The translations under genes were made by a program, and so were the position numbers. Positions 1 to 64,000 of a stretch of DNA of 64,000 nucleotides are shown one piece after another; the stretch's first letter is position 1; each line of letters starts with the position of its first letter. Source of the stretch: Alphaproteobacteria bacterium GM202ARS2 (lineage in GTDB: Bacteria; Pseudomonadota; Alphaproteobacteria; GM7ARS4); contig JACONH010000005.1 in assembly GCA_014323835.1 (NCBI GenBank), positions 1-64,000 of the forward strand, given 5' to 3'. The notes under the pieces are model-generated. The model did not search any database. It saw nothing but the letters and a program-made list of their open reading frames with translations, and was not told the origin of the DNA.

Positions 1-105
1 ATCTCTAGTTGGGAATATGACGATAGTCGGGCTGGTATTACACCAGCACCTCTGCTCAAAAATCAAAAATCAATGAAAAACCAAAAAATCAACATAATTT
101 CATAA

Positions 106-175
106 CCCCCACCAACCCCCCCCACCAACCCCCCGCGCCGTCCCCCCCCCATCCCCACAGCACCCCCGCCCCCCG
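106..175. repeat. C-rich homopolymer tracts
   Basis: Successive runs of 4 to 9 cytosines between about 106 and 175, separated by short A-containing spacers, lie upstream of the plus-strand gene at 249. On the minus strand these are G runs long and close enough to form a quadruplex. The rest of 1-248 shows no recognisable gene; the first 102 bases are open in frame 1 and end in TAA, so the 3' end of a plus-strand gene cannot be excluded. Confidence 0.6.
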
Positions 176-248
176 AGAACACCCCCCAGCACGTTCACGT
201 CATCCCACAAGAACGCCACAACCGCACCTCCAGCGAGGAAACCGACCT

Positions 249-764
249 ATGACACGTATCCGCGACACAAGCTTTCTGCAGCCTCAGGTGCAAAAACACC
301 TGCAAAAAGAAGGCGATATCTACGTCTCCAAACGAGGACGCATCGTCCAAGCTCAAAAAAAGAAAGCAAACTTTCTCGCACGCTTTTTTCTCGGACGAAA
401 AGTCACAGTCGTCTACCGTAGCCTATCAGCAACCGGCACACGCACCATCAACAAAAAACACCTCCTCAGCCACGAAGACAGCCGCAAAGCCATCAACGCC
501 TTCCTCAAAGAACACGCCACACAAACCTTCGGCGGCAACAACAATAACCGCATCAGCGGACGCAACCTCCTCGCCAGAGAAAAAGCCATACGACACATCG
601 TCGATACCCTACCCTCGCAATCCCCAAAAAACGAACCCGTCAAAAGCGCCAGCCTCGCCATCGCCATCGGCTTCATCAATCTCCTTCGAGATAACCCCAA
701 CACCCTCGTCCAAACCAACGCCTCCGCCAGCACAAAACCCGATTTACCCACCATCCCCGAATAA
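249..764 (+). CDS. hypothetical protein next to phage cassette
   Basis: A 171-residue protein that I do not recognise. It is basic at the N-terminus (Lys/Arg-rich, residues 16-50, including an ALFLARFF-like hydrophobic patch around 42-48) and Ser/Pro-rich at the C-terminus. No signal peptide or clear transmembrane helix is visible. A purine-rich GAGGAA lies 9 bases before the ATG. It is convergent with the minus-strand holin-like gene that ends 8 bases away, so it may be the first host gene beyond the phage cassette or a phage cargo gene. Confidence 0.5.
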   Translation: MTRIRDTSFLQPQVQKHLQKEGDIYVSKRGRIVQAQKKKANFLARFFLGRKVTVVYRSLSATGTRTINKKHLLSHEDSRKAINAFLKEHATQTFGGNNNNRISGRNLLAREKAIRHIVDTLPSQSPKNEPVKSASLAIAIGFINLLRDNPNTLVQTNASASTKPDLPTIPE

Positions 765-772
765 CACTTCTA

Positions 773-1165
773 TCAGCGAGCAACCCTCTTCATCTTCTCG
801 AAAGAACGCAAACCGCTCAAACCTAACATCGCCATAACCAACTCCAACAAATAATCCGTCTGAATAGGCGGCATCGTCACCTGCCAACCCATCATACCAT
901 TGACCCACACAACAATCGGCAGAATAACAAAAGCCCACAACAAACCCATGCCACAAATCCAGCCAATCCAAGGACGCCAGCCCGCAACAAACAACGAGCG
1001 ATGCGCCGCCTCAACCTGATTAACCTGCACCTGACCCTTATCCGCCGCCAATAAAGCACTCAGTAACTTTTCTTCCGCCTCCCGCGCTTTTTCCTCATCC
1101 GGAAACAAACTCGCAAACACCCGCTTAATCACCGGTGCCAAAGTCGGCAACCACGCACCTATCAT
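773..1165 (-). CDS. holin-like membrane protein (phage)
   Basis: A 130-residue protein starting MIGAWLPTLAPVI. A charged region rich in Glu/Lys (residues 20-45) is followed by hydrophobic segments around residues 58-88 and near 103-118, which resembles the three-helix holin family of gene-transfer agents and podophages (family assignment by resemblance). The start at 1165 was chosen over an upstream in-frame start because GGGAGG precedes it by 6 bases; the upstream extension is Arg/Trp-rich and overlaps the preceding gene. It is the last gene of the structural cassette and would make the membrane lesion for lysis. No endolysin is seen next to it. Confidence 0.6.
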   Translation of the reverse strand: MIGAWLPTLAPVIKRVFASLFPDEEKAREAEEKLLSALLAADKGQVQVNQVEAAHRSLFVAGWRPWIGWICGMGLLWAFVILPIVVWVNGMMGWQVTMPPIQTDYLLELVMAMLGLSGLRSFEKMKRVAR

Positions 1166-1166
1166 A

Positions 1167-1487
1167 TCAACCTCCCAATCTCCTTTTGTGTTGCGATGCC
1201 TGCTTGTTGCCCCCACCATAAGCCGACACCATCGCTTCCAGACGCCCCGCCAGCCACCTATCCCGAGCCCGCATATCCTGCTTGCTGACATACGTCTCTG
1301 CCATCATAACACGCACATCCGCTATCCTATGAACAAGCCCATCCATACGCTCGAGAAACGTCGCCTTCAACTCATCAACAGACCGCTCTTGCTCTCGCTT
1401 CATCTGCCAAATAAGAGCCGCCAAAGCCACCAACGCCGGCACCTCCAACGAAAAAAACGACCAATCCCACGTTATCATCTCACCCAT
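1167..1487 (-). CDS. small membrane-anchored coiled-coil phage protein
   Basis: A 106-residue protein with one N-terminal hydrophobic segment (about residues 8-27) followed by a charged, probably coiled-coil stretch (about 29-90) and a basic tail. It overlaps the end of the large terminase gene by 13 bases and ends 1 base before the holin-like start, so it is translated in the lysis end of the operon. The topology (one membrane anchor with a periplasmic or cytoplasmic coil) suits an i-spanin/Rz-like or other lysis accessory protein, but I see no decisive motif. Confidence 0.5.
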   Translation of the reverse strand: MGEMITWDWSFFSLEVPALVALAALIWQMKREQERSVDELKATFLERMDGLVHRIADVRVMMAETYVSKQDMRARDRWLAGRLEAMVSAYGGGNKQASQHKRRLGG

Positions 1488-3097
1488 GAATCCTGTGCCT
1501 CCAAAACATCGAAATCCACCTGCGCACGCGTGCTGTCATGACCCAACCAAGACGACCATTCCCGCTGCGTCTCACCCTTAAAATCCCCCGTCATTTCACC
1601 CGCCATCCCCCCAATCATTCCCCTCATCATCCCTACCGGCATACTCAGCAAACAACCACTCACCGCATCCAAAGCATCGTCTCGTCCCTTACCATTCGGA
1701 TGCCAATCACGCATTTCATCCATAAACGGACTCGCCATAACCGACTCATGCACATGCAAAGCACGTGCCGCCAACAAAGCATCAAAAGCCTCCAAAATAC
1801 GCACATCCTTCGGGCGAGTCGACGTCTGCTCGATGACCGCCGCCCGCACACCCGCACGCACCAACTCACGACGCAACAACTGCTGTAAAAACTTACCAAT
1901 GCCATTCGTCTCAATATTAACCGCAGAAATAAAGTAGTCACGCACAAAAGCAACAACCTGACGACACTGAACAGTCGCATTATCCAAACCCCCATCCAAC
2001 CCCCCACCCAACTCTGCACTCGTCCGCCCATCCAACCCCCCACTCAGCCCCCCATTCAGCCCCCCATTCAGCCCCCCATCGAGCCAACGTACTCGGTGCA
2101 ACCAAGAGTCACCCCGTTCGTCTCGGTAAACCACCGCAATGACACTACCACATTGTTGGTCTTTTTCGCCCCAAGCCGGATCCCACCAACACGATGCCGC
2201 GACCAGCCGTCTGCCCTGCAACGAGAGAATGGCGCGCTTGTGGGCTTCTCGGTAGTCGAGGCCACCGCGATAAGACAACACCCCCGCGCAATCGAGGCGC
2301 GCCCCTTCCCGTGCCTGCGGCGTCAACAGCATCTGGGCAGAAAAACGCCGAGGGCCCGTGCGCCGCTTCAGCTCTGCCAACGCCGAAAGACTAAAACGCT
2401 CCCCCCAAACCGACTCGCCCTCCGAATCAAGCACCGGCACCTCCAAACGAGAAAAACCCTCCAAATAACACGGCTCACAACCAGAAACCGACTTGTAAAT
2501 CGTCTCATAGCAATGCGGCGTGCCGATATACACCTGCACCCCAGACGGCACAAGCACATAGCGACTCTCCGAAAGACGCGCCCGCAACGCCGCACGCTTG
2601 CTCGGCGTATCACTGGTATTCGGCACCTCAACATCATCGTAAATAATAACGTCCGCCCTCGAGCCCGTCACATTCCCCTCTAAACCCTTAGCCACCAAAG
2701 AAGGATCCCGCCCCGTCGACAAACGCTCCACCGTCAAATGATCATGCGCCCAATCCTGCTGCGATGCCCTCGACCGCAAGTGCGACGTCAAAGGATGACG
2801 CTCGATAATTTGGCGCACATGCCGCGTCATTTGCGCCGCCAAACGATGCTCGGCAGCCAACACCAGAATACGCAACTCCCTATCCCGCAACAAAAGCCAC
2901 GCACAAAACAAGCCCACCAACGTCGACTTACCCGCTCCACGAAAAGCAAGAAGCACCATGCTGTTACCCGCTTCTCGCTGGCTTTCCAGCCAACGACTCA
3001 TCTGTAAATGCACGCTCGGAGTCTGCTTGTTCTCATGCTCGTTCCATAGCCAAACAAACTCACTAAAGCTACACGATAAACCCTCAGCCCCGCTCAT
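1475..3097 (-). CDS. phage terminase large subunit (T7 gp19-like)
   Basis: The DNA-packaging ATPase/nuclease. The Walker A-type FRGAGKST lies near residue 55 and the Walker B VIIYDD near residue 152. The C-terminal RuvC-like nuclease is suggested by WWDPAWGEKD (about 305) and GRDDALDAV (about 473). The ATG at 3097 was chosen because GAGG precedes it by 8 bases; an upstream ATG at 3115 overlaps the small subunit stop as ATGA and is also possible. The nuclease domain contains a Gly-Gly-Leu-Asn/Asp tandem repeat (positions 1982-2077) and there is a second Gly/Met-rich repeat near the C-terminus (1580-1636). Both look like minisatellite expansions and raise the question of whether the nuclease still works. 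Confidence 0.9.
   Translation of the reverse strand: MSGAEGLSCSFSEFVWLWNEHENKQTPSVHLQMSRWLESQREAGNSMVLLAFRGAGKSTLVGLFCAWLLLRDRELRILVLAAEHRLAAQMTRHVRQIIERHPLTSHLRSRASQQDWAHDHLTVERLSTGRDPSLVAKGLEGNVTGSRADVIIYDDVEVPNTSDTPSKRAALRARLSESRYVLVPSGVQVYIGTPHCYETIYKSVSGCEPCYLEGFSRLEVPVLDSEGESVWGERFSLSALAELKRRTGPRRFSAQMLLTPQAREGARLDCAGVLSYRGGLDYREAHKRAILSLQGRRLVAASCWWDPAWGEKDQQCGSVIAVVYRDERGDSWLHRVRWLDGGLNGGLNGGLSGGLDGRTSAELGGGLDGGLDNATVQCRQVVAFVRDYFISAVNIETNGIGKFLQQLLRRELVRAGVRAAVIEQTSTRPKDVRILEAFDALLAARALHVHESVMASPFMDEMRDWHPNGKGRDDALDAVSGCLLSMPVGMMRGMIGGMAGEMTGDFKGETQREWSSWLGHDSTRAQVDFDVLEAQDSWVR
1580..1636 (-). repeat. Gly/Met-rich imperfect minisatellite in terL
   Basis: An imperfect in-frame repeat encoding GMxxGM-type units near the terminase C-terminus. 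The coding strand has several runs of 3 to 6 G with spacers of 5 to 9 bases. Confidence 0.55.
1982..2077 (-). repeat. 12-bp G-rich minisatellite in terL
   Basis: Tandem 12-base units of the form GGGGGGCTGAAT on the coding strand, in frame and encoding GGLN/GGLS/GGLD repeats. The central copies are nearly identical and the outer ones degenerate. Each unit carries a run of six G, so the array is also a quadruplex-type sequence. Confidence 0.85.
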
Positions 3098-3111
3098 CTT
3101 CCTGTCCTCAA

Positions 3112-3588
3112 TCATGACGTTTCACAAGGCTTCTTCGCATGCCAAGCCCTTGGCGGCGGCTTGCCCCTCAGCTTATCAAAAGTCTTATTACCCCCCTTAT
3201 CACCCTCCTTATCTTGTGGCTCGCCCTGTGCTTTTCTATCCTGACCTTTTTTACCTTGAGCAAGATACATCTGCAGACGGCGGCGTGCCGAGACAATTAA
3301 TGCTTGCCGCACCCCTTGCTCCTCTTTTTCATCAGAGCGATTCGCGGCTATCCGTTCAATATCTCCCAGCAGCTTAACCAGACTGGAAATATGACTCAGA
3401 CTCCGTCGACAGCATTGTTGCCACGCCACAAAAGCTTTCACATCGCTGAGCGGCGGTTGCTCCTCTATACAGCTGTCATAACAGGCAAGGGCTGCCCGCA
3501 CCGCTTGCGGCGCCTGCTGTGCCCACGCCTCCAAAAGAGCATGCACGCTCTTATGTTTGTCGTTACCTTTATCATAAGCGTTTGCCAT
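3112..3588 (-). CDS. probable phage terminase small subunit
   Basis: A 158-residue, highly charged protein directly before the large terminase gene, overlapping its first possible start. An N-terminal helical region (about residues 15-110, with a Cys-rich stretch near 35-60) is followed by a basic tail rich in Lys/Gly/Asp (about 112-158) that contains short repeats of DKEGDKGGNK type. Small terminase subunits of T7-like phages bind DNA and pair with the large subunit; the assignment rests on position and size, since I recognise no sequence motif. Confidence 0.6.
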   Translation of the reverse strand: MANAYDKGNDKHKSVHALLEAWAQQAPQAVRAALACYDSCIEEQPPLSDVKAFVAWQQCCRRSLSHISSLVKLLGDIERIAANRSDEKEEQGVRQALIVSARRRLQMYLAQGKKGQDRKAQGEPQDKEGDKGGNKTFDKLRGKPPPRAWHAKKPCETS

Positions 3589-3589
3589 C

Positions 3590-4021
3590 TTAAGAGATCC
3601 TCCCTTGTGTCACGTCTTTTGCTCCCCGCACCAGCTGCCCATAAGAATCGATAAGATAACGTTGCTGACGCAGACGACCGAGTTGTTCTCGACTACGGCT
3701 CCGCAGAGCGAGCCTCTGGCTGTCGAGGAGATTCGTCGCGGCGTCTCTTTGTTGTTGTTGGCGACTGGCTGCCAGCAAGACGCTGAGCAGATTGCTTGTG
3801 CTGTCGCCGCTGCCACCGAAGCCGACCCCTCGAGCGGTCGCTCGGGCTTGCACCGATGCTTGCTCCCGACGCAAGGCACGCTGACGATCATCCTCCTGCA
3901 AAAAGGCTGCCAGCTCTAGCTGTTGTTGTTGTAGACGGGCATCCGTAGCCTGCTGCTCGTTCTGGATGCCCTGACCATAATACCGGGAAAGAGATCCCAG
4001 CGAAGAAAAAAGGGACGACAT
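3590..4021 (-). CDS. T7 gp14-like internal virion protein
   Basis: A 143-residue Gln/Arg/Leu-rich helical protein. The central segment ARATARGVGFGGSGDSTSNLL (about residues 60-80) resembles the RG-V-x-G-SG loop of gp14-type virion proteins, which lie between long helices. It starts at the stop of the tail tubular B gene (1-base overlap). In T7 this gene is followed by gp15, gp16 and the tail fibre; here the next gene is the small terminase, so the ejection-core proteins appear to be missing. Confidence 0.65.
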   Translation of the reverse strand: MSSLFSSLGSLSRYYGQGIQNEQQATDARLQQQQLELAAFLQEDDRQRALRREQASVQARATARGVGFGGSGDSTSNLLSVLLAASRQQQQRDAATNLLDSQRLALRSRSREQLGRLRQQRYLIDSYGQLVRGAKDVTQGRIS

Positions 4022-6093
4022 TATTCCACCACCTTGATCTGAGTTTTAATAGATAACAAATGAAACGGCTGCGGGCTTTTCTGCTCAATGCGCCACAACA
4101 GCTCTTCTCGCTTGCGCCATCCATCGCTGCGCAAAGCCACTTCGCCGCTGAAGGGGGCATCGCTCATGGCTCTACCCCGCATCATTTTCTGTAACGGCAC
4201 ATCCCGAACACCCCGCCCATAATCCACCTGCAACGCGCCGCTGCGATGCAACCGAAACACCGTTTCTATGGGACGATACGCCCCCGATTGCACCGCAAAG
4301 GGTAGCGGGGCAATACAATGCGTGTAAGACAGCCCCACCGTCAGGTCTCGAGTCGCCTTACGCAAACGCAGCGACTGCGCGTCTTGCACCCGCACACCTT
4401 GTTGTTCCTCGCCATCGCCAACAACAACAAAGGCTCTGGTATCATCGATAAGACGCGTTAAGGACGGATGTGTCCACACCCGCGTTGCCTCCTGCATCTC
4501 CCCAAGAGAAAACTCCAGCGCGCTATCCACATGAAGGTCGTCCTTAAAGCACTCGAGGCAAAAACGCTTCGCACCGTTATGCTCGCGCTCCACTAAAAAG
4601 AACGTCCGTCCCCCAACAAGAGCCACCGACCGAAAACGCCCTTCTGTCGTCAACCGACTCCAGCCTAACACCTGATGACCACGATAGACCGTCAGTGCCG
4701 CAACATGCCCTGCCTCACAGGGCACGTAGACGATATGACGTTCATCGTCATACACCTGCTCGAGAGGCTCCCCTAAGACTTCTTGTGCCAGCACTGACAA
4801 ATCGCCGCTCACATACGCATCGGCATCCGTATTATAGTAGAGTTCCCGCAACACCCTGCCGCTGTAGTCGACAAACAGGGTCGCCCCTTCCACCAGCTGT
4901 GGACGCACCCGCCGATGCGGATACAAACCATGGGTCGTCTCTCTGCGCACCTGAACAGCCTCAGGGGTCAACGGACGACCGCTCACCACCCACTCGGCAT
5001 CATCGGTAAACACCTGCAAATCACGCCCCGAGAACACCTCCCGCACCGGGTCGACGGTTTTCTCCGATATATCAAGGGTAATGGCTTCATCGTCTAAAGC
5101 CTCGCCCTCAGAGAAGTTCCAAAAGCTGTTGATATGCGACATCCACACACGATTAGGGCGACTGGATGTGCCCGCCAAAATCAATCGATTCTGGTGAAAC
5201 AAACAATAACGGGGCCAGCCACGGCTGGCAGAGAAGTCGAGAAATGCCATCTCGCCCAACAACGACGTATCCTTGGCAAAAGGCGGATAAATCGCCTGAG
5301 CATTCGGCACCGGGCGCACCGCAAAATCGACCGACAAATCACCGCCAAGGGGATCTTGCAGAGTCACTTGCAAGCAATAAAAATAGTAGTTCTTGCCGTC
5401 CTCACGATAGCGCAACAAGCTGCCTACGAAGGTGTCGGTATAGACCTGTTCGTCACTGCCCAGAAACCAGCCTCTTGCCCTTAATATCGACGGGATTCTG
5501 CCCCCCTTGTTGTTGGCGATAACCCGCCAGCTCACGTCACTTCTGCCATGGGGCGAGAAGGGCATCCGCCAATAGCTGCCTTGTTTCGCTATCTCTTGCT
5601 TGTAGCTGCCCCAGCTGCCATGGTAGGGGTCTCCTTGTGCCTGCGTTATCGGCGTTTGGTGCAATGCCCACGTCTCACGCCCTTGTCCGTCCAGCTCGCG
5701 CACCAACTGGCGCGGCGCGACCTCGCCATGAGTCATCACCATCGTATCGCCCCCCTGTGCCCAACACAATGTCGCCAGCTGCTCGTACGACCACGGCGCG
5801 ACTATGTCCGCAACCTGTGTCATGTTACGATAGACTCGCACCCGTTTATCCGTCCACAAAACCAAATACGACTGAAGGCGATTGAACGTAAAACTTGCCA
5901 GACGACCATCGCTACCCACATCCTCGACAAAAAATAAGCCCGGTCGGCGCGACACGCCCCCTTGTGCGTGAATCAAAACATTACTCAACTCAGAAGCAGC
6001 ATGAGACGCTTGTGCTAAATCCACCCGCGGATGAAGCGGCGGCGACCATGCACCACTGGTAAAAGAGTTTTTGAACGTAACCTGCCTCGTCAT
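4021..6093 (-). CDS. tail tubular protein B (T7 gp12-like)
   Basis: A 690-residue protein, close to the usual size of podoviral gp12-like tail (stabilisation) proteins. The N-terminus has the family's typical pattern: a short lead, FTSGAWSPPLHPRVDLAQ, then NVLIHAQGGVSRRPGLFFV near residues 38-56, followed by many beta-rich blocks. It would form the nozzle of the short tail below the gp11-like ring. It is joined to its neighbours by 1-base overlaps on both sides (tail tubular A upstream, gp14-like downstream), which indicates translational coupling in a single operon. Confidence 0.85.
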   Translation of the reverse strand: MTRQVTFKNSFTSGAWSPPLHPRVDLAQASHAASELSNVLIHAQGGVSRRPGLFFVEDVGSDGRLASFTFNRLQSYLVLWTDKRVRVYRNMTQVADIVAPWSYEQLATLCWAQGGDTMVMTHGEVAPRQLVRELDGQGRETWALHQTPITQAQGDPYHGSWGSYKQEIAKQGSYWRMPFSPHGRSDVSWRVIANNKGGRIPSILRARGWFLGSDEQVYTDTFVGSLLRYREDGKNYYFYCLQVTLQDPLGGDLSVDFAVRPVPNAQAIYPPFAKDTSLLGEMAFLDFSASRGWPRYCLFHQNRLILAGTSSRPNRVWMSHINSFWNFSEGEALDDEAITLDISEKTVDPVREVFSGRDLQVFTDDAEWVVSGRPLTPEAVQVRRETTHGLYPHRRVRPQLVEGATLFVDYSGRVLRELYYNTDADAYVSGDLSVLAQEVLGEPLEQVYDDERHIVYVPCEAGHVAALTVYRGHQVLGWSRLTTEGRFRSVALVGGRTFFLVEREHNGAKRFCLECFKDDLHVDSALEFSLGEMQEATRVWTHPSLTRLIDDTRAFVVVGDGEEQQGVRVQDAQSLRLRKATRDLTVGLSYTHCIAPLPFAVQSGAYRPIETVFRLHRSGALQVDYGRGVRDVPLQKMMRGRAMSDAPFSGEVALRSDGWRKREELLWRIEQKSPQPFHLLSIKTQIKVVE

Positions 6094-6659
6094 TATTCTC
6101 GCCCCTCCAGCAGTGAGAAACCATCGAAAGCCAGCGGCGTATCCTGCTGGGCATCAATCAAACGTGCCTGTTGTAAAAACTGCTGGGCTCGCCTTGCCAA
6201 CACCTCGCTACGGCTACTATTCTCGGTCAACGGCAAACAAAACTCTGCTGCTAAATGAGCGACCAACGCTTCTTGAAAAAACGGCGGAAAGCGTGCTTCC
6301 TCGACTCGCGCCCCATACAGCATCGATACCATCTCAGCATCGCACTCGAGGACATCGCCCAAAAGACGATAAACAACGCCGCGCACCGCATCGCCGTAGC
6401 CCACCGATACCGCCCGCAAAAAATCGGACGGCAACGCATAACCATAAGCATAATCCCCCTCAGCAAAATCATCCACGTGCACCAAACGCGCCCGCTTCAA
6501 AGCAAAGTTCCACGGATGCACCGACAAAACCCGATCGCGACAACCACCATACAGTTTTGCCGCTAAATCGCCTTCCAAGCTGCCATCCGCAAAGCGTTCA
6601 AAAGATGTCTGCCCAATCTTGGCAAAAGCCCTCGCACATAACTCAACCGAATCCGTCAT
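6093..6659 (-). CDS. tail tubular protein A (T7 gp11-like)
   Basis: A 188-residue gatekeeper/tail adaptor protein that binds below the portal ring. The start AARALAKIG-like segment (ARAFAKIGQTSFERF, residues 9-23) and the VLSVHPWNFALKRARL stretch (about 44-59) are the standard signature of this family. It starts just after a strong hairpin terminator, so its expression depends on readthrough from the capsid transcript. Confidence 0.85.
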   Translation of the reverse strand: MTDSVELCARAFAKIGQTSFERFADGSLEGDLAAKLYGGCRDRVLSVHPWNFALKRARLVHVDDFAEGDYAYGYALPSDFLRAVSVGYGDAVRGVVYRLLGDVLECDAEMVSMLYGARVEEARFPPFFQEALVAHLAAEFCLPLTENSSRSEVLARRAQQFLQQARLIDAQQDTPLAFDGFSLLEGRE

Positions 6660-6683
6660 CTAAACCTCCCTTCCACAAAAGAA

Positions 6684-6713
6684 CCCCGCCCTCTCCCTCA
6701 GGAAAGGGCGGGG
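6684..6713 (-). terminator. hairpin terminator after capsid genes
   Basis: A 9-bp GC-only stem (CCCCGCCCT paired with AGGGCGGGG) with a 12-base loop. Read on the minus strand it is followed by TTCTTTT. It lies between the 74-residue gene and the tail gene, where partial termination would give more capsid than tail transcript. Confidence 0.75.
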
Positions 6714-6735
6714 CTCCGACCATCAAACAAAGACC

Positions 6736-6960
6736 TCAGCTATAAGCCTCAACAACAATCGCCCCAGACGATTTTGTCTTGACCCGCAACAGACCTGCTC
6801 TATCGCTCATAATCACATCGCCAATACGCAGAACATCATAGGCATCATTAAAAAAATTACTGCCCTTCTGCGTGCCCGGCGAATCATCGCCCTTGTAGTG
6901 CCACAACGTAAAACCGTTGGCATAGGCAAGAACACTCAACTCCGATGCTTTATACGTCAT
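6736..6960 (-). CDS. small conserved phage structural-region protein
   Basis: A 74-residue protein with no signal peptide. It contains ANGFTLWHYKGDD (about residues 14-26), a segment I associate with small proteins following the capsid gene in podoviruses of proteobacteria. The C-terminal half is beta-rich (GDVIMSDRAGLLRVK). It begins 1 base after the capsid stop and precedes the terminator, so it should be made at capsid-like levels. A head decoration role would fit, but this is inference. Confidence 0.6.
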   Translation of the reverse strand: MTYKASELSVLAYANGFTLWHYKGDDSPGTQKGSNFFNDAYDVLRIGDVIMSDRAGLLRVKTKSSGAIVVEAYS

Positions 6961-6961
6961 C

Positions 6962-7795
6962 TTAAGCCTCCTCGTGAATCAACATCGTAACCAAACCACG
7001 ACCATCAACAAGACACGCACCCTGCGACATCATATTGCTGACAAAATGAGACGCTCTGTCCCCATGCCACGTGATATCAGTTACCACCTCTTTACCTGAA
7101 GCATGTGCCACCGCCGTCTTGTGGAACCAATGACACACACGATCGCTACCCCGCTTGGTCAAACCCGAATGAGGCATCCACATCGTCCCCAACCAACGCT
7201 TCGCCTGCGTCCCCCGCCACGGCAACTCATCGGCACCAACATAGTCGGCACTCTTGAACTCGTTCAAATCCAAAAGCTGCGACCACTGCTTCCAACCAAC
7301 CAAAGCATAACGCTGACCATCATCCGGCACATCGTTGTTACCCAACATCTCAAGAGCCGCAAGAACAACCTCCTTCGTCAAACCCGAGTCACCTTCAATC
7401 TTCATCTTCCTCTGACTCTTACTGTCCTGATCCAAAACAGCAATAATCAACTCATCCGTCTTGCGACCCAAAGCATAGGCACCCGCCTGAGCAATAACCA
7501 TCCGCTCGTCAAAGCTCACCTTCAACTCGTCCAAACGATCAACCCAATCGCCCGCATAATAATCCTGCAAAGAACACTTCACAGGCGTATGCGACACATT
7601 CATCACCGGCACCATACCATGACGAGACTTCGTCATCGCTATACCACTGCCAACACGCTGAAACGTCGTCGACGAACCCTTCACATCATTGCGAACACGA
7701 ACCATGTTACGCAACTTCGAGCCCATACGCTGATACGAAGCATGAACCTCCGCACTAAAGTGCTCGATAAACACATTACTGATATCTACAGACAT
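6962..7795 (-). CDS. phage major capsid protein
   Basis: A 277-residue coat protein of the HK97-like fold group used by podoviruses. Seen features: an N-terminal FIEHFSAEVHASYQRMGSKL helix, then a loop and the YYAGDWVDRLDELKVSFDER segment (about 87-106), followed by AGAYALGRKTDELI, typical of this capsid family. GGAGG lies 10 bases before the ATG. The gene has its own promoter (7856-7884), overlapped by a perfect palindrome. The length is on the short side for the family but the protein appears complete. Confidence 0.85.
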   Translation of the reverse strand: MSVDISNVFIEHFSAEVHASYQRMGSKLRNMVRVRNDVKGSSTTFQRVGSGIAMTKSRHGMVPVMNVSHTPVKCSLQDYYAGDWVDRLDELKVSFDERMVIAQAGAYALGRKTDELIIAVLDQDSKSQRKMKIEGDSGLTKEVVLAALEMLGNNDVPDDGQRYALVGWKQWSQLLDLNEFKSADYVGADELPWRGTQAKRWLGTMWMPHSGLTKRGSDRVCHWFHKTAVAHASGKEVVTDITWHGDRASHFVSNMMSQGACLVDGRGLVTMLIHEEA

Positions 7796-7847
7796 TCAAT
7801 CTCTACCTCCTGTCATACCAAAAAGACACGCACATTCCTGTGCATCA

Positions 7848-7871
7848 GTATTAGGTATATAATCCTAATAC
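7848..7871. promoter_or_regulatory. 24-bp palindromic operator at capsid promoter
   Basis: A perfect inverted repeat: GTATTAGG, 8-base TATATAAT spacer, CCTAATAC. It covers the -10 box and start region of the capsid promoter. The core AGGATTATATACCTAA (minus strand) recurs with one change at 10951-10966 and more loosely at 11483-11497. Confidence 0.8.
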
Positions 7872-7884
7872 TCGCCCTTGTCAA
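7856..7884 (-). promoter_or_regulatory. promoter of phage capsid gene
   Basis: The minus strand reads TTGACA (7884-7879), a 17-base spacer, and TATATA (7861-7856). This is a near-ideal sigma-70 promoter in the gap between the scaffold and capsid genes, about 60 bases before the capsid ATG. Confidence 0.8.
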
Positions 7885-7890
7885 GGTCTT

Positions 7891-8727
7891 TTACGTTTTT
7901 GTTGACTTGCCAGGGCTACCACCAAAAAGAGTTTCGAATCCCTGATGAACACGGCGCAAGGTTTCCGGGTCTTTGTCTCGCCAGTAGGCAGGGCTTGCCA
8001 CCATTTTACGTAAATGCTCTCTGTCCCGTGCCGGTGTGCTGGCATCACGTCCCAGTTGCAGCGATGGCTCTTTGTTGGTCATCATGCTGTGAATGGCAAT
8101 GACTCCGTCAGCACTGCGGGTTAAGGCATCGTACGTTGTCGGGTCGAGGTTTTTCTCGCCCCATGCGATGAGCTGCTTGGACGTAGCATGCCATTTGTCT
8201 TCGCCGCCAAAGTGCTGGATGAGTCGTTGCCGTTCGTTTTCGCCATGAAACTGGGCAGCAGCCCACTCCACCATCGGCACAAGCTTTTCTTTTGCCAAGC
8301 TATAAACCAGCTGTGCCTGTTTTTGCGTAAAGCCCTCTTTGTGAAGCAAGGCATTGACGTCACTATCGCTGTCGAAGGGCTTGCCATCTATGGTGATAGC
8401 GTAATCGTCCGCTTTCTCTGGCACACCCAATCGTTGATAGAAGGCGCGTTTGCTCTCGTCACTGGCATCCGCACTTGGCAGCTCCACCATATTTTCTTGC
8501 CGTTTTTCCAGCGCACTGTAGGCTTGTGCGAGGGACTCCCACAACGGCGTTTGCTTGTCGGCATCCCAAAATGCCTCTGGCACATACGGCGGGCGACCAT
8601 CCTGTTGGTCTTGCTCGGGCGTATCATCGGTGCGGGCATCCCCGGGGGCATCCGTGCGGGCATCCGCGGGAGTCTGCTCCCCTGAGGTGGACGTGTTCGT
8701 CTCGGTCATAGTGTCTTGTTTTGCCAT
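7891..8727 (-). CDS. phage capsid assembly scaffold protein
   Basis: A 278-residue acidic, helical protein between the portal-side genes and the capsid, the standard place for a scaffold. The N-terminal 60 residues are low-complexity (Thr/Asp/Gln/Pro, with ADARTD repeats); the region after PPYVPEAFWD (about 50-59) is more ordered, with the YxxLGVPEKADDYAI block typical of podoviral scaffolds. The ATG at 8727 was chosen because AGGAG precedes it by 7 bases; an in-frame start 33 bases upstream lacks this. Confidence 0.8.
   Translation of the reverse strand: MAKQDTMTETNTSTSGEQTPADARTDAPGDARTDDTPEQDQQDGRPPYVPEAFWDADKQTPLWESLAQAYSALEKRQENMVELPSADASDESKRAFYQRLGVPEKADDYAITIDGKPFDSDSDVNALLHKEGFTQKQAQLVYSLAKEKLVPMVEWAAAQFHGENERQRLIQHFGGEDKWHATSKQLIAWGEKNLDPTTYDALTRSADGVIAIHSMMTNKEPSLQLGRDASTPARDREHLRKMVASPAYWRDKDPETLRRVHQGFETLFGGSPGKSTKT
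8630..8670 (-). repeat. 12-bp minisatellite in scaffold gene
   Basis: Three 12-base units on the plus strand (GTGCGGGCATCC, a variant, then an identical copy) plus a partial fourth. They are in frame and encode the ADARTDAPGDARTDD segment of the scaffold N-terminus. Confidence 0.7.
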
Positions 8728-8737
8728 TGTATGTCTC

Positions 8738-8959
8738 CTATGGTTGGCGTCCTCGTGCAATCAATGCACGCAAATGGGCAACGAGAAAACGTTGCCCTTC
8801 TAGGTGTCGTAGCACTCGACAGGGGCAATCTGCTGCCAGCACACGCCGATACGTCAACGAATCGAGATAGTGCAGCATCTGCTCGCCATCGTCACTACTG
8901 AACAGGCGCGCGGCTAGACGTGCCATGTCTTCAGGCTTCGAGCGGGTGGGGGTGGTCAT
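8738..8959 (-). CDS. Bbp19-like small phage protein
   Basis: A 73-residue protein matching the Bbp19 family pattern: ARLFSSDDGEQMLHYLDSLTYRRVL (about 18-42) followed by LRHLEGQRFLVAHLRALI. Members sit beside the portal gene in many podoviral and siphoviral genomes; their role is not settled. It overlaps the portal stop by 4 bases and precedes the scaffold gene by 10 bases. Confidence 0.65.
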   Translation of the reverse strand: MTTPTRSKPEDMARLAARLFSSDDGEQMLHYLDSLTYRRVLAADCPCRVLRHLEGQRFLVAHLRALIARGRQP

Positions 8960-10515
8960 GAGTCCTCCTCTTTTTGTTGGGTTGCTTGGGCAACGTTGGC
9001 GACCGCCTCAGCTGTCGCCACATCCTCCAGTAGTCCTTGTGCTCGGTCTTGCTGGATCTGGCTCACCATCAAGCTGCCGGGCACACCGAGTCGTTCTCCT
9101 AACCAACGAACAGTGGCACCCATATTGACGGCAGCCATAGCCGTCTGCCCCATGCCAGCCACGGTTTCCAGCCACAGCAAGACATCATGGGCATCAGTGC
9201 GCCGCTGTGCCCTTGCCAAAGGCGCGTGATACATGACCTCGACCAGTTGGCCGTCCACACGGATAGACTCGACTTCGCCGCGGCGGCGCAATATCCCTAA
9301 GGCGCGCCGCACCAGCGGGGCTAACAGCTCATTCTGCAAGCGACCATAGGTTGCTCCCAACAAACGAGACAAATCCGCCGTGCGCTCTAAAACTTCCGTT
9401 GCCGTCATACGAGAACGATTGGGCGGGCCCAAACGATCCGCCAACAAAGCCTGACGGATGCGCTCACGCAAATCCTGCAACACCAACTGCGATACGTCAA
9501 AACGCCCCGGCGCCTCCAAAGGTGTCAGACCACGAGAGCCAACCGCCTTAGGAATAATCGTACCCGGCACAAGACGCACATTGGACGGATTCAAAACGCC
9601 ATCGTCTTCCGCCTGCCAAATACCCGTCACAGCGATACTGGCATTCTTCAAAATCAGCTCGACAACTTTGTTAGCCGTCTTGATTTCTGGCAACGCCTTC
9701 ATCACCGGCGAACGCCCATAAAGCTCACCTGCCGTCTTCAGCCAACGAAACGTAATAAAGGGCGACTCATAGAAACGCCCGCGATGGACGATGCCATTCT
9801 CGCCGCCGCTGCCTTCCTCGAAGACCACAACATAATCGTAACCCTCGCCATCCGAACACGGCGCCACCATATCAATCAAAGCCAGACGGGCTTCGCCGTC
9901 ATCATCCTTGGTCTCTGCCTTATAAGACTGAGGCAACACAACATGGGGATAACGCCGATGCAGCTCGCTTGCGGTGACCAATCGCCGCCGCAGAGTCACA
10001 TCCAGTTCGCCCGATGCGCCCGCCTCGAAGACAACATCTCGCAACGGCACACACGTAAAGTGAAATGCCGACGGCGAGCCCGTCGGTGCCTCCTCGAACA
10101 TCAAACAAGCAGTGCCCGCAACAACCAAATCGAGATAACACTGGTGCATCTCAACGGCAAAATTCGAACGGTCAAAATGTGACTGCACCACCATCGATGC
10201 TCGTTGCAAAAGGGTGCTGATACTGCCATCATCCACATCAACACCTTCCTCGCCAACCACGAGACCAAACCACCGCGACCACGGCGGCGTCAAATGCGCC
10301 ATCATGCTCGCTGATAACTGCTCGACAGCATCAAGGGCGGTGCCATCATAAATATGACTGCGGCGCTTGCTCCCTGCTACCGACTGAGAGAAAATCGAGC
10401 GATGCGGCAAGGCATAATCATAACAATCACGCCAATGCCCCTCCCAAACGCCCCGAGCCGCCCTCGCCCGCTGAAAACGGCGGACAACGCTTAATGCCAA
10501 TTCACTTTCCTTCAT
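8956..10515 (-). CDS. phage portal (head-tail connector) protein
   Basis: A 519-residue portal of the T7 gp8/head-tail connector family. The N-terminal WEGHWRDCYDYALPHR (about 24-39) and SAS-MMAHLTPPWSRWF (about 68-83) are characteristic. The middle of the protein carries GELYGRSPVMKALPEIKTANK (about 266-286), also typical. Twelve copies would form the DNA entry ring, with the terminase docking there during packaging. It ends with a 4-base overlap into the Bbp19-like gene and starts 3 bases after the small gene at 10519. Confidence 0.9.
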   Translation of the reverse strand: MKESELALSVVRRFQRARAARGVWEGHWRDCYDYALPHRSIFSQSVAGSKRRSHIYDGTALDAVEQLSASMMAHLTPPWSRWFGLVVGEEGVDVDDGSISTLLQRASMVVQSHFDRSNFAVEMHQCYLDLVVAGTACLMFEEAPTGSPSAFHFTCVPLRDVVFEAGASGELDVTLRRRLVTASELHRRYPHVVLPQSYKAETKDDDGEARLALIDMVAPCSDGEGYDYVVVFEEGSGGENGIVHRGRFYESPFITFRWLKTAGELYGRSPVMKALPEIKTANKVVELILKNASIAVTGIWQAEDDGVLNPSNVRLVPGTIIPKAVGSRGLTPLEAPGRFDVSQLVLQDLRERIRQALLADRLGPPNRSRMTATEVLERTADLSRLLGATYGRLQNELLAPLVRRALGILRRRGEVESIRVDGQLVEVMYHAPLARAQRRTDAHDVLLWLETVAGMGQTAMAAVNMGATVRWLGERLGVPGSLMVSQIQQDRAQGLLEDVATAEAVANVAQATQQKEEDS

Positions 10516-10518
10516 CGC

Positions 10519-10764
10519 TCACCCCCCCAACAAACGCTTGCGCACAAATGGAAAAGAACCATCATCAACGATGCCACTCAATGTCGTGCGCACCAAGCTC
10601 TCAAAGCCACGACTCTTACGGCGCTGCTCAGCAGAACGGACACGCTCCTCACGCTCACGGACAACCTCGTCCTCAACAGAAACCGACGGCACCGAACCAA
10701 CACCAGAAGATACAACCGGCGCAGGACGAATACCCAATACGTGCTTACGCACAAAACCACCCAT
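10519..10764 (-). CDS. small phage protein upstream of portal
   Basis: An 80-residue protein. The pattern of a charged helix (about 30-52, rich in Arg/Glu), then SRGFESLVRTTLSGI and a final RKRLLGG, resembles small proteins that commonly precede the portal gene in tailed phages. The ATG at 10764 was chosen because GGGAGG precedes it by 6 bases; the longer frame upstream runs through the 79-bp tandem repeat and is not convincing. It is the first gene of the operon driven from 10956-10984. Confidence 0.6.
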   Translation of the reverse strand: MGGFVRKHVLGIRPAPVVSSGVGSVPSVSVEDEVVREREERVRSAEQRRKSRGFESLVRTTLSGIVDDGSFPFVRKRLLGG

Positions 10765-10791
10765 CTTAAACCTCCCAAAAAAAAGCTCACA

Positions 10792-10949
10792 ATAATGCTG
10801 AACACAGACGCTTAAGACCTGAAGCTGACTCGAAGTTCTTTCCCAGCCGGTCATCGCGCCTGTGTGCATGATAACGCTGAACACAGACGCTTAAGACCTG
10901 AAGCTGACTCGAAGTTCTTTCCCAGCCGGTCATCGCGCCTGTGTTCATG
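10792..10949. repeat. 79-bp tandem repeat, two copies
   Basis: Two head-to-tail copies of 79 bases (about 10792-10870 and 10871-10949) whose inner 69 bases are identical. They lie between promoter P2 and the first gene of the portal operon, so they form its 5' leader, and they also supply the C-terminal codons of the gene at 10851. Confidence 0.9.
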
Positions 10950-11354
10950 TTTAGGTATATATTCCTTTTTGTCCGCCATGTCAATAAGAAATCGATACAA
11001 TTGCCACGGCGTCATCAACCGCCTCAGGCGAATCCCTAAAATCCGCTTAATGACTTCAACACACGTAAGCATACCGAAAGGAGCCACCTGCCGAGGCGAC
11101 TCCCGCACCTCGACAGGCACAAAGAGCATGCCACAGGAATTCAACCAGCGACGCAAAGACGCTTCATCCACCGACACACACACATCAAGCAGCAACTGGT
11201 GCGATAACGGATCCACAAGAATGAGGGTCCCCTCACGATAAAGAACCAAGCAGCAGTGACGAAAACCCGGCTTAAGCCACCGCAACCACCATAAATCGGT
11301 GTTGTCGGTAAAAAAAACATACCCCCGCCGATAAGGATGGCTTGGCTCGTTCAT
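10851..11354 (-). CDS. phage-region protein, possible permuted papain-fold hydrolase
   Basis: A 167-residue protein. The core has FRHCCLVLYREGTLILVDPL (about 31-50, His33) and then FGMLTCVEVIKRILGI (about 93-108, Cys98) and TPWQLYRFL. A His before a Cys in this arrangement is reminiscent of circularly permuted NlpC/P60-papain enzymes; this is inference only. The last 35 or so residues come from promoter P2 and the 79-bp repeats, so the true C-terminus was probably lost or replaced. The ATG at 11354 has GAGG 8 bases upstream. Confidence 0.5.
   Translation of the reverse strand: MNEPSHPYRRGYVFFTDNTDLWWLRWLKPGFRHCCLVLYREGTLILVDPLSHQLLLDVCVSVDEASLRRWLNSCGMLFVPVEVRESPRQVAPFGMLTCVEVIKRILGIRLRRLMTPWQLYRFLIDMADKKEYIPKHEHRRDDRLGKNFESASGLKRLCSALSCTQAR
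10956..10984 (-). promoter_or_regulatory. promoter P2 of portal operon
   Basis: The minus strand reads TTGACA (10984-10979), a 17-base spacer, and TATATA (10961-10956), with the same spacing as the capsid promoter and the same flanking AGGAATATATACCTAA motif. It lies inside the 3' part of the gene at 10851-11354. Confidence 0.75.
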
Positions 11355-11456
11355 AAAAAAACCTCGCAAAAAGAAAAAAAGAGGGTGACTTTTCCGTCTG
11401 TATGTGTTAATTTTCCTATCATGGCACGCAGAGCCACAGGATTTATCCTCGAAGTC

Positions 11457-11497
11457 TATATATTGTGAAAATAATCTTTTTCAAGGTATATATTCTT
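11457..11497. promoter_or_regulatory. divergent promoter region with operator-like motif
   Basis: On the plus strand, TTGTGA (11463-11468), 18 bases, then TATATA could serve the S24 regulator. On the minus strand, TTGAAA (11484-11479), 16 bases, then TATATA could serve the gene at 11354. The segment AAGGTATATATTCTT (11483-11497) matches the core of the operators at the two phage promoters. Confidence 0.55.
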
Positions 11498-11533
11498 ATT
11501 ATTCTTTAACCGCTTGAATGAAAAGGAGAAAAT

Positions 11534-12166
11534 ATGCTCACTCATAAAGATATCTGGCAAGCAATTGATGATCTTGCCAAGGAGCATGGCTTATCGCCGT
11601 CGGGTCTTGCCAAAAAAGCGGGGTTGGATCCGACTACGTTCAACAAGTCGAAGCGAGAAAACAAGAATGGCAGACCGAGATGGCCCAGCACTGAGAGCAT
11701 TTCTCGTATTTTGAAAGCGACAGACTCGCATTTTTCTGCCTTTGTCTCGGACAAGGAGTCGGCGAAGGGACGAAAGTCCGCTGTTATCATACCTTTGATT
11801 GGCATGGCTCAAGCGGGTAAGGACGGCTATTTCGATGATGGCGGTCATCCCACCGGTTTTGGCGGCGATGTTATTGACTTTCCCGACATTAAGGACAGCA
11901 ATGCCTATGCGTTGCAGATTAGCGGCGATAGCATGTTGCCCCTCTATCGGGATGGTGATATTGTTGTTATTTCTCCTGCCTCTAATGTGCGCACGGGGGA
12001 TCGCATCGTTCTTAAAACCAAGCGGGGCGAGATTATGGCAAAGGAACTGCGCCGTAAAACCAATCAGACCATTCACTTAAAGTCGCTGAACCAGACCTAT
12101 GATGATGTTACCATTCCCACCCATCAGGTCGAGTGGCTGGCGCGCATCATCTGGGCAAGTCAATAA
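11534..12166 (+). CDS. XRE/S24-family repressor (LexA/CI-like)
   Basis: A 210-residue regulator with an N-terminal helix-turn-helix (about residues 5-60, HGLSPSGLAKKAGLDPTTFNKSKR) and a C-terminal S24 autoprotease-type domain: SGDSMLPLYRDGDIVVI (Ser near 135) and GDRIVLKTKRGEIMAKEL with the catalytic Lys near 172. Similar proteins occur as chromosomal genes in many alphaproteobacteria and as phage CI-type repressors. Its position divergent from the phage cassette, and the shared operator motif at 7.85, 10.95 and 11.49 kb, favour a role as the prophage switch that responds to DNA damage. GGAG lies 7 bases before the ATG. Confidence 0.85.
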   Translation: MLTHKDIWQAIDDLAKEHGLSPSGLAKKAGLDPTTFNKSKRENKNGRPRWPSTESISRILKATDSHFSAFVSDKESAKGRKSAVIIPLIGMAQAGKDGYFDDGGHPTGFGGDVIDFPDIKDSNAYALQISGDSMLPLYRDGDIVVISPASNVRTGDRIVLKTKRGEIMAKELRRKTNQTIHLKSLNQTYDDVTIPTHQVEWLARIIWASQ

Positions 12167-12179
12167 GGCTTGCTGCCTG

Positions 12180-13019
12180 TCATTCTGTGCTACAAGGCGT
12201 TGCTGCCTGTTGCTGTAACGGTGCATCATCCATAGGAAGAAGCGTGATTTGTTGCGGGTGAGTCACATCGATAAGCGCACCATTGATTCCTTGTAGCCAG
12301 CCGCGCACACGCACGGCGCGTCCTTCCCACGTTAGAGGCTTGTATCCTTCCTGTTGAAAACGCTTTATGGCTTTTGCCCTGATGCGGATGGTGAAGTCGC
12401 TACGCCAATCGTCTCCAAAATTGAGATAAAGTGTATCACGCACCAACGTTGCCTGGCGCACGGTGCCCGTTACGAGGCGAAACTGACCGATAGCCGCGTC
12501 CGTATGCTCTGCGGTCACCCTAAAGGCGCCCTGCCCGTACTCGGGCAGGGCCCATAAGCCGCGCTTGTGCTCTCGAGCTTGTTGTTCTTGTGCGAGCATC
12601 GCTCGAGCGTAACCCGGGGCGTTGTCCGCAAGGGTATAGACCCACGCCCAGCCTTGTTGCAAGAGTTGCCCTTGCACCCATGCCCCGTCCTCATCACGAC
12701 ACAGATGGGCAAGCAGACGACCATGGCGATCGTGGGAACGCTTGCCGAGATGCAACGTTACATGCTTGTGCGCTACCAGCTTTTCCAGCTGCTCTTTGGC
12801 ACGAACAGCCCCCGCCTCCGCAACAGGATAGAGCTCAGGCGCATTAATCCCCAAAAGACGCACCCGCCTGCTATCATCCAGCACCACCGTGTCGCCATCG
12901 GTAACCTGTTGGACGTAAACACCATCATAGCCTAGGGTGAACGTTGGCTCTGCCCCTGCCCCAGACCCAACCCCTATTGCCGATACCATGATGAAAACAA
13001 AAGCAACCTTAATGCGCAT
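12180..13019 (-). CDS. secreted thermonuclease-family protein
   Basis: A staphylococcal nuclease-like (TNase) protein of about 279 residues with an N-terminal signal peptide ending near GAGA-E. Core motifs: VTDGDTVVLDDSRRVRLLGINAPE (about 39-62), then RSHDRHGRLLAHL carrying the catalytic Arg region and WAWVY. The C-terminal domain (about 165-279), beta-rich, is not part of the minimal nuclease. The start at 13019 was chosen because it begins the signal peptide and overlaps the tsaB stop; the upstream starts add unlikely residues. It would degrade nucleic acid in the periplasm or outside the cell. Confidence 0.8.
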   Translation of the reverse strand: MRIKVAFVFIMVSAIGVGSGAGAEPTFTLGYDGVYVQQVTDGDTVVLDDSRRVRLLGINAPELYPVAEAGAVRAKEQLEKLVAHKHVTLHLGKRSHDRHGRLLAHLCRDEDGAWVQGQLLQQGWAWVYTLADNAPGYARAMLAQEQQAREHKRGLWALPEYGQGAFRVTAEHTDAAIGQFRLVTGTVRQATLVRDTLYLNFGDDWRSDFTIRIRAKAIKRFQQEGYKPLTWEGRAVRVRGWLQGINGALIDVTHPQQITLLPMDDAPLQQQAATPCSTE

Positions 13020-13677
13020 AGGGATTTTTACCATAAAATGCGGTTGTCGTGTGTTTATCACCCTCTTTCATGGGACGCGCCAAACGCGCAGTAGCACTTG
13101 CCTGCGGGTAAAGCACCTTCGGCACACAGACCTCAGGCACCTGTGCCTGCAACACAGGCGGCACCAGTAGGACACGCTCGCCTAAGCTATCAACGGCTTC
13201 TTCCATTGTCTTTTCCGTCATAGACTCCGTATCCCTTATAGCTACGTGAACGACCCCTGCGTCATAATCCTGCTCATAGACTCGTCCTGCCGAAGACGGC
13301 AACAGCACGCGCAAGGCACTTTGTCCATAGCGTTGCCGATACATGAACGCCAGAACATCAAAGGTGCTCAATCCAATAAGGGGACATGCCGCAACAAAAG
13401 CAAACGCATGGGCAGCACTCAAGCCTGCTCGGATTGCCGTGAAAGAGCCAGGCCCGCGGGTCACAGCGACACGCTCGACCATCGGCGCGTCTATTGTGCT
13501 AGAAAAAAAAAGTGCCTGTGTTAAAAGCATGAGTGTCTCGGCAGAACGGCGCATAAAAAAATGACCTGTCGACTGCAACGAACACGCACCGACAAAGCGA
13601 CTGGCAAGAACCTGATTGCCGCGCACGAGAGCCACCGAACAAGCATTGACGCTACACTCCAACCCTAAGATAAGCAT
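13009..13677 (-). CDS. tsaB: tRNA threonylcarbamoyladenosine biosynthesis protein TsaB
   Basis: A 222-residue ASKHA-fold protein, the non-catalytic partner of TsaD in making t6A37 of ANN-decoding tRNAs. Seen: MLILGLECSVNACSVAL at the N-terminus and the family signature TRGPGSFTAIRAGLSAAHAFA near 75-95. It starts at 13677 with GGGAGG 4 bases upstream; the longer open frame lies antisense to the divergent dipeptidase gene and is not used. It overlaps the nuclease start by 11 bases. Confidence 0.88.
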   Translation of the reverse strand: MLILGLECSVNACSVALVRGNQVLASRFVGACSLQSTGHFFMRRSAETLMLLTQALFFSSTIDAPMVERVAVTRGPGSFTAIRAGLSAAHAFAFVAACPLIGLSTFDVLAFMYRQRYGQSALRVLLPSSAGRVYEQDYDAGVVHVAIRDTESMTEKTMEEAVDSLGERVLLVPPVLQAQVPEVCVPKVLYPQASATARLARPMKEGDKHTTTAFYGKNPYAH

Positions 13678-13692
13678 TGCACCTCCCAAACC

Positions 13693-14277
13693 ATGACTGA
13701 TTCCTCTCTGATTCTTATTGCGCCGCCCGCCTACGACATCGATATTCAGTTGGCTTACGCCACCCCCGACAATGTTACACGAGCGGTCATCTATGACCCC
13801 AACAAGGCTCAGGCCTATCTCCACAAGGATGCGGCAGCGCGTCTGCAAACGGCTATCGCCCTTGCGGCACAACAGGGTTTACGTCTGCGCCTTTTCGATG
13901 CGTTCCGTCCACAGAAAGCCCAACAGATTCTGTGGCGGCACCATCCTGACGAGCGTTTTGTTGCTCATCCGAGCAAAGGCTCGCCTCACTCCCGCGGTGT
14001 CGCTGTGGATATAACACTGCTGGATAAACAAAACAAACCCCTCGATATGGGCACACCCTTCGATGATTTTTCGCCCCGCTCCTATCACGGAGCGTCATCT
14101 CTTGCGCCCCGCGCCCAAGCCAACCGCTATCTTTTGCTCGGCATTATGATGTCCGCCGGATGGGACTTGTTCATCAACGAGTGGTGGCACTATCAGCTGT
14201 TCAACAGCACGACCTATCCGCTCATCGATGACAACAGCCCCGCAAGCACCACGATGCTGCCGCGTCCTTCAACCTAG
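13693..14277 (+). CDS. D-alanyl-D-alanine dipeptidase (VanX/DdpX family)
   Basis: A 194-residue M15D metallopeptidase. Zinc ligands and catalytic residues are visible in SPHSRGVAVDITL (about 97-109, SxHxxGxAxD) and NEWWHYQL (about 162-169, ExxxH). FDAFRPQKAQQ (about 69-79) is the conserved Arg loop. No signal peptide is seen, so it is probably cytoplasmic and recycles D-Ala-D-Ala from the cell wall. It is divergent from tsaB and its stop overlaps the convergent nitroreductase stop by 4 bases. Confidence 0.88.
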   Translation: MTDSSLILIAPPAYDIDIQLAYATPDNVTRAVIYDPNKAQAYLHKDAAARLQTAIALAAQQGLRLRLFDAFRPQKAQQILWRHHPDERFVAHPSKGSPHSRGVAVDITLLDKQNKPLDMGTPFDDFSPRSYHGASSLAPRAQANRYLLLGIMMSAGWDLFINEWWHYQLFNSTTYPLIDDNSPASTTMLPRPST

Positions 14278-14858
14278 ACGACACGGCAAGCCTCATCGAA
14301 GGGCGGACGTTCACCACGAGGACGCAGAGACGTCCCATCGCCATAGCCTAAATTACACAACAAGAACGACCGCCAGCTGCTCCCCTGTAAAAAAGCCGCA
14401 TCAATTTTTGCGCGACTAAACCCGCCCATCGGACCACAATCGAGACCCAAAGCACGAGCCACAATCATGCAATACGCCGCCTGAAGACTCGCATTAAAAT
14501 GCGCCGCCTGCTCAGCTTGTTTCTCGTCCGCCTGATAACGAGACGCAAACTTGGCACCAGAAGACGAAACAACAGCCATACGCTCATAAAACAAAATATC
14601 GTAAGCAAAAATCATCGTCACAGGTGCCGATTCCGTCTTAGCCACGTTGCCCTCGCTGAGACACGGCAACAACGTCTTTCTGCCTTCGTCCGAACAAACA
14701 AACACCAGACGCAACGGACAACTATTCGAACTGGTCGCACCCAATGACGCAACCTCATAAAGAGTCCGCAACAACGAGTCCTCGACCCGACGAGCCTGCC
14801 AAACACTATGACTACGCGCTTGGCGAAAAATAAGGTCTAAAAAATCATCCCGTTCCAT
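14274..14858 (-). CDS. nitroreductase-family protein (RutE-like)
   Basis: A 194-residue FMN-dependent oxidoreductase resembling RutE/HadB-type malonic semialdehyde reductases. Seen: LLRTLYEVASLGATSSNSCPLR (about 28-49), the FMN-binding Arg/Ser region; the HFNASLQAAYCMIVARALGLDCGPMGGF segment (about 117-144); and a final LGYGDG. No rut operon surrounds it, so the substrate is unknown. It reads convergently with the dipeptidase gene. Confidence 0.8.
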   Translation of the reverse strand: MERDDFLDLIFRQARSHSVWQARRVEDSLLRTLYEVASLGATSSNSCPLRLVFVCSDEGRKTLLPCLSEGNVAKTESAPVTMIFAYDILFYERMAVVSSSGAKFASRYQADEKQAEQAAHFNASLQAAYCMIVARALGLDCGPMGGFSRAKIDAAFLQGSSWRSFLLCNLGYGDGTSLRPRGERPPFDEACRVV

Positions 14859-14941
14859 ACCACGTTTTCTCCTTCGTCTCGAAACACAAAAGTGCTAATC
14901 TGTCCCAATGACTCTCTCTCCTTCACACACTTTTTACACCG

Positions 14942-15205
14942 ATGACAGAAAAAAAACTACTCGATGATCTCGCTCATCTCGCCCACGGCGCCATGAATGT
15001 AGCCGACTCCCTCAAAGCCGATATCCGCCTCTTCGTCCAGCAAACCTGTGAAGCATGGCTCAAAGACGCACAACCAAACCCCAAAAACGACCTGCACGCT
15101 ATTCGTCAAACCCTCAAGACTCTCCAGAAGCAACAAGACGTCATCCTCCAACGCCTAGACGCTCTCGAAAAAAAACAAGACAAAAAAACCCCTTCCCAAC
15201 GTTAA
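14942..15205 (+). CDS. ubiK: UbiK/BMFP-family ubiquinone accessory factor
   Basis: An 87-residue coiled-coil protein. The N-terminal LLDDLAHLAHGAMNVADSLKADI helix and C-terminal QQDVILQRLDALEKK trimeric coil are typical of UbiK (YqiC), which helps organise the Ubi complex in aerobic ubiquinone synthesis. It precedes ybjN and proC, a gene order that recurs in alphaproteobacteria. After the stop comes an imperfect hairpin (CCAACGT paired with ACGTTGG, 15197-15226) without a clear T run. Confidence 0.8.
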   Translation: MTEKKLLDDLAHLAHGAMNVADSLKADIRLFVQQTCEAWLKDAQPNPKNDLHAIRQTLKTLQKQQDVILQRLDALEKKQDKKTPSQR

Positions 15206-15331
15206 CGACTATATATAGACGTTGGCATTAAAAAAAACACTAAATGTGCTTGCATCGTGCAACAAACAGCTCCATAGTCGGTATGTCGTCGTTGCCCACA
15301 TAAGGGTAACACATCAGACGTTGTTACACAG

Positions 15332-15868
15332 ATGGGTTGTCGGTTTATGTCTTTTTATTATCAACCGCAGAGCACCGAAGCACCAGCCCTTGGTCTTCTC
15401 GATACCCTTGAGGGCTATGCCAGCGAGCAAGGCTGGAACTATCGCCGTGACGACAGGCATGAGCTGATTATGCAGTGCCAAAAACGCTATTGCTTTTATG
15501 GTCTTTATTTTTGTTGGCTTGCCGATAAGCACATTCTGCAGTTTTCCTGTATTCCCGACCTCAAGATACCCGCCCAAGCCCGTACCACTGTTGCCAGCTT
15601 ACTCAATCATATGAATAACTATCTTTCTATCGGCTACATGGGCATGGATGGCACAAGTGGGCTTTTGTCCTATCGCTATACATCTTTATTGTCTCAGCAC
15701 GACCCTGCTGGTTCGTCTTATGACATGCACCCTTTTGGCGAGCTGATTGAGACAGCCCTTTTTCAGTGCGAACGTTTTTATCCTGTTTTGCAGATGGTTA
15801 TCTGGGGCGGCTTACAGCCGAAAGAAGCCATGACCGCCCTGTTACTTGAACCACAGGGTCATGCCTGA
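15332..15868 (+). CDS. YbjN domain-containing protein
   Basis: A 178-residue YbjN-like protein with the alternating beta/alpha pattern of type III secretion chaperone-like folds (residues about 15-165). No signal peptide. Function in the family is unclear; homologues affect stress responses. The start at 15332 has no clear ribosome-binding site, and an ATG five codons later is an alternative. The stop overlaps the proC start (TGATG), so they are co-translated. Confidence 0.75.
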   Translation: MGCRFMSFYYQPQSTEAPALGLLDTLEGYASEQGWNYRRDDRHELIMQCQKRYCFYGLYFCWLADKHILQFSCIPDLKIPAQARTTVASLLNHMNNYLSIGYMGMDGTSGLLSYRYTSLLSQHDPAGSSYDMHPFGELIETALFQCERFYPVLQMVIWGGLQPKEAMTALLLEPQGHA

Positions 15869-16725
15869 TGGTGACAAACCTCCTGATTCTAGGCGGCGGC
15901 AATATGGGGGGCGCGCTCATAAGAGGATGGCTGAAAACACAAAAAAAGACAAAAACCCTTTTTAACTCTATCGTCCTGTTCGATACCAACAGAGACACAA
16001 GAGAAAAATGGCAAAAAAAAACACCCACAGAGCCATTGCTCGTTGTGGACGACCTACACGACCTAAACACTCTAGAAACAAAGCCGACCACCATTGTCCT
16101 GGCGGTCAAGCCCGACGGTGTGGCTGATGCCATAAACAGCTTGCTACCTTATTATGAGCGAGAGTCAGATACGTGCCTGATTTCTGTCGCGGCGGGCGTG
16201 CCAACAAAACGCTTACGCGCCATCTGTGCCACGAGCAAGGGACGTATGGTCGTCCTACGAGCCATGCCCAATCTGCCTGTGGAAGTCGCCCAAGGTGTCA
16301 TTGCTCTTTATGGCGATGATACAGTGCCCGCTGCATGCTATGATCGGGTTGCTCGCTTGTTTTCGGCACTTGGCACTGTGACCCGTTTATCTGAGGAGTC
16401 TCTGTTCGATGTGATAACAGCCCTCTGTGGCAGCGGTCCCGCCTATGTTTATGCTTTTATGGAAGGCTTAGAGGAAGCGGCGGTGCGTTACGGTTTATCG
16501 CCAGCCGATGCCCGTAGCCTAACGCTGGCTATGGTGCGGGGGGCGGCGGCTCTTGTTACGGAGAAGGCGTGTTCCCCCGCTCAGCTGCGCAACCACGTAA
16601 CCAGCCCCCGCGGCACGACCCAAGCTGCCCTCGAGGTGCTCAACAGAAAAAAAGCCCCTCTGCCTCAGCTTATCGATGCTGCCCTAAAGGCAGCCATTAA
16701 ACGAGCCCAACAGTTGGCATCTTAA
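15868..16725 (+). CDS. proC: pyrroline-5-carboxylate reductase
   Basis: A 285-residue enzyme for the last step of proline synthesis. N-terminal Rossmann fold LLILGGGNMGGALIRGWL (about 5-22); the C-terminal domain has ALCGSGPAYVYAFMEGLEEAA (about 188-208) and the signature LRNHVTSPRGTTQAALEVL (about 244-262). About 20 residues more than the E. coli enzyme because of a loop near 28-55. The stop overlaps that of the convergent histidine kinase by 4 bases. Confidence 0.93.
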   Translation: MVTNLLILGGGNMGGALIRGWLKTQKKTKTLFNSIVLFDTNRDTREKWQKKTPTEPLLVVDDLHDLNTLETKPTTIVLAVKPDGVADAINSLLPYYERESDTCLISVAAGVPTKRLRAICATSKGRMVVLRAMPNLPVEVAQGVIALYGDDTVPAACYDRVARLFSALGTVTRLSEESLFDVITALCGSGPAYVYAFMEGLEEAAVRYGLSPADARSLTLAMVRGAAALVTEKACSPAQLRNHVTSPRGTTQAALEVLNRKKAPLPQLIDAALKAAIKRAQQLAS

Positions 16726-18116
16726 TCGCGCGCCTTAGTCTGAGGGGAGGCAAGAGAGCGATTCTCGCACGGCAGCTGCATACGCACGCGCAAGCCCCCC
16801 AAAGGCGCACTCTCCAAAAACAAGCGACCGCCATGCCCCTCGATAATCTCACGAGCAATCGTCAAACCTAAACCGACCCCGCCACTATCCAAATTACGTG
16901 CACCATCGAGACGATAAAAAGGCTGAAAGACGCGCTCGCGCTCAGTCATAGGAATACCATCGCCATCATCATCCAACAGCAACGTTAGAGTCTCGTCCTC
17001 GACATGGGCAGAAAAAACAACCTGTGTGCCAAAGCGTAGAGCATTGTCCACAAGGTTACGCAAACAACGCCGCAACGCGAGAGGACGGCCAAAAAACCAT
17101 AGGGGCGCACCCACGTCATCTTTGTTCATCGTTATCGCTCCATCGGCATAGGCTTGGCTGACAGACCCCATCAATTGGTAGGCTTCGATGCGGCTCAGCG
17201 GCTCATTTTGTTCCACCTGCGCGAACTCGATATATTCCTTGACCATCATCTCCAGACGATTGACATCCTCAGCAAAGGCTTTGACATCCTCCTGCTCGGC
17301 GGACATGACAGCCAGCTGGAGTTTCAGACGCGTAATCACGGTGTTCAAGTCATGAGCTATCGCCATAACCATGCTGTGGCGTTGCTGCCACTGGTGGCGA
17401 ATACGGGTGCGCATATCACTAAAGATTTGCATCGCCTCTCGCACTTCCTCAGCGCCAGTGATTGTCAGAGGCGGGTCTTCTTCCAGCCCTTTGCCATCGA
17501 ATTGGCGCATCGCCGCCGCCAGACGACGCACCGGACGCACTTGATTACGCAAAAACAGCGTAGCCACGCCTACAAACAATAAGCCACCTAAAACCATAAA
17601 CAGCAAAAAGACCAGAGTCGTCGAAATGAAAAGACGCCCACGAGGCACCTCAGCCCGTAGAACACCTCGACGGATACCATCATCGTAGGCTATCGCTACC
17701 TCAACGATGCGTTCATCGCCTCGACTTATCAGCTTGAAGTCGTGGTGCGGAAAACGCTGGCGTAAACGCTCCTGTAAAAAAAAGCGGTAGTCGATATAAA
17801 ATGGCTCTTCCTCGCTGCGTAGCTCTTGCTGTGCCACAAAGGACACCCGAACACCTGTGTCTGTCGCAATATCCGCGAAAGTCTTACGGCGTTGTGCGCT
17901 ATCTTCTGGCACGGCTCGCCACGCCAAGGCGATATCGCCGACAACACCTTCTGCCAATCGTCTCGAGTGGCTGTCCCACAAGCGGTCGAAGAAAGCCCAA
18001 AACATGAGCATCAGCAGTAAAACCATCGGTAGCCACAAAATCATCTGTGAGCGCGCCATCAAACCAACAGGAAGAAGCCACTTTTTTCGTTGCCTTGAAG
18101 AAGGTCTAGTCATCAT
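16722..18116 (-). CDS. EnvZ-type sensor histidine kinase
   Basis: A 464-residue membrane kinase: transmembrane helix about 26-44, periplasmic domain about 45-160, second helix about 161-190, HAMP about 190-245, phosphoacceptor His near 255 in AIAHDLNTVITRLKL, and a catalytic domain with NLVDNALRFG, DDGDGIP and GGVGLGLTIAREI. The usual Pro after the H-box HDLRT is replaced by Val here. It follows the response regulator in the same operon; the regulated genes cannot be told from the window. Confidence 0.88.
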   Translation of the reverse strand: MMTRPSSRQRKKWLLPVGLMARSQMILWLPMVLLLMLMFWAFFDRLWDSHSRRLAEGVVGDIALAWRAVPEDSAQRRKTFADIATDTGVRVSFVAQQELRSEEEPFYIDYRFFLQERLRQRFPHHDFKLISRGDERIVEVAIAYDDGIRRGVLRAEVPRGRLFISTTLVFLLFMVLGGLLFVGVATLFLRNQVRPVRRLAAAMRQFDGKGLEEDPPLTITGAEEVREAMQIFSDMRTRIRHQWQQRHSMVMAIAHDLNTVITRLKLQLAVMSAEQEDVKAFAEDVNRLEMMVKEYIEFAQVEQNEPLSRIEAYQLMGSVSQAYADGAITMNKDDVGAPLWFFGRPLALRRCLRNLVDNALRFGTQVVFSAHVEDETLTLLLDDDGDGIPMTERERVFQPFYRLDGARNLDSGGVGLGLTIAREIIEGHGGRLFLESAPLGGLRVRMQLPCENRSLASPQTKARD

Positions 18117-18124
18117 ACTTGCCA

Positions 18125-18160
18125 GCCATCATGCTTGCCATCACGCCTGCCATCACGCCT
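18125..18160. repeat. 12-bp minisatellite between regulator and kinase genes
   Basis: Three 12-base units (GCCATCATGCTT, then GCCATCACGCCT twice). They fill the 36-base spacer and run into the last codon and stop of the response regulator. Copy number changes here would alter the coupling distance to the kinase start. Confidence 0.7.
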
Positions 18161-18851
18161 GAACGTTGTGGGCTTGCAAAACGTAGCCCTGTCCGCGGAT
18201 TGTATACAAAGGCAATGGGGCTGAACCCACAGTCGCCAGTCGGTCGCGCAGACGCTTGATTTGTGTATCGACGACTCGCTCGTCACCGCGAATATCGAGA
18301 GCCTGACATAAGATTTTGCGAGATAACACGACATTTGCCTGCCGCGCCAACTGTGTCAACAGAACACGCTCGCTTGCCGACAGTGGCACACGCTGACCAT
18401 CGAGCCGCAACGAGCCCGAGTCGCTATCAAAGGTAAACGCGCCGAAACGCACCTGGGCGGAAACCTGTCGGCTACGGGCGCGACGCATAATCGCCGCCAT
18501 GCGCAGACGCAGCTCCTGTGGCTCGAAGGGTTTCACCAAATAATCATCAACGCCACTTTGTAGACCTTTGACTCGGTCAGCGACTCCTCCCATGGCTGTC
18601 AACATCAAAATCGGTATCGGAGCCGTCCGCCGTTGCCGTAGACGCTGTGCCCACTCGATGCCACTCTCACCCGGCAACATGACGTCCAGCACCACCAAAT
18701 CAAAACGAAAACATGCCATCAGACGGTCTGCCTCTGCGGTCTCGCTCACCGCCGCCACAAAATAGTCGTGTTGACGCAAATAGCGCACCAAAAGCGAGCG
18801 AATACGCTCGTCATCGTCTACAATCAAAATATGCTCTTTGTTGTGCCACAT
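18153..18851 (-). CDS. OmpR/PetR-type response regulator
   Basis: A 232-residue regulator: receiver domain (about 5-120) with the acidic DDDER, phosphoacceptor Asp near 54 in VVLDVMLPG, and Lys in LVKPF near 107; winged-helix DNA-binding domain (about 133-228) with ERVVDTQIKRLRDRL and YTIRGQGYVL. It is transcribed ahead of the kinase gene and divergent from ilvE, an arrangement I know from Rhodospirillales for the regulator named PetR/OmpR. Its link to respiration genes here is only suggested by that relationship. Confidence 0.9.
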   Translation of the reverse strand: MWHNKEHILIVDDDERIRSLLVRYLRQHDYFVAAVSETAEADRLMACFRFDLVVLDVMLPGESGIEWAQRLRQRRTAPIPILMLTAMGGVADRVKGLQSGVDDYLVKPFEPQELRLRMAAIMRRARSRQVSAQVRFGAFTFDSDSGSLRLDGQRVPLSASERVLLTQLARQANVVLSRKILCQALDIRGDERVVDTQIKRLRDRLATVGSAPLPLYTIRGQGYVLQAHNVQA

Positions 18852-18944
18852 CGTAATTCCCTATGGAAGTGCCCGCCACAATCATTTAGTGTATCGTAAC
18901 TGTTCCTATCGTTGATACGCTAAAACACTCGTTGTCATCCACGT

Positions 18945-19850
18945 ATGCTTTCTCCTTTTGATAACCGCCAAGGATTTATTTGGTATAACGGCTCGTTCGT
19001 TGCTTGGACAGATGCGACGTTACATCTGTTGAGTCATGGCTTACATTATGCCAGTTGCGTCTTCGAAGGCGAGCGAGTCTACGACGGCGTCGTCTTCAAA
19101 CTGCACGAACACACCCAACGTCTACACCATTCAGCCGATGTTCTTGGATTTTCTCTGCCCTACGATACAGAGACTCTCCATCGTGCGACAGCTCAGCTGA
19201 TAAAAAAACAGAAAATCACCAACGGCTACGTTCGTCCCGTCGCCTGGCGCGGCAGCGAAATGATGGCGATATCCGCCCAACAGAATCGTATTCATTGTGC
19301 CATCGCCGCCTGGGTTTGGCCCTCCTACTTTGACCCCAACTTACGCAAGAAAGGTATCCGCTTGCAGTACGCAACGTGGCGTAGACCGCATCCGTCCACC
19401 GCACCCACATCGACCAAAGCTGCGGGACTCTATATGATTTGCACCCTCAGCAAACACCATGCCGAGAAAAACGGCTACGATGACGCCCTGATGCTCGACC
19501 ATCAAGGCTACATCGCCGAATCCACCGGCGCCAACATCTTCTTTGTCATCGATGATGCCCTGCACACACCCGAACCCGATTGCTTTCTCGATGGTATCAC
19601 GCGTCAGTGCGTCATTCAGCTGGCACGTCAACTCAATATTCCCGTCCTAGAAAGAAAACTCAAGCCCGAAGACATTAAGAACGCGCAAGCCGCCTTTCTG
19701 ACTGGCACCGCCGTTGAAATAACCGCCGTTGCCGAAATCGACGGCTTAATCTTCAAAGGGAGCCCCCTCACCGACCGCCTCATCGAAGCCTTCAACGCAC
19801 ACGTTGCCGCCTACTGCACACAACACAAAAACGAACAAACAGCATCATAG
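18945..19850 (+). CDS. ilvE: branched-chain amino acid aminotransferase
   Basis: A 301-residue class IV PLP aminotransferase acting on Leu, Ile and Val. N-terminal HGLHYASCVFEGERVYDG (about 31-48). The PLP lysine lies in STKAAGLYM (near 157), and IAESTGANIFFV (about 189-200) and FLTGTAVEITAVAEID (about 248-263) match the family. No ribosome-binding site stronger than average is seen. It stands alone between divergent and convergent neighbours. Confidence 0.9.
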   Translation: MLSPFDNRQGFIWYNGSFVAWTDATLHLLSHGLHYASCVFEGERVYDGVVFKLHEHTQRLHHSADVLGFSLPYDTETLHRATAQLIKKQKITNGYVRPVAWRGSEMMAISAQQNRIHCAIAAWVWPSYFDPNLRKKGIRLQYATWRRPHPSTAPTSTKAAGLYMICTLSKHHAEKNGYDDALMLDHQGYIAESTGANIFFVIDDALHTPEPDCFLDGITRQCVIQLARQLNIPVLERKLKPEDIKNAQAAFLTGTAVEITAVAEIDGLIFKGSPLTDRLIEAFNAHVAAYCTQHKNEQTAS

Positions 19851-19858
19851 TCTCTATT

Positions 19859-20326
19859 TTACCAAGACAGGGCGCGCTGTTTGTCACTTTTGCGTGTGCC
19901 GACCCATCTGCCGCCGCCACCGACAAAGTGTTCATACTTCCAGAAAGGGGCTTCCACCTTGAGCCAATCCATCATGGCACAACACGCGGCAAAAGCTTCA
20001 GCCCGATGGTTGCTCGCGACCGCAACCAAAACAATCACCTCACGAGGAAGAATACGCCCATAACGATGAACCAAAAGGCTTTTTTCTAAAGTCCACAAGC
20101 CATGTGCCTTGTTCTGCAAAGCCCGCATCTGCTTCTGTGCCATGCGGGGATAATGCTCGAGAGTCATCGCCTCGAGGGGTCTTTGTCTACCCTGTGCGTC
20201 ACGCGCGTCACTCAAGGCGCGCATCCGTCCGACAAAGGAAACCTCCGCGCCGTTATCCGCCAAACCGACAGAAAAATCCGCCAACAACGCAGCAACATCG
20301 ATGGGCTTATCTTGCAAGCACACCAT
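19859..20326 (-). CDS. moaE: molybdopterin synthase catalytic subunit MoaE
   Basis: A 155-residue subunit that inserts sulfur into cyclic pyranopterin with MoaD. Motifs: EVSFVGRMRA near 28-37, LEHYPRMAQKQ near 56-66, VHRYGRILPREVIVLVAVAS near 86-105 and KVEAPFWKYEHF (about 127-138) with the catalytic Lys. It lies 6 bases after the moaD stop in the moeA-moaD-moaE unit. Confidence 0.9.
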   Translation of the reverse strand: MVCLQDKPIDVAALLADFSVGLADNGAEVSFVGRMRALSDARDAQGRQRPLEAMTLEHYPRMAQKQMRALQNKAHGLWTLEKSLLVHRYGRILPREVIVLVAVASNHRAEAFAACCAMMDWLKVEAPFWKYEHFVGGGGRWVGTRKSDKQRALSW

Positions 20327-20332
20327 AACGCT

Positions 20333-20587
20333 TTATCCTCCGCTGACCGCAGGAAAAAAAGCAACTTCCCGTGCGTCCGCAACGTCATAATCGGGCTCAG
20401 CATACTGACAATCCACCGCCACATAAAGAGGCTTGATTGTAGCAAACGCACGAGCATGCTCAGCACTTTGCTGTGCCAAAAACCCTATCAAGTCAGCCAC
20501 CGAGCACACCCCTTGCGGCAGAGCAACGTCTTCTTCACTCTTACCAATAAGCGTGCGCATCCTCGAAAAATACAACACCTTCACCAT
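20333..20587 (-). CDS. moaD: molybdopterin synthase sulfur carrier MoaD
   Basis: An 84-residue ubiquitin-fold protein ending in the required Gly-Gly (AVSGG), which becomes thiocarboxylated. The ATG at 20587 was chosen because GGAG precedes it by 5 bases; it overlaps the moeA stop (ATGGTGA), so translation is coupled. An upstream in-frame ATG is poorer. Confidence 0.88.
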   Translation of the reverse strand: MVKVLYFSRMRTLIGKSEEDVALPQGVCSVADLIGFLAQQSAEHARAFATIKPLYVAVDCQYAEPDYDVADAREVAFFPAVSGG

Positions 20588-21813
20588 AACAGCTCCGTCC
20601 ATGGCGTAAATAACACGCGCTCCCCTTCCGTTACCTGTTGCCTTTCTTCCGCCAAGTCAACGAGGCCATGACTATGAACAAGAGACGTCAAAATGCCAGC
20701 ACCCTTCTTAGGAAACAACGTCACACCTGTAACCGCGCCCTCCTTTTCCTGTAGCACGGCTCGTAGCCATTCTCGCCTGCCCGCCTTTTTTTTCATCGCA
20801 AACTGTGCCGTCAAAGGATAGCGTCGCCAGCCCTGCCACGTCCGCCCGCCCATAATATGTAAGACACACCGGACAAAAATCATGAATGTGACCATAACAG
20901 CAACGGGATTGCCCGGCAAAGCCAAAATTGGGGTTTTTCCCAGCATACCAAAAGCAAGGGGTCGCCCCGGCTTCATGCGCAAACGCCAAAAAGACAACGC
21001 CCCCGCACGCAAAACAGCACCGATATGGTCACTCTGACTGGCAGAGATACCCCCTGAAGTGACAAGCAGGTCGTTTGTCTCTGCTCCCTTTTTCAACATT
21101 TTAGCGGTGCTTTTGGCATCATCGGCAATAATGCCCAAGTCATCCACGACCGCTCCAGCAGCTTGCAACAACCCCCGCAAGCCATAACGGTTGGAATCAT
21201 AAATGCCCGAAACAGGCAAAGACCCCTGATGAGGATCATGCACCTCGTTGCCACTAGACAAGATACCGACCCTAAGAGGACGGCGCACAGCAAGGGACGT
21301 CCGCCCGATGGCTGCCAGAATCGCCATATCCTGCGGACGCAGACGCACCCCCTGCTCGAGGACGTTCTGTCCCTTTTTTATATCCTCACCTCGATGGCGA
21401 TAGTTTACGCCCTGTCGCAAATTGTCCGCTTTTTGCAACGTCAGCTTGCTCGCTGCACGGTGGCAATGCTCGTCCATGAGCACTGTGTCGAGCCCGCCTA
21501 TGACACTGAGGTTGGCACCCGTCAAAACCCGCACCGCCTGCCCTGCCTTTAAGGTCATCTGGATATCATCGCCCGCACCCGCATCCGTTATAATATCCCA
21601 CGTCTGTCCGACCTTTAGGGGTTCGTGTCCGCTGATACCATAGCCGTCTACCGCCGCATTGTCGTGCGGCGGCACATGACACGAGGAAGTTATATCCTCG
21701 CCTAAGACCCGCCCGAAACACGCCGCGACATCGACCGTCTCCACAGCAGCAACGGGCAAGAGCTGCTCCTGTAACATAGCAAGAGCCCGCTCGACGCTGA
21801 TATGCTCTTCCAT
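20581..21813 (-). CDS. moeA: molybdopterin molybdenumtransferase MoeA
   Basis: A 410-residue enzyme that inserts molybdate into adenylated molybdopterin. Seen: the N-terminal GRVLGEDITSSCHVPPHDNAAVDGYG-type lid (about 30-55), domain III with LLVTSGGISASQSDHI (about 240-255) and KPGRPLAFGMLGKTPILALPGNPVAVMVTF (about 275-304). It starts 2 bases after the Fic gene, so it probably relies on that transcript or on a promoter within the Fic gene. Confidence 0.92.
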   Translation of the reverse strand: MEEHISVERALAMLQEQLLPVAAVETVDVAACFGRVLGEDITSSCHVPPHDNAAVDGYGISGHEPLKVGQTWDIITDAGAGDDIQMTLKAGQAVRVLTGANLSVIGGLDTVLMDEHCHRAASKLTLQKADNLRQGVNYRHRGEDIKKGQNVLEQGVRLRPQDMAILAAIGRTSLAVRRPLRVGILSSGNEVHDPHQGSLPVSGIYDSNRYGLRGLLQAAGAVVDDLGIIADDAKSTAKMLKKGAETNDLLVTSGGISASQSDHIGAVLRAGALSFWRLRMKPGRPLAFGMLGKTPILALPGNPVAVMVTFMIFVRCVLHIMGGRTWQGWRRYPLTAQFAMKKKAGRREWLRAVLQEKEGAVTGVTLFPKKGAGILTSLVHSHGLVDLAEERQQVTEGERVLFTPWTELLW

Positions 21814-21815
21814 GT

Positions 21816-23078
21816 TTATGACTCCTCCGTTCTGTGCCAGTACGCACCGCGGCCACGACCACTACAGGACAGTCTACCCTGCTCACGCTGCGTGTTCAAA
21901 ATAGCATGTATCCAGTCCCTCGACACATGAGGACACGCCTCAACAATGTCGCGTATCGTGAAGGGGTTATCACCCCTGCGCTCGATTTCGGCAAGAACCG
22001 ACTTGCTTTTATCGCCATGGGCTTGCCCTTGACCAAAAGAAGACGTGATGCGCCAACGAGCGTAGCGCCCTTTCGACATACAAACGACCTGTCCCTGCTC
22101 TTGTAAGTCATGCAAGATACGCCGCACGCTTTCCCTTGTCACGCCCGAACACATTTTTTCCAAACGGCGCAGACTGAATTCTCGTTCGACTCGCCTAAGA
22201 GCACGTAACACACGTTCCTTCTCGCTACCGCCCTCTGTTTCTTTAATGTCGCTATCCCATGCCTCACAAGCCTGCAAAATTGTCTGCAAAAAATAATGCA
22301 CCCAATACCATGGGTCGTGCTTTTTTTCATGCCAACCCTGCGAGGACTTATATAAGCTGTCGTAGTAGCCCTCTTTACGCTCTTCGATAATACGCTCGAT
22401 GCTGATATAACGTGGCACCTCATGCCCTTGCTGAAGCAACAATAGGTGGGCGAGCAAACGAGCCATGCGCCCGTTACCATCCAAAAAAGGATGAATACAC
22501 AAAAAATCCAAAATATAAAGAGCTATCAGAAGCAACGAGCTATAACGCTTGTACGCCATCTCATCCTTCAGACGCTGATGCAAGTCACGCATATAATCTG
22601 GTGTTAAGTGAGGAGGCAACGTCTCAAAACGCACCTTGTCCCCCTCCTTAATCGGGTTGGGAGCATTTTTCCACGCACCGCCATACCCTAAACCCGCAGG
22701 CTTCAGCAAATCCCTATGCAACTGCAAAACCAAAGAATCCGTGAATGTCATGTGCTTATAACGAGCGTTAATCCTGCTTAATACATTGTGATAGCCTATC
22801 AGCTCATACTCGTTCCTAAGAGATGTATCCGTCGGTTTCTTCTGTTGGGGCGGATGTGCTAAAATATCTTCTAGATTCCTTGTAGCAGTAATATTCTCAA
22901 GACTGTTAGATGACTCAACGCTCCTAATTATCGCACTCTCTCTCAACTCTTGCAAAATCTCAGGCGCACGCTCACGATAGAGATCTTGCCTGCCCCTATA
23001 CGTCCCTATCTTCTCTAGAATCGGTAACACGTCCATCGGCACATGAAGAGCAAGTAAATATGCGTCAAAAGAGTGCAT
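21816..23078 (-). CDS. Fic-family AMPylase-type protein with winged helix
   Basis: A 420-residue protein. The full Fic motif HPFLDGNGRMAR lies at 196-207, so the catalytic His and phosphate-binding residues are intact. An inhibitory helix motif, SNSLEN (about 57-62, SxxxE/N with Glu61), lies before it in the N-terminal region, as in class II Fic proteins that are held inactive until released. The C-terminal third (about 290-415) holds two winged-helix-like segments, which suggests DNA binding. The gene separates mobB from moeA. Its upstream region is very AT-rich and its first 300 bases are poorer in GC than the neighbours, signs of acquisition. The target protein is unknown. Confidence 0.88.
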   Translation of the reverse strand: MHSFDAYLLALHVPMDVLPILEKIGTYRGRQDLYRERAPEILQELRESAIIRSVESSNSLENITATRNLEDILAHPPQQKKPTDTSLRNEYELIGYHNVLSRINARYKHMTFTDSLVLQLHRDLLKPAGLGYGGAWKNAPNPIKEGDKVRFETLPPHLTPDYMRDLHQRLKDEMAYKRYSSLLLIALYILDFLCIHPFLDGNGRMARLLAHLLLLQQGHEVPRYISIERIIEERKEGYYDSLYKSSQGWHEKKHDPWYWVHYFLQTILQACEAWDSDIKETEGGSEKERVLRALRRVEREFSLRRLEKMCSGVTRESVRRILHDLQEQGQVVCMSKGRYARWRITSSFGQGQAHGDKSKSVLAEIERRGDNPFTIRDIVEACPHVSRDWIHAILNTQREQGRLSCSGRGRGAYWHRTEES

Positions 23079-23372
23079 CAGCTATACCTAAAACAATGAG
23101 CCCCTTTAATAGGGTATAATAGACGTATATAGGTAGTCAATGTGTAGTTTTATACAAAAAAAGAATTGGTCTTTTTTATTTGCAAAATAAATACCTATAA
23201 TAAAAGATATTTTTTATATAAAAAAATCGATAGAATAAATGTTGGTCAATAGCTGTATTTATTTGGGTGAGTATTACCTATTTAATATATAAAAATCATT
23301 ATATATCATAGATATTTTAATGTATATCTCTTCACTTCAATGTCGTTCAATGTTTCTTACAGAACATATTCT
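23079..23372. other. AT-rich intergenic stretch upstream of Fic gene
   Basis: About 294 bases, strongly AT-rich, between mobB and the Fic gene. It holds no open frame of note. A possible minus-strand promoter is TTGACT, 16 bases, TATACC (around 23110-23140), about 35-60 bases before the Fic ATG. The leader reads TTTTAGGTATAG, a short match to the phage operator core that may be chance. Confidence 0.5.
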
Positions 23373-23885
23373 CTATAGCTCTTTATTTTTACCGATAAAT
23401 TTCACTATAAACGTAGCAATCGCCTGATAATCATCCAGAGCGAATTGGGGGAGCGAGCAGTCCTTAGGCATGACGTCACTGGCGATAGCGACAATATGGG
23501 GGTCGTTGGGATACAGCCATTCTTTCCCGTTAGCAGAGCGGAAGACTTCTAGCTTGGCTATCGCGGCTTTTTTGAATCCTTCCACGAGAACAATGTCCAC
23601 GCTGTCCATTTTAGCGAGGATGGTTGCAAGGGTGGGTTCTGTCTCGTTGTGGAGCTCGTGGATACATGCCCATCGTTTTTCCGAGACGATGAAGACTTCT
23701 TTTGCTCCTGCCTGTCGGTGTGTGTGGCTGTCTTTTCCTGGTTGGTCGATATCGAAGCTGTGGTGAGCGTGCTTGACGGTCGAGACTGTGAGACCTTGCT
23801 GCTTCAATCTTTTAACCAGTTGGACGAGGAGCGTTGTTTTGCCACTTCCGCTCCATCCGGCGATGCCGAAGCATGATTGTGTCAT
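23373..23885 (-). CDS. mobB: molybdopterin-guanine dinucleotide biosynthesis protein MobB
   Basis: A 170-residue P-loop protein: GWSGSGKTTL (about 9-18), TVKHAHHSFDIDQPGKDSHTHRQAGA (about 36-61), and VDIVLVEGFKKA (about 95-106). It assists MobA in attaching GMP to the cofactor. The start overlaps the pgsA stop by 4 bases, while the next cofactor gene, moeA, is separated by the Fic gene and AT-rich DNA. Confidence 0.9.
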   Translation of the reverse strand: MTQSCFGIAGWSGSGKTTLLVQLVKRLKQQGLTVSTVKHAHHSFDIDQPGKDSHTHRQAGAKEVFIVSEKRWACIHELHNETEPTLATILAKMDSVDIVLVEGFKKAAIAKLEVFRSANGKEWLYPNDPHIVAIASDVMPKDCSLPQFALDDYQAIATFIVKFIGKNKEL

Positions 23886-24535
23886 GATTGCGTTCGTGAG
23901 CGGGCTGGCGGGTTTTTCAGCAATCCTATTTTTCCCGCTAGTTTTGCCCGTCGCTGTTTTCGTCTATGGTAGCGCTCGATGCCGAGCAAGCAGAAGCGCA
24001 CATAACCGATACCTGAGGTGACGCTGATAAGGGCTGCCGCCCATAGCAACGTTGTGCCTGCGATGGAAACAAAAGACACGATGGTATCGGGCGCGGCATC
24101 GCCGACAATGAAAAAGCCAAGAGCAAACATCTGTAAGACCGTTTTCCATTTGGCAGCCCCCGTGACGTGCATACGCATCCGCAAATCAGCAAGAAATTCC
24201 CGTAATGCCGAGACAAGGAATTCTCGCAACAAAATAATCAAAGACGCCATGAGATTGCTCCCTTCGATTCTTTCCGTAATGACGAGCATAAAAATGACTG
24301 TAACAACGAGCAGTTTATCAGCGACAGGATCCAGCATGCGTCCGAGCTCAGAGATTTGTTTTTCTCGCCGTGCCAGATAACCATCGAGAAAGTCGGAGAT
24401 GCACCCGATGGTGTAGACGAGCAAAGCCACCCAACGCATTGTGGGTGAATCAAAATAAAGCACTGTCGCCAGCACCGGCACCAAAGCGATGCGCCCCGTG
24501 CTGATGGAGTTAGGAAGGTTCATGAAGGTCATCAT
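23882..24535 (-). CDS. pgsA: CDP-diacylglycerol-glycerol-3-phosphate 3-phosphatidyltransferase
   Basis: A 217-residue membrane enzyme that makes phosphatidylglycerol phosphate. The CDP-alcohol phosphotransferase signature D-G-x2-A-R-x8-G-x3-D-x3-D is present in DFLDGYLARREKQISELGRM and the following DPVAD (about 48-75). Five to six hydrophobic segments follow. The ending, rich in Arg/Lys, faces the cytoplasm. The start overlaps the uvrC stop by 26 bases; an ATG at 24523 is the alternative. Confidence 0.9.
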   Translation of the reverse strand: MMTFMNLPNSISTGRIALVPVLATVLYFDSPTMRWVALLVYTIGCISDFLDGYLARREKQISELGRMLDPVADKLLVVTVIFMLVITERIEGSNLMASLIILLREFLVSALREFLADLRMRMHVTGAAKWKTVLQMFALGFFIVGDAAPDTIVSFVSIAGTTLLWAAALISVTSGIGYVRFCLLGIERYHRRKQRRAKLAGKIGLLKNPPARSRTQS

Positions 24536-26444
24536 AAATCATCTGTGCTCTTGAGTCACTTATTCCTTCCACTTTTTTTAGGTCATCGATGGAGGCGTCT
24601 TTGATAGCGGCGAGGGAGCCGAAGTAGCGGAGCAGGGCTCTTTTGCGGGCCGCACCGATGCCTTGTATGCTATCGAGGCGCGAGCGCGTCATGGTCTTTG
24701 CTCTTTTTTTTCTGTGCGTCATGATAGCAAATCGGTGCGCTTCGTCTCGGAGGCGTTGCATGTAGTGCGAAACCGCGCCGTGTTCGAGCAACATCAAGCT
24801 GCGTCCGTCCGCGACATAGAGCGTTTCTTTTCCTGCTTTTCGCTCTTTTCCTTTTGCCATAGCGAGCACGGGCATGCCGTCCAGCCCGAGTTCGCCCAGC
24901 ACGTCCAGCACAGCATTGAGTTGTCCCTTACCGCCATCGATAATCAGCACATCTGGCCACGTACCTCCTTCTGTCGTGCCTTCTGTGTTGTCCTGTGCCA
25001 GTGCCCGTGAAAAGCGGCGGCGAATGACTTCTCGCATCATGGCGTAATCGTCTTCGCTCTGATAGGAGGAAGACGTTTTCGTGGCAGGCTGTTGAGCATC
25101 CTTGCCGATACGGAACTGGCGGTAAGCACTGGTGACAAAATCGTGCTGGTCGGCAACAATCATGACTCCTACGGGCTGTCCGCCGCTGGTATGAGAGTTG
25201 TCATAGACTTCGATACGCTCAGGGGGTGCCGATAGGGCAAACAATTCCTGCAAGAAGCGATGTGCCTGTGCGACATCCTGATTGCGCTGACGATGAGCAT
25301 GCAACGCTTGCCTAGCGTTGTCTAAGACGTAGTCCACAACGGCGCGCTTTTTGCCGCGCGCGGCGGTCGAGATGGCAACCGTGTGATTGCTTTTTGCACT
25401 GAGGGCCTGCGCAAGAATGTGCTGGTCTTTTTTGGCTAGGGCATGGCTGAGCACCAATCGGGGCGGGGCGGGGCGCGACACGTAAAATTGTCCGATGACC
25501 GCAACAAGAATCTGTTGGGCGGTCGCTCGGGTATCGTGGCGAGGATAATAGGCGTGATTGCCCAATATGCGTCCGTGTCGAAAGAAGAAGACTTGCACGC
25601 AGCTGCTGGCGCGCTGCTGCCACAGGGCGATGACATCGCAATCGCCCATGTGGCGGGCATCCACTTGTTGGTGGGCGTGCACTTTGGCTAAAGCTTTCAG
25701 TCGGTCACGATAGCGCGCCGCGCGCTCGTAATCTTGTTGCTCGCTGGCGCGCTCCATAGCATCGCCCAGCTTCTCGCGTAAATGGTCGCTCTGCCCCCGC
25801 AAAAAAGCTTGGGCTTCATCCACAAGCTGGGCATACTCTTTTTCGCTGATACGACCCACACAGGGCGCCGAACAACGCTTAATTTGATACAGCAAGCACG
25901 GACGCTGACGCTGAGCAAAAACCGTATCCGAACAGCTGCGGAGCAAAAAACCACGCTCCAAAATATGCACTGTCTCTCGAGCAGCATTCGATGTCGGAAA
26001 GGGGCCGTAATACGTGCCTCCCTTGCGCTGAGCGCCACGATGAAGAAAAACCTGCGCAAAAGTCTGACCCGCATGGCCAAGACCAATATAGGGAAAACTC
26101 TTGTCGTCCCGTAGCAAAATATTGAAGGGCGGACGCATCTTCTTAATGAGATTGCACTCGAGCAAGAGTGCCTCGGCTTCGTTGCGGGTGGTGATGACCT
26201 CGATGTTGGCGACCTTCGAGATCATCGTCATGACCCGCTGATTATGGCCATAGCCGCGGGCATAGCTGGCGAGACGTTCCCGCAGCGAGCGTGCCTTGCC
26301 CACATACAAAGCTTCGCCCTTATCATTGAGCATACGATACACCCCGGGCGCGCGCGGAAACGTCTTATACAAACGCCGCACACAAGCAACGCCCCGCAAT
26401 CCCTCCGATAAAAAAGGTGAACGTTCTTCTCGCAGCTCCAACAT
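24510..26444 (-). CDS. uvrC: excinuclease ABC subunit C
   Basis: A 644-residue nucleotide excision repair nuclease that makes both incisions. N-terminal GIY-YIG-like domain: APGVYRMLNDKGEALYVGKA (about 32-51). A UVR domain near 215-250, the RNase H-like endonuclease domain with IEVYDNSHTSGGQPVGVMIV (about 409-428) and IIDGGKGQLNA, and a C-terminal helix-hairpin-helix (SIQGIGAARKRALLRYFGSL, about 588-607). Directly before its start the coding strand has four G tracts (26453-26487). Confidence 0.95.
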   Translation of the reverse strand: MLELREERSPFLSEGLRGVACVRRLYKTFPRAPGVYRMLNDKGEALYVGKARSLRERLASYARGYGHNQRVMTMISKVANIEVITTRNEAEALLLECNLIKKMRPPFNILLRDDKSFPYIGLGHAGQTFAQVFLHRGAQRKGGTYYGPFPTSNAARETVHILERGFLLRSCSDTVFAQRQRPCLLYQIKRCSAPCVGRISEKEYAQLVDEAQAFLRGQSDHLREKLGDAMERASEQQDYERAARYRDRLKALAKVHAHQQVDARHMGDCDVIALWQQRASSCVQVFFFRHGRILGNHAYYPRHDTRATAQQILVAVIGQFYVSRPAPPRLVLSHALAKKDQHILAQALSAKSNHTVAISTAARGKKRAVVDYVLDNARQALHAHRQRNQDVAQAHRFLQELFALSAPPERIEVYDNSHTSGGQPVGVMIVADQHDFVTSAYRQFRIGKDAQQPATKTSSSYQSEDDYAMMREVIRRRFSRALAQDNTEGTTEGGTWPDVLIIDGGKGQLNAVLDVLGELGLDGMPVLAMAKGKERKAGKETLYVADGRSLMLLEHGAVSHYMQRLRDEAHRFAIMTHRKKRAKTMTRSRLDSIQGIGAARKRALLRYFGSLAAIKDASIDDLKKVEGISDSRAQMIYDDLHEPS

Positions 26445-26809
26445 CGACGACTCCCCGATAAAAGCCCCCAGCCCCCCAAGCCTCCCCAGCCTAGTGTAAC
26501 AAAAAAACCCCCTTGTCGCGTCTTATTTGTCACGTCTTATTTGTTGCTCTGTCCTGTGGATAAATCTGTTAAAAAAAAATGACCCCTTTATTCGTCTAGG
26601 CTTGCCATCGCAGCCCTTTTGTAGACGTTCCACACGGCACAAAATAAGCCCTTGACTATACTTTCATTATAGCACAAATTTTCTGTGCATAAAAATAAAG
26701 TGCCTCAAAATTCAAACAAAGCCTTTATTAGCCTTGATTTACCCTTGAGGAAAACTTTTTCTTTTATCGCCCCTATTTCAAGATAAAAAGGGTATTACGT
26801 CACGGGGAA
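26445..26809. other. AT-rich intergenic region with two DnaA boxes
   Basis: A 365-base gap between the divergent uvrC and tRNA-Val. It contains a perfect DnaA box (TGTGGATAA at 26555-26563, TTATCCACA on the minus strand) and a second TTATNCACA match (26684-26692), an AT-rich stretch (about 26640-26790), and a 16-base direct repeat (about 26513-26547, TCRCGTCTTATTTGT). It may be part of the replication origin or simply a long promoter region for uvrC and the tRNA. Confidence 0.5.
26453..26487 (-). promoter_or_regulatory. quadruplex-type G tracts in uvrC leader
   Basis: On the coding strand: GGGG, 6 bases, GGGGGG, 2 bases, GGGGG, 8 bases, GGGG, ending about 9 bases before the uvrC ATG. The last tract also provides GGGGAG as the ribosome-binding site. 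Confidence 0.6.
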
Positions 26810-26881
26810 GGGCGCGTAGCTCAGCGGGAGAGCGCTCCCTTCACACGGGAGAGGTCACAGGTTCAATCCCTGTCGCGCCCA
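26810..26881 (+). tRNA. tRNA-Val (CAC)
   Basis: A cloverleaf with acceptor GGGCGCG/CGCGCCC, an anticodon stem CTCCC/GGGAG and the loop TTCACAC, giving anticodon CAC. The T-loop GGTTCAATCCC is intact. The 3' CCA is not encoded (ACCG follows), as expected where the CCA-adding enzyme (gene at 48590) completes tRNAs. Confidence 0.95.
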
Positions 26882-26908
26882 CCGATGTTTTAACAGAGTG
26901 TGCCTAAG

Positions 26909-27991
26909 ATGACTCGACTATCGCCCAGCTTCCATCTTTTTGTTATGACGCTGACGCTTTTTGCTCTGCCGTTTGTGCTGATAGCGATTTTTCACGACAT
27001 TATGTTGCCGTTTTTTCTTGGTGCGGTTCTTGCTTATATTTTGGATCCTTTAGCCGACCGTTTTGAGGATTTTGGTTTATCTCGAGTGGTCGCGACCGCC
27101 TGTGTTTTGTTGTTGGTTATGTTGGTTTGTGTTTTTTTGTTGCTTCTTTTGGTGCCGCCTTTGATTCATCAGACGGCGGCGTTTATTCAATCGTTGCCGT
27201 CGATTGTTATGAATGTTTATCACCTTGCCCTTGCTTATGTGAGTCAGCTTGTGGATGGGGATGAGCCATCTATCACCAGCGATGCTCTTTTGGAGCCGTT
27301 GCGTTCTTTGGCGGATACGTATGTTGCTGACATTTTATCTTTTGCCAAGAATGTGTTTGTATCGATATTTGATAGTGGGCGTATTTTGTTTGAGTGGTTG
27401 GCGTTGATGTTGTTGACGCCGCTCACGACATTTTATCTTCTCAACGAGTGGGATAAAATTGTTTCTTATTTGCGTGAGTTGTTGCCGCAGCGTAATCGGG
27501 CGGCGGTGGTGCGGGTGGTGAAGGATTTTGATGCGTCTCTGGCACAAGTGGCGCGGGGGCTTCTTGCCCTTATCACGGTGATGGCGGTGTATTACGGCAT
27601 CGGTTTATCGTTGATTATCCCTTATGGCTTTATTCTTGGCTTGCTTTCTGGTGTGTTGCTGTTGATTCCGTATTTGGGCTGGTCGCTGGGTTTGGTTTTG
27701 TCCTGTTTGGTTGCTTGGTTCGAAGTTCAGACTCTGCAAGGCGTTGGCTTTGTCGCGGCATTGTTTCTCGTGGGACAATTCATCGAGAGCTTTTTCTTGA
27801 CGCCGCAGCTGGTGGGACGCAGCGGCGGGATGCATCCTTTGGCGTTGTTGTTTGCGTTACTTGTTGGCGGGTCGGTGTTGGGTTTTATTGGCGTGCTTCT
27901 TGCTCCGTTATTTACGGTCATGGCTCTTATACTGACGCGGGTTGCGGTTGCTGCCTATCGGGACAGCACGTTCTTTAAGGCAATGACATGA
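26909..27991 (+). CDS. AI-2E/PerM-family transporter
   Basis: A membrane protein of about 360 residues with roughly eight hydrophobic segments. The N-terminal pair (about 8-50) contains ILDPLADRFE. A soluble, helical loop (about 90-140) follows, and the C-terminal membrane block has GLLSGVLLLIPYLGW (about 245-259) and PQLVGRSGGMHPLALLFALLVGG, typical of the UPF0118/AI-2 exporter family. The substrate is unknown. ATG at 26909 was chosen; a GTG three codons earlier is possible. Its stop overlaps the hdaA start by 4 bases, so the two are in one operon. Confidence 0.85.
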   Translation: MTRLSPSFHLFVMTLTLFALPFVLIAIFHDIMLPFFLGAVLAYILDPLADRFEDFGLSRVVATACVLLLVMLVCVFLLLLLVPPLIHQTAAFIQSLPSIVMNVYHLALAYVSQLVDGDEPSITSDALLEPLRSLADTYVADILSFAKNVFVSIFDSGRILFEWLALMLLTPLTTFYLLNEWDKIVSYLRELLPQRNRAAVVRVVKDFDASLAQVARGLLALITVMAVYYGIGLSLIIPYGFILGLLSGVLLLIPYLGWSLGLVLSCLVAWFEVQTLQGVGFVAALFLVGQFIESFFLTPQLVGRSGGMHPLALLFALLVGGSVLGFIGVLLAPLFTVMALILTRVAVAAYRDSTFFKAMT

Positions 27992-28695
27992 TGCGCCAGT
28001 TGGTGCTTAACTTTCCGTTTAAGCGTTCTTATACCATCGAGGACTTTTTTATCAGCGATGCCAATGCGCTGGCATTTGCTTGGCTGAAACGCTGGCCCCT
28101 GTGGGCAAGCCCCGAGACCGAAGGCGGCGGCTTCATCGCCTATGGGCCATCGGGCTGCGGCAAAACCCACCTCATCCATGCTTTTTGTCAAATGACACCG
28201 ACATATCTGATACCGCCACAGTTGCGCGAGGGGGCAGAAGCAGGGGACTCGGTGGACGCGCATATCTCAGCAGGAGCAACGTATCGGTCGTGGGCGCTCG
28301 ATGATGTGGACGAGTGGCTCGGCAGTCGCGCAAGGGAGCGCAATCTGTTCGCGATTGTCTGCCATTGCCATGCCCACAACAAGACTCTTTTGTTGACATC
28401 TCGCCAGCCTGTGCGGGCTTGTGTTTTGCTGGCGGATTTGCAGTCGCGGCTTGCTGCCATGCCAGCGGCGGCGATTACGCCGCCTGATGATGCCTTATTG
28501 GCGGCGGTTATTAGCAAGTTGTTCCACGACCGCCAGCGTCACGTGGATGATGAGGTGATTGCCTTTATGATTGCTCGCATGGAGCGACGATTCGATGTGG
28601 CGATTCGTTTGGTTGCTGAACTGGAGCAACACGCGGCAGAAAAACAGCAGAAAATCACGATTCCGTTGGTTAAAACGTTGTTGGTGCCGTCATGA
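27988..28695 (+). CDS. hdaA: HdaA, DnaA regulatory inactivator homologue
   Basis: A 235-residue DnaA-type AAA+ protein without the DNA-binding domain. The N-terminal QLVLNFPF matches the QLxLxF clamp-binding motif that tethers Hda to the DNA sliding clamp; the Walker A is GPSGCGKTHL (about 49-58); WALDDVDEW (about 99-107) is the Walker B region; LTSRQP is sensor I. It stimulates ATP hydrolysis by DnaA after initiation. It is followed by anmK with a 4-base overlap. Its closeness to DnaA boxes and parS sites fits an origin-proximal region. Confidence 0.9.
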   Translation: MMRQLVLNFPFKRSYTIEDFFISDANALAFAWLKRWPLWASPETEGGGFIAYGPSGCGKTHLIHAFCQMTPTYLIPPQLREGAEAGDSVDAHISAGATYRSWALDDVDEWLGSRARERNLFAIVCHCHAHNKTLLLTSRQPVRACVLLADLQSRLAAMPAAAITPPDDALLAAVISKLFHDRQRHVDDEVIAFMIARMERRFDVAIRLVAELEQHAAEKQQKITIPLVKTLLVPS

Positions 28696-29864
28696 CTCAA
28701 ACGCCCCTGTATCGCAGTATTGGCTTGATGAGCGGCACCTCTGCCGATGGCATCGATGCTGCGGTGGTGACAACCGATGGTGAGATGTCTATCGAGTTCG
28801 GGGCGTGTTTACACCGCCCGTACGAGCCGACCCTTAAGAATGCTCTGTTGCGGGAAGCGGCAAAGGGCTATCTGCACAAACAAGGGGGCTTGGAGGAAGT
28901 GGAACGCCGTTTGACGGTCTGTCATGCCGAGGTGGTGGCGTCACTGCTGGACAAAGCTCAGTTGCGGGCATCGGACGTGCAGGTGGTGGGGTTACATGGG
29001 CATACGTTGAGTCATATCCCTCAGCGGCGTTTCAGCTGGCAGCTGGGCGATGGGCAGCTCTTAGCGGACATGAGCGGTATCGATGTTGTGGCGGATTTTC
29101 GCCAGCAGGATTTGCGTTATGGCGGTGAGGGCGCGCCGTTGGCGCCGTTGTTTCACCATGCGTTACTACAAGGGACGGGGCGGGAGGCGTTAGGGAGGCG
29201 GGGGGCGGTGCCGTGTGCGGTTTTGAATGTTGGGGGTGTGGCGAATTTAACGGTGATGGGGGAGGCGGGGATTATTCATGCTTTTGATACGGGCCCTGGC
29301 TGTGCTTTGTTGGATGATTGGATGCGGGTCTGTGGTGTCGAGGCGGGCATCGATACAGATGGTGAGATGGCGGCGCGGGGACGGGCGCGCCAGGATGTTG
29401 TGGCGGATTATTTGCGTCATGAGTATTTTAGGCGGGCGCCGCCGAAGTCTCTTGATCGGCATGACTTTGGCTTGGAGGCGTTGCAGCGGTTAAAGCATGA
29501 GGGGCTGACGGTTGAGGATGGTGCGGCAACGTTGGTGGCTTTGACGGCAGCGTGTGTGGTGAAGGGTAAGACGTGGAGTGGGGGGAGCGGGGGGGATGAC
29601 TGGCAGCAGCTGGTGGTGAGTGGTGGCGGGCGACACAACAAGGCGTTGTTGGCGGCGTTAAAGGCGGGGTTGGCTGGCTGTGTGGATGCAACAGCAGAGG
29701 ATGTGGGCTGGCAGGGGGATTTTCTGGAGGCACAGGCGTTTGCTTGGTTGGCGGTGCGGGCGATGCGGGACTTGCCGTTGTCTGTGCCGGCGACGACGGG
29801 GGTGGGACAAGCGGTCAGTGGCGGGACGCGTTATCAGGCAAAAAAGAAAGCCTCGCCCGGTTAG
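28692..29864 (+). CDS. anmK: anhydro-N-acetylmuramic acid kinase
   Basis: A 390-residue ASKHA-fold kinase that phosphorylates anhydroMurNAc in cell-wall recycling. Signature IGLMSGTSADGIDAAV at about 10-25; DVVADFRQQDLRYGGEGAPLAPLFHH (near 135-160); GGVANLTV (about 184-191). The segment 29170-29600 has many G runs on the coding strand. The stop codon lies inside the loop of a hairpin (29846-29875) that acts as terminator on the opposite strand. Confidence 0.93.
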   Translation: MTQTPLYRSIGLMSGTSADGIDAAVVTTDGEMSIEFGACLHRPYEPTLKNALLREAAKGYLHKQGGLEEVERRLTVCHAEVVASLLDKAQLRASDVQVVGLHGHTLSHIPQRRFSWQLGDGQLLADMSGIDVVADFRQQDLRYGGEGAPLAPLFHHALLQGTGREALGRRGAVPCAVLNVGGVANLTVMGEAGIIHAFDTGPGCALLDDWMRVCGVEAGIDTDGEMAARGRARQDVVADYLRHEYFRRAPPKSLDRHDFGLEALQRLKHEGLTVEDGAATLVALTAACVVKGKTWSGGSGGDDWQQLVVSGGGRHNKALLAALKAGLAGCVDATAEDVGWQGDFLEAQAFAWLAVRAMRDLPLSVPATTGVGQAVSGGTRYQAKKKASPG

Positions 29865-29875
29865 GCGAGGCTTTC
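29846..29875 (-). terminator. intrinsic terminator after pqqA
   Basis: A perfect 12-bp stem (GAAAGCCTCGCC and GGCGAGGCTTTC) with a 6-base loop. Read on the minus strand it is followed by CTTTTTT-type T residues, which makes it a rho-independent terminator for pqqA. On the plus strand no T run follows, and the stem contains the anmK stop. Confidence 0.85.
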
Positions 29876-29901
29876 AGATGTCGTTGCCTACAACAGAAGT
29901 C

Positions 29902-29979
29902 TTAGACTTCAGCGCAGGCATAGCTGTTGATTTCCAGACCAACAGACACTTCCGCGACTTTCGGTGTGTTCCATGCCAT
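29902..29979 (-). CDS. pqqA: PQQ precursor peptide PqqA
   Basis: A 25-residue peptide that begins MAWNTPKVAEV and ends with the EINSY core. Glu16 and Tyr20, the two residues joined by PqqE and processed to pyrroloquinoline quinone, are present in the E-x3-Y spacing, and the N-terminus matches the acetic-acid bacteria type I recall. AGGAGG lies 10 bases before the ATG. Upstream in frame the reading continues for 40 codons, but the internal start is the classical one. A strong terminator follows immediately, so no pqqB-E genes are co-transcribed, and none are in the window. Confidence 0.9.
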   Translation of the reverse strand: MAWNTPKVAEVSVGLEINSYACAEV

Positions 29980-30165
29980 GAGACCAGTTCCTCCTGAGAA
30001 CGGTGTGATGGTTAAGCCAGAGAACGAGGGGGTCGTCTCCTTAACTCCTAGGATGGTTATAAACGAAGCAACTGAACAAGCCGTGAGATTAAAATTCATA
30101 ATTCATTCATAACGGGGTTTTTTACTTATATGATTGAATAATAAAGTATCTTTTTTCAATCACAG

Positions 30166-33100
30166 CTATGAAAAATATGTATCAATATGTTTTTTAATTT
30201 GCTGTTCCAACTCTGCGTCTTCGAATGTTTCGATAAGACAGCCTGTAAAGTGCTTGTTATACCATTCTGTTGCCTCATTGCGATAGTCCTGATAAGCAGA
30301 TGAATCTGTTAACCAGTGCTCCCAATAAAATGTTTTTCCTTGCGAATAAATCGTGAAGTTAGGAAGTGATACCGTGCCGTCCGGTGCTTTCAGCAGTTTT
30401 TCATAATAGAAGGGAATATTTTGCTTTTGTAGGTGTTCGACAATCATAAGCTCCGACTTCGAACGCACCATATATTTGCCTAAATTCTCATGTATCTTAC
30501 CTTCTTCGTCCCGTCCTACACGGTTGACGAGTTCATCTGGCACAGGCTGAAACAAACCATGAAACAATGATGAGTTAACATAACTCGTTTGCTTGTTTTC
30601 TAGACGTTGAGCCGATAAAATCGTTGATACATCCCCTTGAATAAAAAGCGTGCAGTGATTCTGCGCTCGAGTTAACGCTGTATAGAGCAGCTCTGAGGAT
30701 AATGAAAAATCTTCAGATTGCGGCATAATGACATAAGTATTCTCAAACTCACTACCCTGTGCTTTATGGATAGAAATTGCGTAAGCCAATTCGAGATTAT
30801 CCTCTACTTTTTCAGAGTATCCGTTACCAATGTTTCCATATCCAACAACCAGATTTTTTCTATTCTCAAAGGACACTTGAAAGCGTTTTAGTCGATAGTA
30901 GCCTTTATCAAAGTTATGCTTGTTAGCAAAGCCTATCTCACCATTAAATAGTTCTAAGGGTTCTGGCTTCCTCGTATCAAAATTGTATGCGCCAATCATA
31001 TTTGACTGTGGTCTATTTTTAATTTGAATAACTTTATCACAAAGCGTGATGCCCCCCAACGTGCCATACCTTTCTATCAGAGTAGACGATAGATACTTTT
31101 GCACTTTATCGTTTAGAGCCTCAACGCCGTGAAGTTTGCCGCGATGGGGCGTGAGAATTTGATATTTATGTGCTTGCCAAGCAAAAGCAGCACGCCACAG
31201 TTCATAAGGCTTATTTTGATTAAGTAGCTCGCCGGTATGCTCTTGCATATCCTCCTCTATGGCTGAAAGAAGTATTTCGCCTAAATTCTCAGGTTCATCC
31301 CAATAAATAATCTTCATATCCTCATCTACGACATCACCTTTATGAATTTGAGATAAAAACTTCTTGTCTTCTGATAGCTTTGATTGCCCATTACTACGAG
31401 CATCTTTACCGATGAACATGTTAGCCAATCGCAGAATAGCTGTGCCTTTCTTCTCAACTTTGTTCTCTAGTTGCCTCATATTCCCCGTCAAATAGCCAAT
31501 ATTCTCTGGCTTTTTTTTATCAAGCCAGTCGATGACATCAGAAAAAATCTTTCCTCGCCCAATTGGTGGCAATTGATTCGGATCACCTATCAAAATGAAA
31601 CGCTTAATCTGGTTCCACTCTAAAGCACGAGCAAGACATGCCATAAGATGAATATCAAGCATGGATGCTTCGTCAACAATTATCGTGCCTGTTCCCCCCC
31701 TTTTGCCACCTGCACGCTTAAATGTAAGATTGTCATATAACCAACCATGACGAGCCAAAAAAGAATGGACTGTGGACGTACGAACTTTCTGGATACCTTG
31801 CTCTCTTAGCTTGTCTCGAATTCGAACCGACGCTTTACCGGTTGGTGCTAAAATATCAAGAGGAGCATTCTCTCCTTCAGTTTGGCGCACAGCACGAACA
31901 ATTGAACAAATAACCGACGTTTTTCCTGTCCCCGCGTGTCCTGTTATGACAGAGAACGGTTTTTGAAATACTTTCTCACCAACTTTTGCCTGCTCTTTTA
32001 CATATTTGGTATATTCCTCACGTGCTACTGCCAGAAGACGACTTTCCGTATCGAGAATCTCACTGCACCAATTCTCAAAAGAAAAAGGGCGGGTGAGTGA
32101 GATATCTGCACGGCCAGCGAGTTTGGTTAGTGCTTCTTCTACTGTCCGTTCATCCTCATGAACATGTTTCAAGTAAAGCCAAAGGTCATCACCTTCCTTG
32201 CGTAATATCAAGCCGTCTTCCAATGTTTCATAATCCACATCAAAATAACGTTGCGTAAATTCAACCGACCTCCAATCGGGAAGTCTTTTCATTTTTTCAT
32301 CAATTTTCTCTAAAATAAGAGACGCAGAAGAAAAAATTTGATTTGATTCTTTTCGCAGTTGTTCGATACACAGTGCTCTAAAACGACGAGAGTCGTTACG
32401 TTCCATGCCAGCGAGTGGTGTACTACCAAGTTCTTGCGAGGGCAAAACGCCACGATCGACAGTGTTCCATGAAATAATATCATCGGCACTATCGCCAACG
32501 TAGTTTTCGCATAACACATAAGGGTTGTGGACAAAAAGCTTTAGGTCTATGGGTAGTCCGTGCTCCTTGCGCACATCCTCTTTATCATTAACAATATGTC
32601 CTATTTGTTTCTCTTCAAGATCAAGTCTTGGAATTATAGTGCGTAATAATTCTTGCGCGTCCTTAGACCTTAACCGCCACTGTCGCGCTATTTTTTGCAA
32701 CGCATGACCTGTCAAATTCAATTCGGGTGTATCGTCACCTTTATCCAAAGCATTGAAAAACAATCGGTGTGCTTCTTTTGAATTGTTTTCACCTATGAAT
32801 TTGTGAGCAGAGAAAATGACTGTCTCATCAACTTCCAAATATTTCATAACATTCGCGAGACTAGGGTAAAGCCCTCTTTTTTTCCAAAGTTCGTTAATAC
32901 AGCCGAGTATCCATTGCTCCTTTTCATGCCAATTTTCACTTTCATCTTCCATCTCTTGAAGCTCGTGAATCGAATTGAGGAATTGCTCTAACAAGCCAAT
33001 AGCAGCATCATCGGTTATCAACTTTGAACCATATTTACAAACTTGCGGATTTTCTGGAAAAACAGCAAAACGCTGCATAGCTTCAAAGTTATCGATGTAG

Positions 33101-33747
33101 TTATGGTAGGGGAGTCGCAAACCCTGATTAGGATAATGAGAGCCGACATTACGTGCCCATACCATACCATCAGCATATCTTTCTCGAGCAAAATCATCTG
33201 CTCCTTCATAGCTGATTCGTTCACCTACTTCTTTAATCTTGGATACCCCTATAAAAACATAACATTGTTTATCATCCTCAGAAAAAGGATTGGCATAATT
33301 GGCATGATAAAATATTAGACTTTTATCCTTCTCAATCTGATTAAAGAAATCTTCAGCGTTTCTTCGGCGAAGATTATTTTCCAGATAACCATTTTTGTCG
33401 TACATAAGCCCATAAGGCCACGCGCATACCGTAGCTTGCGGTATATTCCATTCCACTCGTCTTGCTCGATTTCTCCAAAAATCAGGTGGCTCTGAAAAAC
33501 CTTTAATTTGTTGCAAACCAAAAGCATTGACACTGTAGATACATGGTGGCAAATCCGCACCATCCAGCTGTGCAATTGGTTTGCCGGCATTTTCTTGCTC
33601 GCGGCGAAGATTGCGGTTACGAGCAATTATGTCGCCAGGGTGTGAACTCCTACCAACACAATACGTGTTGCACTCGGGTTTTTGGCAAATATGACCATTC
33701 CAACCATCGTTGTGCCAAGCAAGACGGGCTGTTAAGTGGTGCGACAT
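30166..33747 (-). CDS. large RecD2-like helicase with C-terminal nuclease-type domain
   Basis: A 1193-residue protein, much longer than RecD2 (about 720-800). The N-terminal 580 residues match no family I can name; they contain a Cys cluster CQKPECNTYC (21-30). The SF1B helicase core follows: Walker A GHAGTGKTS (603-611), Walker B VDEAS (691-695), GDPNQLPPIG (721-730), then a C-terminal motif V-type SIHKAQGSEFENTYVI (near 1000) and motif VI ELLYTALTRAQ. The last 95 residues, with RSKSELMIVEHLQKQNIPFYYEKLL and FTIYSQGKTFYWEH, resemble a PD-(D/E)xK nuclease. GC content is visibly lower than that of the neighbours. It is probably an acquired anti-phage or DNA-processing gene; no partner gene is adjacent. 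Confidence 0.8.
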   Translation of the reverse strand: MSHHLTARLAWHNDGWNGHICQKPECNTYCVGRSSHPGDIIARNRNLRREQENAGKPIAQLDGADLPPCIYSVNAFGLQQIKGFSEPPDFWRNRARRVEWNIPQATVCAWPYGLMYDKNGYLENNLRRRNAEDFFNQIEKDKSLIFYHANYANPFSEDDKQCYVFIGVSKIKEVGERISYEGADDFARERYADGMVWARNVGSHYPNQGLRLPYHNYIDNFEAMQRFAVFPENPQVCKYGSKLITDDAAIGLLEQFLNSIHELQEMEDESENWHEKEQWILGCINELWKKRGLYPSLANVMKYLEVDETVIFSAHKFIGENNSKEAHRLFFNALDKGDDTPELNLTGHALQKIARQWRLRSKDAQELLRTIIPRLDLEEKQIGHIVNDKEDVRKEHGLPIDLKLFVHNPYVLCENYVGDSADDIISWNTVDRGVLPSQELGSTPLAGMERNDSRRFRALCIEQLRKESNQIFSSASLILEKIDEKMKRLPDWRSVEFTQRYFDVDYETLEDGLILRKEGDDLWLYLKHVHEDERTVEEALTKLAGRADISLTRPFSFENWCSEILDTESRLLAVAREEYTKYVKEQAKVGEKVFQKPFSVITGHAGTGKTSVICSIVRAVRQTEGENAPLDILAPTGKASVRIRDKLREQGIQKVRTSTVHSFLARHGWLYDNLTFKRAGGKRGGTGTIIVDEASMLDIHLMACLARALEWNQIKRFILIGDPNQLPPIGRGKIFSDVIDWLDKKKPENIGYLTGNMRQLENKVEKKGTAILRLANMFIGKDARSNGQSKLSEDKKFLSQIHKGDVVDEDMKIIYWDEPENLGEILLSAIEEDMQEHTGELLNQNKPYELWRAAFAWQAHKYQILTPHRGKLHGVEALNDKVQKYLSSTLIERYGTLGGITLCDKVIQIKNRPQSNMIGAYNFDTRKPEPLELFNGEIGFANKHNFDKGYYRLKRFQVSFENRKNLVVGYGNIGNGYSEKVEDNLELAYAISIHKAQGSEFENTYVIMPQSEDFSLSSELLYTALTRAQNHCTLFIQGDVSTILSAQRLENKQTSYVNSSLFHGLFQPVPDELVNRVGRDEEGKIHENLGKYMVRSKSELMIVEHLQKQNIPFYYEKLLKAPDGTVSLPNFTIYSQGKTFYWEHWLTDSSAYQDYRNEATEWYNKHFTGCLIETFEDAELEQQIKKHIDTYFS

Positions 33748-33783
33748 ATCAGAAATATCAGTAATTCATAAGGATAAAATCCG

Positions 33784-33841
33784 TTTATCCATATTGATAT
33801 ATTTTTTGTCAAGATAATTTTAATTATCTAATATTATTAGA
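33784..33841 (-). promoter_or_regulatory. promoter with two palindromes upstream of helicase gene
   Basis: The minus strand reads TTGACA (33812-33807), 17 bases, GATAAA (33789-33784). Just upstream of the -35 box lie two overlapping perfect palindromes, GATAATT-TT-AATTATC (33813-33828) and TCTAATA-T-TATTAGA (33827-33841). These could be operator sites for an unseen regulator. Confidence 0.6.
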
Positions 33842-33856
33842 TTTTTATTTACAATG

Positions 33857-33929
33857 CGTCCCCTAGGGGATTCGAACCCCTGTCGCCGCCGTGAGAGGGC
33901 GGTGTCCTAGGCCTCTAGACGAAGGGGAC
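33857..33929 (-). tRNA. tRNA-Glu (CTC)
   Basis: Acceptor GTCCCCT/AGGGGAC, anticodon stem CCGCC/GGCGG, loop CTCTCAC with anticodon CTC. CCA is not encoded. It separates the low-GC helicase gene from the parS array. tRNA genes are common integration sites, but I see no duplicated 3' end nearby. Confidence 0.93.
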
Positions 33930-34007
33930 AGACAACACCCTCAACCCATAAACCCATAGCCAAAATCGCGCAAGCACCCACCACACAAAAAAAACAAAAA
34001 TTCGAAT

Positions 34008-34275
34008 TGTTTCACGAGAAACATTCGACTCCCACCCACACAATTGTTTCACGTGAAACATCGACACAAAAAACCAAAATAAAAATTGTTTCACGTGAAA
34101 CATTCGACCCCCAACCACACAATTGTTTCACGGGAAACATCGATACAAAAAACCAAAATAAAAATTGTTTCACGTGAAACATTCGACCCCCACCCACACA
34201 ATTGTTTCGCGGGAAACATCGATACAAAAAACCAAAATAAAAATTGTTTCACGTGAAACATCGACACGTGAAACA
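34008..34275. repeat. parS array (seven sites plus half site)
   Basis: Sites matching TGTTTCACGTGAAACA at 34045, 34087, 34166 and 34245 (perfect), 34008 and 34124 (one change), 34203 (two changes), and a half site ending at 34275. Starts alternate 37 and 42 bases apart, so the array is a 79-base unit repeated. This is the ParB-binding centromere of the chromosome; parA/parB are not in the window. Confidence 0.92.
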
Positions 34276-34294
34276 AAGCGACACATAAACAAAG

Positions 34295-34368
34295 CGACCC
34301 CGGCACGATTCGAACGTGCGACCCACGGATTAGAAGTCCGTTGCTCTATCCAACTGAGCTACGGGGCC
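34295..34368 (-). tRNA. tRNA-Arg (TCT)
   Basis: Acceptor GGCCCCG/CGGGGTC, anticodon stem ACGGA/TCCGT, loop CTTCTAA giving anticodon TCT (reads AGA/AGG). CCA not encoded. It follows the NDUFS4-like gene with a 16-base gap. Confidence 0.95.
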
Positions 34369-34384
34369 CTTATGTGCCTAAGCG

Positions 34385-34696
34385 TTAAGAGTAGCGATAA
34401 CGTCTCAGCACATTATCGGCATAGCTGCGCATCGTCTCCGGCGGTTTATCATGTTCAGCATCGACAAAATAGTCGATGCCCTCCCTCGATGCGTAAGCAA
34501 TGGCTTCCTCTCGGCTATGGAAGTGCAACCGCACCTGCTCCCGCGCCGACATCGAGCCCTGCCAGCCCGTCAACGGATCTCGCCGCGACGGCCCCTGCGG
34601 CATATAATCGAGAACCCACCCCTTCGTCCCCGCAAGACCCGACTGCATCGCCGATTTGCTCGGTTTGTAAATACGTGCCTTCATCCTCTCATCCAT
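34385..34696 (-). CDS. NDUFS4-like complex I accessory protein
   Basis: A 103-residue protein of the ETC complex I subunit (NDUFS4) family found in alphaproteobacteria and mitochondria. Seen: ARIYKPSKSAMQSGLAGTKGWVLDY (about 7-31), W-x-GS with SREEAIAYASREGIDYFV (about 61-78), and a basic C-terminus. It binds the matrix arm of NADH dehydrogenase at the Fe-S module. It lies between two tRNA genes, and the internal ATG at 34684 is an alternative start. Confidence 0.87.
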   Translation of the reverse strand: MDERMKARIYKPSKSAMQSGLAGTKGWVLDYMPQGPSRRDPLTGWQGSMSAREQVRLHFHSREEAIAYASREGIDYFVDAEHDKPPETMRSYADNVLRRYRYS

Positions 34697-34725
34697 AACA
34701 CTTATCCGTTGTCAGCGTGCTAGCG

Positions 34726-35541
<816 letters not shown>

Positions 35542-35591
35542 GTTTGCCATCTCACAGAATCGCACCCCTCTATCCTATTCTTAAAAGAAAA

Positions 35592-36368
35592 ATGACTGAG
35601 ACGCAACGCCTCAACTTAACATCGCCATCGCGTAAGCTCGCCTATCGTTTGCTCCCTGGCAACGCCCCCACCGTTGTTTTTCTGCATGGACTCGGCTCCG
35701 ACATGAGCGGCGCCAAAGCAGAAGCCATCCAAGCCTTTTGTGGCAAAAATCAACGCCAATGTCTCTGTTTTGACCTCAGCGGCCACGGCGAATCAGACGA
35801 CACCCTCCAACAAGAAGTTATCTCGCAATGGCTCAACGACATCGAAGCCCTGCTCGCCCACATCAACGACAAACACTATCTCCTTGTCGGCTCTAGTTTC
35901 GGGGCATGGCTCAGCTTTCTTGCTGCCCGCCGCCGCAACCATACAGGCATCGTTGGTATCATCGCCATTGCCGCCGCCATCGATGCCTCGCACCGCCTGC
36001 TACTCAAGGAGCTGACCCCCGCCCAACGCGCCGAACTGAAAAAAGACCACCACGTCCAATTCTCTATCGGCTGTCTCAATCACCAGCTATCCCCTGCCTT
36101 TTTTACCGATGCCGAGCGTTATTTGCTCCTCAACGACAAAAACCCCTCCTTTGCTGCCCCCTATCCCACGTGCTTTTTGCATGGCTTGCAAGACCCAACC
36201 GTGCCGCACAGCCTCGCCTTCGAGATGCTCTGTGCCCTCGACAGCCAACACCCCCATACCATGACCCTCATCAAAGACGGCGACCACCGCTTGTCGGATC
36301 CTTTTTCTCTTGCCCGTTTGACCGATTGTTTGCAACGTCTCTGTAAACACTATGATACAACGCACTGA
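35592..36368 (+). CDS. alpha/beta hydrolase
   Basis: A hydrolase of about 258 residues with the fold's elements: HGLGSD oxyanion region (about 33-38), the nucleophile elbow GSSFGAW (Ser near 102), the acid Asp in HGLQDPTVP (near 202) and the His in GDHRLS (near 235). No signal peptide. Substrate unknown; esterase and C-C hydrolase activities are both possible. It is divergent from pyrF, and its 3' end overlaps the convergent SDR gene by 98 bases. Confidence 0.82.
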   Translation: MTETQRLNLTSPSRKLAYRLLPGNAPTVVFLHGLGSDMSGAKAEAIQAFCGKNQRQCLCFDLSGHGESDDTLQQEVISQWLNDIEALLAHINDKHYLLVGSSFGAWLSFLAARRRNHTGIVGIIAIAAAIDASHRLLLKELTPAQRAELKKDHHVQFSIGCLNHQLSPAFFTDAERYLLLNDKNPSFAAPYPTCFLHGLQDPTVPHSLAFEMLCALDSQHPHTMTLIKDGDHRLSDPFSLARLTDCLQRLCKHYDTTH

Positions 36369-37221
36369 GTCCGTCTCTATAGGTGGGATAGCGCGGCTTG
36401 AAGCCAAGAGCCTTTTTGATAAGCCGATTGCTGACCCGACGATTTGCCTGATAAAAACGCGCCCGCCCTTCAGAAAGTAAGCCCTCACGCCACATCTCAA
36501 CCGGCGGCGGCTCAACCCCCAACAACGAACAGCCATACCGCAACACCTGCCAAGACGCCGCCGGCTCATCATCACAGACATTATACACCGTATGCCCCGT
36601 GTCTTTCATCATCGCCAGATGAATACCCTGTGCCGCATCCTCCACATGAATACGAGAAAAAACATGCCCCTCCTTGATAATGTGACGGCTCCTACCCTGC
36701 ACCAGCCCATCGAAGACGCAACGTCCCCGACCATAAATGCCCGGCAAACGAAAAATATGCCCCTGAATAGCCTTATCCCGTATAACATCGAGCCAGTGCC
36801 GTTCGGCTTGCTGTCGCCTGCGGGCAACAGCATCCGTTCCACGTAAAGCCGAGTCTTCATCGACCCACGCCCCGTCATAATCGCCATACACCGACGTGCT
36901 CGACACATAGCCCAACCAGCGCAACGCCTTTGCCTCACGGCGTAAACGCTCGCCATACAACGCCCACACCCGCTCGCAGCTGCCCTTATCCACTGGCACA
37001 GGGGGCACCGATATAAGAATATGACTCGCCCGCGCCAAGACGGTATCAGGCACCTCGGCAAAAGGCTGCCAACGCACCCGATGATGCAAGCCCGCAAGGG
37101 ACTCATAGGAGCGACAGGCAACGACACAATCCAACGAAGACGGCAAGCGCGCCAACACCGCCCGCAACGTATAACCAAAACCAAAACATAGCAAGACAGC
37201 GCGTTTTGCTGTAAATACCAT
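36271..37221 (-). CDS. NAD(P)-binding epimerase-like SDR protein
   Basis: A 316-residue extended SDR resembling YeeZ-type proteins. N-terminal LLCFGFGYTLRAVL (Gly-rich dinucleotide loop, about 10-23), YVSSTSVYGDYDGAWVDED (about 103-121) and FRLPGIYGRGR (about 157-167). The Tyr-x3-Lys pair is not obvious, so enzyme activity is uncertain. The start at 37221 has GGAG 5 bases upstream. The last 32 residues are antisense to the hydrolase gene. Confidence 0.75.
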   Translation of the reverse strand: MVFTAKRAVLLCFGFGYTLRAVLARLPSSLDCVVACRSYESLAGLHHRVRWQPFAEVPDTVLARASHILISVPPVPVDKGSCERVWALYGERLRREAKALRWLGYVSSTSVYGDYDGAWVDEDSALRGTDAVARRRQQAERHWLDVIRDKAIQGHIFRLPGIYGRGRCVFDGLVQGRSRHIIKEGHVFSRIHVEDAAQGIHLAMMKDTGHTVYNVCDDEPAASWQVLRYGCSLLGVEPPPVEMWREGLLSEGRARFYQANRRVSNRLIKKALGFKPRYPTYRDGLSALYHSVYRDVANNRSNGQEKKDPTSGGRRL

Positions 37222-37248
37222 CACATCTCCTACCATGAAAGGTTCGCC

Positions 37249-38061
37249 ATGCCCCCTGAAACTGCCCCCTCTCTTTTCTATATCATGGTGCTTGCCATCA
37301 TACAGGGTCTCAGCGAATTTTTACCGATATCGTCCTCTGCCCATCTTGTGTTGCTCGGTATCCTTACCGACACACAGCACAGCATCGATGTGGACATTGC
37401 CGTCCATTTTGGCTCATTGCTCGCCCTTATGCTTTTTTGTCGCAAAGACATTGGCGGACTCATAACAGATCTGCCTACCCTCGTAACGCACCGTCGAACA
37501 CAGTATACGTCTTTGCTACGCTTGCTGGTGATTGCCAGTCTACCGGTTGTCGTCATCGGCTTTGTTGTCCGTTACAGCATCGATATGAGCAGTATACGTA
37601 GCCTCGCATGGCTGGCGAGCGTCAATCTGCTTTTTGCTGTTCTGCTCTACGGGGCTGACCGCTGGGGACGCACCGATAAAACCCTAGCGGATTTGCGTTG
37701 GTGGCATGGGTTGGCTATCGGTAGCGCGCAAGCCTGTGCGCTTATGCCCGGTGTGAGTCGCTCGGGGGCGGTCATCACCGCCGCCCGTCATATCGGTGTG
37801 CCTGCCGAGCAAGCCGCACGTCTGTCCTTTCTGCTCAGTATGCCCGCCATCGCCGGGGCGATGCTCCTCGTTGCTATCGATGCCACAAAAGAGACAACAA
37901 CCACACCGCCAGAGACCCTGCTGATAGCGATTCTGTTGAGTTTTGTTGCTGCTTTTGGTGCTCTTAAAGCCTTGATGAGTCTATTGCGTATCACCAATTT
38001 TACGCCCTTTGTTCTTTATCGGGTTGGGCTGTCGCTGCTTTTGTTTGCCAGTTTGTCCTGA
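37249..38061 (+). CDS. uppP: undecaprenyl-diphosphatase UppP (BacA)
   Basis: A 270-residue membrane phosphatase that recycles undecaprenyl carrier lipid for peptidoglycan. Signature IIQGLSEFLPISSSAHLVLL (about 17-36) and PGVSRSGAVITAAR (about 168-181). Six to eight hydrophobic helices. Its 3' end overlaps the convergent coaD gene by 46 bases. Expression confers bacitracin tolerance in other bacteria. Confidence 0.93.
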   Translation: MPPETAPSLFYIMVLAIIQGLSEFLPISSSAHLVLLGILTDTQHSIDVDIAVHFGSLLALMLFCRKDIGGLITDLPTLVTHRRTQYTSLLRLLVIASLPVVVIGFVVRYSIDMSSIRSLAWLASVNLLFAVLLYGADRWGRTDKTLADLRWWHGLAIGSAQACALMPGVSRSGAVITAARHIGVPAEQAARLSFLLSMPAIAGAMLLVAIDATKETTTTPPETLLIAILLSFVAAFGALKALMSLLRITNFTPFVLYRVGLSLLLFASLS

Positions 38062-38549
38062 AGACGCTTGACCACCCGTGCTGAGACGAAGGGCGAGACA
38101 TCCCCATGCAAAGAAGCAATTTCTCGCACCAAATCAGAAGAGGTAAAATGTTGGCGTTCACAAGCCATGAGGAACAGGGTGTCTACTTTCGGTTCTAGGC
38201 GGGCGTTGGCGGATGCCATTTTCAGTTCATATTCGAAGTCGGATACGGCGCGCAACCCACGGATAATGGCGGATGCGCCGCGCTCACGCACAAAGTCCAC
38301 CAGAAGTCCTTCGAAAGAACACACCTCGACACGCACCTCAGGGGCGATAGAGCCGTCTTTGCTCAAGGCATCCACCTCCAGACGCACCATATCGAGTCTT
38401 TCCTGCAAAGAGAACAACGGCTTCTTCTCGAAGCCACAGGCGACCGCCACTGTTACGTCATCGAAGAGACGACACGCCCGCATCACAACATCCAAGTGGC
38501 CAAAGGTAACGGGGTCGAACATGCCCGGGTAAATGGCTTTTTTAGTCAC
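38016..38549 (-). CDS. coaD: phosphopantetheine adenylyltransferase
   Basis: A 177-residue nucleotidyltransferase of CoA synthesis. The HxGH-type motif appears as TFGHLDV within [15 protein letters not shown], the second motif as [11 protein letters not shown] (the common ISSSLVRE has Asp for Ser). A GTG at 38549 was taken as the start because AGAGG lies upstream and conserved sequence begins there; it overlaps the gyrA stop by 8 bases. Confidence 0.92.
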
Positions 38550-41211
38550 CTTGTTCCTCTTTGTCTTGGGTTGATTCATCCGTCATGACCGCGGCGGAAA
38601 CCAGTTTTTCGCCACTATCGAGCCGTAGCAGTTGCACCCCTTGCGTCGAGCGACGCGCACGGCGAATGGTGCCGGTCGGCATACGCAAACACATACCCCC
38701 TTCGCTCATTAAGATAATATCTTCTTCGCCCCGCAGCGTAAACGTTGCCACCACACTAGACGGCTTGTTGGCTGGAAGGGCAATGTTGGTGATTCCTTTA
38801 CCGCCCCGCCCGGTGAGTCGATAGTCGTGACTCGAGGTGCATTTGCCTAGCCCCCTATCAGTCAACGTCAAAATCATGACTTCGCTTTCTGCTAAAGCCG
38901 TGCGAGTCTCTTGACTGAGGGTGGCACCTTCGCCTTCATCGCCACTCTGGCGGAGCCAGGCATAACGGGTCTCATTATCAAAATCACAGTGCGGTAGAAG
39001 AGCTAAGGACATGACTCTATCGTCTGGTGCCAGCGTGATGCCGCGCACCCCTGAGGAGTCGCGCCCCGAAAAGATACGGACGTTGTCGATGGCAAAACGG
39101 ATACATTGGCCTCGTCTGGTGGCAAGAAAGAGGTCGTCTTTTTCGTTGCACATGGCGACACCCACCAGCTCATCGTCACCTTTGAGTTTCATTGCTTTTT
39201 TTCCTTTTGCCATGATTTTTGTGAAGTCCGACAGCTGATTGCGGCGCACCATGCCTTGCGCGGTGGCAAAGACGATGGAGCGTCCCTGCCACTGACTTTC
39301 ATCTTCAGGCAACGGCAACAACGATGTAATGTATTCATTGGCAGCAAGGGGCAGAATGTTCATCATCGACCGCCCCTTCGACTGCGGCGTGCCTTCGGGC
39401 AACTCGTGGGCAACCAGAGAATAAACCTGTCCCAGTGACGAGAAAAACAGCACAGTCATACGGGTATTGGCATCCCAGACTTTAACAACAGCATCATCGA
39501 TACCCACTTTCATGCCTGAGCGTCCTTTGCCGCCGCGTCGCTGCGCGCGATAAGCATTGCGCGGCACACGCTTGATATAACCCTTGTGACTCAGGGTAAT
39601 CACCAAGTCCTCGCTCTGCACCAAATCCTTTTCATCCAACACCTCTTCTTCGGCATCGTTGCCAATATGAGCCAAACGCGGCGTGGCAAAACGCTCCTTG
39701 ACCGCCATCAGCTCCTTACGCACCACATCATCGAGGGCACGAGAATCATTGAGAATCGTCAAATGCCCGACTATCTCCTCACAGGTCTGCTCCAAGTCAG
39801 AGCTGATTTTATCCCGCTCCAGCCCGGTCAATCGCTGCAAGCGTAACTCGAGAATGGCTTTGGCTTGCTGGGGCGAGAGACGATAGCCCTTGTCGCTAAC
39901 AGCCCCTGCTTCTGCCTCGCCGAGACGGTCGAGGAGCCCCCGCACCGCCGCCGACAAATCCCACGTCTTCTGGCACAGCTGGGTCGCTGCTTCTTGTGCA
40001 TCTTTGGCTTGGCGAATAATGCTAATGACATCATCGAGAGAATCCAACGCCACCCGAAAGCCGAGCAACTCGTGGGCGCGCTTGCGACAACGAGCCAACA
40101 AGAAAGCCGTGCGCCGCGCCACCACCGAACGGCGAAACGACAAAAACGTCCGTAGACTTTCCGCAAGAGTCAAAATCTGCGGGCGGCCATCCTTCAAAGC
40201 GAGCATGTTGATACTGAACGCTACCTGCAACGGCGTCTTTTGATACAAACGATGGAGCACAATACGAGCATCCGCATCACGCTTCACTTCGATGACAATA
40301 CGCACCCCCTCTCGGTCGGATTCATCACGCAAGTCGGTAATACCAACAATGGCTTTGTTGCGTGCCAGTTCAGCAATACGCTCGATGAGGCGCGCCTTAT
40401 TGACCTGATAAGGTATCTCTTTGACGATAATGGCATGGTTTTTGCGCGCCAACGGCTCGATGGTGCATTTGGCACGCAGACGAATCAGCCCTCTGCCCTC
40501 CTGATAAGCGGAGAGAATACCACTTTTGCCCAGAATAATACCACCGGTGGGAAAATCAGGCCCCTTGATGAAGCCCATCAGCTGCTTCACCGACGCCATC
40601 GGCGTATCGATGAGATAACAGCACGCATCGATGACCTCACCTACGTTGTGCGGCGGAATGTTGGTCGCCATGCCAACGGCAACACCGCCCGCCCCATTAA
40701 CTAAAAGATGCGGGAACTGCGCCGGCAAAACCTCAGGCTCCTGATGTGAACCATCATAGTTGTCACGAAAATCGACAGTGTCCTTGTCGATATCCTCGAT
40801 GAGCGCGCCCGCTGAGCGTGCCAGCCGTGCCTCCGTATACCGCATCGCCGCGGCGGGGTCGCCATCCATCGAGCCAAAGTTGCCCTGTCCATCAATCAAG
40901 GGCAGACGCAAGGAAAAATCCTGTGCCATGCGCACCATCGACTCGTAAATGGCATCGCCGCCGTGGGGATGATACTTACCCATAACATCACCGACAATAC
41001 GAGCCGACTTGCGATGCGCCTTGCTGTGGTCATAGCCCGCCTCCTTCATCGCATAAAGAATACGCCGCTGACCCGGCTTCAAACCATCACGAGAATCAGG
41101 CAACGCACGCGCAACAATAACGCTCATCGCATAATCGAGATACGAGCGCTCCATCTCCTGTTCTATCGATACAGGCTTCTCGCTTTCCTTATCAAAAGAG
41201 TCGTCCGTCAT
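38542..41211 (-). CDS. gyrA: DNA gyrase subunit A
   Basis: An 889-residue GyrA, starting MTDDSFDKE. The breakage-reunion domain has the catalytic Tyr in AMRYTEARL. The QRDR-equivalent sequence [22 protein letters not shown] differs from the common HPHGDxAxYD: the positions equivalent to E. coli Ser83 and Asp87 are Asp and Glu. The C-terminal beta-pinwheel contains the GyrA-box-like [13 protein letters not shown]. Coding-strand G tracts lie in its leader. It is followed by coaD. Confidence 0.95.
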
Positions 41212-41232
41212 AATCACACCACGTTGCACCAA

Positions 41233-41260
41233 CCCCCCAACCCCTCACCCCCCACCCCCC
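41233..41260 (-). promoter_or_regulatory. quadruplex-type G tracts in gyrA leader
   Basis: On the gyrA coding strand: GGGGGG, T, GGGGGG, TGA, GGGG, TT, GGGGGG, with loops of 1, 3 and 2 bases, about 22 bases before the ATG. Confidence 0.7.
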
Positions 41261-41359
41261 TTTTACCCTGTAACCACCACGCGCGCAACACAGGCAGAAA
41301 TTATGTCCCAGCGACGCTACGATGGGCTATAACACAAGAGAACACTAAAAACGCCCCTG

Positions 41360-42415
41360 ATGATGTCCCGCACTGTCGCCCCCGCCAAAACCCTTAACGC
41401 CGCTATTCTCGGTGCGACCGGTTACACCGGCGGCGAGATGATTCGTCTGCTTGCCCGCCATCCCCACGTCCATATCCACAGCCTATCCAGCCACAGCTTT
41501 GTCGGCGAATCTGTCCACTCGGTGTTGCCCAATCTTACGGGTCTCGAGTTGCCAACACTGCAAGCCCACGAGTCAATACAAGGCGAAGACATTGACGTTA
41601 TCTTTGCCTGCCTACCCCACCAACAGAGTCACACGCTTCTTGCCCCACTGGCAGAGCGCCACCGTATCATCGATTTGTCAGCAGACTTTCGTCTGAGTCT
41701 GAGTCGCTACCAGCAATGGTATCAAACAGAGCACAGTGCCCCTGAGCTTTTGCACGCAGCGGTTTATGGTTTAACCGAGCTGTATCGGGACTCTATCCGC
41801 TCGGCATCCCTTATCGCTAATCCCGGCTGTTACCCCACCGCGGTGTTACTGCCTCTTCTTCCGTTACTGCAGGGGGGTTTAATCGAGTCCGATGATATCG
41901 TTGTGGATGCGAAATCGGCTTTATCAGGGGCTGGACGCACCTTAAAACCCCATCTTTTGTTCTGTGAAGCCCAACAGGATATCACCGCTTACGGCATCGA
42001 CGGACACCGCCATAGTGCCGAGATTGACGAACAGATTTGCCGTCACGACCCACAAGCACCAGAGGTTCTGTTTACGCCGCACCTTGTGCCGATGAATCGG
42101 GGGATTCTGGCGACCCTCTACGTCAAGACACAAGCCTCGCCGCAAGAGGTTGTCTCGCACCTTAAGGCTACGTTTGCGGATGATGCCTTTGTGCATGTGA
42201 CCGACGAGCACAGGATGCCGCACACCAGTTGGGTTGCCCACAGCAATCATGCTCTTATTGGTGTAAGCCCGCGTATCGTCAACAACAGACTGGTGCTTGT
42301 TTGCGTCATCGATAATCTGGTAAAAGGGGCTGTCGGGCAAGCCATTCAAAATATGAATGTGATGGTTGGATTCGATGAAACGTGCGGGTTGGACTCAATT
42401 GCACCGCGTTTATGA
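41360..42415 (+). CDS. argC: N-acetyl-gamma-glutamyl-phosphate reductase
   Basis: A 351-residue enzyme of arginine synthesis. NADP-binding AILGATGYTGGEMIRLLARHP (about 15-35), the active-site Cys in LIANPGCYPTAVLLPL (about 148-163, Cys154), and SGAGRTLKP. FTPHLVPMNRGILAT (about 236-250) is characteristic. The first Met pair may be preceded by an unused leader. The gamma-carbonic anhydrase gene follows without a gap. Confidence 0.94.
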   Translation: MMSRTVAPAKTLNAAILGATGYTGGEMIRLLARHPHVHIHSLSSHSFVGESVHSVLPNLTGLELPTLQAHESIQGEDIDVIFACLPHQQSHTLLAPLAERHRIIDLSADFRLSLSRYQQWYQTEHSAPELLHAAVYGLTELYRDSIRSASLIANPGCYPTAVLLPLLPLLQGGLIESDDIVVDAKSALSGAGRTLKPHLLFCEAQQDITAYGIDGHRHSAEIDEQICRHDPQAPEVLFTPHLVPMNRGILATLYVKTQASPQEVVSHLKATFADDAFVHVTDEHRMPHTSWVAHSNHALIGVSPRIVNNRLVLVCVIDNLVKGAVGQAIQNMNVMVGFDETCGLDSIAPRL

Positions 42416-42416
42416 T

Positions 42417-42926
42417 ATGACTCTTCTTCCTTACAAGACAACGCACCCTCGCCTTGCCGACGATGTCTTCGTCGCCAAAGGAGCAACCGTTATTGGCGAT
42501 GTGACCATGGCGAGCGGTAGTAGTATCTGGTTTAACTGCACGGTGCGCGGCGATATGCAGCCTATCCGTATTGGACGTGACTCCAACATTCAAGATAACA
42601 CGGTGATTCATATTGCTTCGCAGGGGTTAGGCACTGTCATCGGGGACAGGGTGACTGTCGGTCATAGTGCTATTATTCATGCCTGTCAGTTGCAGGACGA
42701 GTCTTTTGTTGGCATGGGTGCGATTATTCTCGATGGCTGTGTCGTTGAGAGCGGTGCTTTTATTGCGGCGGGGGCGTTGTTGCCGCCGCACACCCGCGCT
42801 GAGGCGGGCATGCTCTGGGCGGGCAACCCCGCACGCGCCTTGCGCGCCCTCAACGACACAGAAAAAAAACTCATAAAAGAAACACCCCGTATATATAAGT
42901 CCCTCGCCCGGGATTATCGGTCATGA
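42417..42926 (+). CDS. gamma-carbonic anhydrase-family protein
   Basis: A 169-residue left-handed beta-helix protein. Hexapeptide repeats dominate, with DNTVIHIA (about 58-65), GDRVTVGHSAIIHACQLQDESFVGMGAIILDG (about 75-105); His residues in these turns are the usual metal ligands. Relatives act as complex I assembly subunits or CO2-related enzymes. The ATG at 42417 lies 1 base after the argC stop. An earlier in-frame start would overlap argC. Confidence 0.9.
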   Translation: MTLLPYKTTHPRLADDVFVAKGATVIGDVTMASGSSIWFNCTVRGDMQPIRIGRDSNIQDNTVIHIASQGLGTVIGDRVTVGHSAIIHACQLQDESFVGMGAIILDGCVVESGAFIAAGALLPPHTRAEAGMLWAGNPARALRALNDTEKKLIKETPRIYKSLARDYRS

Positions 42927-43078
42927 CAAAAGCCCCCTTAAAACTTGTGAACCTTTTTGCCCTTATGATTGTGGTTGCGTCCTGTCAGAGCGGTCGCCCC
43001 AGTTTGAGCGATGTGCCGCCGCCGCCCTCTTCTACCTTACGAGAAGAGCTGATAAAAAGCTTGCAGGAAGAAGAATGA
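42923..43078 (+). CDS. small lipoprotein, unknown function
   Basis: A 51-residue lipoprotein: basic N-terminus MTKAPLKLVN, hydrophobic core, and lipobox VASC (Cys21), then a Pro-rich linker and an acidic helical end (REELIKSLQEEE). It overlaps the preceding stop by 4 bases and the hom start by 4 bases (ATGA), so it is embedded in the argC-hom operon. No known family comes to mind. Confidence 0.75.
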   Translation: MTKAPLKLVNLFALMIVVASCQSGRPSLSDVPPPPSSTLREELIKSLQEEE

Positions 43079-44367
43079 CTGCGCCCCTTCGTGTTGCCAT
43101 AGCCGGTTTAGGCACTGTGGGCGGGCATGTGTGTGCCTTGCTGGAAAAAAACCGCACCCTCCTAGAACAAAGAGCCGAACGCCCGGTGCAGCTGGTCGGC
43201 ATCTGTGCCCGCAACAAAAAGAAAGCCCGCCCCTTTACCCGCACCACTATCCCGTGGTTTTCTGATCCCTGTGCGATGATTGACGAGACCAACTGCGATG
43301 TCGCGGTTGAACTCATCGGCGGCGAGGACGGTATCGCCCGCACCTTCGTCGAGCACGCCCTCAACAAAAAATGTTCGGTGGTAACCGCCAACAAGGCTCT
43401 GTTGGCGAAGCATGGCAAACACCTGTTCCCGTTGGCAGAGAAACAGGGCTGTGCCTTGGCTTTCGAAGCAGCGGTCGGCGGCGGCATACCCATCATCAAA
43501 AGCCTGAGGGAAAGCCTCAGCGGCAATCATATTTATCGTATCACCGCCATTCTCAACGGCACCTGTAATTATATTTTGTCGCAAATGCGCGCGCAAAGAC
43601 GCTCCTTCCAAGATGTCCTCGAAGAAGCCCAACGTCTCGGCTATGCCGAAGCTGACCCATCCGTCGATATCGATGGCTTCGATGCCGCCCACAAGCTTGC
43701 TCTGCTGGCAGCTTTGGCGTGGGGCACCCTCGATATCGATTCCCTCACCATCGACGGCATCCGCACCATTACCGCCGAGGATATGGCTTTGAGCGAAAAA
43801 ATGGGCTATCGCCTCAAACACATCGCCCAAGCCTACCCCGCCAAAACAACCATTCACCAGTCGGTGCAGACCTGTCTTGTCCGCCAAGACCATGCGCTTG
43901 CCCACGTCGATGGAGTCTTTAATGCGGTCACATTCCTCAGCGACTTTTGTGGCGAACTGACCCTCATCGGCTTAGGAGCAGGCGGCGATGCCACCGCCTC
44001 AGCGGTGGTGAGCGACATTCTCGATTTAGCACGGGGGTCTCACGAGCATCCTTCTCGAGTGGTTCTTACCGCGACACCCACATTCCCTCAGGCGCGTATC
44101 CCTACCACTGAGACGATGCCCTACTATGTGCGTCTGCACGTAGACGACCGCCCTGGTGTTCTTGCCGAGATAGCGACAACCCTTGCACACGAGCATATTT
44201 CCATTGAAACGGCATGGCAGCAAGCGACCGAACAGAATGACGTGGCAACGCTGGTGATTATCACGCACCCGAGTCCATCGCCGTCCATGCACAAGGCTTT
44301 TGCTGCTGTCGGCACGCTGAAACCCGTGCGCCAAGCACCCTGCTTGCTCCCCATTATTAACGCTTGA
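43075..44367 (+). CDS. hom: homoserine dehydrogenase
   Basis: A 430-residue enzyme that reduces aspartate semialdehyde to homoserine. Rossmann domain VAIAGLGTVGGHVCALL (about 7-23); catalytic-domain ILNGTCNYILSQM (about 161-173) and GYAEADPSVDIDGFDAAHKLALLA (about 189-212); a C-terminal ACT domain, YYVRLHVDDRPGVLAEIATTLAHEH (about 345-369), likely for threonine feedback. Confidence 0.94.
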   Translation: MTAPLRVAIAGLGTVGGHVCALLEKNRTLLEQRAERPVQLVGICARNKKKARPFTRTTIPWFSDPCAMIDETNCDVAVELIGGEDGIARTFVEHALNKKCSVVTANKALLAKHGKHLFPLAEKQGCALAFEAAVGGGIPIIKSLRESLSGNHIYRITAILNGTCNYILSQMRAQRRSFQDVLEEAQRLGYAEADPSVDIDGFDAAHKLALLAALAWGTLDIDSLTIDGIRTITAEDMALSEKMGYRLKHIAQAYPAKTTIHQSVQTCLVRQDHALAHVDGVFNAVTFLSDFCGELTLIGLGAGGDATASAVVSDILDLARGSHEHPSRVVLTATPTFPQARIPTTETMPYYVRLHVDDRPGVLAEIATTLAHEHISIETAWQQATEQNDVATLVIITHPSPSPSMHKAFAAVGTLKPVRQAPCLLPIINA

Positions 44368-44382
44368 TAGCCACCGTCTACT

Positions 44383-45546
44383 TTACGTGGGGTATAAGGG
44401 GGGCTGCATATCGCCACCGATAAGAGCCCTCGCCCAAGCGATAAACGTGTCACTGGGCATCAACGCCCCCGCCTTAATGTCGGATTCGCCCATTGTGCGC
44501 GTTTGACCGCCAACCTGAGCCAGTTCCTCGAGGGCGTACACAGACCCGCTCTTTATGGCAACAGAGCCTTGTTTGTGCTCGAAGGCTTGCTGAATGGCGT
44601 ATGCACCCACATCCCGAGCCTCTTTTGCGTCAAGAGGGGCAACACACAACGGGAAAGACCGCTGCATATAGCCGAGCGTATCGGCACGCACCCGTTGTAT
44701 CGACAAAGACGCTTTGATGGTGCGCGCCATATAATCCCCCAGCGCACCGCTGCCTGACAACTGCACGTTGCCGTGTTTGTCGTGCTCGATGGTGTCCCCC
44801 GCCAGAGCTTCAGCCATAGGTGTGCCTTTGTTATCAGTGATTCCTTCGGCACAGGCTATCAAGCATCGACCATAGTGTTGGTAGCACCCCTCGACACGAG
44901 CAAGAAACCTATCCTTATGGAAGGGCTCTTCTGGCAAGCAAACGATATGGGGGCCGTCCTGATTATCGAAACGTCCGCATGCTGCCGCTGCGGTCAAAAA
45001 ACCAGCATGGCGTCCCATAACCACAGCCACATGCACACCGGGTAAGGCACGCTGATCCATATCAAGCCCTCGAAACGTATAGGCAACAAAGCGGGCAGCA
45101 GACGGATAGCCCGGCGTATGGTCGGAGCCCACCAAATCGTTGTCGATGGTCTTAGGGACATGAAAGCATCGCAAGGCGTGTCCTTCTGCCTCGGCATAGT
45201 CGGCAAGCAACGCCACCGTGTGCGCGCTATCATTACCGCCAATATAAAAAATGCCATCGATGCCGTGTTTTTTGCAGACGGCGGCGATACGCTGGCAGTA
45301 GGCTTCGTCGGGCTTATCTCGAGTGGAGCCCAGAAAGGCACCGACCTGTGTGCCGATGGCACCCTGTCGCTCCCCAGACAGACGAGTCATATCATAGAAT
45401 TGCTCGTCAACAATGCCTCGTATGCCGTGGCGCGCCCCCCATATAGCTTTGATGCCTTGTTTCTGTGCCGTCTCGACAAGACCCACCAGCGTTTGATTGA
45501 TAACCGCCGTGGGCCCGCCACCTTGACTGATAAGAATTTTGTTCAT
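44383..45546 (-). CDS. 6-phosphofructokinase, probably PPi-dependent
   Basis: A 387-residue phosphofructokinase family member. N-terminal ILISQGGGPTAVIN (about 4-17). The phosphoryl-donor site reads IGGNDSAHT (about 102-110), and the catalytic loop PKTIDNDL (about 131-138) has Lys where ATP-dependent enzymes have Gly; both favour pyrophosphate as donor. MGRHAGFLTAAAA (about 177-189) is the substrate motif. No fructose-bisphosphate genes are adjacent. Confidence 0.85.
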   Translation of the reverse strand: MNKILISQGGGPTAVINQTLVGLVETAQKQGIKAIWGARHGIRGIVDEQFYDMTRLSGERQGAIGTQVGAFLGSTRDKPDEAYCQRIAAVCKKHGIDGIFYIGGNDSAHTVALLADYAEAEGHALRCFHVPKTIDNDLVGSDHTPGYPSAARFVAYTFRGLDMDQRALPGVHVAVVMGRHAGFLTAAAACGRFDNQDGPHIVCLPEEPFHKDRFLARVEGCYQHYGRCLIACAEGITDNKGTPMAEALAGDTIEHDKHGNVQLSGSGALGDYMARTIKASLSIQRVRADTLGYMQRSFPLCVAPLDAKEARDVGAYAIQQAFEHKQGSVAIKSGSVYALEELAQVGGQTRTMGESDIKAGALMPSDTFIAWARALIGGDMQPPLYPT

Positions 45547-45639
45547 AAAAAGTCGTCCCCTATGAGCGTTCTTATGCTACTTTGATGTGCCCCCTTTTTT
45601 ACTTTATTTGTCCCTGCTCTTGCAACTGGAGACAGCCTC

Positions 45640-46983
45640 GTGGAGACACCCTTGCACCCTTCCCTAGACCAGATGACGGCGTGGCTTGCCCTCGCCCGAG
45701 AGCTCGGTGCCGATGAAGCCGATATCATGGCCGTCACCACACGGCAACAAAGTGCCACCTGTCGTCTCGGCGCGCTAGAAAGTGCCGAACATGCCGAGAC
45801 CCTTGCGTTGGGCTTGCGGGTCTTTAAGGACAGCAAGCAAGCCCTCATCTCTTTTTCCACCAACGAAATAACCCGCCAAAGCCTTGCGGACGCCCTTGGG
45901 CGCGCCGCGGCCATGCCTCGAGATGCCACCAATCGTCTGCCTTCTGCTGAAGCCGTGCTCAGCGGCGAGGCACCGTCTCTTGATATCTGCGACAACACAC
46001 CCCCATCGACACAGCAGCTGGTTACGCGGGCCCAAACGCTCGAACAAGCAGCCCTTGACGTCAAAGGTATCACCAATTCGGAAGGTGCCATCGCCCATTG
46101 GACCCATGACTCGATAACGCTCATGGCATCGAATGGCTTGCGGCAACACTACGAGACGAGCCAGCATGGCTTTATGCTCTCGGTTTTGGCCGGCGAGGGC
46201 ACCGCCATGCAACGGGATTACGACTATCAAAGTGCCGTTTATGCCAGCGACTTGGACGATTTAACCGTCATCGGCAGACAAACAGCCGAGCGCGCGCTCA
46301 AGCGTCTTCATCCTCGCAAGCTTGCCAGTGCCAAGATGCCGGTCGTCTACCATCCTCGCGTGGCACAGAGCTTACTGAAGCACCTTGCATCCGCCCTGTA
46401 TGGCGATGCTCTTGCCCGCGGCACATCCTTTTTGCGTGAGAGTCTCGGCAAAAAAATCATGCCCGCTACCCTCACCATTATCGATGACCCGTTGCAAAAA
46501 CGGGGACTTAACTCGAGGCCCTGTGATGCCGAAGGGCTTGCCAGTCAAACCCGCACCATCGTCGCCGAGGGCGTGTTACGCTCTTTTCTTCTCGACCATC
46601 GCAGTAGTCTGCTGTTGAATAGGACGAGCACCGCCCACGCCTACCGCAAAGCCGACAGTCTACCCACAGCGAAGGAAAGCAACCTCACCCTACAGGCGGG
46701 TTCGTCCAGCCCATCCGACCTGATAGGTGCCATCAAACGCGGCTTTTACGTAACCGAGCTGCTCGGGCTCAGCTTGAATATCAACAATGGCGACTACAGC
46801 AGAGGTGCTTCGGGGTTTCTCATCGACAACGGCACCCTGCAAGAGCCCCTTGCCGAGATGACCATCGCCGGCAATCTCAAGGACATGTTCCAAGCCCTAA
46901 CGCCCGCCAACAATCTGCAGCTGCGCTATGGTATCGATGCCCCCACGTGTGTCGTAGACTCCATGACCGTGGGCGGAAAATGA
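45640..46983 (+). CDS. pmbA: TldE/PmbA-family metalloprotease subunit
   Basis: A 447-residue PmbA-type protein. N-terminal LGADEADIMAVTTRQQSATCRLGALES, then KRLHPRKLASAKMPVVYHPRVAQSLLKHLASALYGDALARGTSFLRESLGKKI (about 225-280) and a C-terminal GASGFLIDNGTLQEPLAEMTIAGNLKDMF. TldD/TldE complexes process modified peptides and antitoxins. It starts with GTG at 45640, with GGAG 8 bases upstream. TldD is not in the window. The stop overlaps kdsB by 4 bases. Confidence 0.9.
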   Translation: METPLHPSLDQMTAWLALARELGADEADIMAVTTRQQSATCRLGALESAEHAETLALGLRVFKDSKQALISFSTNEITRQSLADALGRAAAMPRDATNRLPSAEAVLSGEAPSLDICDNTPPSTQQLVTRAQTLEQAALDVKGITNSEGAIAHWTHDSITLMASNGLRQHYETSQHGFMLSVLAGEGTAMQRDYDYQSAVYASDLDDLTVIGRQTAERALKRLHPRKLASAKMPVVYHPRVAQSLLKHLASALYGDALARGTSFLRESLGKKIMPATLTIIDDPLQKRGLNSRPCDAEGLASQTRTIVAEGVLRSFLLDHRSSLLLNRTSTAHAYRKADSLPTAKESNLTLQAGSSSPSDLIGAIKRGFYVTELLGLSLNINNGDYSRGASGFLIDNGTLQEPLAEMTIAGNLKDMFQALTPANNLQLRYGIDAPTCVVDSMTVGGK

Positions 46984-47720
46984 CCCCTGAGACGCTCATC
47001 GTTATTCCCGCCCGCCTGCAGTCGAGTCGGCTGAACCATAAAATCCTGCAAAATATTGACGGCGAGCCGTTGCTCGTCCACACCTTGCGGCATGCCCAGC
47101 AAGCCAAGCTTGCCCCCATCGTTGTCGCCTGTGATGATGAACGCACCATGGCCGTGTGTCGCAAACTCGGTATCGACAGCGTCATGACCGAGTCGACTCT
47201 CGCCAGCGGAAGTGATCGCATCGCCGCAGCCTTACAAGCCTATGACCCCGATAGACACGCCCAATATATCATCAACATTCAAGCCGACCTCCCTGATATT
47301 TCTGCCCGTGCCATCCATGCTCTTTATCAGTTACTTGTGGCGGATAACCCCCAAGAAGAAAGGATAACCACACTGGTATCGCCCCTCGATGAACGAGACA
47401 CCCACAATCCCCACGTGGTTAAAGCCGCTATCAGCTGGTATCAGCACAATCAGGGGCGAGCCTTGTATTTTAGCCGCAACGCCATACCCGCAAGCAACGG
47501 CGCGTTGTATCATCATATCGGTGTCTACGGCTATACCCGCTCAGCCTTAGAGACGTTTTGTGCCCTTCCGCCTTCTCCTCTCGAGCAACACGAGCGTCTC
47601 GAGCAGTTACGTGCCCTCGAAGCCGGGCTACCCATTTATGCCGAACAGATACCCGTCCCCCCTGCCAGCATCGATACGCAAGACGACCTTGACCGCTTTC
47701 GAGAGCACAAGAACCGATGA
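46980..47720 (+). CDS. kdsB: 3-deoxy-manno-octulosonate cytidylyltransferase
   Basis: A 246-residue enzyme that activates KDO with CTP for lipopolysaccharide. VIPARLQSSRLNHKIL (about 7-22) is the nucleotide-binding loop; TLASGSDRIAAAL (about 73-85), INIQADLPDI (about 100-109; the usual NVQGDEP is changed), HIGVYGYTRSALETF (about 179-193) and EQLRALEAG (about 206-214) match. It implies a lipopolysaccharide outer membrane. Confidence 0.9.
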   Translation: MTPETLIVIPARLQSSRLNHKILQNIDGEPLLVHTLRHAQQAKLAPIVVACDDERTMAVCRKLGIDSVMTESTLASGSDRIAAALQAYDPDRHAQYIINIQADLPDISARAIHALYQLLVADNPQEERITTLVSPLDERDTHNPHVVKAAISWYQHNQGRALYFSRNAIPASNGALYHHIGVYGYTRSALETFCALPPSPLEQHERLEQLRALEAGLPIYAEQIPVPPASIDTQDDLDRFREHKNR

Positions 47721-48571
47721 CCTCCTCCGCTTACCAGACAGTTGCTTTTCAAGGTAGCCATGGGGCTTATTCACATTTGGCGTGCCTCAGCACCTTCCCC
47801 GACCTCAAGCCGTTGGCGTGCACCTATTTCCACGATGTTTTTACCAAAGCCGAACAGGATTCTTCTGTGGTGGGCTTTTTACCTGTCGAGAATTCCATCG
47901 CTGGTCGGGTTGCCGAAATTCACCAGCTTCTCGCCCACACCCGGCTGCATATTATCCGTGAGCACTATCAGCCCATCGTGCATTGTTTACTGGCATGCCC
48001 GAACAGCAGCTTGTCGGACATAACCACCATCAAGAGTCATGCCCAAGCCTTACTGCAGTGCCAGACTATCATTGTCCGTCACCACTGGAAGCAAGTTGTC
48101 GTCTCGGATACGGCAAGTGCCGCTGCTCATTTGGCTCGTAACCCGCAGAGTCATGTGGCGGTGATAGCCTCTCGTTTAGCCGCTGAGCTTTATGGCCTGA
48201 AGGTTTTGCGTCCGTCCATTGCCGACACAGGCCATAACACAACTCGTTTTATCGCCGTCCATCAACAAGAGTCTGTGCCTGCGCCGACGATTCCTGCCAT
48301 AACCAGCCTTGTCTGTCGAACAAAAAATGAGCCTTCTGCCTTGTATCGTGTGCTCGGTTTTTTTGCCGAGCACCAGCTCAACCTCACCCGTTTAGAAGGG
48401 CTTATCGATGATCATCGTTTTCAGCAAGCCCAGTTTTATCTCGATATCGAGGGGCATAGGCTTCTTCCGCCCCTCAAGGATGTGCTGAAGACCCTACAGG
48501 AGTCGTGTCAAAGCCTGCGGGTGCTCGGCTGTTATCCTGCCGATTCCTTTCGCACGGGTGCTACCTCATAA
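47717..48571 (+). CDS. pheA: prephenate dehydratase
   Basis: A 284-residue monofunctional dehydratase of phenylalanine synthesis. N-terminal VAFQGSHGAYSHLACLSTFP (about 7-26), GFLPVENSIAGRVAEIHQLLA (about 53-73), the catalytic TRF equivalent as NTTRFIAV (about 174-181) and a C-terminal ACT domain ALYRVLGFFAEHQLNLTRLEGL (about 208-229) for Phe feedback. No chorismate mutase domain is present. The start overlaps the kdsB stop by 4 bases. Confidence 0.93.
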   Translation: MTSSAYQTVAFQGSHGAYSHLACLSTFPDLKPLACTYFHDVFTKAEQDSSVVGFLPVENSIAGRVAEIHQLLAHTRLHIIREHYQPIVHCLLACPNSSLSDITTIKSHAQALLQCQTIIVRHHWKQVVVSDTASAAAHLARNPQSHVAVIASRLAAELYGLKVLRPSIADTGHNTTRFIAVHQQESVPAPTIPAITSLVCRTKNEPSALYRVLGFFAEHQLNLTRLEGLIDDHRFQQAQFYLDIEGHRLLPPLKDVLKTLQESCQSLRVLGCYPADSFRTGATS

Positions 48572-48589
48572 CACTATTTTCTGTTCCTC

Positions 48590-49828
48590 ATGCCCGCCAC
48601 TCATCGTATCGTTCTTCCTGCTTATTTGCGTAGCCCGGCGGTGCGGCGTATCTTTACCTGTTTAGCTCGCAACGGACAACAGGCGCGCTTCGTGGGTGGG
48701 TGTGTGCGCGACAGCATCCTTCATCGTCCCATTTATGATATCGATATCGCAACAACCACAACGCCAAAGCAAACCATGCAATGGCTACGAGACGACCGTA
48801 TTTTAACCATTCCCTCGGGGATTCGTCACGGCACGGTTACCGCCCTGCTTTCTGGTATCACCTTTGAGATAACCACTTTGCGCGAGGATATCGAGACGTT
48901 TGGTCGTCATGCTCGTGTTACCTTTACGACCGATTGGCATTTGGATGCGCGCCGCCGTGACTTTACGATGAATGCCCTTTATGCCGACCAAGACGGCACG
49001 GTTTATGACTTTTTTGATGGTATAAGGGATGCGCGCCAGCGGCGGGTGCGCTTCATTGGTGTGCCACACGAGCGTATCAACGAAGATTATTTGCGTATCT
49101 TGCGTTTTTTTCGTTTTCTTGCCAGTCACGGCTCGTTGCCTGCCGATGAGGAGGCATTGGCTGCCTGTCGCCAGTTGGCTGACCAGCTTGCCCATGTATC
49201 GGCAGAAAGGCTTTGGAAGGAAATCGCCCTTCTTTTGAAAGTGGCAAATCCAACGGCTATTCTGGCTTTGATGGCGCGCTGTCGTGTTCTCGCACACCTG
49301 CCTGAGCTAGCGGTGCGGGTCGAGCCCATAAGACGTCTGTGTCGTCTCGATACCGATTATGGCGGCAATGTTGCTTTGCGGCGTTTTACAGCCATGCTCA
49401 AACCTGAAACCCATGCCGATACGGTCGCTGAACGCTGGCGATTCTCGGGCAAGCAGAAAAAGAAACTGCACACCCTCCTGGCGGCGACGACCCTCGCCAA
49501 AAAGCCGTGGCGGACCCTCGTCTACCGCTACGGACACAGTATGCTACGGGATATTCTGTTGCTGTCGGCTCGCCCTTACGGGTTCATGCGTTGTCTGTAT
49601 GCCCTCCGCATTGGCAACGTCCTCAATCACGCGCGCCGCTTTAAGGCACCCCGCTTTCCTATACGCGGCAAAGACCTCGTTGCCCTCGGCTACCCACAAG
49701 ATTCGAAACTCGGGGCAAGACTCGCTCAAACTGAAGCATGGTGGCTGAAAAAAAATCTAACGCCCAACAAACAGCAATGCCTCGATTATGTCGCAAACAA
49801 CACACCGCAAAAAGACACAAAACCATAA
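48590..49828 (+). CDS. cca: CCA tRNA nucleotidyltransferase
   Basis: A 412-residue class II enzyme that adds CCA to tRNA 3' ends. RFVGGCVRDSILHRPIYDIDIATT (about 33-56) holds the catalytic DxD; FTTDWHLDARRRDFTMNALYAD (about 110-131) and RINEDYLRILRFFRFLAS (about 161-178) are the other signature motifs. Its presence fits the absence of encoded CCA in the tRNA genes of this window. Confidence 0.93.
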   Translation: MPATHRIVLPAYLRSPAVRRIFTCLARNGQQARFVGGCVRDSILHRPIYDIDIATTTTPKQTMQWLRDDRILTIPSGIRHGTVTALLSGITFEITTLREDIETFGRHARVTFTTDWHLDARRRDFTMNALYADQDGTVYDFFDGIRDARQRRVRFIGVPHERINEDYLRILRFFRFLASHGSLPADEEALAACRQLADQLAHVSAERLWKEIALLLKVANPTAILALMARCRVLAHLPELAVRVEPIRRLCRLDTDYGGNVALRRFTAMLKPETHADTVAERWRFSGKQKKKLHTLLAATTLAKKPWRTLVYRYGHSMLRDILLLSARPYGFMRCLYALRIGNVLNHARRFKAPRFPIRGKDLVALGYPQDSKLGARLAQTEAWWLKKNLTPNKQQCLDYVANNTPQKDTKP

Positions 49829-49935
49829 AGACAACGTGATACGTATAAGTGTGATGAGGGGGGCTTGCCTCTCGTTTGTCTATGTGTTAGATACTTTTCA
49901 TTCTATGCTTATCACCCACTTCGATGGTTGTACCC

Positions 49936-50508
49936 ATGTCTAACGATACAGATTCATCCTCTCACGTTGCTGTTGACGCTGTTGATTCGGGGCGGCGGGA
50001 TTTTCTTTATATTGCGACGGGCTCTGTTGCCACTTTTGGGACGGCTCTTGCGGCTTGGCCCTTCATCGACAGCATGAATCCTTCTCGCAATGTTTTGAGT
50101 CTTGCCAATCTCGATGTTGACATTGCCCGTATCCCCGTGGGACAAGCCATCACTGTGCGGTGGCGCGGCAAGCCCGTCTTTATCCGCCACAGAAGTGCCA
50201 GCGAAATTAACGCTGCTCGCAACGTCGATGTGTCGTCTCTGCCTGACCCGCAAGACGATACCCAACGAGTCAAAAAACCAGAATGGCTCATAACCTTAGG
50301 CGTGTGCACGCATCTCGGCTGCATACCCCTCGGCAATAAAATCGGCGAACCAAGAGGCGACTGGGACGGATGGTTCTGCGTCTGCCACGGCTCACAATAT
50401 GATACCTCGGGGCGTATCCGACAGGGGCCCGCACCCACCAACCTGCAAATTCCACCCTACACATTTATCGATGATCATACCTTGCGCATCGGTACCGACA
50501 AAGCATGA
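49936..50508 (+). CDS. petA: ubiquinol-cytochrome c reductase Rieske subunit
   Basis: A 190-residue Rieske protein. Tat-type signal anchor [23 protein letters not shown] (about 21-43). Cluster-binding motifs CTHLGCIP (about 119-126) and CVCHGSQYD (about 144-152); the second box has Val where Pro is usual. [12 protein letters not shown] follows as expected. The ATG at 49936 was preferred because conserved lead sequence begins there; one at 49924 is possible. First gene of petABC. Confidence 0.94.
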
Positions 50509-51710
50509 AAGAAAAAAACACAATTCTCCAGTGGATTGACGAGCGTCTGCCCGTCATTACCTTCGTCCGCAAACACTTGATCGATTATCCGACACCGAAG
50601 AACCTCAACATCATGTGGAACTTCGGCTCTCTCGCCGGCATCATGTTGGTCATCATGATCCTCAGCGGCTGGTTCCTCGCAACCCACTACGTCGCCGACA
50701 CCGAAAAAGCCTTCGCCAGCGTCCAGCACATCATGCGGGACGTCAACTACGGATGGCTCATACGCTATATCCATATGAATGGCTCGTCATTCTTCTTTAT
50801 CCTGCTCTACCTCCACTTGCTGCGGGGCTTGTATTATGGCTCCTACAAAAAGCCACGGGAACTCCTCTGGATTATCGGCGTTGTCCTCTTAATTCTTGTC
50901 ATGGTCACCGCCTTTGTCGGCTACGTTCTGCCCTGGGGACAAATGAGCTACTGGGGGGCGACTGTCATTACCAACCTGTTTTCCGCTATCCCCTGGATTG
51001 GCGAAGACATCGTCATCCTCATTCTTGGCGGCTTCAGCGTTGATCAGCCAACGCTGACACGCTTCTTCGCTATCCATTTTCTGATTCCGTTTGTCATCGT
51101 TGGCTTGACGATGATTCATTTAATGGCGTTGCACGTGAGCAAGTCGAACAATCCTCTTGGGGTGGAGGTCAAAACAAAAGACGACACTGTGCCGTTTCAT
51201 CCGTATTACACTGGCAAAGACGTGTTGGGTCTGGCGGTGTTTTTACTGATTTTTGCGGTTGTCGTATTTTTCTTTCCGCAGTTTTTCTCGGAGCCCGAGA
51301 ATTCGATTCCTGCCAATCCTCTTGTGACTCCTGAGCACATTGTTCCCGAGTGGTATTTTCTGCCGTATTATGCCATGTTGCGAGCGATTCCCGATAAATT
51401 GTTGGGCGTCATTGTTATGTTTGGTTCGGTATTTATTTTGTTTTTTGTGCCGTGGCTGGATCGCCATCCCATTCGGAGTGCGTTGTTCCGTCCGCTTTAT
51501 CGGCAGTTTTTCTTTATTTTTGTGGCTGTCGTCTTCATTCTGGGCTGGTGCGGGAGCAATCCGCCACAAGGCGTTTATGTTGTGATTGCCCGTTGGGCGA
51601 CGGTCTATTATTTTGCCTTTTTCTTGGTGATTATGCCTTTGTTGTCTCGCTTCGAGAAGGGGCGGTCGCCCCCTGAGTCGATTCATGCTGCTGAGCGGAT
51701 GAAACTATGA
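50505..51710 (+). CDS. petB: cytochrome b of the bc1 complex
   Basis: A 401-residue cytochrome b with eight transmembrane helices. [30 protein letters not shown] (about 29-58), haem-binding [28 protein letters not shown] (about 86-113) and the Qo-site [16 protein letters not shown] (about 281-296) are intact. It overlaps petA and petC by 4 bases each. Confidence 0.97.
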
Positions 51711-52471
51711 AACGTCTTGTCCTTTTCATGCTTCTGGTTGGCGGGGCAAGTCTGCTTGGGCTCAAGCCCACCTACGCGGCCCAGGGGTCGATACCCATAC
51801 CCGCACAGTATTGGTCTTTCGAAAGCCCGTTGGGCAAGTTCGACCGCAGTGCTCTGCAACGAGGATTGCAGATTTATATCGAGATTTGTGCGTCTTGCCA
51901 TTCGTTGCGCCATGTCCGCTATCAAGACCTCGAGTTCATTGGCTATAGCCGAGAAGACATCCAACGAATCGCACGAGACTACGAAGTGCAAGATGGCCCC
52001 GATGACGAAGGGCAAATGTATCAACGCCCGGCTCTGCCACAAGACTTTTTCGTTGAGCCCTTTGCCAACGCCCAAGCCGCACGCGCAGCCAACGGCGGCG
52101 CCTACCCCCCCGATTTATCCCTGATAACGTTGTCTCGCCGCAACGCCCTCAACTATACGGCAGCCCTGCTGCAAGGATACCGAGACGCACCGCCAGGGGT
52201 GCGACTGACCGAAGGCAAATACTACAACATCTATTTCCCGGGCAAACAAATCGGCATGCCGCCACCCCTGCTCGATGATATCATCGACTACGAAGACGGC
52301 ACCCTCGCAAGCGTCGACCAGATGGCTCTCGATATCACTACCTTCTTAGCGTGGGCAGCTGAACCCAAAGCCGAAAAAAGAAAAACCATCGGCTTACAAG
52401 TCGTCATCTTCCTCTTCTTCTTGCTCCTGCTCGTCCTCGCCAGCAAAAAACGAATCTGGAAAAATATATAA
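51707..52471 (+). CDS. petC: cytochrome c1 of the bc1 complex
   Basis: A 254-residue cytochrome c1: signal peptide ending near YAAQG, haem motif CASCHS (about 64-69), PPDLSLIT (about 133-140), [16 protein letters not shown] with the Met ligand region (about 185-200), and a C-terminal membrane anchor (about 225-250). It completes the ubiquinol-cytochrome c reductase operon. A tandem accessory pair follows 38 bases downstream. Confidence 0.95.
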
Positions 52472-52508
52472 CGTGACTTAAACGCCTGTTAGCCCTATAT
52501 ACGTAAAT

Positions 52509-53063
52509 ATGAAGGCAAACGCACAACCGTCCACCATGCCCAAACAGGAGCAGGAGGGCAGACGCAACCCCCTAGAAGTCGCAAACTATATCATTCGACA
52601 GGGCATCAACAACAAAAAGCCCTATACACTTCTACAGATCATCAAGCTGGTCTATATCGCACACGGCTGGTACATGGCGCTCAAGGGCAGTGCCAAATCC
52701 CCTCTTATCAGCGAAGACGTCATGGCGTGGAAATACGGACCTGTTGTTATCACCGTCTATCATGCCCTCAAAACAAATGGCAATAAACCCATAAAAGAAA
52801 CCCTCGAAGATGTCGGTGAAGGCGAAGGCTTTACTGAGTTCGAAAAAAGCCTCTTGAATAGAGTTCTGGAAAAATATGGGCACCGCGATGGTGTCTATCT
52901 ATCTGCCTTAACCCACCAAGAAGGCACGCCCTGGTATAAAGTTTATGATGGAAAACGCTATAATGAAATCATAGACAACCAACTTATTTACCAGCACTTC
53001 AAAAAGCTCAAGGAGGAAAACATCAAAAGACAACAACAGGAACAACAACATGAGCAACGATGA
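52509..53063 (+). CDS. Panacea (DUF4065)-domain protein, likely antitoxin
   Basis: A 184-residue protein with the Panacea domain: NPLEVANYIIRQG (about 20-32), TLLQIIKLVYIAHGWYMAL (about 40-58), the VMAWKYGPVVITVYHAL signature (about 72-88) and a HQEGTPWYKVY end (about 138-148). Panacea proteins are versatile antitoxins in PanAT systems, pairing with diverse toxins encoded next door. The downstream membrane protein gene overlaps it by 14 bases. The Gln-rich C-terminus may be the toxin contact. The pair lies between petC and tRNA-Thr. Confidence 0.82.
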   Translation: MKANAQPSTMPKQEQEGRRNPLEVANYIIRQGINNKKPYTLLQIIKLVYIAHGWYMALKGSAKSPLISEDVMAWKYGPVVITVYHALKTNGNKPIKETLEDVGEGEGFTEFEKSLLNRVLEKYGHRDGVYLSALTHQEGTPWYKVYDGKRYNEIIDNQLIYQHFKKLKEENIKRQQQEQQHEQR

Positions 53064-53445
53064 ACAGAGTAAAATCCATGTTGTCGGGCAAGAGAAACCG
53101 AGGGAATCTACCCAACGTAAAAAAGCAGAGTTCGAAGAAAAGAAAATCGACCATGAAAGCAAGAGAGAAGACCGCAAAGATAAAATACGCATAGCCATTG
53201 ATCAGGGCATGCTCGCTCTTGTCCACCTTATCCGTATCTTTCTTATTGTTATCGTGGCAACCGCCATACCCTGCCACATTGTCAATATAGAAAAGCCGTC
53301 ATGGCTGTCGTGGCTTCTTTCATTCTTTAATTGTGGCTTCGTCACAACCATTCTAACCCAAACGATAACGGGTGCGATTGTAACAGTGCTTGTTGCTTTT
53401 TACATCAACTGGATTTTTTTCAGCAAAAAAGAATCATCCTCCTGA
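53050..53445 (+). CDS. membrane protein, candidate PanT toxin
   Basis: A 131-residue protein. A basic and acidic N-terminal half, probably helical (about 1-56), is followed by two hydrophobic segments (about 57-76 and 100-124). This is unlike nucleotidyltransferase or ribonuclease toxins; a small membrane-acting toxin would fit. No family is recognised. AGGA lies 9 bases before the ATG, inside the upstream gene, so translation is coupled to the antitoxin. Confidence 0.55.
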   Translation: MSNDEQSKIHVVGQEKPRESTQRKKAEFEEKKIDHESKREDRKDKIRIAIDQGMLALVHLIRIFLIVIVATAIPCHIVNIEKPSWLSWLLSFFNCGFVTTILTQTITGAIVTVLVAFYINWIFFSKKESSS

Positions 53446-53459
53446 CATTTTTACGTGCG

Positions 53460-53531
53460 TGCCGTCGGGTGGAATTGAACCACCGACCTCACCCTTACCA
53501 AGGGTGCGCTCTACCCCTGAGCTACGACGGC
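53460..53531 (-). tRNA. tRNA-Thr (GGT)
   Basis: Acceptor GCCGTCG/CGACGGC, anticodon stem CACCC/GGGTG, loop TTGGTAA with anticodon GGT. CCA not encoded. It lies immediately after the Panacea pair on the opposite strand. Confidence 0.95.
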
Positions 53532-53583
53532 TTGCCTGCGCGCATGCTAGCATATTTGCACGGGCATGGTGGCTTTTTTGCCC

Positions 53584-54561
53584 TCATTTTTTTGTAAAGC
53601 GTTGCAACAGTGACGGCAGATGATCCTCGAGGGCTTGCGGACGTATGCCTAAGCGCATCAGCGCGCCCGAATCCTCGGCAACATTATCATAAGCCAGCAA
53701 CCGCACGTTGTCGGGCGTCAACAAACGCCCCGGTAGCACATTGGTGGCATAAGAGAGCAGTCGTGCCAGCCACAGCGGCATCGGCAACAACAGACGTTGG
53801 CGTTTCGTGGCGCGAGCAATCATCGCCATCAGAGCCCCGAAAGGATAAGCCTGTGGGCCAACAATATCGATGTCCTGCCCCTTCATGCTCGGCATCGCCA
53901 AAAGAGCAACGATGGCACGTGCCACATCACCAACATAAACCGGATGTAAACGAGTGCCACGGCGAGAAAGACCCCACAAAGCATGAGTCCCGAAAACAGG
54001 AAGCACAGGCGTAAAACGCGCAAGCGAGGCAAACAACGGGAAAAAACGATCTTCATAACCAAAAACCAAACCCGGCCTCACAAGGGTCGCGGTGGGAAAA
54101 ACCTCCCGCACCGCTTGTTCGCCCTGCACCTTCGAGCGAGCATAACGCGACGATGGCACCTGATGAACCCCAAGAGCCGACACATGTATAAGACGAGCAA
54201 CGCCCGCCTCTGCCGCACAAACAGCAATACGGCGGGCACCCTCGTGGTGCACCGCTTGAAACGCACCCCGAGACAACAACGGCTCACGCAAAATGCCTAT
54301 CAAATTAATGACCGCCTCAGCACCCTGTACGTTGGACTCGATGGAACGTCTGTCCCTCAACGAGCCATAGACAGGGGCGATTTGCCCCACTTCGCCATAA
54401 ACGCGCACGAAACCCGCCGCACGCACGTCACGGGTAACCACCCGCACCATATAGCCTTTGCGCGCCAAATGACGCAAAAGATAACGTCCCAGAAAACCGC
54501 TCCCGCCAAAAACAGTCAACAAACGCTTGTCAGAATTCATCCGTGTCCGAGGTTGCACCAT
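53584..54561 (-). CDS. NDUFA9-like complex I accessory protein
   Basis: A 325-residue atypical SDR of the NDUFA9 family. TVFGGSGFLGRYLLRHLARKGY (about 16-37) binds NAD(P)H; NLIGILREPLL (about 86-96), LIHVSALGVHQVPSSRYARSKVQGE (about 123-147) and TLVRPGLVFGYEDRFF (about 155-170) are typical. It stabilises NADH dehydrogenase and mirrors the NDUFS4-like gene at 34.4 kb. Start: AAGGAG lies 2 bases before ATG 54561, so the adjacent GTG at 54558 may be used. Confidence 0.88.
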   Translation of the reverse strand: MVQPRTRMNSDKRLLTVFGGSGFLGRYLLRHLARKGYMVRVVTRDVRAAGFVRVYGEVGQIAPVYGSLRDRRSIESNVQGAEAVINLIGILREPLLSRGAFQAVHHEGARRIAVCAAEAGVARLIHVSALGVHQVPSSRYARSKVQGEQAVREVFPTATLVRPGLVFGYEDRFFPLFASLARFTPVLPVFGTHALWGLSRRGTRLHPVYVGDVARAIVALLAMPSMKGQDIDIVGPQAYPFGALMAMIARATKRQRLLLPMPLWLARLLSYATNVLPGRLLTPDNVRLLAYDNVAEDSGALMRLGIRPQALEDHLPSLLQRFTKK

Positions 54562-54616
54562 CGCTCCTTTATACCTATATTTATGCCGTTACGTTTTTTT
54601 CGCCCCCCTTGCCCTT

Positions 54617-55681
54617 ATGATAGCGCGTCTTACATCCTATATGGCGTCTTTTTTCACCCGCCGCCGCCCCCGCCGCAACCAACGTCCCCGTCAACACAAA
54701 CGTCCTGGTCGCCGTCTTTTTCTTGCCCACAGCTTAAAGCTGTTTACGGCTGCCCTCGGCTTACTTGCGGCGCGCTCTGTTCTCAAGCCTTCGCCCGCCC
54801 TCGCCATCAGCACGCCTCTGTCGATTCAGCAAGTCGCCGACGGCATCTATCTTCATGTCGGTCGCCACGAACGTCCCTCACCACAAAACCGCGGCGATAT
54901 CGCCAACATCGCCTTTATCGTTGGCGATGAACGTGTCCTCGTCTTCGATAGCGGTTATGCCCCCTATCTCGGCTCATCCCTCAAAGCCGCCGTTGCCTCC
55001 ATAACCGACAAGCCCATCGCCTACGTCATAACCAGCCACATTCACCCCGACCATATTTTTGGCAACAGCGCGCTGCAAGCACCAGACGTTACCTTCATCG
55101 GTCATAAAGATTTACCGACAGCCTTTAAGCACGTGGGCCCCTACTATCTGCGGGGGTTAGCCGACAACATTGGCACCCAAGCCGCCACCGGCGCGCAGCT
55201 GGTGCCACCATCCCTACTGGTGGACCTGAACAAGCCCCTCGTTCTCGACTTAGGCGGACGCTCGGTGCGTATCGAAGCCTGGAAGCCCGCCCACACCCAC
55301 GCCGACGTGACCGCCTTCGATGACAAAAGCGGCGTCCTTCTCACCGGTGACCTCGTCTTCGTCTCACATGTGCCCACATTCGATGGCTCAACCCTCGGAT
55401 GGATCGGTGCCCTCAAAGCCATGCGCACCTACCAATGCAAAGGTATCCTGCCCGGACACGGAAAAGCCTCTATCGGCAACCAATGGACACAACCCATCGA
55501 TGCCATGCTCACATACTTAACCACCGTCGTTACCGATGTGCGCGCCCTCATCGCCCGCAACGCCACCATAGACGAAGCCGTCAAACAAGCAGCACAAAGC
55601 CAAAAAAAGAATTGGCTCCTTTTCGATGATTACCACCCCGGCAACGTAACCTTCGCCTTTGCCGAACTCGAGTGGGAATAG
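54617..55681 (+). CDS. quinoprotein relay system zinc metallohydrolase (MBL fold)
   Basis: About 354 residues. A Tat-type export signal with a very basic lead, RRLFLAHSLKLF, and an ALA-type cleavage site near residue 64. The metallo-beta-lactamase metal motif HIHPDH (about 143-148) is complete, followed by HTHAD (about 226-230), LLTGDLVFV and PGHGKA. It matches the family that accompanies PQQ-dependent dehydrogenases and a SoxYZ-like carrier; that carrier is the next gene. The start is uncertain: ATG at 54617 or 54641. Confidence 0.8.
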   Translation: MIARLTSYMASFFTRRRPRRNQRPRQHKRPGRRLFLAHSLKLFTAALGLLAARSVLKPSPALAISTPLSIQQVADGIYLHVGRHERPSPQNRGDIANIAFIVGDERVLVFDSGYAPYLGSSLKAAVASITDKPIAYVITSHIHPDHIFGNSALQAPDVTFIGHKDLPTAFKHVGPYYLRGLADNIGTQAATGAQLVPPSLLVDLNKPLVLDLGGRSVRIEAWKPAHTHADVTAFDDKSGVLLTGDLVFVSHVPTFDGSTLGWIGALKAMRTYQCKGILPGHGKASIGNQWTQPIDAMLTYLTTVVTDVRALIARNATIDEAVKQAAQSQKKNWLLFDDYHPGNVTFAFAELEWE

Positions 55682-55766
55682 CCTAAAAAAGCTTGACAGA
55701 CCCCCCCTAAAACGCTGACATATATAAGAGGGGAAGCCCTCACACCACCTTCGGAGATTTTGTCCC

Positions 55767-56582
55767 ATGACCCGCTTTTTTTGCTTACTTGCTTGTGCGG
55801 CTTTTGCCTTTCCCGTCTCGTCTCAGGCCGGCGGCAAACTGGACGACCATAGCCTCTGGCAAGAATCCCTAAAGGAACAAGTTTTTCCCGATACCACCAT
55901 TCAAGATGGCTCCTCCTTCATGACGCTCAAGACGCCCTATCGCGCCCTCGATGCCGCGATCGTGCCTATCGCCCTCCAGTTCAAAGAGCCCGAAGACATC
56001 AAAAACGTCTCCTTCGTCATCGACCACAACCCCTCGCCCTTCGTCATAGCTATAGACACCAGCGAACCCAACACACACCCCGACGTGCGCTTGCGCGTCC
56101 GCATCGACAGCTACACCTATCTGCGAGCCATTGCCGAAACAAAAAGTGGCGAATTCTTCCAAGTCGCCAACTTCGTCAAAGCAGCAGGCGGATGCTCCGC
56201 ACCCTCCCTATCAGGTATGGCAGAAGCAGAAAAATACATGGGACAGATGAAAGTCAAATTCATCGAACGCAACAACGGATGGGTCAAAGCACGACTCATG
56301 GTCCGACACCCAAACTACTCGGGATTCCAATTCGACCAAATCAGCCGCTCGGAAATTCCAGCCCACTTCATCGATAGCGTCGTCGTCTCCTCAAACGGCA
56401 GAGCCCTATTCACCGCAGAACCAAGCATCTCTATCAGCGAAAACCCCGTCTTCACATTCCTATACAGAGAAAGCAACACAAACGGCACCGTCGACGTCGC
56501 CATCACCGACAATAAAGGCAACGTCTACGAAGGCAGCTGGCAAGTCCCACAAGACCTCGCCGAAGTCGCCGCAAAAAATTAA
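55767..56582 (+). CDS. quinoprotein dehydrogenase-associated SoxYZ-like carrier
   Basis: A 271-residue periplasmic protein: signal peptide cleaved near SSQA-G (about 21-22). The N-terminal SoxY-like domain ends with VKAAGGCSAP (about 132-141) whose Cys is the presumed covalent carrier site; the C-terminal half (about 165-265) resembles SoxZ with VKARLMVRHPNYSGFQFD. The two are fused in one chain. With the upstream metallohydrolase it forms a PQQ-linked relay whose exact chemistry is unresolved in the family. A possible promoter TTGACA begins near 55693. Confidence 0.85.
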   Translation: MTRFFCLLACAAFAFPVSSQAGGKLDDHSLWQESLKEQVFPDTTIQDGSSFMTLKTPYRALDAAIVPIALQFKEPEDIKNVSFVIDHNPSPFVIAIDTSEPNTHPDVRLRVRIDSYTYLRAIAETKSGEFFQVANFVKAAGGCSAPSLSGMAEAEKYMGQMKVKFIERNNGWVKARLMVRHPNYSGFQFDQISRSEIPAHFIDSVVVSSNGRALFTAEPSISISENPVFTFLYRESNTNGTVDVAITDNKGNVYEGSWQVPQDLAEVAAKN

Positions 56583-56615
56583 TAACTCCCCCCCCCGCCG
56601 CCCGCCGCCCGCCGC

Positions 56616-56734
56616 CAACGGGAAACAGTCAAAAAAACACATCAATTGTTTCACGGGAAGTAGTCGATTCGAACACACAAATTGTTTCACGGGAAACAGT
56701 CGAAAAAAACACATCAATTGTTTCACGTGAAACA
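56616..56734. repeat. second parS cluster
   Basis: TGTTTCACGTGAAACA at 56719-56734 (perfect), one-mismatch site at 56683-56698, a degenerate site at 56647-56662 and a half site near 56616-56627, spaced 36 bases apart. They lie between convergent SoxYZ-like and DUF4175 genes, preceded by a C- and CCG-rich tract (56588-56618). Confidence 0.88.
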
Positions 56735-56758
56735 TTCGAGTCGACCCCAATCTTGCCG

Positions 56759-59059
56759 TTACGGTTCGAGCAAGCGTTGCAAGTAATCTTTTGTTTGCGG
56801 TGCCAAGTCAGGTGACCGCAAGGCATCCCGCAGTTTGTCGGCAACTCGAGCCGCTGGTGTTTTTTGTCCATCTTTCGGTACCCGCACTCGAGGGTCATGC
56901 GGATCCCGCAACAAGAGTCGCCCCAACGGGTCTCGTTGCTCGCCCTGTCTTTCTCCCTGTCTCGTTCCCTGCCTCGCCTGTGCCGTCATCTCTTGCATCG
57001 TAGACTCAAGCAAACGCTCCAAAGCCCCTAAAGCATCCTCTTGTTGCTGACGCGCTTGCGCTGTCTCATCCTTACGTAAAGACGAACCCGCCTCCCGCAT
57101 CGCTTGTTGTCCACGTATCTGATCCAACAAAGCCTCAGCCTTCGACGTCTGCGGCGGCACACGCCACGAATCCGCAAGGTCATTCTGCTCAACAGCCTGT
57201 TGCTCACGACTGCCCGTCTCCTCCTTCATTAAATTTTCTTGCTTCTGCTTCAGCTGCTGAAGGTGACGGGCATACGCCTGCTGTTGCTGGCTACGATGGT
57301 CTCTCTCCTGTTGGTCGAGAGCCCGCTGTAAGGCTTGTGTATCCACCGACTCCGATAAAGCCTGCGCCAGAGCATCCCCCCCCCGTTCCCCCTGTTCCCC
57401 CTGCTCTGTTCCTTGCTTGCCCTGCTCGCTATTCTCGTCTTTGTTCGCGTTATAGGCAGAAAGGGCTTGTGCCAGCTGCTCACGCGCCTGCTCTCGATTC
57501 TGTTCATCAGCACCCGCATAAGCATCGAGAGCCTGACGTAACTGATACAGCGCATTGTCAAAGCCACTCGGATCCTCCAACAACAGAGCCGCCCGCCAAG
57601 CATAATCAGCCGCCCGCAAACGCCCCCTCACTTCATCCTCTTTATCACGGGGTAACGACTCAAGCGCACGTCCAAGAAATTCATGTGCTTTTTGCGTCTC
57701 TTCTTCTGGTTTTTTTTGTAACTGGCGCGCCACTTTTTCGAATTGCTTCTGTATCATAGCCACATCGCTATCGAGCCAAAACAGCTGCTGGCGCGCCGCC
57801 ACAATCGCTCGCGCTGTCTCATGGTGAAAGACTCGTTGCGGTAACACAAGAGTCTGTGGCGCGCTCATCGCCGTTGCCGATGCCGAATCCACAGCCGTAG
57901 CAACAAACTGACCAGCCAAGCCCGCAAACGGATGGTGACTGAGATCCCGCTCCCAGACCTGTGCCACGGCTGTATCCACCGCCAGCACAGACGACTCCAA
58001 AGACGAAGAAGAAAGCGGCAACACAAAAGAAGACAACGCCGCCACATCATCGTGGTTACCGATATGAGCCTTATGCGCACCCCCATCCGCCAACTTAAGC
58101 ACCATGCCAATATGGACAACTGCATCATCATCGATAGCCGCATAAGGCACCGACAACTGACTCCCCTTTGTTTCAAGCGCGCTCAGATACACTTCAGGCG
58201 GCACGTCCCCTATCAGCTGCACCGTCCACATGACCTCGCATGACTCCTCTTTTTGCCCTGAGGGACAAAAGCCGATACGCACCTCGTTGCTGCCCTCTTC
58301 CTGTTTCAGCGGGAAGGTTACGTGCCATTGTTTGTCTCGGTTCATACCGATAGCTTGTGTCTTGCCATCAACCCGCAGCTGTGGTGGCTCAGGGTGGGGC
58401 GTTTGGAGCACGTTGAGGGTGCTCGCTTCTGGCACCGCAATTTTTTTATCGTCACGCCCCTGATCGCGCCCCGAAGCCCCCCGTAAGACAACAGCAGGCG
58501 GCGGATGATGAAGATACACCGGCGGTTCAAGCCACAGCTCAGCAAGAGGGGCGGTTGCCTTGGGCGAACTCTCTTTTGCGACATCTTGTCCTGTGAAACC
58601 CATCGCCAGAAGCACAACCACGCCCACAACAAAGCGCAGACCGTAGGGGTCAAGGCTCGTCACATCGAGGGCAGGCATCCGCAACGTATAGCGCGCGCCC
58701 TTAAGGGTGTCCCGCATACGATTCTGGTGCTTGTGCCAGAGGGGCAGCTGGCGAGACTCTATCGGCTTATCCGCAAGCACCGTGAGGGGCTGATGAGCAA
58801 AACCCGAATCGCTTTCTAAACGGCGGCGCACGCTTTGGCTTGTCGGTAGCGGACGTATTCCTTTTGAACGCACCAATGCCAATGTTGCCGCCAGCGCGCC
58901 CAAAGCCAGCACCCCCATAACACCCACAGGCACAGAGACAAAAAAGCGCAAGCAAGCAAAATAAACGCCCAAAGCCAGCAACGGATACAGCACAAACGGC
59001 AACAGCGCGCGCAGACAGAAGCCCACCCACAACAGAACAGAAAAGAGCCACCGCGTCAT
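56759..59059 (-). CDS. DUF4175 (TIGR02302-type) membrane protein
   Basis: A 766-residue protein, a little shorter than the usual 800-850. Three hydrophobic helices (about 5-25, 30-62, 137-158) precede a large periplasmic region. The C-terminal third (about 500-760) is Gln/Glu/Arg-rich, probably coiled coil, and holds Gly-Gln-rich short repeats (EQGKQGTEQGEQGERGG; RQGTRQGERQGEQ). Function in the family is unknown. It is common next to lysA in alphaproteobacteria and overlaps it here by 4 bases. Confidence 0.85.
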   Translation of the reverse strand: MTRWLFSVLLWVGFCLRALLPFVLYPLLALGVYFACLRFFVSVPVGVMGVLALGALAATLALVRSKGIRPLPTSQSVRRRLESDSGFAHQPLTVLADKPIESRQLPLWHKHQNRMRDTLKGARYTLRMPALDVTSLDPYGLRFVVGVVVLLAMGFTGQDVAKESSPKATAPLAELWLEPPVYLHHPPPAVVLRGASGRDQGRDDKKIAVPEASTLNVLQTPHPEPPQLRVDGKTQAIGMNRDKQWHVTFPLKQEEGSNEVRIGFCPSGQKEESCEVMWTVQLIGDVPPEVYLSALETKGSQLSVPYAAIDDDAVVHIGMVLKLADGGAHKAHIGNHDDVAALSSFVLPLSSSSLESSVLAVDTAVAQVWERDLSHHPFAGLAGQFVATAVDSASATAMSAPQTLVLPQRVFHHETARAIVAARQQLFWLDSDVAMIQKQFEKVARQLQKKPEEETQKAHEFLGRALESLPRDKEDEVRGRLRAADYAWRAALLLEDPSGFDNALYQLRQALDAYAGADEQNREQAREQLAQALSAYNANKDENSEQGKQGTEQGEQGERGGDALAQALSESVDTQALQRALDQQERDHRSQQQQAYARHLQQLKQKQENLMKEETGSREQQAVEQNDLADSWRVPPQTSKAEALLDQIRGQQAMREAGSSLRKDETAQARQQQEDALGALERLLESTMQEMTAQARQGTRQGERQGEQRDPLGRLLLRDPHDPRVRVPKDGQKTPAARVADKLRDALRSPDLAPQTKDYLQRLLEP
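57379..57430 (-). repeat. 9-bp repeats in DUF4175 gene
   Basis: Imperfect units of GTTCCCCCT type on the plus strand, in frame, encoding the EQGEQGERGG segment; similar short repeats occur at about 56939-56981. Confidence 0.6.
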
Positions 59060-60315
59060 TCATCATCCTCCAAAGCCAGCGCATCGTCCACAGAAAAAGA
59101 CCGCTTAATCACTCGATGCTGTCCCTTGTCTACCAGCAGTTCGGCAATAAGGGGACGGGCATTGTATTGGTGTGCCAGCACCGACCCATACGCGCCGACA
59201 TCGCTCAAAACGACAGCATCGCCACGTTCAAGACGCGGCAAAGACGCATCGCGCTGAAATACGTCCGTAGACTCACATATAGGGCCCGCCACATGATAAA
59301 GATACGTCTGACCTTCGCCCTGCCGCACCGCTTTTATGGGGTGACACCCATCATACAGAGCCGTGCGCATCATATCATTCATCCCCGCATCTATCAGCAG
59401 ATACGTAACCTTATCGGCTTTTTTGCTTCGAAGCACCCGAGACACCAGCACGCCACTTTTTGCCATAAGAAAACGGCCCGGCTCAAAAATCAGGGTGCCA
59501 CCATAATCAGCAAACACCTCTGCTATCATGTCTCGATAAGCCGTCACCAAAGCCTTGTCTTCGTCATCGCTCCGAGATGCCAAGCCTCCTCCTAAGTCGA
59601 GAGTCTCTAGGGTTAAGCCTTGCCCCGCTAAATGCCACGCCAGCTCCCGCAGCTTGATAAAGGCATCCTTAAAGGCGACCAGTTCAGTCATGTTCGAGCC
59701 AATATGCGTGGCAAGCCCACACAACCTGAGCTGGCGATGGTTAGCGATACGAGTCGCAAGAGATGGTATCGCCTCTATAGCGATGCCGAATTTGTCGTCT
59801 TTGTGTGCCGTTGCGATGGTGCGATGGGTTGGGGCGGGCGTATCCGTATTGACTCGCAAGGCACACGGCACATCGCGCAACCCGCCTTCTTCCGCAACCT
59901 CGATGATATCTTGCAGTTCTGCCTCAGATTCAATGTTAATCTGCTTGATTCCTGTGTTCATCGCCAGCTTCAGTTCGTCCCGAGACTTGCCGACCCCTGA
60001 GAAGACGATTGTGTCGGGCTTAACGCCGCCGCGTAACGCTCGCACCAGTTCGCCCTGCGAGACGATGTCCGCCCCCAAGCCCTCATCCGCCAAAATCCGC
60101 AACAACGAAGTAAGACCATTGGCTTTGACCGCATAGCACACAAGAGTCTCTTGTTTCAGTTCGGCAACCGTCTGACGAAAAAGGCGCGCCTGTGTCTGCA
60201 CCCGTCCCCTCGAATACACATAAAAAGGAGTCGCAACCCCGCGCAACAAAACCGCAAGGGCAACGTCCTCGCAGTAGAGCTGGCCCTGCTTGTAACGGAA
60301 AAAAGTGTCAGTCAC
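59056..60315 (-). CDS. lysA: diaminopimelate decarboxylase
   Basis: A 419-residue PLP enzyme making lysine from meso-diaminopimelate. The PLP Lys is in VCYAVKANG (near residue 54); GLATHIGSNM (near 190), LETLDLGGGLAS, and FEPGRFLMAKSGVLV and CESTDVF follow the family order. A GTG at 60315 was chosen, overlapping the lptM stop; a TTG nine codons upstream is the alternative. No other lysine gene is adjacent. Confidence 0.92.
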   Translation of the reverse strand: MTDTFFRYKQGQLYCEDVALAVLLRGVATPFYVYSRGRVQTQARLFRQTVAELKQETLVCYAVKANGLTSLLRILADEGLGADIVSQGELVRALRGGVKPDTIVFSGVGKSRDELKLAMNTGIKQINIESEAELQDIIEVAEEGGLRDVPCALRVNTDTPAPTHRTIATAHKDDKFGIAIEAIPSLATRIANHRQLRLCGLATHIGSNMTELVAFKDAFIKLRELAWHLAGQGLTLETLDLGGGLASRSDDEDKALVTAYRDMIAEVFADYGGTLIFEPGRFLMAKSGVLVSRVLRSKKADKVTYLLIDAGMNDMMRTALYDGCHPIKAVRQGEGQTYLYHVAGPICESTDVFQRDASLPRLERGDAVVLSDVGAYGSVLAHQYNARPLIAELLVDKGQHRVIKRSFSVDDALALEDDE

Positions 60316-60442
60316 GGGGAAAAGTATACTCGGAAGGCTCAACCGATGTGGTCGGGGGTGGCTCTAAAGCTGCCTTTTTACCACAGGCACCCAACGCCCC
60401 CGTTACCGCCACCGCCACCATAACCACCAAAAATAGACGCAT
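60308..60442 (-). CDS. lptM: LptM (YifL)-like lipoprotein
   Basis: A 44-residue lipoprotein: hydrophobic signal, lipobox ALGAC (Cys20), followed by GKKAALEPPP, the short pattern of LptM, which assists LptD maturation in the lipopolysaccharide translocon. It lies between argH and lysA, the usual place in proteobacteria, and is too short for routine gene finders. Stop overlaps the lysA start. Confidence 0.8.
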   Translation of the reverse strand: MRLFLVVMVAVAVTGALGACGKKAALEPPPTTSVEPSEYTFPRD

Positions 60443-60448
60443 CGTGTG

Positions 60449-61876
60449 TTACCCTTGTTCCTCTAGGTTAAACATCTGGCGGGCTCGTTTGACCGCTAAA
60501 CGTACTTGTTCAGGGGACGTGCCGCCAAGACTGTTACGGGCGCGGACGGCTTTTTCTGGTGCGAGAACAGCCAAAATGCCCTCATCGATGTCGGGGCAGA
60601 GAGCCTGCATCGTTGCCAAGGGCAACTCGTCTAGGGTTACCCCTTCTTTTTCGGCATGGGCGACCAAAGCACCAACAACGTGGTGTGCCTTACGAAAAGG
60701 CATTTTTTTGTTGTGCACCAACCAATCGGCAGCATCGGTGGCGTTGGTATAGCCGAGTCGGGCTGCTCGTCCCATGGCTTCTTGCTCGACGTGCAGTGTG
60801 TCGAGCATACCTGTTAACGCTTGCGTCCCCTGCATCCACGAGTCATAGGCTGAGAACGTAGGCTGCTTGTCCCGTTGCATGTCCTTGCTGTAAGCGAGGG
60901 GAAGGGCCTTCAAGACCATCAGCCCATCGATGAGATGTCCTGCCAGTGCACCGCTTTCTGCGCGCACCAGTTCGGCGGCATCGGGGTTGCGTTTTTGCGG
61001 CATAATCGAGCTGCCCGTGCTCCAACGCTCGTCCAAACGGATAAAACCAAAAGAAGGGTTGCTCCATAGGATCATGTCTTCCGCCAAACGAGACAAATGC
61101 ACACCCGCAAGGGCTGCCGTGCTCAAAAAGTCCACGACAAAATCTCGGTCGGAAACCGCATCCATCGCATTGTCCATCGGCTTAGCAAAGCCCAACGCCT
61201 GTGCGGTCATCGCTCTATCTATGGCAAAGGATGTACCCGCCAACGCACACGCCCCTAAAGGACACTCGTTCAAACGGCGGCGGGCATCAGCAACACGACT
61301 CCTATCACGCCCCACCATAAAAACATACGCCATAAAATGATGACCCAACGTTATCACCTGAGCATTCTGCAAATGCGTATAGCCCGGCATCAACGTCTCA
61401 GCATGAGTCTCGGCATGACGACACAAACACGCCTGCAGACGCGCCATCGCCTTATCAATCTGGTCGTAGGCATCTCGACACCACAGACGAAAGTCGGTCG
61501 CAACCTGATCATTACGCGAGCGCGCCGTATGCAGACTCAAAGCATCATCGCCGATATGGTGGTGCAGCCGCGCCTCGATGTGCATGTGAATGTCCTCTAG
61601 AGCCTCGTCATAGGCTAAGGTGTTATCCGCTATTTCTTGTGCGACTCGTTTCAAGCCGCGCTCGATGTTTGCCCCACACGCCTTACTGATAATGCCCGTG
61701 GCAACCAACATGGCAACATGAGCAAAAGATGCCCGAATGTCTTGCTCGGCAAGACGCTTGTCCACATGAATACTGGCATTCATACGCTCCATCAACGGCG
61801 CCAAACCCCGCGCAAAACGACCGCCCCGCACAGGGTGCTTAGCGCCCCCCGACTCCTGAGACGTTTTCTTACTCAT
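60449..61876 (-). CDS. argH: argininosuccinate lyase
   Basis: A 475-residue enzyme of arginine synthesis. RGGRFARGLAPLMERMNASI (about 18-37), AGYTHLQ-type MPGYTHLQNAQV (about 162-173), and the superfamily signature GSSIMPQKRNPDAAE (about 283-297). The catalytic Ser lies in this loop. lptM and lysA follow in the same direction. Confidence 0.95.
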   Translation of the reverse strand: MSKKTSQESGGAKHPVRGGRFARGLAPLMERMNASIHVDKRLAEQDIRASFAHVAMLVATGIISKACGANIERGLKRVAQEIADNTLAYDEALEDIHMHIEARLHHHIGDDALSLHTARSRNDQVATDFRLWCRDAYDQIDKAMARLQACLCRHAETHAETLMPGYTHLQNAQVITLGHHFMAYVFMVGRDRSRVADARRRLNECPLGACALAGTSFAIDRAMTAQALGFAKPMDNAMDAVSDRDFVVDFLSTAALAGVHLSRLAEDMILWSNPSFGFIRLDERWSTGSSIMPQKRNPDAAELVRAESGALAGHLIDGLMVLKALPLAYSKDMQRDKQPTFSAYDSWMQGTQALTGMLDTLHVEQEAMGRAARLGYTNATDAADWLVHNKKMPFRKAHHVVGALVAHAEKEGVTLDELPLATMQALCPDIDEGILAVLAPEKAVRARNSLGGTSPEQVRLAVKRARQMFNLEEQG

Positions 61877-61944
61877 CCGTTTGTCTTATCATACCCGCAC
61901 CATTTAAGGTATCCTTATCTTACCCCACCCTAAACACCCTCTTT

Positions 61945-62487
61945 ATGATGATTCTCTTTGCTTTCATCCTATACGCCTTGAGCGCATCGCCCCTACAGGC
62001 ACAAGAGACCCTACCTGCCTGCTCTTTCGACACCGCAACCAAAGAAACCCGTGACACAACAGAAGAGCTCAGATTCGTGCCTCTCAATAGGGACGCAGAC
62101 AAGCCCAAAGCCTATCCCATCACAGCATGGAAGGGAAAAGTGGTGCTCATCAATTTCTGGGCAACGTGGTGTCCACCCTGTATCGAAGAGCTGCCCGCCT
62201 TGCTGGCGTTACAAGCCCAGCTGCCTGATAGCTTACAGGTGGTGGCGGTCGCTAGCGATTTCTCTCAGCCTGAAGCGTTGCGGACGTTTCTTTCCTCTCG
62301 TAAGCTCGCGTCTCTGTGGGTTCACCATGATAGCACGTTGTCTTTGAGCGGCACGCTCGGCATTGGTCGTATGCCGACAACGCTGATTGTGGGCCCGCAA
62401 GGTCGTCTTGTTTTGCGTCATGAGGGGGCTTGCGACTGGAACACGCCCCCCGTTCATCGTTTCATTCAATCGTTAATCTCGCCCTAG
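61945..62487 (+). CDS. TlpA-family thioredoxin-like protein
   Basis: A 180-residue protein with an N-terminal signal peptide (about 1-20) and a thioredoxin fold with WCPPC (about 73-77) in NFWATWCPPCIEELPALLAL, plus the cis-Pro in RMPTTLIV (about 149-156). It is a periplasmic reductase, possibly for cytochrome c maturation or other oxidised Cys proteins. It is divergent from argH, as in many alphaproteobacteria. Confidence 0.88.
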   Translation: MMILFAFILYALSASPLQAQETLPACSFDTATKETRDTTEELRFVPLNRDADKPKAYPITAWKGKVVLINFWATWCPPCIEELPALLALQAQLPDSLQVVAVASDFSQPEALRTFLSSRKLASLWVHHDSTLSLSGTLGIGRMPTTLIVGPQGRLVLRHEGACDWNTPPVHRFIQSLISP

Positions 62488-62505
62488 CCGCCCCGATAAA
62501 AGGCT

Positions 62506-62712
62506 TTAGTATCCTTCTCGTTCCATGCGTTTGCGTAGGAGTTTGCGGTGGCGGCGCGCCATATCGGCACGCTGGCGCGCTTTCTTTTCGGACGGCTTCT
62601 CGTAAGACCGCCGCCGCTTAATTTCGCGGAACAACCCCTCCTTTTGCATTTTGCGCTTCAGTATACGCAACGCTTGATCCACATTGTTGTTACGGACAAT
62701 TACTTCTATAAT
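62506..62712 (-). CDS. rpsU: 30S ribosomal protein S21
   Basis: A basic protein of about 68 residues with [21 protein letters not shown] and [21 protein letters not shown]. Start choice: GGAGG is followed 8 bases later by ATT (62712), not by ATG, GTG or TTG; a TTG at 62727 overlaps that GGAGG and would add five residues. The ATT start is tentative. It is divergent from coq9. Confidence 0.85.
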
Positions 62713-62797
62713 GGCTCTATCCTCCAACCAAAAATTTCTTCGTCACACGCCCCCCACCACTTATATATAGCCTAGGGCCTCACAGGATGCAACCTTG

Positions 62798-63418
62798 ATG
62801 ACACATATTTCTCTTCCACCGTTACACGAGAAGAAATGGTCTGCCCTCAACGAGCATATTCTGCCGCGCGTTGCCACGTTGGGCTGGGACGAACATGCCC
62901 TTTTTTCTGCTCTTGCGCCCGAGCATCAGCCAACGTTACGTGCTTTTTTTCCGCAAGGGGTGCGTGATATGCTCACCTGCTTAAATCAGGAGCATCTTCG
63001 TCAGCTGGGCGAGCATGGGCGCGCCCACCCCACCACAGGCACCAAAGCCACCCTGCAAGCAGCTCTTCTTCACAAAGCGCACATGATTCGTAGCCAGCAA
63101 GCTCTCGCCCACAAAACCACGGCTTATCTTGCCCTGCACCCCCATCTTGCCCGCGACCTCAGCTTAGCCACCATCAACCAGCTGTGGCAGTGGGCGGGTG
63201 ATACCTCGACCCCGTCCCAATCCGCTTACCACACCAAACGCTTAACCTTAGGGTATGTCTATCTTGCCACTGTGCTGTATGCCCAAAAAAGCCCGCCCCC
63301 TGAGGACGATGCCCTGAAAGCCTTCATCGACCGCCGTCTCGCCGAAGTGGCACAAGGGGCGACCTTGCTGCGCCCCATCACAGATAAAATCAAGGATACC
63401 TTTTCGACAGCACGTTGA
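62798..63418 (+). CDS. COQ9-family protein
   Basis: A 206-residue protein with TetR-like helices. WDEHALFSALAP (about 26-37) is a weak form of the N-terminal signature. The C-terminal domain has LATINQLWQWAGDTSTPSQSAYHTKRLTLGYVYLATVL (about 126-163), diagnostic of COQ9, which binds lipids and assists ubiquinone synthesis. The ATG at 62798 was preferred over an adjacent TTG. It ends overlapping the convergent purK by 29 bases. Confidence 0.88.
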   Translation: MTHISLPPLHEKKWSALNEHILPRVATLGWDEHALFSALAPEHQPTLRAFFPQGVRDMLTCLNQEHLRQLGEHGRAHPTTGTKATLQAALLHKAHMIRSQQALAHKTTAYLALHPHLARDLSLATINQLWQWAGDTSTPSQSAYHTKRLTLGYVYLATVLYAQKSPPPEDDALKAFIDRRLAEVAQGATLLRPITDKIKDTFSTAR

Positions 63419-64000
63419 CGTGTCCCATTTTGCGTTGAGCCCGTGCTTGCGTCTTGCCATAGATATGCACCCGTTTTTCTTTATGGCTAACATCATCGAG
63501 GAATCTGTGCACCTCCTCGCCCAGCAGATTCTGCATGGTCACATCATACAAGCGGCGCACATCCCCTGAGGGCAAGCCACAAATCATCCGTAGCCATTGC
63601 TCGAACTGCGAGCTGACACAGGCATCCATCGTCCAATGCCCCGAGTTATGCGCTCGAGGCGCAAGCTCATTGACCCATAACGTCTCGTCTTGGGTCACAA
63701 ACATTTCCACCGCCAGCAAGCCCACCACCTCCAAGTGTTGAACCAGTTGGCGTGCAATCCTTTGGGCTTGCTGACAGAGCGCAACGGATACCCCCGATGG
63801 CACATGGCTACGACGCAAAATATGGGACTCATGGACGTTACGGGAAGGCTCATAGCAGAGCGGCGCGCCAGCGACAGACCCACAAGCAACCACCGACAGC
63901 TCACAGACAAAATCGATTTTTTTCTCGATGATACATGTGCCTGCCTGCCATAATGCCGCGCTAGCCATAAGGTCGTTGTCGTTGTCAAGGCGTCTTTGCC
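63390..64000 (-). CDS. purK: N5-carboxyaminoimidazole ribonucleotide synthase (5' end cut)
   Basis: The C-terminal part of an ATP-grasp protein of purine synthesis; the open frame runs to the window edge, so about half is missing. Visible: FVCELSVVACGS (the E-x-S-x strand), PSRNVHESHILRRSHVP-type segment, VGLLAVEMFVTQDETLWVNELAPRAHNSGHWTMDACVSSQFEQWLRMICGLP with the NE-x-APR-HNSGHW ATP-grasp metal motif, typical of PurK. An internal Met is not a real start. Confidence 0.9.
   Translation of the reverse strand, partial: QRRLDNDNDLMASAALWQAGTCIIEKKIDFVCELSVVACGSVAGAPLCYEPSRNVHESHILRRSHVPSGVSVALCQQAQRIARQLVQHLEVVGLLAVEMFVTQDETLWVNELAPRAHNSGHWTMDACVSSQFEQWLRMICGLPSGDVRRLYDVTMQNLLGEEVHRFLDDVSHKEKRVHIYGKTQARAQRKMGHVNVLSKRYP

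Follow-up and report, generated by a model that had tools for sequence, protein, structure and literature searches.

A vertically inherited T7-type podoviral gene block in Alphaproteobacteria as a candidate gene transfer agent

Does a short run of T7-like head, tail, and packaging genes in an alphaproteobacterial chromosome represent a decayed prophage, or has it been domesticated as a system that forms particles? The question is raised by a contig of Alphaproteobacteria bacterium GM202ARS2, for which the initial annotation left both readings open. The window analyzed here is the first 64 kb of this 86-kb contig, from a draft genome of 1.83 Mb that is 90.5% complete. Using an open reading frame (ORF) list together with PHROG and Pfam profile matches, we found twelve intact ORFs on the minus strand between 773 and 10515 (the first twelve entries below), followed by a short upstream region and a divergent repressor gene.

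A compact structural block at a contig end

773 to 1291, minus: holin (PF11351 GTA_holin_3TM, 4.8e-13; PHROG 3427 holin, 2.6e-26); an alignment with the sister genome G001 puts the true start probably at codon 43 (MIGAWLP...)
1167 to 1487, minus: orf106, small membrane/coiled-coil protein between the large terminase and lysis genes (PHROG 29007; conserved in 31 loci)
1475 to 3115, minus: large terminase, TerL (PHROG 38, 3.7e-68; ATPase and nuclease motifs)
3112 to 3588, minus: probable small terminase, TerS (position; family conservation, PHROG 31793; AlphaFold2 model, pLDDT 78)
3590 to 4021, minus: gp14-like internal/tail protein (weak PHROG 418 match; position matches cluster d11 of 82 relatives)
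4021 to 6093, minus: tail tubular protein B, nozzle (PHROG 376, 5.7e-95)
6093 to 6659, minus: tail tubular protein A, adaptor (PHROG 394, 4.2e-40)
6736 to 6960, minus: orf74, small conserved head protein (PHROG 18004; 96 loci)
6962 to 7795, minus: major capsid protein, 31 kDa (PF19821, 6.4e-76)
7891 to 8760, minus: scaffold (PF05396, 2.5e-10), with its true start probably at MAKQDTM
8738 to 8959, minus: orf73, small gene between portal and scaffold (conserved in 102 loci)
8956 to 10515, minus: portal, head-tail connector (PF12236, 7e-134; relatives)
10519 to 10884, minus: orf121 (G001 homologue; conserved part from MGGFVRK, about 84 aa)
10792 to 10949, no strand: a 79-bp unit present as a tandem pair; G001 has a fiber-like gene at this place
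10851 to 11369, minus: orf172, conserved block protein (invariant His38 and Cys103 in the alignment; no Pfam match and no clear fold match)
11370 to 11533, no strand: divergent promoter/operator region, with AAGAATATATACCT at 11484 to 11497 shared with G001; no SOS box
11534 to 12166, plus: CI/LexA-type repressor (PF00717, 1.6e-23; Ala94-Gly95 cleavage site and Ser133/Lys170 dyad; 127 homologues)

The portal, scaffold, capsid, tail tubular A and B, gp14-like, holin-like, and both terminase genes had been named at the outset; all are present and intact on the minus strand in the order given, and the small terminase gene directly follows the gp14-like gene, as claimed. The names gp14-like and TerS are the weakest assignments of the block (the gp14-like product matches PHROG 418 at E = 0.06 in the window and at 1e-4 in a relative). 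The proposed repressor gene proved to encode a CI/LexA-type protein that retains its self-cleavage site. The window's block contains no integrase gene, and we identified no fiber or endolysin within it; genes for gp15, gp16, RNA or DNA polymerase, or replication were found neither there nor among the recurrent block clusters of relatives. A permuted NlpC/P60 peptidase was considered for orf172, with which the invariant His and Cys agree; Pfam and PDB fold searches returned nothing reliable, leaving it perhaps, and unproven, a permuted cysteine peptidase.

Neighbors, relatives, and copy number

The window's left edge is the contig end, and missing phage genes had been considered possible to the left of position 1. 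The sister genome G001 (same family, different genus; portal 66% identical) has a block that likewise ends at the holin gene, with orf171 next beyond it, the same flanking gene as in the window. On the other side, both genomes carry genes for a nuclease and for D-Ala-D-Ala dipeptidase-like and nitroreductase-like proteins, and beyond them proC, a histidine kinase gene, and ilvE. Because the G001 block has the same neighbors on both sides, the contig edge is not hiding the remainder of a prophage. Within up to 20 kb on each side of the G001 block, the products examined with Pfam were ordinary chromosomal proteins and a restriction-modification pair, and no integrase occurred among the ten flanking proteins so examined on either side, nor in the block set described below. 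An ilvE-like branched-chain aminotransferase gene lies near the repressor gene in 14 loci, including the window.

A portal query over the genome collection retrieved 217 relatives (contigs), the best 80 of which are nearly all from Rhodospirillales or other alphaproteobacteria, at 50 to 60% identity. The usual gene order is repressor (divergent), d10, orf172, portal, orf73, scaffold, capsid, orf74, tail tubes A and B, gp14-like, fiber, TerS, TerL, orf106, cell-wall hydrolase, and holin. A survey of 385 genomes of the class gave portal matches in 101, from which we defined a block set of 53 (44 at ≥50% portal identity, seven at about 40 to 48%, and two fragments); portal matches outside this set resemble ordinary phage portals. 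Of these 53, 51 have a capsid gene and 52 a TerL gene; portal, capsid, and TerL occur together in every one of the 44 good-quality genomes. These three genes are essentially single copy, with one exception (G096) that has a distant extra set. The same block is kept in single copy across the class, is syntenic within the window's own family, and rarely shows the frameshifts that were to be expected of a dead prophage. In one family, the portal occurs in 45 of 45 species of one genus and is absent from all seven species of another.

The block tolerates rearrangement. In four genomes, the portal locus and the capsid/TerL locus, both intact, lie far apart on one contig (244 kb in G300, 1.2 Mb in G378, 153 kb in G175, and 134 kb in G218), and four loci (L056, L063, L066, and L075) have altered gene orders. 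In 66 of 123 loci, non-block genes (189 in total) interrupt the block, and most of those that could be identified are of chromosomal types. Genes recurring inside or adjoining the block include metallo-hydrolase, chemotaxis-like protein, methylmalonyl-CoA mutase, and lysyl-tRNA synthetase genes, among others. No recurrent integrase or replication cluster was found in the block of relatives: among 69 inserted proteins, an integrase and a gpA terminase both belong to one separate prophage (G052), and a DnaB lies within the segment that splits TerL in genomes of family f69.

The fiber is the most variable block gene among relatives. It is present in most of them, and its absence from the window is particular to that genome. 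G001 carries a fiber-like gene between orf172 and portal, where the window has the 79-bp repeats, and this gene, used as a query, had no match in the window's genome. A search there with the PF03906 tail-fiber profile also found nothing but was uninformative, since the controls stayed silent as well.

TerL of the window retains the ATPase motifs GAGKST and YDDVE and the nuclease motifs WWDPA, ETNG, and DDALDA. In three 0.9-Mb genomes, the ATPase and nuclease parts of TerL are encoded by separate genes; between these, on the opposite strand, lie a dnaB-like gene and others, and the motifs are kept in both halves. The TerS family, of about 100 residues, is modeled as a two-helix hairpin without a helix-turn-helix DNA-binding domain, and a fold search gave no significant match. 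Such a protein would fit packaging without a specific site; since the TerS of T7-type phages is likewise short, we take this as suggestive, not decisive. A 5-kb fecal record (MT838907) spans portal to tail tube B; we did not count it as packaging evidence because it is unverified and unannotated.

Descent, selection, and control

Block genes follow the host phylogeny. Distances correlate with those of host rpoB (Mantel r of 0.72 for portal, 0.59 for capsid, 0.52 for TerL, and 0.61 for tail tube B; p of 0.0014 or less), and of the 26 supported rpoB splits, the portal tree reproduces 14 and the capsid tree 12, compared with a mean of 0.2 and a maximum of 3 (portal tree) for shuffled labels. The repressor correlates weakly with rpoB (r = 0.17, not significant, rising to 0.37 once the most divergent genomes are left out). 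For 39 close pairs that do not overlap, purifying selection is strong, with median dN/dS values between 0.05 and 0.17 (portal, 0.085; capsid, 0.054; tail tube B, 0.085; TerL, 0.16; scaffold, 0.17; repressor, 0.073). Purifying selection alone would fit an active phage equally well.

The repressor points to control by DNA damage. Among its 127 homologues, the residues of the cleavage site are kept as Ala in 104 and Gly in 102, and those of the dyad as Ser in 96 and Lys in 99. The alphaproteobacterial LexA site, GTTC-N7-GTTC (PMC3323433), occurs exactly beside the repressor gene in 60 of 121 regions, compared with 0.43 in shuffles, and GTTC pairs at spacings of 5, 6, 8, and 9 occur in 0 to 2 of these 121 regions. 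Several loci have the SOS box downstream of a TTGAC hexamer, which would place it at the promoter. SOS-linked induction is thus well supported by sequence for many relatives. The window and G001 have no SOS box (3 mismatches) and share AAGAATATATACCT instead; induction of the window's block by DNA damage would follow from its repressor alone. A palindromic CI operator, AGGAA-N-TTCCT, was considered and is not supported; TAGGAA is enriched, in 71 of 121 repressor regions versus 11 expected.

A candidate gene transfer agent and its rivals

We are nearly certain that the block is a chromosomal podoviral particle system that is inherited vertically and maintained under selection. Probably, this domesticated T7-type system, passed down vertically in many alphaproteobacterial families, works as a gene transfer agent (GTA). 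Of the two readings initially offered, domestication gains from the single copy, the dN/dS values, the agreement with host phylogeny, and the lack of integrase and replication genes, and a decayed prophage loses. Under the proposed mechanism, the CI/LexA-type repressor would keep the block silent until DNA damage led to its RecA-stimulated cleavage (with LexA cleavage where an SOS box is present) and opened the promoter. Portal, scaffold, and capsid would then form small heads, which TerL and a TerS with no recognizable DNA-binding domain would fill from host DNA, needing no strong signal sequence; short tails would join the filled heads, and holin and lysin would release the particles.

The window's own copy may be a special case. 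It is possible, if doubtful, that it recently lost full function with its fiber while the system works in relatives, which would be compatible with a GTA. The tandem repeat in place of the G001 fiber-like gene, the lack of a match to that gene, and a genome 90.5% complete suggest such a loss; however, every other block gene is intact, the draft assembly may have collapsed a variable fiber locus, and the search would miss a fiber that has diverged. Less likely is a domesticated particle with another role, such as a killing particle, a phage decoy, or a lysis device. Vertical descent and selection would fit it equally, and a highly variable tail fiber recalls bacteriocin-like particles. A non-packaging particle, though, would not need TerL, portal, or scaffold, and their retention even when split across the chromosome, with the ATPase and nuclease motifs of TerL kept, therefore argues against it.

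We give little credence to an ordinary temperate podovirus family with host-specific lineages. Its phage gene order and CI repressor are what such a family would have, and IMG/VR lists many such blocks as viral contigs; yet those relatives are all <26 kb, the block includes neither integrase nor replication genes, and the closest complete phages are only 30 to 35% identical in portal. The two-locus splits in near-complete genomes and the host-like phylogeny also speak against it. Just as improbable is a decayed prophage that is intact by chance in this genome: the window's block lacks fiber, endolysin, and gp15/gp16 and lies near a contig edge, and in five genomes of family f52 a second element interrupts the portal, but all twelve ORFs are intact, dN/dS is low across the 39 pairs, and the block is kept even in the three 0.9-Mb genomes.

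Measured against known systems, the block has what GTAs have: chromosomal tailed-phage structural and packaging genes, no replication or integration genes of its own, and long vertical inheritance under purifying selection. By the marker given below, it has no head-tail genes of RcGTA type. It does not match an ordinary prophage bounded by integrase and att sites either: no integrase occurred in the block set or among the flanking proteins examined in G001, and four genomes have the block divided between distant loci. T7-type podoviruses, such as the Pelagibacter phages HTVC010P and Hodr, share with it a T7-like gene order and the portal family, along with capsid, scaffold, both tail tubes, a gp14-like protein, and TerL. 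Portal identity is only 30 to 35%, however, and the block lacks genes for polymerase, replication, gp15, gp16, and an integrase. RcGTA-like (type I) elements also keep their structural genes vertically for very long (PMC10883770) and, in Rhodobacter, have a link to LexA regulation, as cited in PMC6473078; they are long-tailed and built of different proteins, whereas the block is of short-tailed type. The RcGTA marker TIGR02218 matches none of the 53 block genomes and 56 others of the 385, an overlap of 0 versus 7.7 expected (hypergeometric p of 1e-4, with genomes not phylogenetically independent and no correction for phylogeny). BaGTA of Bartonella (type II) is likewise a domesticated phage cluster with vertically kept capsid, portal, and TerL; comparing only published sizes and order, its portal of about 620 aa adjoins a 447-aa TerL, in contrast to the block, where TerL lies at the far end from a portal of about 520 aa.

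The nearest concept is FpGTA of Faecalibacterium, described in 2026 (Nat Commun) as the first podovirus-like GTA-like element (PMC12946183). According to the available text of that report, it shares with the block a podovirus-like operon with portal, scaffold, capsid, and TerL, a TerS with no obvious DNA-binding domain, two loci, and no replication genes. Its host belongs to the Firmicutes, its packaging of host DNA was demonstrated by sequencing and proteomics, and the same text describes no CI/SOS control; the alphaproteobacterial block has a CI/LexA-type repressor. We lean toward regarding the block as a second GTA, podoviral and independently domesticated, that belongs to the core machinery of many alphaproteobacterial families devoid of RcGTA. 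DNA damage would switch it on through the self-cleaving repressor and, for roughly half of the lineages, also through a direct LexA box.

We found no prior description of this alphaproteobacterial system in the open-licence literature, and the block is a strong candidate for an undescribed GTA in groups without the classic one. According to GTA-Hunter (PMC6821227), the share of Rhodospirillales, Azospirillales, and Kiloniellales with RcGTA-like clusters is 0%; a podoviral GTA in these orders would add to the class best studied for GTAs. Two independent domestications with mutually exclusive distributions would allow comparisons that test why hosts keep particles, and many short predicted proviruses in databases would not be viruses. 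Carriers of the block include the cultivable Azospirillum, Magnetospirillum, Skermanella, and Terasakiella.

Surroundings of the repressor gene

In the regions adjacent to the gene for the CI/LexA-type repressor, which diverges from the T7-type block of head, tail, packaging, and lysis genes, the hexamer TAGGAA is overrepresented (71 of 121 loci, against 11 expected), and the enriched copies are located near a TTGAC hexamer. TAGGAA is perhaps the operator of the repressor itself. Genes noted near the repressor include:

Window 12180-13061: thermonuclease-like gene, adjoining the repressor
L026 (block locus in a relative) 8855-9250: example of the d10/c7 protein cluster

The thermonuclease-like gene adjoins the repressor both in what is apparently the window's own genome (G000) and in G001, a sister genome from another genus of the same family; in G218, where portal and capsid loci lie 134 kb apart, a homologue is close to the capsid locus (L204). 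The d10/c7 cluster is a conserved protein of ~130 amino acids, encoded divergently from the repressor in ~87 loci of relatives and, as far as found, absent from the window. It had no match in Pfam or PHROG and is a candidate regulator.

Interruption of the portal gene

Five genomes from two genera (G052, G422, G426, G400, and G455) carry a portal gene interrupted at the same codons (approximately residues 297 to 304) by an insert of 15 to 17 kb. In G052 (locus L244), genes for an integrase, a gpA terminase, and capsid proteins lie within the insert, which is bounded on either side by a 13-bp repeat:

L244 1839-1851: GCATCTGGCAGGC, one end of the insert
L244 18714-18726: GCATCTGGCAGGC, other end

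From the insert and its repeat ends in G052, the portal gene seems to serve as an attachment site for an unrelated prophage or satellite.

The block in small genomes

The block persists in very small genomes (0.9 Mb) of family f69, where, in three species (L190, L191, and L192), the large terminase (TerL) is divided over two genes, one for the ATPase part and one for the nuclease part; the stretch that parts them holds a dnaB-like gene and further genes, all read from the other strand. For G281 (L189), only the ATPase half of TerL was found. In a 1.1-Mb genome (G090), portal and rpoB share one contig (C79), ~33 kb apart.

What the first reader, a model, noticed from the sequence alone, without database searches (positions are those of the whole stretch)
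30166..33747. Large helicase-nuclease fusion with an unknown 580-residue N-terminus
Seen: RecD2-like helicase motifs at 603-1040, a C-terminal segment resembling PD-(D/E)xK nucleases, and a long N-terminal region with a CQKPECNTYC cluster. The gene is AT-richer than its surroundings and has a promoter with two palindromes. Known: single-gene helicase-nuclease defences exist (for example Nhi and Hhe), but their domain order differs from this one. Inference: a candidate one-gene anti-phage system next to a tRNA and the centromere.
Basis: partly seen in the sequence, partly recalled or inferred. Interest (0 to 1): 0.72.

Follow-up and report, generated by a model that had tools for sequence, protein, structure and literature searches.

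The report
Base-reader helicase with a dead nuclease
This large bacterial gene belongs to an already catalogued but untested anti-virus candidate family (PDC-S68); its front end is probably a sensor of chemically modified DNA bases joined to a DNA-unwinding motor and a DNA-cutting end, but in this genome the cutting end has lost its key residues.

Summary
The 1193-aa ORF is real and intact. It is not an unknown protein: it matches PADLOC candidate family PDC-S68 over its full length (1528 bits). No paper in the library mentions PDC-S68. Residues 359-1065 have the RecD2 fold (3gp8, Z 28.8), so the unexplained N-terminus is about 1-358. Folded alone, residues 1-300 match almost only EVE/YTH/ASCH/McrB-N domains (best Z 6.7), which sense modified bases; the match is consistent but modest. 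Residues 1095-1191 show PD-(D/E)xK topology. The family thus looks like reader + helicase + nuclease in one chain. Of 22 relatives, 16 lie near restriction-modification, Argonaute, Dnd, Druantia-like or other defence-like genes (13 without three weak Tiamat-like cases). The window copy departs: catalytic Asp1130 is Asn, the Gly after WEH-x is deleted, Lys1159 is Ala, all otherwise invariant, and its nuclease evolved twice as fast as the rest of the gene (0 of 160 resamplings). It is most likely restriction-dead. It sits in a tRNA-Glu/pqqA interval where the only held relative carries a methyltransferase-like gene. In passing: the genome holds 78 perfect parS sites; 288 other genomes of the class hold at most 18.

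The parts
30166..33747 (-). PDC-S68 gene, 1193 aa, intact reading frame
   Evidence: PADLOC PDLC05066, E=0, 1528 bits, residues 1-1190 to model 1-1199/1202; 19 relatives of 38-48% identity in genome contigs, 58.5% in a Paracoccus plasmid
32953..33747 (-). N-terminal domain, about residues 1-265: predicted EVE/YTH-like (PUA superfamily) modified-base reader
   Evidence: model of 1-300, pLDDT 84.1; Foldseek top hits McrB N-terminal domain 6p0g/6p0f and EVE protein 2hd9, E 0.1-0.2; VIA list almost wholly YTH/EVE/ASCH/McrB-N/VcaM4I, Z 6.7 down to 3.4, unrelated rows at 2.8 or less
30553..32673 (-). RecD2-like region, residues 359-1065 (HhH-type N part plus SF1B helicase core; Walker A at 603-610)
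   Evidence: 3gp8 RecD2-DNA complex Z 28.8, 519 aligned, rmsd 4.5; AAA_19/AAA_30/UvrD_C_2; RecD2 TIGR01448 224 bits, below the cut-off of 500
30175..30465 (-). PD-(D/E)xK-type nuclease domain, residues 1095-1191, degenerate in this copy
   Evidence: helix-strand-strand-strand-helix-strand-helix in the model; RSKSE...PDF...WEHxG...K conserved in all relatives that reach it, incl. 24-28% identical ones
30358..30360 (-). codon AAC = Asn1130 where every relative has Asp (PDF motif)
   Evidence: alignments
30310..30315 (-). in-frame loss of the invariant Gly after WEH-x (between residues 1145 and 1146)
   Evidence: alignments
30271..30273 (-). Ala1159 where the Lys is invariant among the 19 full-length relatives and kept in the wider family
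   Evidence: alignments
33772..33829 (-). promoter-like TTGACA-17-GATAAA (33812-33784) with inverted repeats AGATAATT-AA-AATTATCT (33829-33812) and GGATAAA-cggat-TTTATCC (33790-33772, overlapping the -10)
   Evidence: two repeats of this size in 3.6% of shuffles, so weak
33856..33929 (-). tRNA-Glu (CTC), upstream border of the variable interval, also in relative G001
29902..29979 (-). pqqA (MAWNTPKVAEVSVGLEINSYACAEV), downstream border of the interval, also in G001

Best explanation
The gene is a member of PDC-S68, a horizontally spread family built as modified-base reader (EVE/YTH-like, N-terminal) + RecD2-type 5'-3' DNA helicase + PD-(D/E)xK nuclease in one chain. In logic this resembles McrBC but uses an SF1B helicase in place of the McrB GTPase. 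Shown by sequence or model: family membership, RecD2 fold, nuclease topology and motif, defence neighbourhood, loss of nuclease residues in this copy. The copy in this window keeps reader and motor motifs but has lost D1130, the Gly after WEH-x and K1159, with domain-specific acceleration, so it probably no longer cuts; it is a restriction-dead derivative, either decaying or acting by binding and unwinding alone.
For: Full-length PDC-S68 match, 1528 bits. RecD2 fold 359-1065, Z 28.8. N-domain: Foldseek top McrB-N and EVE, VIA rows with Z>=3.4 almost all EVE/YTH/ASCH/McrB-N/VcaM4I; such domains are base-flipping modification sensors in restriction enzymes (PMC7897488; PMC7641849). Nuclease secondary structure and motif conserved across the family. 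Neighbours: type IIG/ISP, type I, type III RM, Argonaute, DndC/DndD, DruE, DrmD- and DpdE-like; control 1 of 55. Patchy: of 385 genomes sampled in the class, only the window's own and one distant member (28% identity) show a more than helicase-only match. Dead nuclease: 13 of 177 otherwise invariant columns changed, 4 of them in the nuclease; window branch takes 10.4% of tree length in the nuclease against 4.9-5.5% elsewhere, 0 of 160 resamplings.
Against: The EVE/YTH match is structural only and modest (Z under 8; Foldseek E 0.1); no Pfam EVE/YTH/ASCH hit in any of 17 N-termini. No phage data exist. In the nuclease the usual Lys of the ExK motif is not at its usual place (WEHLG), so catalysis is inferred. 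The window gene itself has no defence neighbour. A full-length frame with intact ATPase motifs could mean that the protein still does something.
Confidence: 0.5

Rival explanations
1. The N-terminal domain reads the host's own modification (for example m6A laid by a neighbouring methyltransferase) as 'self' and holds the helicase-nuclease off; unmarked DNA is attacked. PDC-S68 would then be an accessory restriction subunit of RM- or DISARM-like systems.
For: Methyltransferase-containing systems lie beside many copies: type ISP directly upstream in Paracoccus, type I RM in Bartonella, type III MTase in Hymenobacter, IIG in L003 and L012. YTH domains, which read m6A, head the VIA list and DrmA is in it.
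Against: In several loci (L007, L008, L010) the neighbours that were scanned include no methyltransferase, and the window copy has none beside it; a reader that needs a partner should not be so promiscuous.
Confidence: 0.2
2. In this genome the gene is simply decaying: a horizontally acquired restriction factor on its way out, with no present function.
For: Three catalytic or structural nuclease positions lost; 13 of 177 otherwise invariant columns changed, more than in any other copy (maximum 7); terminal branch 2.5 times that of the Paracoccus sister over the whole gene; a related genome has a different gene in the same interval.
Against: Uninterrupted 1193-codon frame, intact Walker A/B and other helicase motifs, promoter-like sequence; the excess change is in the nuclease, not spread evenly.
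Confidence: 0.35
3. PDC-S68 is one subunit of a multi-gene, Druantia-like system (DruE + UvrD-like helicase + PDC-S68), and single copies are relics or use partners in trans.
For: In L007, L012, L017 and L019 a DruE-like gene, a UvrD-like gene of about 710 aa and PDC-S68 are consecutive, in hosts as distant as Epulonipiscium and Saprospiraceae; L018 has the UvrD gene with a Tiamat-like gene.
Against: 17 of 22 loci lack the UvrD partner as far as the contigs reach; order varies.
Confidence: 0.2
4. A housekeeping RecD2/RecD-type repair helicase with an extra nuclease.
For: RecD2 fold; the genome shows no other RecD-like helicase match.
Against: RecD2 and RecD equivalog cut-offs not met; very patchy distribution; defence neighbours; presence on plasmids.
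Confidence: 0.04

Closest known systems
PDC-S68 (PADLOC-DB phage defence candidate, single gene)
   Same: full-length sequence match, same length and architecture
RecD2 (Deinococcus radiodurans, 3gp8/3e1s)
   Same: fold of residues 359-1065, SF1B motifs
   Different: extra N-terminal domain of about 350 aa and C-terminal nuclease; below the RecD2 family cut-off
McrBC with EVE/YTH-type McrB (Thermococcus gammatolerans McrB N-domain 6p0g)
   Same: modified-base reader + NTP-driven DNA motor + PD-(D/E)xK nuclease logic; top Foldseek hit for the N-domain
   Different: SF1B helicase in place of the McrB GTPase; one chain, no McrC; reader match weak
VcaM4I (EVE-HNH modification-dependent endonuclease, 6yex)
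   Same: N-terminal EVE-type sensor fused to a nuclease; in the structural hit list (Z 5.5)
   Different: HNH nuclease, no helicase
Nhi, Gabija GajB, type IV CRISPR RecD
   Same: PADLOC matches restricted to the helicase core
   Different: no match outside the helicase

Membership tests
PADLOC PDC-S68 | full-length match to the family HMM | tested here: met
   1528 bits, residues 1-1190 on model 1-1199/1202
PADLOC PDC-S68 | embedded among defence genes | tested here: met
   16 of 22 relatives, 13 without the weak Tiamat-like cases; the window gene itself has none
PADLOC PDC-S68 | anti-phage activity | not testable with these tools
   no paper in the library mentions PDC-S68; most PDCs unvalidated (PMC12988326)
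RecD2 (TIGR01448) / RecD (TIGR01447) | score over the curated cut-off | tested here: not met
   224 of 500 bits and 203.8 of 310 bits
RecD2 fold | three-dimensional fold of the helicase region | tested here: met
   3gp8 Z 28.8 over 519 residues
EVE/YTH/ASCH (PUA superfamily) reader | fold of the N-terminal domain | tested here: inconclusive
   hit list almost uniformly this superfamily but Z at most 6.7 and Foldseek E 0.1
EVE/YTH/ASCH (PUA superfamily) reader | sequence match to a Pfam EVE/YTH/ASCH model | tested here: not met
   no such hit at E 0.1 in 17 N-termini
PD-(D/E)xK nuclease (family as a whole) | alpha-beta-beta-beta-alpha-beta core with acidic motif residues | tested here: met
   topology in the model; E1099, D1130, E1143 invariant in relatives; the Lys of ExK is not at its usual place
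PD-(D/E)xK nuclease (window copy) | catalytic Asp and associated residues present | tested here: not met
   D1130N, Gly deleted, K1159A
Nhi | full-length match | tested here: not met
   16.2 bits, residues 584-725 only
Type IV modification-dependent restriction (as a function) | cuts modified, spares unmodified DNA | not testable with these tools
   needs biochemistry

The most novel reading that the evidence does not exclude
PDC-S68 is a new architecture of modification-dependent restriction: an EVE/YTH-type base reader, a RecD2-type helicase and a PD-(D/E)xK nuclease in a single polypeptide. The window carries a naturally nuclease-dead version that may still protect by binding and unwinding marked phage DNA.
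Probability: 0.3. Interest if true: 0.72.

Novelty: new variant of a known kind. Interest (0 to 1): 0.5.

Why it matters
PDC-S68 is a catalogued but functionally blank candidate. A reader-motor-nuclease reading turns it into a directly testable hypothesis (which base mark is read, and is it foe or self), and would add an SF1B-helicase-driven class to type IV-like restriction. A natural nuclease-dead copy is a ready-made comparison for the question whether reader plus motor suffices for protection. For the genome at hand it cautions against counting a PADLOC hit as an active defence system without checking catalytic residues.

Tried and rejected
Integrative element at tRNA-Glu: the longest word shared by the two ends is 9 bp and no integrase lies beside the gene, so no attL/attR was found; neighbours are housekeeping genes. 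Solved-structure profile searches for the nuclease and for residues 1-575 gave nothing usable. Pfam on the nuclease alone: no nuclease family. Zn/Fe-S reading of CQKPECNTYC: only C21, C30 and C69 are invariant and this region is poorly modelled; left open. The inverted repeats near the promoter are expected in 3.6% of shuffles and were not pursued. Papers on PDC-S68: none.

Full report
What is there. The ORF at 30166-33747 (-) encodes 1193 residues from an ATG without interruption. It is AT-rich (41.0% GC; flanks about 54%) and is the only gene between tRNA-Glu (33856-33929) and a small pqqA gene (29902-29979), beyond which lies anmK. Motifs of an SF1B helicase are all present. The whole genome holds one copy and no other RecD-like match.

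Already catalogued. PADLOC model PDLC05066 (PDC-S68) covers the whole protein with 1528 bits; two further PDC-S68 models give 636 and 580 bits; every other PADLOC match is to the helicase core only or to short pieces. RecD2 and RecD family cut-offs are not reached. PDCs are candidates found by guilt-by-embedding and mostly without experimental validation (PMC12988326). No paper in the library names PDC-S68. The finding is therefore not a new family.

Relatives. One scan of genome contigs gave 19 loci with 38-48% identity from many phyla; plasmids gave full-length relatives in Paracoccus (58.5%), Bartonella (48%) and Hymenobacter (42%) and distant ones at 24-25%. Of 385 genomes sampled across the class, only the window's own and one distant member (28%) showed more than helicase-type matches. 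The single other genome of the family/order that is held, G001, lacks it. The tree places the window copy with the Paracoccus and Bartonella plasmid copies. This is the pattern of a mobile accessory gene.

Neighbourhood. Immediate or near (within about 10 kb) neighbours include: type ISP/IIG RM (Paracoccus L021; L003; L012), type I RM (Bartonella L022; L009), type III RM (L010; Hymenobacter L023), Argonautes (L008; L009), DndC/DndD (L015), DpdE- and DrmD-like helicases (L013, L012, L023), Tiamat-like proteins (L002, L006, L018, weaker), and DruE of Druantia (L007, L012; L017, L019 by clustering with the L012 protein). That is 16 of 22 loci, 13 if the weak Tiamat-like cases are not counted; four of the six negative loci (L001, L005, L014, L016) are contigs under 8.3 kb. 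As a rough control, 1 of 55 other window proteins reaches the same threshold; it is a control for the library, not a matched genomic control. In L007, L012, L017 and L019 a DruE-like gene, a UvrD-like gene of about 710 aa and PDC-S68 are consecutive; L018 has the UvrD gene beside it.

The site. In G001, anmK and pyrF flank the same interval. There too the order is tRNA-Glu, one gene, pqqA, but the gene is a different one: a 339-aa protein with an NPPW motif and only a weak Eco57I-methylase match (E 0.02, below cut-off). So this interval has taken up different genes in the two genera. No direct repeats or integrase were found.

Fold. A full-length model from 17 sequences has mean pLDDT 79.5. 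Residues 359-1065 align with RecD2 bound to DNA (3gp8, Z 28.8, 519 residues, 4.5 A). This shortens the unknown N-terminus from 580 to about 358 residues. Modelled alone, residues 1-300 reach pLDDT 84.1. Foldseek's three best hits are the McrB N-terminal domain of Thermococcus gammatolerans (twice) and an archaeal EVE protein, all weak (E 0.1-0.2). The finer alignment lists YTH, EVE, ASCH, THYN1, McrB-N and the EVE endonuclease VcaM4I almost without exception from Z 6.7 down to 3.4, DrmA being the other entry, with unrelated folds at 2.8 or less. Z under 8 alone would not convince; the uniformity of the list does more. No Pfam model of these domains is hit. In restriction enzymes such domains flip out and sense modified bases (PMC7897488, PMC7641849), and the main text of the survey of EVE contexts does not contain the word RecD.

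Nuclease and its loss. Residues 1097-1191 form helix, three strands, helix, strand, helix in the model, the PD-(D/E)xK core order. RSKSE, PDF, WEHxG and a later Lys are conserved in the relatives that reach this region, including the 24-28% identical ones apart from minor changes in the first motif. The window copy has PNF (a single-base change from an Asp codon, codon at 30358-30360), lacks the Gly after WEH-x through an in-frame deletion, and has Ala for the Lys (codon 30271-30273). It departs from 13 of 177 otherwise invariant columns, more than any other copy (maximum 7). Its terminal branch is about 2-2.5 times that of the Paracoccus sister in every other domain, but 4.5 times in the nuclease, and takes 10.4% of the total tree length there against 4.9-5.5% elsewhere; none of 160 resampled or contiguous 104-column sets from the rest of the protein reached that (mean 5.1%, sd 1.2%). 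Constraint has been lost mainly in the nuclease. With Walker A/B intact, the likely state is reader plus motor without cutting. Whether the protein still protects, or is early in decay, cannot be told from one genome.

How it most likely works (family). Reader binds a marked base; RecD2-type motor loads, translocates 5' to 3' and unwinds; nuclease cuts. The order of parts is shown; the ligand, the loading and the cutting are inferred. The main rival for the family is that the mark read is the host's own methylation, so that unmarked DNA is attacked; the main rival for this copy is decay.

Beyond the finding. The 'centromere' next door is an array of seven parS-like palindromes (34008-34260), but the same 16-mer occurs 78 times exactly in this 1.83 Mb assembly and about 137 times as the 15-mer with one mismatch allowed, on at least eleven contigs. 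The 288 other genomes of the class in that search hold at most 18, mostly 0-3. This deserves its own study.

Noticed in passing
window 34008-34260 and 56647-56734; genome G000 contigs C1-C8, C10-C12 and others: parS-like palindrome TGTTTCACGTGAAACA occurs 78 times exactly in a 1.83 Mb genome, in small arrays over many contigs (about 137 with one mismatch in the 15-mer); 288 other genomes of the class hold 0-18, mostly 0-3, and the nearest relative G001 holds 3. Bacterial parS sites are normally few and near the origin, so this looks like a genome-wide spread of ParB sites.
   Followed up: partly
window 29902-29979 (-); L047 7445-7525: pqqA (PQQ precursor peptide) stands alone in both genera next to anmK, while pqqE lies on another contig (G000:C6) or 230 kb away (G001:C1).
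   Followed up: partly
L007, L012, L017, L019 (and L018): Recurring cluster of a DruE-like helicase, a UvrD-like helicase of about 710 aa and PDC-S68 in distant phyla; may be a multi-gene Druantia-like system.
   Followed up: partly
L047 6280-7299 (G001:C1): Relative G001 carries a methyltransferase-like gene (NPPW motif, weak Eco57I match) between tRNA-Glu and pqqA, exactly where the window has PDC-S68: a small exchange site.
   Followed up: partly
L047 5260-6021 versus window 33930-34293: Between tRNA-Arg and tRNA-Glu G001 has a response-regulator-like gene; the window has the parS-like array instead.
   Followed up: no
L003 10001-13594: The PDC-S68 copy of an OMG-group MAG has an in-frame stop after 587 codons, another possibly broken copy.
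   Followed up: no
L134 7911-11305 (Sphingomonas plasmid pC33): A distant PDC-S68 relative is split into two overlapping ORFs, N-terminal/helicase part and helicase/nuclease part.
   Followed up: no
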